Origin: Gammaproteobacteria bacterium
GTDB lineage: Bacteria; Pseudomonadota; Gammaproteobacteria; Pseudomonadales; Porticoccaceae
Length of the DNA stretch: 8,444 bases
Direction of reading: 5' to 3'
Assembly (NCBI GenBank): GCA_003646355.1
Contig: QNFO01000036.1
Span: 1-8,444, forward strand
Within the stretch, counting starts at the first letter, position 1. Each line of letters begins with the position of its first letter. Shown piece after piece: positions 1 through 8,444 of this stretch. Under the pieces are notes generated by a model. That model saw nothing but the letters and a program-made list of their open reading frames with translations. It was not told the DNA's origin and ran no database searches. A program made the position numbers and the translations under genes.

Positions 1-333
1 AGTCGGCACGTAATCCCCGTTGAAATGAGTGAGGGTGTTGCCGTCAAAAAAGAGTGTGATTCGTTCGCGCATTTCAGGGCGGCCTGGGGGTTTAACGCTG
101 TAATAGTAGTCCCAGCGGTCCTGGTCGAAGGTGTCCATTAGCAAAGGGGTACCTAAAATATAACGTACTTGCGAGCGGGTCATGCCGGGACGCAACTGGT
201 CGACCATTTCCTGGTTGACGATATTGCCCTGCTGTACTGTTACCTTGTGAAGGTCGGGGTATTTGAGGTAGGAGCAGCCGTTTAAGAGTGCGGCGGTAAC
301 AATTACGAGGGCCAGGAGAAAGCGGCTTGGCAT
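1..333 (-). CDS. bamE: BamE (SmpA/OmlA) outer-membrane assembly lipoprotein, 5' part only
   Basis: BamE is a small lipoprotein of the beta-barrel assembly machine (BAM), which inserts proteins into the outer membrane. The visible 111 codons have no stop before the window edge, so the C-terminus is missing. Reading from the ATG at 333, residues 5-17 form a hydrophobic signal peptide, followed by a lipobox LLNGC with the lipidated cysteine at position 20. The BamE fold signature follows: QQGN at 34-37, LRPGMTRSQV at 47-56, LGTPL at 60-64 and WDYYYS at 74-79. E. coli BamE has the matching QGN, IRVGMTQQQV, LGTPL and WFYVF. The gene points away from fur, the same divergent arrangement as omlA-fur in pseudomonads. 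The Shine-Dalgarno is weak (GGAA about 6 nt upstream). Identification is by family motifs, and confidence is high despite the truncation. Confidence 0.93.
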   Translation of the reverse strand, partial: MPSRFLLALVIVTAALLNGCSYLKYPDLHKVTVQQGNIVNQEMVDQLRPGMTRSQVRYILGTPLLMDTFDQDRWDYYYSVKPPGRPEMRERITLFFDGNTLTHFNGDYVPT

Positions 334-403
334 TTGGGGTTCCAGTCTGTGAATCGAACGGGGATAATACCCTATTCAGCAAATCTGTGAGAAGAGGTCA
401 TCA
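334..403. promoter_or_regulatory. Divergent bamE/fur promoter region
   Basis: Seventy bases separate the two start codons and must hold both promoters unless one lies inside a gene. The best -10 candidates overlap: GATAAT at 363-368 for fur and, on the other strand, TATTAT (369-364) for bamE. No convincing -35 is visible for either. A GAAGAGG element at about 391-397 gives fur a usable ribosome binding site. I could not see a clear 19-bp Fur box, so autoregulation by Fur is not shown by the sequence. Confidence 0.4.
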
Positions 404-808
404 ATGTCGCAGGGCAATCAAGAACTGAAAAAAGTGGGTTTGAAGGTGACGCATCCCCGCATCAAAATCTTGCAAATTATGGAGAGCGAAAAGCAACGAC
501 ACCTCAGTGCCGATGATGTTTTTCGCTGCCTCCATGAAAAAGGTGAGGACGTGGGTATTGCCACGGTCTATCGCGTACTCACGCAATTTGAAACGGCTGG
601 TTTGATACAGCGTCACAGTTTCGATTCGGGGCCGGCGCTCTATGAGCTCAACCGAGGCGAGCATCACGACCACATGATTTGTGTCGATAGTGGCGAGGTG
701 TCAGAATTTCACAGTGAGGAAATCGAGGCCCTGCAGCGTCGTATCGCCGCCGAAAAAGGTTACGAGCTGATAGGCCATAGCCTGGTGCTCTACGTAAAAC
801 CAAAGTAA
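404..808 (+). CDS. fur: Ferric uptake regulator Fur
   Basis: Fur is a cytoplasmic dimeric metal-responsive repressor that uses Fe(II) as corepressor to shut off iron-uptake genes. The 134 residues are the length I recall for Pseudomonas Fur, and shorter than E. coli's 148. The N-terminal winged helix has LKKVGLKVTHPRIKIL (8-23) and the recognition-helix motif GIATVYRVLTQFETAGL (51-67). Metal ligands by E. coli numbering are present: H33, E81, H88 and H90 for one site, and H87, D89, E108 and H125 for the other. C93 is present but the partner C96 is serine, giving ICVDSG instead of CxxC, as in Pseudomonas Fur. That usually means there is no structural Cys4 zinc site. The ATG at 404 has a GAAGAGG element 6 nt upstream. 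Fur is unlikely to be cotranscribed with the following ACAD genes, given a 97-bp gap with two small hairpins. Confidence 0.96.
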   Translation: MSQGNQELKKVGLKVTHPRIKILQIMESEKQRHLSADDVFRCLHEKGEDVGIATVYRVLTQFETAGLIQRHSFDSGPALYELNRGEHHDHMICVDSGEVSEFHSEEIEALQRRIAAEKGYELIGHSLVLYVKPK

Positions 809-831
809 TAAACGATAGTTGTTTTTCATTG

Positions 832-853
832 CCAGCGGGTTTGTTTGTGCTGG
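832..853 (+). terminator. Weak hairpin after fur
   Basis: CCAGC (832-836) pairs with GCTGG (849-853) around a 12-nt loop, 24 bases after the fur stop. The sequence after it (TTGAAAAAG) is not a T-run, so intrinsic termination would be inefficient. It is the only terminator-like element directly after fur. Confidence 0.2.
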
Positions 854-868
854 TTGAAAAAGTTAACA

Positions 869-887
869 GGGGTGTTTTTAGCACCCC
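869..887 (+). promoter_or_regulatory. 6-bp perfect hairpin just before the first ACAD ribosome binding site
   Basis: GGGGTG (869-874) pairs perfectly with CACCCC (882-887) around a 7-nt loop TTTTTAG. It ends 6 bases before the GAGGAGAGG ribosome binding site at 894. There is no T-run after it, so it could be a 5'-UTR structure or a protein-binding dyad rather than a terminator. Confidence 0.3.
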
Positions 888-893
888 GCGAAT

Positions 894-902
894 GAGGAGA
901 GG
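894..902 (+). promoter_or_regulatory. Strong ribosome binding site that fixes a GTG start
   Basis: GAGGAGAGG sits about 6 nt (from AGGAG) before the GTG at 906. This supports GTG as the start of the first ACAD over the next in-frame ATG at 960, which would cut into the N-terminal helix. Confidence 0.7.
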
Positions 903-905
903 AAA

Positions 906-2033
906 GTGGAAGACATTAGTTTGCAGTCGCGCATCGACGTGCTCAGCGAAGAGCAGGTAATGATTCAAGATAGTGCCGTTGCGTTTATCGCCCAGGACGA
1001 AGAGCTTAAAAAGGTGCGTGAAAATCGTTTCACACAACCCGGTTACGATGCGCAGACCTGGGCCGAAATGGCCGAAGCCGGTTGGCTGGGTTTTTTGGTG
1101 CCGGAAGAATACGACGGTATTGGTTTGGCGTTTTCCGATCTCAGTCTGGTGTTGATCCAGTTGGGCAAAGGTTTAGTGCCAGCACCTTTCTCTGCCACTG
1201 CCGTATTGGCGGCGCGTACCCTTGTTAAAAGCGACAATGAGTCTTTCAAGAAAGCCCGCTTGCCCGCATTGATTAGCGGTGAGTGGAAGCCGGCAATCGC
1301 CTGGCAGGAAACTCGCGCAACGCTGGATGTTAAAGCCGAGAAAGTCACCTGTGCCGATGGCAAGCTGAATGGCCAGAAGTTGTTTGTGCCCGATGCCGGT
1401 GGTGCCGATGCCTTTATCGTTTCCGCTGCGACAGCCGAAGGTACGACCCTGTATGAAGTTGAGAAAGACGCCAGTGGCCTGAGCATTGAATACGCCCAGC
1501 GTGTCGACGGTGGTTTTTATGCCACCCTGACTTTTGACAATGTTGCCGTCGGTGAGCAAGTCGCCAGCGCCGCCGTTGCTGAGCAGGCTTTGGCCTCGGC
1601 TCTAGACGAAGCGCGCGTTGCCGCCAGTGCCGAGCTACTGGGTGTGATGACCCGGGCGCTGGAAATCACTGTCGATTATCTTACTCAGCGGGTGCAGTTC
1701 GACAAGCCCATTGGTAGTTTTCAGTCGCTGCAACACAAAGCGGTCGACCTGTTTGTGTTGTCTGAAATTTCTCGCTCGGTGCTGTTGCAAACCACTGCTC
1801 TGTTCGACGGCGATGCTTCGGATAAAGAACGCGCGATTGCCGCCAGCCAGCTTAAGTCGCGCTGTGGCGACGCAGCCCTGCAAATCACCAAAGATGCCAT
1901 CCAGTTACACGGCGGCATTGGTTATACCGATGAATGTAATATCGGCCTCTACCTGAAAAAAGCCATGTACCTCTCCTCCCTGTGGGGCAACCCCACAGCC
2001 CACCGTGGTCGTTATGCTGCTCTCGTTTTATAA
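906..2033 (+). CDS. Acyl-CoA dehydrogenase-like protein, catalytic-glutamate-less (beta-type) subunit
   Basis: This 375-residue ACAD-fold protein most likely serves as the non-catalytic partner in a heteromeric flavin enzyme that makes the first alpha,beta-double bond of a CoA thioester. Visible family motifs are LVPEEYDGIG (64-73), RVQFDKPIGSFQ (262-273) and QLHGGIGYTDE (333-343). The last two supply the Arg/Gln/Gly-Gly contacts to the FAD bound mainly by the adjacent subunit. Missing are the flavin loop (canonical TEPGAGSD; here WQETRATLD, 133-141) and both known positions of the catalytic base. The MCAD position in YEGT reads LWGN (Trp360), and the isovaleryl-CoA dehydrogenase position in LDLER reads LDEAR (Ala236). 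It therefore should not work alone. It lies 78 bp before the next ACAD on the same strand. Mycobacterial FadE/ChsE alpha2-beta2 pairs are the known precedent. The substrate cannot be told from sequence; bulky or branched acyl-CoA (including steroid side chains) is an inference from that precedent. Confidence 0.88.
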   Translation: MEDISLQSRIDVLSEEQVMIQDSAVAFIAQDEELKKVRENRFTQPGYDAQTWAEMAEAGWLGFLVPEEYDGIGLAFSDLSLVLIQLGKGLVPAPFSATAVLAARTLVKSDNESFKKARLPALISGEWKPAIAWQETRATLDVKAEKVTCADGKLNGQKLFVPDAGGADAFIVSAATAEGTTLYEVEKDASGLSIEYAQRVDGGFYATLTFDNVAVGEQVASAAVAEQALASALDEARVAASAELLGVMTRALEITVDYLTQRVQFDKPIGSFQSLQHKAVDLFVLSEISRSVLLQTTALFDGDASDKERAIAASQLKSRCGDAALQITKDAIQLHGGIGYTDECNIGLYLKKAMYLSSLWGNPTAHRGRYAALVL

Positions 2034-2061
2034 AGGGGTTTTATAAAGCGGTTTTACAAAC
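2025..2061 (+). repeat. Three tandem 13-bp repeats over the first ACAD stop codon
   Basis: GTTTTATAAAG at 2025-2035 recurs exactly at 2038-2048 and imperfectly (GTTTTACAAAC) at 2051-2061, giving a strict 13-bp period with 2-bp spacers. The core TTTATAAA is self-complementary. The first unit contains the TAA stop (2031-2033) of the upstream ACAD. It may be a slippage product, an A/T-rich protein-binding array, or an internal promoter region for the next gene. Confidence 0.6.
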
Positions 2062-2111
2062 TGCAGGTTTCAGTTTGAGTTAACGACACAACATAAGTTT
2101 TAGGAGAGAAG

Positions 2112-3260
2112 ATGACTGATTACAACGCAATGGCGGATAGCGACTTTCGCAAAATGCTCAACGACTGGCTGGTCGAGAATTACCCCGACGAGCTGCGCTT
2201 TCCCGCTGAACGCATGCACTGGGACCAGTGCGGCGACTGGTATATGACCCTGGCGAAAAAAGGCTGGTTGGCACCGGGCTGGCCGGCGGAACATGGCGGC
2301 ATGGGGCTCGACGCCAATAAGCTGCTGATATTAATGGAAGAGTTTGAAGGCTACGGCGTTGGCCGTACGCCGGATCAGGGCATGACCATGATCGGGCCGC
2401 TGTTAATTCAGTACGGCACCGAAGAGCAGCGCCAGCACTATCTGCCGAAAATCCTTAACGGTGAAAATATCTGGTGTCAGGGTTACTCCGAGCCGGGTGC
2501 CGGTTCTGACCTCGCCAGCCTGCGCACTGCAGCCGTACGCGATGGCGATGACTACATCATCAACGGCCACAAGATCTGGACCACCCTGGCGATGGACGCC
2601 AACATGATCTTCACCCTGGTGCGTACCAATAAAGAGGGCAAGAAGCAGCAGGGCATTACCTTTTTGCTGATCCCCCTCGACAGTCCCGGCATTACCGTGC
2701 GCGGCATCGACAACCTTGGCATGCACGATGAATTCGCCGAAGTGTTTTTCGACGACGTACGCGTACCGGTTGCCAACGTGGTGGGTAAAGAAGATGACGG
2801 CTGGACCATTGCCAAGGCCTTGCTCGGCCACGAACGTATCTTTATCGGTAGCCCAAAGATGGCCTCGCTGGCAATGAATCGCCTCAAAGCACTGGCTGAA
2901 GGCGCTGACATGTTTGGCGATCCCCTCTTTGTCGAGCGCTACACCGTACTCAAGTTGGAGATTGAAGACCTGTCTGCGGCCTATATGCGTTTTGTCGAAG
3001 TGCTGAAGCGCGGCGGCAAAATTGGTGCCGAAGTGTCGATGTTGAAGATCTGGAATACCGAGACCCAGCAGCGCATTACAGATTTGATGCTCGATGTCGC
3101 TGGCGAGAACTGTGGTGTTTCCGATGCTATCCCCACGGGTGATACCGCCGTGAGTGCGCCGGGTGAATTTATTGGTGCTCGCCCGACCACTATCTATGGC
3201 GGTAGTAACCAGATTCAGCGCAATATTTTGGCGAAGGCTGTTTTGAAGTTGCCGAGCTAA
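2112..3260 (+). CDS. Acyl-CoA dehydrogenase, catalytic (alpha-type) subunit 1
   Basis: This 382-residue FAD-dependent ACAD fits the catalytic half of a heteromeric enzyme. It carries the flavin/substrate loop WCQGYSEPGAGSDLASLRT (121-139) and WTT (156-158). The catalytic base is probably Glu241 in LLGHERI (238-243), matching Glu254 of isovaleryl-CoA dehydrogenase (LDLERL). The MCAD-type glutamate is absent: the C-terminal motif reads IYGGSNQIQRNILAK (361-375), with Gly where YEGT has Glu. The usual RxxFG and Q-x-x-GG motifs, which contact FAD across the dimer, are not recognisable; the region reads GDPLFVERYTVL. The upstream gene supplies exactly those motifs. The ATG at 2112 has AGGAGA 4-5 nt upstream. 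It is the close paralogue of the next gene, with the same architecture and the same C-terminal AKAVLKLPS. Confidence 0.92.
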   Translation: MTDYNAMADSDFRKMLNDWLVENYPDELRFPAERMHWDQCGDWYMTLAKKGWLAPGWPAEHGGMGLDANKLLILMEEFEGYGVGRTPDQGMTMIGPLLIQYGTEEQRQHYLPKILNGENIWCQGYSEPGAGSDLASLRTAAVRDGDDYIINGHKIWTTLAMDANMIFTLVRTNKEGKKQQGITFLLIPLDSPGITVRGIDNLGMHDEFAEVFFDDVRVPVANVVGKEDDGWTIAKALLGHERIFIGSPKMASLAMNRLKALAEGADMFGDPLFVERYTVLKLEIEDLSAAYMRFVEVLKRGGKIGAEVSMLKIWNTETQQRITDLMLDVAGENCGVSDAIPTGDTAVSAPGEFIGARPTTIYGGSNQIQRNILAKAVLKLPS

Positions 3261-3275
3261 ACACGCAATAAATAG

Positions 3276-3301
3276 CGGCGGGTGCAGAGCGCGGCCCGCC
3301 G
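3276..3301 (+). promoter_or_regulatory. GC-rich 7-bp hairpin between the two alpha-type ACAD genes
   Basis: CGGCGGG (3276-3282) pairs perfectly with CCCGCCG (3295-3301) around a 12-nt loop. An alternative fold pairs GTGCA (3282-3286) with TGCAC (3302-3306). The flank afterwards is AAATAATAAATAG with no T-run, so it is not a standard terminator. A role in mRNA stability or in limiting read-through to the third gene is an inference. Confidence 0.4.
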
Positions 3302-3318
3302 TGCACTAAATAATAAAT

Positions 3319-3323
3319 AGGTG
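3319..3323 (+). promoter_or_regulatory. Ribosome binding site that favours ATG 3330 over GTG 3321
   Basis: AGGTG at 3319-3323 lies 6 nt before the ATG at 3330. The upstream in-frame GTG at 3321 falls inside this element, so it is unlikely to be the start. Starting at 3330 also aligns the N-terminus with the paralogue upstream. Confidence 0.55.
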
Positions 3324-3329
3324 TGCAGA

Positions 3330-4463
3330 ATGGACGACCAGGCATTTCGGCTCCACGTTCGCGAGTGGCTTGAGGCAAACTTCCCCAAAGAAATGCGCTT
3401 TCCGCCTCGGCGCCTAGATTTTGATCAGGCCATGGATTGGCATAAAAAACTCAATGAGCAAGGTTGGGTCGCACCGGGTTGGCCGCAAGAGCACGGTGGC
3501 ATGGGCCTTAGTCCCTATCAGCAGATTATTTTTTCTGAAGAGCTCGATCGCGTTGGCGCTTTTATTATTCCCAGTTTTGGCGTGACCATGCTGGGGCCGC
3601 TGTTATTGGGCTACGGCACCGATGAGCAGCGTGCGGAGTATTTGCCGAAGATTCTCTCTGGTGAGCATATCTGGTGTCAGGGTTACTCCGAGCCGGGTGC
3701 CGGATCTGATCTGGCCAGCCTGCGCACGTCGGCTGAGGTTGATGGCGATGACTACATCGTCAATGGCCAAAAAACTTGGACCACGATGGCTCAGCAGGCG
3801 AATATGGTTTTCCTGCTGGTGCGTACCGACAAAGAGGCGAAGAAGCAAAAGGGTATTAGCTTCCTATTGGTGCCCATGGATACCCCCGGCATTACCGTCC
3901 GTGAGATCGACAATATCGGTGGTTACTCCGAATTTGCTGAGGTTTTCTTCGACAATGTAAGAGTGCCTCGAACAAACATGGTCGGCGCAGTGAATCAGGG
4001 CTGGACCATGGCGAAGGCTTTACTTGGCGCTGAACGTATTTTGCTCGGTAGCCCCAAGCTGGCCAAATTCCCCTTGCAACGCCTGCAAGCCTTGGCTAAT
4101 GATTTTGGTTTGTTTGATGATCCCGTGTTCAAAGAACGCTTCACCAAATTACATATGGATGTTGAAGATTCGGTGGCGGTTTATATACGCATGCTAGAAG
4201 TGATGCGTCGCGGTGAGCAGCTAGGCCCGGAAATATCTATCTTAAAACTGGCAGTGACGGAGATGTTTCAGCAGGTGGCGGATTTAATCCTCGATGCCTC
4301 TGCTGAGTTCGCGGGCACGGAGTCGGTGATCCCTCTGTCTGACGGCACGTCCTACAAGCCCGTCAATACTTACTATCTCTCTCGCCCCTCTACTATTTAT
4401 GGGGGTAGTAGTCAGGTGCAGCGTAATATTCTCGCCAAAGCCGTGTTAAAGCTGCCGAGTTAG
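3330..4463 (+). CDS. Acyl-CoA dehydrogenase, catalytic (alpha-type) subunit 2
   Basis: This protein has 377 residues from ATG 3330. It is paralogous along its whole length to the gene before it and has the same layout. The flavin loop WCQGYSEPGAGSDLASLRT (115-133) is identical in protein and almost identical in DNA. WTT follows at about 150-152, and the probable catalytic Glu235 sits in LLGAERI. The C-terminal motif reads IYGGSSQVQRNILAK, again with Gly replacing the MCAD glutamate. Like its paralogue it lacks the RxxFG and QxxGG motifs for cross-subunit FAD contact, so it should need the beta-type protein encoded at 906. A distinguishing difference is the longer segment before the C-terminal motif (SDGTSYKPVNTYYLSRPS). 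It may pair with the same beta subunit to give a second substrate range, or the two alphas may act together. Neither is shown by sequence. Confidence 0.92.
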   Translation: MDDQAFRLHVREWLEANFPKEMRFPPRRLDFDQAMDWHKKLNEQGWVAPGWPQEHGGMGLSPYQQIIFSEELDRVGAFIIPSFGVTMLGPLLLGYGTDEQRAEYLPKILSGEHIWCQGYSEPGAGSDLASLRTSAEVDGDDYIVNGQKTWTTMAQQANMVFLLVRTDKEAKKQKGISFLLVPMDTPGITVREIDNIGGYSEFAEVFFDNVRVPRTNMVGAVNQGWTMAKALLGAERILLGSPKLAKFPLQRLQALANDFGLFDDPVFKERFTKLHMDVEDSVAVYIRMLEVMRRGEQLGPEISILKLAVTEMFQQVADLILDASAEFAGTESVIPLSDGTSYKPVNTYYLSRPSTIYGGSSQVQRNILAKAVLKLPS

Positions 4464-4464
4464 T

Positions 4465-4491
4465 CGGGGGTTTGAAAAAACCTTGTCCCCG
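4465..4491. terminator. Probable terminator after the ACAD genes, possibly two-sided
   Basis: The structure begins 2 bases after the third ACAD stop. An outer stem CGGGG (4465-4469)/CCCCG (4487-4491) competes at one base with an inner stem GGTTT (4469-4473)/AAACC (4478-4482) that closes a GAAA tetraloop. The plus-strand flank after it is CTTTATT, a poor T-run. On the minus strand it lies immediately beyond a TAA at 4494-4496 that ends the open frame of the small gene described below, so it may serve both directions. Confidence 0.4.
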
Positions 4492-4493
4492 CT

Positions 4494-4586
4494 TTATTCC
4501 AGCGGCAACAAGGTTGAAGGGTGGGTATTTGCGCTGTCTTTCTTCTCGTCGGGCTTAAGCGGGCAGCCTTTAATATCATCGCTTAA
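4494..4586 (-). other. Open -1 frame continuing the small membrane-protein gene (30 codons)
   Basis: If reading shifts back one base at the T5 run (minus strand of 4585-4589), the frame avoids the TAA at 4583 and adds a 30-residue hydrophilic tail, with LSDDIKGCPLKPDEKKD at its start, ending at TAA 4494. This frame is open upstream to 4700 but has no start codon of its own. The tail has normal-looking composition and stops 2 bases short of the terminator hairpin. It is probably the true 3' part of the small gene, separated by an indel, by a sequencing error in the homopolymer, or by slippage. Confidence 0.35.
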
Positions 4587-4732
4587 AAAGGTGTTGGCGT
4601 GGATAGAAAGGGCGTGTTCACCTGGGCTATTTGTATTAGCTCTGCCAGGGCTATTGTTAAAATCACAAAGCCGGCTGTAACACTGGCGCTCAATCGTCTT
4701 TTACAAATCTGTGTTTCACAAAGAGTAGACAT
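4583..4732 (-). CDS. Small single-pass membrane protein (49 aa as read), unrecognised
   Basis: I do not recognise this family. From the ATG at 4732 there is a basic N-terminus (MSTLCETQICKRR), then a hydrophobic helix at about residues 14-36 (SASVTAGFVILTIALAEL...), then a short polar tail ending at TAA 4583. The start is supported by AAGGAAG about 5 nt upstream. By the positive-inside rule the N-terminus should be cytoplasmic. The frame extends upstream to another Met at 4837, but that part has no ribosome binding site and overlaps the lysR control region. The product may really be 79 residues if the T5 run near its end is shifted (see the next-frame entry). It is divergent from the LysR gene, so it is a natural candidate target of that regulator. 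This is inference only. Confidence 0.45.
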   Translation of the reverse strand: MSTLCETQICKRRLSASVTAGFVILTIALAELIQIAQVNTPFLSTPTPF

Positions 4733-4817
4733 AATTTCTTCCTTTTTCGGTTTGTTTGCATTGACCAGTATGAGGGGGTCTCTTCTGGCTTGGTAAAGAA
4801 GATTACGCCTGAGGCTG

Positions 4818-4839
4818 CTTTGTGTAAATTCACACAAAG
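4818..4839. promoter_or_regulatory. 22-bp perfect inverted repeat, probable operator in front of the LysR gene
   Basis: CTTTGTGT (4818-4825), a 6-bp spacer AAATTC, and ACACAAAG (4832-4839) form a perfect dyad ending 28 bp before the LysR start codon. The core TGTGT-N6-ACACA is near the CRP/Vfr consensus TGTGA-N6-TCACA, differing at the two inner positions. A smaller related dyad, TGTG-TTT-CACA, lies at 4710-4720. Either LysR autoregulation or a CRP-family site would fit. Confidence 0.5.
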
Positions 4840-4867
4840 TGCAAACTACCTGTGCAATAATGCACGG

Positions 4868-5743
4868 ATGAATGATTGGGATGATTTGCGCTATTTCCTC
4901 GCTGTCGCGAGAAATGGCACGGTTTCAGGGGCGGCGGTAGAGCTGGGTGTGAATCACTCAACGGTTTCACGCCGCATAAATGCTTACGAAAAGAAACATG
5001 ATGTGCGTTTATTCGAGCGCCTGGCTCAGGGTTATGAAATGACCCAGGCAGCGGAGAATATCTATCGCCATGCCCTGGAGATAGAAGAACGCACCCATAT
5101 TGTCGAGCGAGAGCTGTTTGGACGAGATACGCGCTTACAGGGTCGGCTTTGTATCACCGCTTATCACAGTACGGTCAATGATCTGCTGATACCGTCGCTG
5201 AACAATTTTTGCGAACGCTACCCTGAAATTGATCTTGAGCTTTCTGTCACCGCCGATGTGCGGGATTTGTCGGCGCGAGAAGCCGATATTGCCATTCGCG
5301 GCACGCCACAGCCGCCGGATCATCTGGTGGGTAAAAAGGTAGCGGATCTGGATGCGGCTATTTATACCTCAGAGAACTATCAACAGCGTCAGTTGCGTCG
5401 CCCCGAAGTCATACTTTGGCGTGATGAAGTCGTGTTGCCTGAATGGGTGGCGCAGCACTTCCCCGATGCCCGTGTGGTCTTGCGCGTTGATGATGTCACC
5501 GCAATGCGCGCTGCTGTAAAGGCGGGCCTGGGTGTTGCGAGACTGCCCTGTTGGGTGGCCGATGTTTGCCCCGGTTTGTTTAGGCTCAAGCTTGATGTGG
5601 CAGCTATGGGCTGGGGTTTGTGGGTGTTGATTCATGCCGATCTGCGGTCTACGGCCCGGGTGCGAGTGTGTCGTGATTTTCTTATCGAGACATTGGAGAA
5701 ACAACGTGACCTTATAGAAGGGCGCTGTTCCACGTATTTATGA
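4868..5743 (+). CDS. LysR-type transcriptional regulator
   Basis: This is a 291-residue DNA-binding regulator of the LysR family, which normally act as tetramers and respond to a small effector. The N-terminal winged helix-turn-helix is clear: LRYFLAVARNGTVSGAAVEL (7-26), then HSTVSRRINAYEKKHDVRLFER (30-51). A linker helix follows at about 55-88, then the periplasmic-binding-protein-like effector domain from about residue 90 (GRLCITAYHSTVNDLLIPSL, FCERYPEIDLEL, ADIAIRG). I start it at ATG 4868. A longer frame from TTG 4790 would add 26 residues unlike any LysR N-terminus and would run through the inverted repeat. There is no good Shine-Dalgarno; AATAAT at 4856-4861 could be a -10, which would give a leaderless transcript. 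The neighbours are a divergent small membrane gene and, 66 bp downstream, a zinc protein on the same strand. The effector is unknown. Confidence 0.93.
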   Translation: MNDWDDLRYFLAVARNGTVSGAAVELGVNHSTVSRRINAYEKKHDVRLFERLAQGYEMTQAAENIYRHALEIEERTHIVERELFGRDTRLQGRLCITAYHSTVNDLLIPSLNNFCERYPEIDLELSVTADVRDLSAREADIAIRGTPQPPDHLVGKKVADLDAAIYTSENYQQRQLRRPEVILWRDEVVLPEWVAQHFPDARVVLRVDDVTAMRAAVKAGLGVARLPCWVADVCPGLFRLKLDVAAMGWGLWVLIHADLRSTARVRVCRDFLIETLEKQRDLIEGRCSTYL

Positions 5744-5809
5744 GTGAGTAAGATAGACTCATCAGCGTTGATAAACGTATAAAAATAATAATTAACAGGA
5801 TAGAACACC

Positions 5810-6280
5810 ATGCAAACCCCCTTTTCTGGCGGCTGCTTTTGTGGCGCACTTCGCTACACCGTTACAGCCCAACCGTTTGGACAAGCCAATTGCCACTGCC
5901 GAGCTTGCCAGCATGCCACTGGCGGCGCCTTTGCGGGGGTTGTGCTGGTGCCCACTGAAGCCCTCGAAATCAGTGGCGACTACACGGAATATGCCGCGCC
6001 AGGCGATAGTGGCCATCAGGTCAATCGCGGCTTTTGCCGGCAATGTGGCACCACTGTTTTTGCCCGCACCACGCGCATTGAATCGATGCGACCGGTGTAT
6101 GCGGTGACTCTCGACCACCCCGAACAATTTGCACCGAGCCTCGATGCCTGGGTTGACTTTGCTCAACCCTGGGTGGAGATGGATCCTGATTTGCCAAAAT
6201 ACAAAGGTGACCTGCCTGCAGAGTGTGCCGGTTTACCCGCCCCGAAAAACCGTAAACCTCGCCCTACAAACGATGGCTAA
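5810..6280 (+). CDS. GFA/CENP-V-type zinc-binding protein (Mss4-like fold)
   Basis: This 156-residue cytoplasmic protein belongs to the family named after glutathione-dependent formaldehyde-activating enzyme (Gfa). The diagnostic cysteines are all present: GGCFCGALRY (C9, C11), CHCRACQHATGGAF (C28, C30, C33) and GFCRQCGTTVF (C76, C79). In the family these bind a structural zinc, plus a second zinc in true Gfa. Most family members are not proven formaldehyde enzymes, and the original Gfa activity has been questioned, so the function stays open. A C-terminal tail of about 25 residues rich in Pro/Lys (PAPKNRKPRPTNDG) is beyond the core fold. The ATG at 5810 has ACAGGA about 9 nt upstream. It sits 66 bp after the LysR gene in the same direction, separated by an A/T-rich leader, so it may be cotranscribed with or controlled by that regulator. 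Confidence 0.9.
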   Translation: MQTPFSGGCFCGALRYTVTAQPFGQANCHCRACQHATGGAFAGVVLVPTEALEISGDYTEYAAPGDSGHQVNRGFCRQCGTTVFARTTRIESMRPVYAVTLDHPEQFAPSLDAWVDFAQPWVEMDPDLPKYKGDLPAECAGLPAPKNRKPRPTNDG

Positions 6281-6346
6281 AATAAATGTATTGCGGGCAT
6301 TGAATGCGTGGTGAATTTTCCGTGCTTACTGTTAAGATAAAGCGAC

Positions 6347-6380
6347 AACAATTGCGCTGCGTTAATGCGGGATAATTGTT
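6347..6380. promoter_or_regulatory. 34-bp dyad, probable operator of the ExbB-ExbD-vWA operon
   Basis: The outer arms AACAATT (6347-6353) and AATTGTT (6374-6380) are perfect. A second near-palindrome, GCGTTAATGC (6359-6368), has exactly the same centre (6363.5). Across all 17 pairs there are 12 Watson-Crick matches, 3 G-T pairs and 2 mismatches. The right arm covers most of the candidate -35 box of the following promoter, which is a classic repressor position. The cognate regulator is unknown. Confidence 0.45.
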
Positions 6381-6403
6381 TACGAGCACAATAAAAAGAT
6401 AAT
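6376..6403 (+). promoter_or_regulatory. Sigma70-type promoter candidate for the ExbB operon
   Basis: TTGTTT (6376-6381), a 16-bp spacer and GATAAT (6398-6403) would start transcription near 6410, about 14 bases before the ATG. That leaves room for the AGGGTG ribosome binding site (about 6413-6418). The 143-bp gap before the gene and the AT-rich sequence support a promoter here; the exact hexamers are a visual match only. Confidence 0.45.
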
Positions 6404-6423
6404 TTCCTCAAGCAGGGTGCAGT

Positions 6424-7047
6424 ATGGATCTGGATTTAATTGAACAGGGTGGTCCTGTCGTTATTGTTTTAATCGGCCTCTCGGTCGTTGGCCTAAGTCT
6501 GGTTTTTTTCAAACTCTTTCATTATCGCCATTACTCAATGGGCAAAATACGCAATATAGAAGGGGCTATTGACCTGTGGGTCGAGGGTGATAAGCAGCAG
6601 GCCCTCGATAAGCTGGGTACTGATCCCGGCCCCTATGCGGTCATGCTCGGGCAAGGTATTCGCTGGCTAAATAAAGGCGATAAAGATCAAAGCGCTGTTC
6701 GCGAAGAATTAAACCGTCAGGGCCAACACATTATTTCCCGTGTTAACGGCATGAATGGTTTTATTGAGCAAATTGCCTATTTGTCACCGATGCTTGGTTT
6801 ACTCGGTACGGTGTTGGGCATGATTGATGTATTTCGCGGCTTGGCTAACCAGGGCGGCGGTGGTGATACCGGTGCCCTGGCGGGCGGTATTTGGGAGGCG
6901 CTGATGACCACCGCCGTTGGTTTAACCGTCGCCATTCCCTTCGCGTTAATTTATTACATGCTCGACAGCCACGCCACGACCATTCGCCGCAGTATGGAAG
7001 ACCAGCTGACCCGGCTCTTTACCGTCAAACTCTACGACAAGCCTTAA
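6424..7047 (+). CDS. ExbB/TolQ/MotA-family proton-channel protein
   Basis: This inner-membrane protein of 207 residues belongs to the family whose pentamers, with an ExbD/TolR dimer in the pore, use the proton gradient to move a partner. There are three membrane helices: about 10-32, about 113-140 (YLSPMLGLLGTVLGMIDVF) and about 157-180 (WEALMTTAVGLTVAIPFALIYY). A cytoplasmic domain lies between the first two. Conserved residues by E. coli ExbB alignment are Thr129 in GLLGTV (Thr148), Glu158 in IWEAL (Glu176) and Thr163 in MTTAVGL (Thr181). AGGGTG precedes the ATG. It is the first gene of a four-gene set with two ExbDs and a vWA protein. None of TolA, TolB, Pal or a standard TonB is seen, so this is neither a tol-pal locus nor a classic tonB locus. 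Confidence 0.95.
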   Translation: MDLDLIEQGGPVVIVLIGLSVVGLSLVFFKLFHYRHYSMGKIRNIEGAIDLWVEGDKQQALDKLGTDPGPYAVMLGQGIRWLNKGDKDQSAVREELNRQGQHIISRVNGMNGFIEQIAYLSPMLGLLGTVLGMIDVFRGLANQGGGGDTGALAGGIWEALMTTAVGLTVAIPFALIYYMLDSHATTIRRSMEDQLTRLFTVKLYDKP

Positions 7048-7073
7048 GCACAGCTGCAACGAGTCGCCTCGCT

Positions 7074-7475
7074 ATGAATTTGCAGTCCCACCACCGCAAA
7101 GCCCTGCGCCGCATTAGCCTGACGCCACTGGCTGATCTGGTTTTTATTTTGTTGGTTTTCTTTATTCTTGAAACCAGTTTTGTACAGTTCAGGGAGGTGG
7201 CTTTTAAAGTGCCCGATGAACCCACAAAGGCGAGCCATGCCGAGGGAGAGAGCCTGAGCATTCAGGTCTTTCCCGGTGGTAAATTGTGGATAGATGGCAA
7301 GTCGATGGCGCTGGCAGAACTCACCCCGTGGCTGGTGCGTCAGCAATTGAGTGCAGAGACCGCCGTTATTCTCAAAGCCGAAGACAGCGTGCCTCTGCAA
7401 ATTTTGGTCGAGGCGATGGATCTACTGCGCGCCCAGTCACTGCCCCGCGTGCAAATTCAGGCATTGGGGGATTAG
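7074..7475 (+). CDS. ExbD/TolR-family protein 1, with the proton-carrying Asp
   Basis: This 133-residue protein has one N-terminal membrane helix and a periplasmic domain. The signature LTPLADLVFILLVFFIL (16-32) keeps Asp21, equivalent to ExbD Asp25/TolR Asp23, the residue that carries protons. The periplasmic part shows the usual ExbD pattern: SLSIQVFPGGKLWIDGKSM, a central AVILKAEDSVPLQILVEAMDLL, and a C-terminal VQIQAL strand. I start at ATG 7074, 26 bases after the ExbB stop. Longer in-frame readings run back through ExbB and give arginine-rich out-of-frame sequence. The ribosome binding site is weak, so translation may depend on coupling to ExbB. It should form the pore dimer inside the ExbB pentamer, perhaps together with the next gene's product. 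Confidence 0.92.
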   Translation: MNLQSHHRKALRRISLTPLADLVFILLVFFILETSFVQFREVAFKVPDEPTKASHAEGESLSIQVFPGGKLWIDGKSMALAELTPWLVRQQLSAETAVILKAEDSVPLQILVEAMDLLRAQSLPRVQIQALGD

Positions 7476-7477
7476 CC

Positions 7478-7891
7478 ATGTTTGATCTCGGTAGCGAGCA
7501 CGATAAAAAGAAGCAGTCTGACGACAATATGCTGCCCGTTATTAATATGACGTTTTTACTGCTGCTGTTTTTTATTGTCGTCGGCAATTTCAGCGAAACC
7601 TACATGAAGGATGTCGCCCCCCCCGAATCCAGTAGCAAGGTGCTGACGCAAAAGGCCGAAGAGTTGTCGCTAACGGCCGATGGAAAGTTGTGGTGGCGGG
7701 GCGAAACGACAACATTGTCAAACTGGGCCAGCCAAATACAGGCCGAGGGTCAGCCAGTCCCCGTTCGTGTCAGCTTGCGGGCCGATGGTCAAACCCCCGC
7801 ATCCATTATCATTCCCCTGATTGACGAATTGCGCTTACTCAAAGTTACGCGAGTGGCACTCGTCACCGTGAACAGCCCCGGTAATTATTAG
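7478..7891 (+). CDS. ExbD/TolR-family protein 2, Asp-to-Asn in the membrane helix
   Basis: This 137-residue second ExbD-type protein starts 2 bases after the stop of the first, with GGGGG about 6 nt before the ATG. The helix reads MLPVINMTFLLLLFFIVVG (18-36). Aligned to the first ExbD, PLADLVFILLVFF becomes PVINMTFLLLLFF, so the proton-carrying aspartate is Asn23. The N-terminus is unusually charged (SEHDKKKQSDD). The periplasmic domain keeps the ExbD pattern: ELSLTADGKLWWRGET, then VPVRVSLRADGQTPASIIIPLIDEL and RVALVTV. It probably cannot carry protons itself, so it may form a mixed dimer with the Asp-bearing ExbD. Asn-bearing ExbD paralogues next to normal ones are something I recall from other proteobacteria but cannot verify here. 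Its stop overlaps the next gene's GTG by one base (TAGTG). Confidence 0.9.
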   Translation: MFDLGSEHDKKKQSDDNMLPVINMTFLLLLFFIVVGNFSETYMKDVAPPESSSKVLTQKAEELSLTADGKLWWRGETTTLSNWASQIQAEGQPVPVRVSLRADGQTPASIIIPLIDELRLLKVTRVALVTVNSPGNY

Positions 7892-8444
7892 TGCTGCTAT
7901 CTCTGAAGCACTTAAAAGCCCTGGGCCTGTGGTTCGTTTTACTGCTGGTTTCCCTGGCGATTCATTTGGTGCTGACCTGGCAGGCCTCGTTGCACATCGT
8001 TAGCCCTGAGTTAGCCGCCGAGAAAAGTGTTGAAGAAATTGAAATTATGCTCGATATCGCCGAGCCAGAAGAAGAAAAAGAAGAGCTGGTGTTTGAAGAT
8101 GCCATCGAATTTGAGCCGCCCCCAGTACTCGTTGCGACATCGGCGCTGGCGCCACCGCCGCCCGAGGTCAATCTGGCGATGGAGGCTGCAGCCGGTGGGC
8201 AAAGTGCCAGTGGCTTTTCCGCCCCCCTGTTGTCGAACACAGTGGCAACCGGCGGTGATGGTCTGGCCGGTTTTGGAACCGGCGTTGGCACAGGTTTGAG
8301 CCAGTCGGCCAACCAGTTTGCCGCCTATGTACAGGGCTTACGTGAGACCGGGCTCGACGTGGTGTTTGTGGTCGACTCCACCGGCTCTATGGATTGGGTG
8401 ATCGAAGAAGTGCAGGCGCGCATTGTCGATATCGTCGATGTCAT
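7891..8444 (+). CDS. TonB-like membrane anchor fused to a von Willebrand factor A domain, 3' end outside the window
   Basis: There are 184 codons visible and the gene runs off the window. It starts at GTG 7891, overlapping the previous stop. Residues 10-30 form one membrane helix (LGLWFVLLLVSLAIHLVL) with Ser21-x3-His25, the same spacing as TonB Ser16/His20, which couples TonB to ExbB/ExbD. The N-terminus should be cytoplasmic and the rest periplasmic. Next come an acidic linker (44-75, with EPEEEKEEL), a Pro-rich patch (76-91), and a Gly/Ser/Ala-rich low-complexity stretch (about 99-143). A vWA domain then begins: LDVVFVVDSTGSMDWVIEEV with the MIDAS motif D162-x-T164-x-S166, in the DxTxS variant common in bacterial vWA proteins. 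vWA domains bind partners through a divalent metal. The likely role is the force-receiving output of the proton motor encoded upstream. The substrate or partner is unknown. Confidence 0.88.
   Translation, partial: MLLSLKHLKALGLWFVLLLVSLAIHLVLTWQASLHIVSPELAAEKSVEEIEIMLDIAEPEEEKEELVFEDAIEFEPPPVLVATSALAPPPPEVNLAMEAAAGGQSASGFSAPLLSNTVATGGDGLAGFGTGVGTGLSQSANQFAAYVQGLRETGLDVVFVVDSTGSMDWVIEEVQARIVDIVDV

Follow-up and report, generated by a model that had tools for sequence, protein, structure and literature searches.

A proton-driven ExbB/ExbD motor with a vWA head in place of TonB and its putative link to hydrophobic-compound transport

Results

A four-gene motor operon with a vWA force transducer

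We find that the window, the whole 8,444-nucleotide stretch of DNA analysed here, carries at positions 6424–8444 of its plus strand a gene set that seems to come from a marine bacterium and to encode a proton-driven motor with a vWA head in place of TonB. Taken together with the genes that follow it in relatives, we lean towards a trans-envelope machine in which the motor pulls the vWA head and so energises the movement of hydrophobic compounds by a DUF1302/DUF1329 route. The motor part of this reading is strong, and the cargo is a proposal drawn from conserved gene order.

The first gene (6424–7047) encodes an ExbB/TolQ-like proton-channel subunit of 207 aa that matches PF01618 at 97.5 bits (cut-off 22.9); the top 14 among 120 listed homologues share 84–95% identity with it over 99–100% of the protein. 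It is followed by two ExbD genes, ExbD1 (7074–7475, 133 aa) and ExbD2 (7478–7891, 137 aa), which match PF02472 at 72.9 and 66 bits, respectively (cut-off 25.4), and by an open reading frame for the vWA force transducer that is cut by the window end (7891–8444, 184 of about 370 aa). This partial protein comprises an anchor helix with Ser21 (codon 7951–7953) and His25 (codon 7963–7965), an acidic/Pro linker and, from 8374, the vWA start with Asp162, Thr164 and Ser166; because the window end cuts the domain, so that only its start lies inside, the VWA_4 score here is 14.9 bits, below the cut-off of 27. The gene order ExbB, ExbD, ExbD, TonB-anchor-vWA given in an initial annotation of this DNA is borne out by the Pfam matches and the reading frame, and the gaps that it listed, 26, 2 and −1 bases, are exact.

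The transducer combines a TonB-type anchor with an integrin-like head

The whole fourth gene, as found in the nearest relative (L001), encodes 370 aa and passes both domain cut-offs (VWA_4, 46.7 bits against 27; VWA, 32.5 bits against 23.8). Across an alignment of 128 sequences, the metal-site residues are nearly invariant (Asp162, 128/128; Thr164, 128/128; Ser166, 127/128; Asp266, 127/127), in agreement with the earlier proposal of an anchored partner with a MIDAS-bearing vWA domain. Ser21 and His25, with TonB-like spacing, are present in all 123 of these 128 sequences that reach those columns, and in the window as well; since the pair is invariant, the predicted anchor is no chance helix. 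A Ser-x3-His motif lies near the start of 43 of 45 vWA proteins, and the two exceptions are a gene split between two frames (L111, in G773) and a C-terminal piece at a contig end (L113). TonB itself touches ExbB through a Ser/His pair (PMC12215075).

The model of the L001 protein contains a single helix (residues 2–37) and a vWA fold (142–361), with linker residues 41–59, 80–83 and 92–138 under pLDDT 50. A cleaved signal peptide in place of the anchor is not favoured, as the Ser/His pair is invariant inside what is modelled as the one N-terminal helix. The closest matches of a fold search with this model are integrin beta I-like domains, with BatB (3ibs) also among the structural matches; a sequence search against solved structures gave no match at E 0.01, but the fold search did recover the vWA fold. 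The motor proteins and anchor are common to this system and the Ton system, but the head differs, and TonB proper is rejected, as TonB_C (PF03544) is absent from the whole L001 vWA protein. No TonB-dependent receptor was noticed among the neighbouring genes.

An Asp/Asn pair of ExbD subunits

The proton-carrying Asp is conserved in ExbD1 (residue 21, codon 7134–7136 in the window) in 38 of 38 aligned sequences, and ExbD2 has Asn at the equivalent position (residue 23, codon 7544–7546) in all 38, within a helix that remains ExbD-like throughout. The Asn of ExbD2 is a point absent from the initial annotation. As judged from these residues, only one of the two ExbDs would be able to take up a proton at the canonical position. 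In a related motor of G871 and in three loci of a second vWA type, both ExbDs have Asp. A sister motor with Asp/Asn ExbDs, in the family of G008, carries a TonB_C head; TonB_C was found in four of the five sister-system proteins tested, the fifth being cut short, and the Asp/Asn pair is present in 13/13 TonB-headed sister systems. In the tree, the TonB-linked rows lack support as a clade (72/68), and meeting long branches are flagged for the second vWA type and several outgroup rows.

Rotary models of 5:2 motors have two Asp residues alternate, with one proton per 36 degrees, and the structure paper that sets this out also describes axle rotation within the tight complex as hard to picture (PMC12215075). 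The motor described here is possibly a 5:2 motor with one proton site: five ExbB copies would form the proton channel, with the two ExbDs as its axle, and if ExbD1 and ExbD2 pair, the axle would have one proton site versus two in other motors. It is also quite possible, if short of probable, that an ExbD1 homodimer is the axle and ExbD2 an accessory or regulatory subunit, a reading that concerns the motor only, is compatible with the transport machine and is not counted against the other explanations. Asn is a protonation mimic in MotB (PMC9389320), so that ExbD2 could not take its turn, and the motors with Asp in both ExbDs point the same way; however, ExbD2 is otherwise a whole ExbD by its 66-bit match and its conserved helix, and the TonB-headed sisters retain the Asp/Asn pair, although neither observation implies pairing.

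Gene neighbourhoods in relatives point to a transport module

In the loci of relatives, the gene for the vWA transducer of about 370 aa is followed by one for a secreted protein of TPR-like helical repeats and, at most loci, by DUF1329, which is LolA-like; the window stops at 8444, and these two genes are known from the relatives' loci. Among informative loci, which are drawn from few families and are not independent, the vWA gene is linked to ExbB in 36/40, to two ExbDs in 37/41 and to the TPR-like gene in 42/42, and DUF1329 lies downstream in 33/38, where about 0.01 is expected per locus. A locus is informative if its flank is long enough or the gene is found; on short contigs this rule leans slightly towards found genes, a bias that is absent from the count restricted to loci with 6 kb on either side (23/24). 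The second vWA type (L024 = L117, L115, L116) is excluded from these linkage counts. Conserved vWA–ExbB/ExbD linkage, on which the initial annotation had staked its proposal, is thus found, and the TPR-like protein is a neighbour of the kind that it had suggested looking for past the vWA gene.

The linkage has gaps. DUF1329 is missing downstream in L123, L124, L126, L143 and L146, with neither DUF1302 nor DUF1329 in L143; at L132, no DUF1302, DUF1329 or ExbBD is visible. ExbBD is absent nearby in four loci, and searches of G221 and G870 found no close ExbB, the best candidates being 30–33% identical. The TPR matches of the TPR-like protein fall below the Pfam cut-offs and its fold is an all-helical repeat; among its 50 listed PDB matches (TM by query 0.15–0.29, rmsd 12.6 or more), most are eukaryotic repeat scaffolds and a Campylobacter periplasmic scaffold ranks 19th, so that these matches say only 'helical repeat'.

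The family of G099 has RND, YCF48 and DUF1302 genes preceding the motor, and DUF1302, DUF1329, RND and YCF48 all occur with the vWA gene in 9/45 loci (eight in this family and one in G128); contig ends truncate many others. Of the four module families, the window's nearest relatives have DUF1329 only. In the family of G001, the closest relative, DUF1302 does not adjoin the operon in 11/15 informative loci, and no RND (0/10) or YCF48 (0/12) gene is found. The genes that recur beside the operon, DUF1329 and at some loci DUF1302, an RND permease and a YCF48-like protein, suggest a role in hydrophobic-compound transport. The same four families, with YCF48/BNR, make up AmeABCD of Castellaniella and PP_0765, PP_0766, PP_2018 and PP_2019 of P. 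putida, where PP_2018, a periplasmic protein in its source paper, is probably YCF48-like in our reading; the published descriptions of these modules that were examined report no ExbBD motor or vWA transducer.

A class search matches 43/369 genomes at E 0.001, and the hits beyond the strong matches are mostly vWA proteins of about 400 aa with 38–39% identity over about 120 residues; these weaker candidates (L025–L048), with no ExbB or ExbD in their short flanks, were set aside. Only 2 of 194 Verrucomicrobiota genomes match, through the vWA domain only (E about 1e-23), and the PVC relatives described in PMC12204202 were not recovered in this search.

Discussion

The architecture itself is already in print: vWA force transducers that carry a Ser/His motif and are encoded next to tolQ, a TPR gene and two dissimilar tolR genes were reported, without an assigned function, from groups that include Proteobacteria and PVC bacteria (PMC12204202, Mol Biol Evol 2025). 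Our system has the same parts: a Ser/His anchor helix, a disordered linker and a vWA head in the transducer, a single TolQ-like protein with two dissimilar TolR-like ones, and a TPR gene. In the PVC systems, however, the vWA gene comes after both the TPR gene and the motor genes, whereas here it precedes the TPR-like and DUF1329 genes; and, unlike that account, we find an RND/YCF48/DUF1302 module linked in one family and Asp/Asn ExbDs in all pairs examined. The examined portions of the main text of PMC12204202 make no mention of DUF1302/DUF1329-type linkage or of the Asp/Asn asymmetry. DUF1302 has a literature of its own (including PMC10866462 and PMC6394551); in a search of published main texts for a link of ExbBD or vWA transducers to DUF1302/DUF1329, one paper among those listed, a MetJ regulon survey (PMC3228920), names DUF1302 and ExbB, once each. 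The linkage of a vWA motor to a hydrophobic-compound transport module, the Asp/Asn split between first and second ExbD, and the sister motor with the same pair and a TonB head may each be new.

We propose that the four genes and the following TPR-like and DUF1329 genes encode one trans-envelope machine. By homology and from the invariant Ser/His pair, the vWA protein would sit beside ExbB through its TonB-type anchor helix and be moved by proton flow; its integrin-beta-like head would be pulled by the motor, with the metal site gripping an acidic residue on a partner in the periplasm or outer membrane. The likeliest partners would be the TPR-like solenoid, itself secreted, and the DUF1302/DUF1329 pair of barrel and LolA-like carrier. 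Gene order suggests a cargo of the fatty acyl, sterol, hopanoid or terpenoid type, moved between outer and inner membrane, and a machine that may either supplement or replace the RND permease serving the ordinary DUF1302/DUF1329 module. A more detailed version is speculative and rather doubtful: ExbD1 (Asp) and ExbD2 (Asn) would occupy the ExbB pentamer as an obligate heterodimer, turning by five 72-degree strokes or a limping cycle, and would drive the metal-gripping vWA head to open the DUF1302 barrel or to load or unload the DUF1329 carrier, a Ton-like energised lipid route across the outer membrane that would have arisen when the TonB head was swapped for vWA on an existing Asp/Asn motor.

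We consider it unlikely that the system is a Tol-like or Bat-like device for envelope maintenance or protein assembly, with DUF1329 and DUF1302 linked only by old gene order. Bat loci pair vWA with TPR proteins, and the BatB structural match recalls them, yet MoxR and DUF58 are absent among the subset of neighbour proteins named by Pfam. The intrusion of AMP-ligase (13/45 loci) and CobW (12/45) genes and the five loci lacking DUF1329 fit passive hitchhiking, but hitchhiking does not predict that two families with unlike upstream genes hold DUF1329 on the same side, nor the three loci that have DUF1302/vWA/TPR-like/DUF1329 without ExbBD. As for Tol-Pal itself, TIGR02796 (tolQ) scores 69.5 bits against a cut-off of 221.

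An adhesion or gliding device, pulling on surface contact with a head like the Myxococcus vWA adhesin CglB (so described in the title of a work cited in PMC12204202) and a motor like AglRQS, is suggested as a possibility for vWA transducers in PMC12204202 and fits the integrin-like head and the composition of AglRQS, likewise one ExbB/TolQ-like and two ExbD/TolR-like proteins (PMC3169522), but it is improbable here, as the head is tethered to the inner membrane through its anchor helix and a linker some 100 residues long and should stay periplasmic, AglQ and AglS are both reported to have Asp (PMC9389320) where ExbD2 has Asn, the AglRQS motor cluster in PMC3169522 lists no anchored vWA transducer, and the recurrent neighbours are lipid-transport-like, with no glt-like gene noticed among them. 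The annotation's 'energised system' with an adhesion-type domain stands as an ExbBD-type motor with an anchored vWA head, and its adhesion-type reading is not favoured next to transport-like neighbours. Zorya or another defence system was rejected: none of six proteins matches a PADLOC family at E 0.01, and ZorA2 reaches 13.7 bits against a cut-off of 700.

The hydrophobic-transport linkage gives a concrete cargo class for the vWA transducers, which are without an assigned job in PMC12204202, and if the proposed machine is true, lipid traffic across the outer membrane would gain a motor-driven route. Motors with the Asp/Asn pair, whether they carry a vWA head (38/38) or a TonB head (13/13), make the two-Asp supposition of rotary models (PMC12215075) testable without artificial mutants.

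The operon and its closest relatives

The operon opens with a TolQ-like proton-channel subunit, ExbB (6424-7047; MotA/TolQ/ExbB Pfam model, 97.5 bits), followed by ExbD1 (7074-7475) and ExbD2 (7478-7891), which match the ExbD/TolR Pfam model at 72.9 and 66 bits, and by a vWA gene (7891-8444) of which only the beginning of the vWA domain is seen, because the window ends there. All four genes lie on the plus strand; as the initial annotation stated, the gaps between them measure 26, 2 and -1 bases. Upstream are genes for Fur, a LysR-type regulator and a GFA-family protein, a minus-strand frame that we take from its sequence to encode a BamE-like protein, and three frames in a row (906-4463) that are presumably acyl-CoA-dehydrogenase-like and are retained in the nearest relative locus, L001 (genome G001).

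An ExbB scan of species genomes gave 18 loci, seven of them close (L001-L007; 55-93% identity). In all seven a vWA protein of 368-376 aa comes next, and then a long protein, of 773-791 aa in six loci; in L007 the contig stops after 737 aa of it. A protein of ~460 aa follows in all six close loci whose sequence continues. In L001, the vWA protein matches both VWA_4 and VWA over their Pfam cut-offs. TPR models match the long protein at scores under their cut-offs, and the last protein is a DUF1329 member with a LolA-like match. The TPR-like protein opens, as judged by eye, with a signal-peptide-like stretch and is predicted to be an all-helical solenoid (mean pLDDT 88.7, 11-row alignment). The portions of PMC12204202 (2025) consulted describe Ser/His-motif vWA transducers, of no known function and found in Proteobacteria and other groups, encoded next to a TPR gene, a tolQ-like gene and two tolR-like genes that differ from each other; the window operon is of this kind.

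Distribution of the vWA transducer

When whole genomes were queried with the vWA protein or its alignment, few matches appeared in the class (5/369 genomes at E < 1e-80, including the query's own genome, G001), the order (3/390 at E 1e-30, two of them a second vWA type) and the phyla (1/398, which is G001 itself, and, in the phylum that holds a Verrucomicrobiales locus, 2/194 at E 1e-20, with matches confined to the vWA domain), versus a larger share in some families: 15/112 genomes in the family of G001, 27/36 in that of G099 and 1/1 in that of G128. The transducer is therefore generally rare, though frequent in a small number of families. At E 0.001, matches in the class rise to 43/369 genomes and are mostly other vWA proteins; the weaker of the 671 protein-database matches at this threshold (7,998 candidates scored) may likewise be other vWA proteins.

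A conserved DUF1302/DUF1329 neighbourhood

We then compared 45 vWA loci from 43 genomes, one gene spanning two contigs and one genome carrying two copies. Wide flanks were scanned with profiles whose seeds came from the loci themselves, and members were checked by Pfam. The genomes are assemblies of unknown completeness; a locus counts as informative for a gene if its sequence extends far enough or the gene was found. A TPR-like gene accompanies the vWA gene in 42/42 informative loci, ExbB in 36/40 and two ExbD genes in 37/41. DUF1329 lies downstream in 33/38 (missing in L123, L124, L126, L143 and L146), with a twin-arginine-like stretch at its start in 30/33, and DUF1302 upstream in 24/37; YCF48 is found in 18/32 and an RND gene in 13/26. 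Among the 24 loci flanked on each side by 6 kb or more, 23 have DUF1302 or DUF1329. Each of the 43 genomes carries 3-17 DUF1329 copies (mean 10), so that ~0.01 co-directional copies are expected per 7 kb.

The most complete arrangement occurs in the family of G099 and reads RND (MMPL)-YCF48-DUF1302-ExbB-ExbD1-ExbD2-vWA-TPR-like-(AMP-ligase-CobW)-DUF1329; in one such locus, L133, all of RND, YCF48, DUF1302, AMP-ligase, CobW and DUF1329 exceed their Pfam cut-offs, and the TPR match falls below its own. AMP-ligase (13/45 loci) and CobW GTPase (12/45) genes intervene between the TPR-like and DUF1329 genes, in L128, L129, L133, L139 and L145 among others. G001 is the nearest relative of the window; within its family, DUF1329 follows the operon in 14/14 loci and DUF1302 precedes it in 4/15, with RND in 0/10 and YCF48 in 0/12 informative loci.

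In four loci (L132, L134, L137 and L147), the profile scan detects no ExbB or ExbD beside the vWA and TPR-like genes. Their vWA proteins retain Ser-x3-His, and DUF1302 and DUF1329 are still present in L134, L137 and L147, with more than one DUF1302 frame in L134 and L137. Closer ExbBs (43-55% identity range) lie elsewhere in G871 and in G879, in the latter with its other vWA copy; none was found elsewhere in G221 or G870. In L111 (G773), the anchor and head of the vWA protein fall in separate reading frames, perhaps through an assembly error or because the gene is broken.

Proton-site residues of the ExbD pair

The proton-carrying position is Asp in ExbD1 and Asn in ExbD2 in 38/38 pairs, from the window and 37 loci. 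The same Asp/Asn pair occurs in 13/13 sister loci (L150-L162, family of G008), where ExbD2 is followed by a gene for an anchored protein whose head is TonB_C in 4/5 proteins tested, the four positives being whole and the fifth incomplete; Ala replaces the first Ser in the four anchors of this family inspected. Exceptions, with Asp in both ExbDs, are a related ExbB-ExbD-ExbD set in G871 that lies apart from its vWA gene, and the second vWA type (3/3 loci). In the G871 region (L188:6662-11177), the gene immediately after the set encodes an HpnN-type RND permease, and another MMPL gene, divergent from it, lies alongside. The second vWA type, also anchored, is ordered vWA-ExbB-ExbD-ExbD (L115:4583-10191, also L116 and L117), has Ser-x3-His in 3/3, and in L115 is followed by a TPR protein; L117 is cut.

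Should ExbD1 and ExbD2 form a pair within a single pentamer, the usual mode of proton carrying would be available at one site only. According to the sections of the review PMC9389320 consulted, an asymmetric 5:2 axle, discussed there for a motor whose symmetry an external partner breaks, could take five 72-degree strokes or limp, and the pairing of AglQ with AglS is likewise unestablished. Neither the Asp/Asn rule nor the link of the vWA motor to a DUF1302/DUF1329 module was found in the portions of PMC12204202 consulted or in the literature listings searched, and both may be new.

A possible shared motor with exchanged heads

In a 63-row ExbB tree, 37 vWA-linked ExbBs form a single branch (support 100/98) that joins the 13 TonB-linked ExbBs (99/96) apart from the remaining rows, with the three ExbBs of the second vWA type distant, on a long branch. 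The tree supports an exchange of heads on a common motor but falls short of proof, since long branches drew a warning from the program, the TonB-linked rows form no supported clade (72/68) and the root serves for drawing only.

Proposed function

In Pseudomonas putida, DUF1302 and DUF1329 proteins are required for Tween 20 metabolism, and co-folding led to the proposal that they are an outer-membrane barrel and a periplasmic partner which, together with PP_2018 and PP_2019, would form a transport system (PMC10866462, in part); Castellaniella AmeABCD, comprising DUF1302, DUF1329, COG4447 and an HAE3-type RND protein, confers monoterpene tolerance (PMC6394551, in part). HAE3 is the family closest to the L133 RND protein, with a match under its cut-off; the RND protein after the related G871 Exb set exceeds the cut-off of one HpnN model (TIGR03480) and falls short of that of a second HpnN model (NF052374). 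From these roles and matches we infer that the motor probably acts on hydrophobic compounds. The AMP-ligase genes (13/45 loci) agree with fatty-acyl import but do not prove it, and a lipid-catabolic setting may fit the acyl-CoA-dehydrogenase-like genes upstream of the operon. The vWA head would grip through its metal and pull on the DUF1302 barrel or the DUF1329 carrier, and this pull would let cargo pass or be released.
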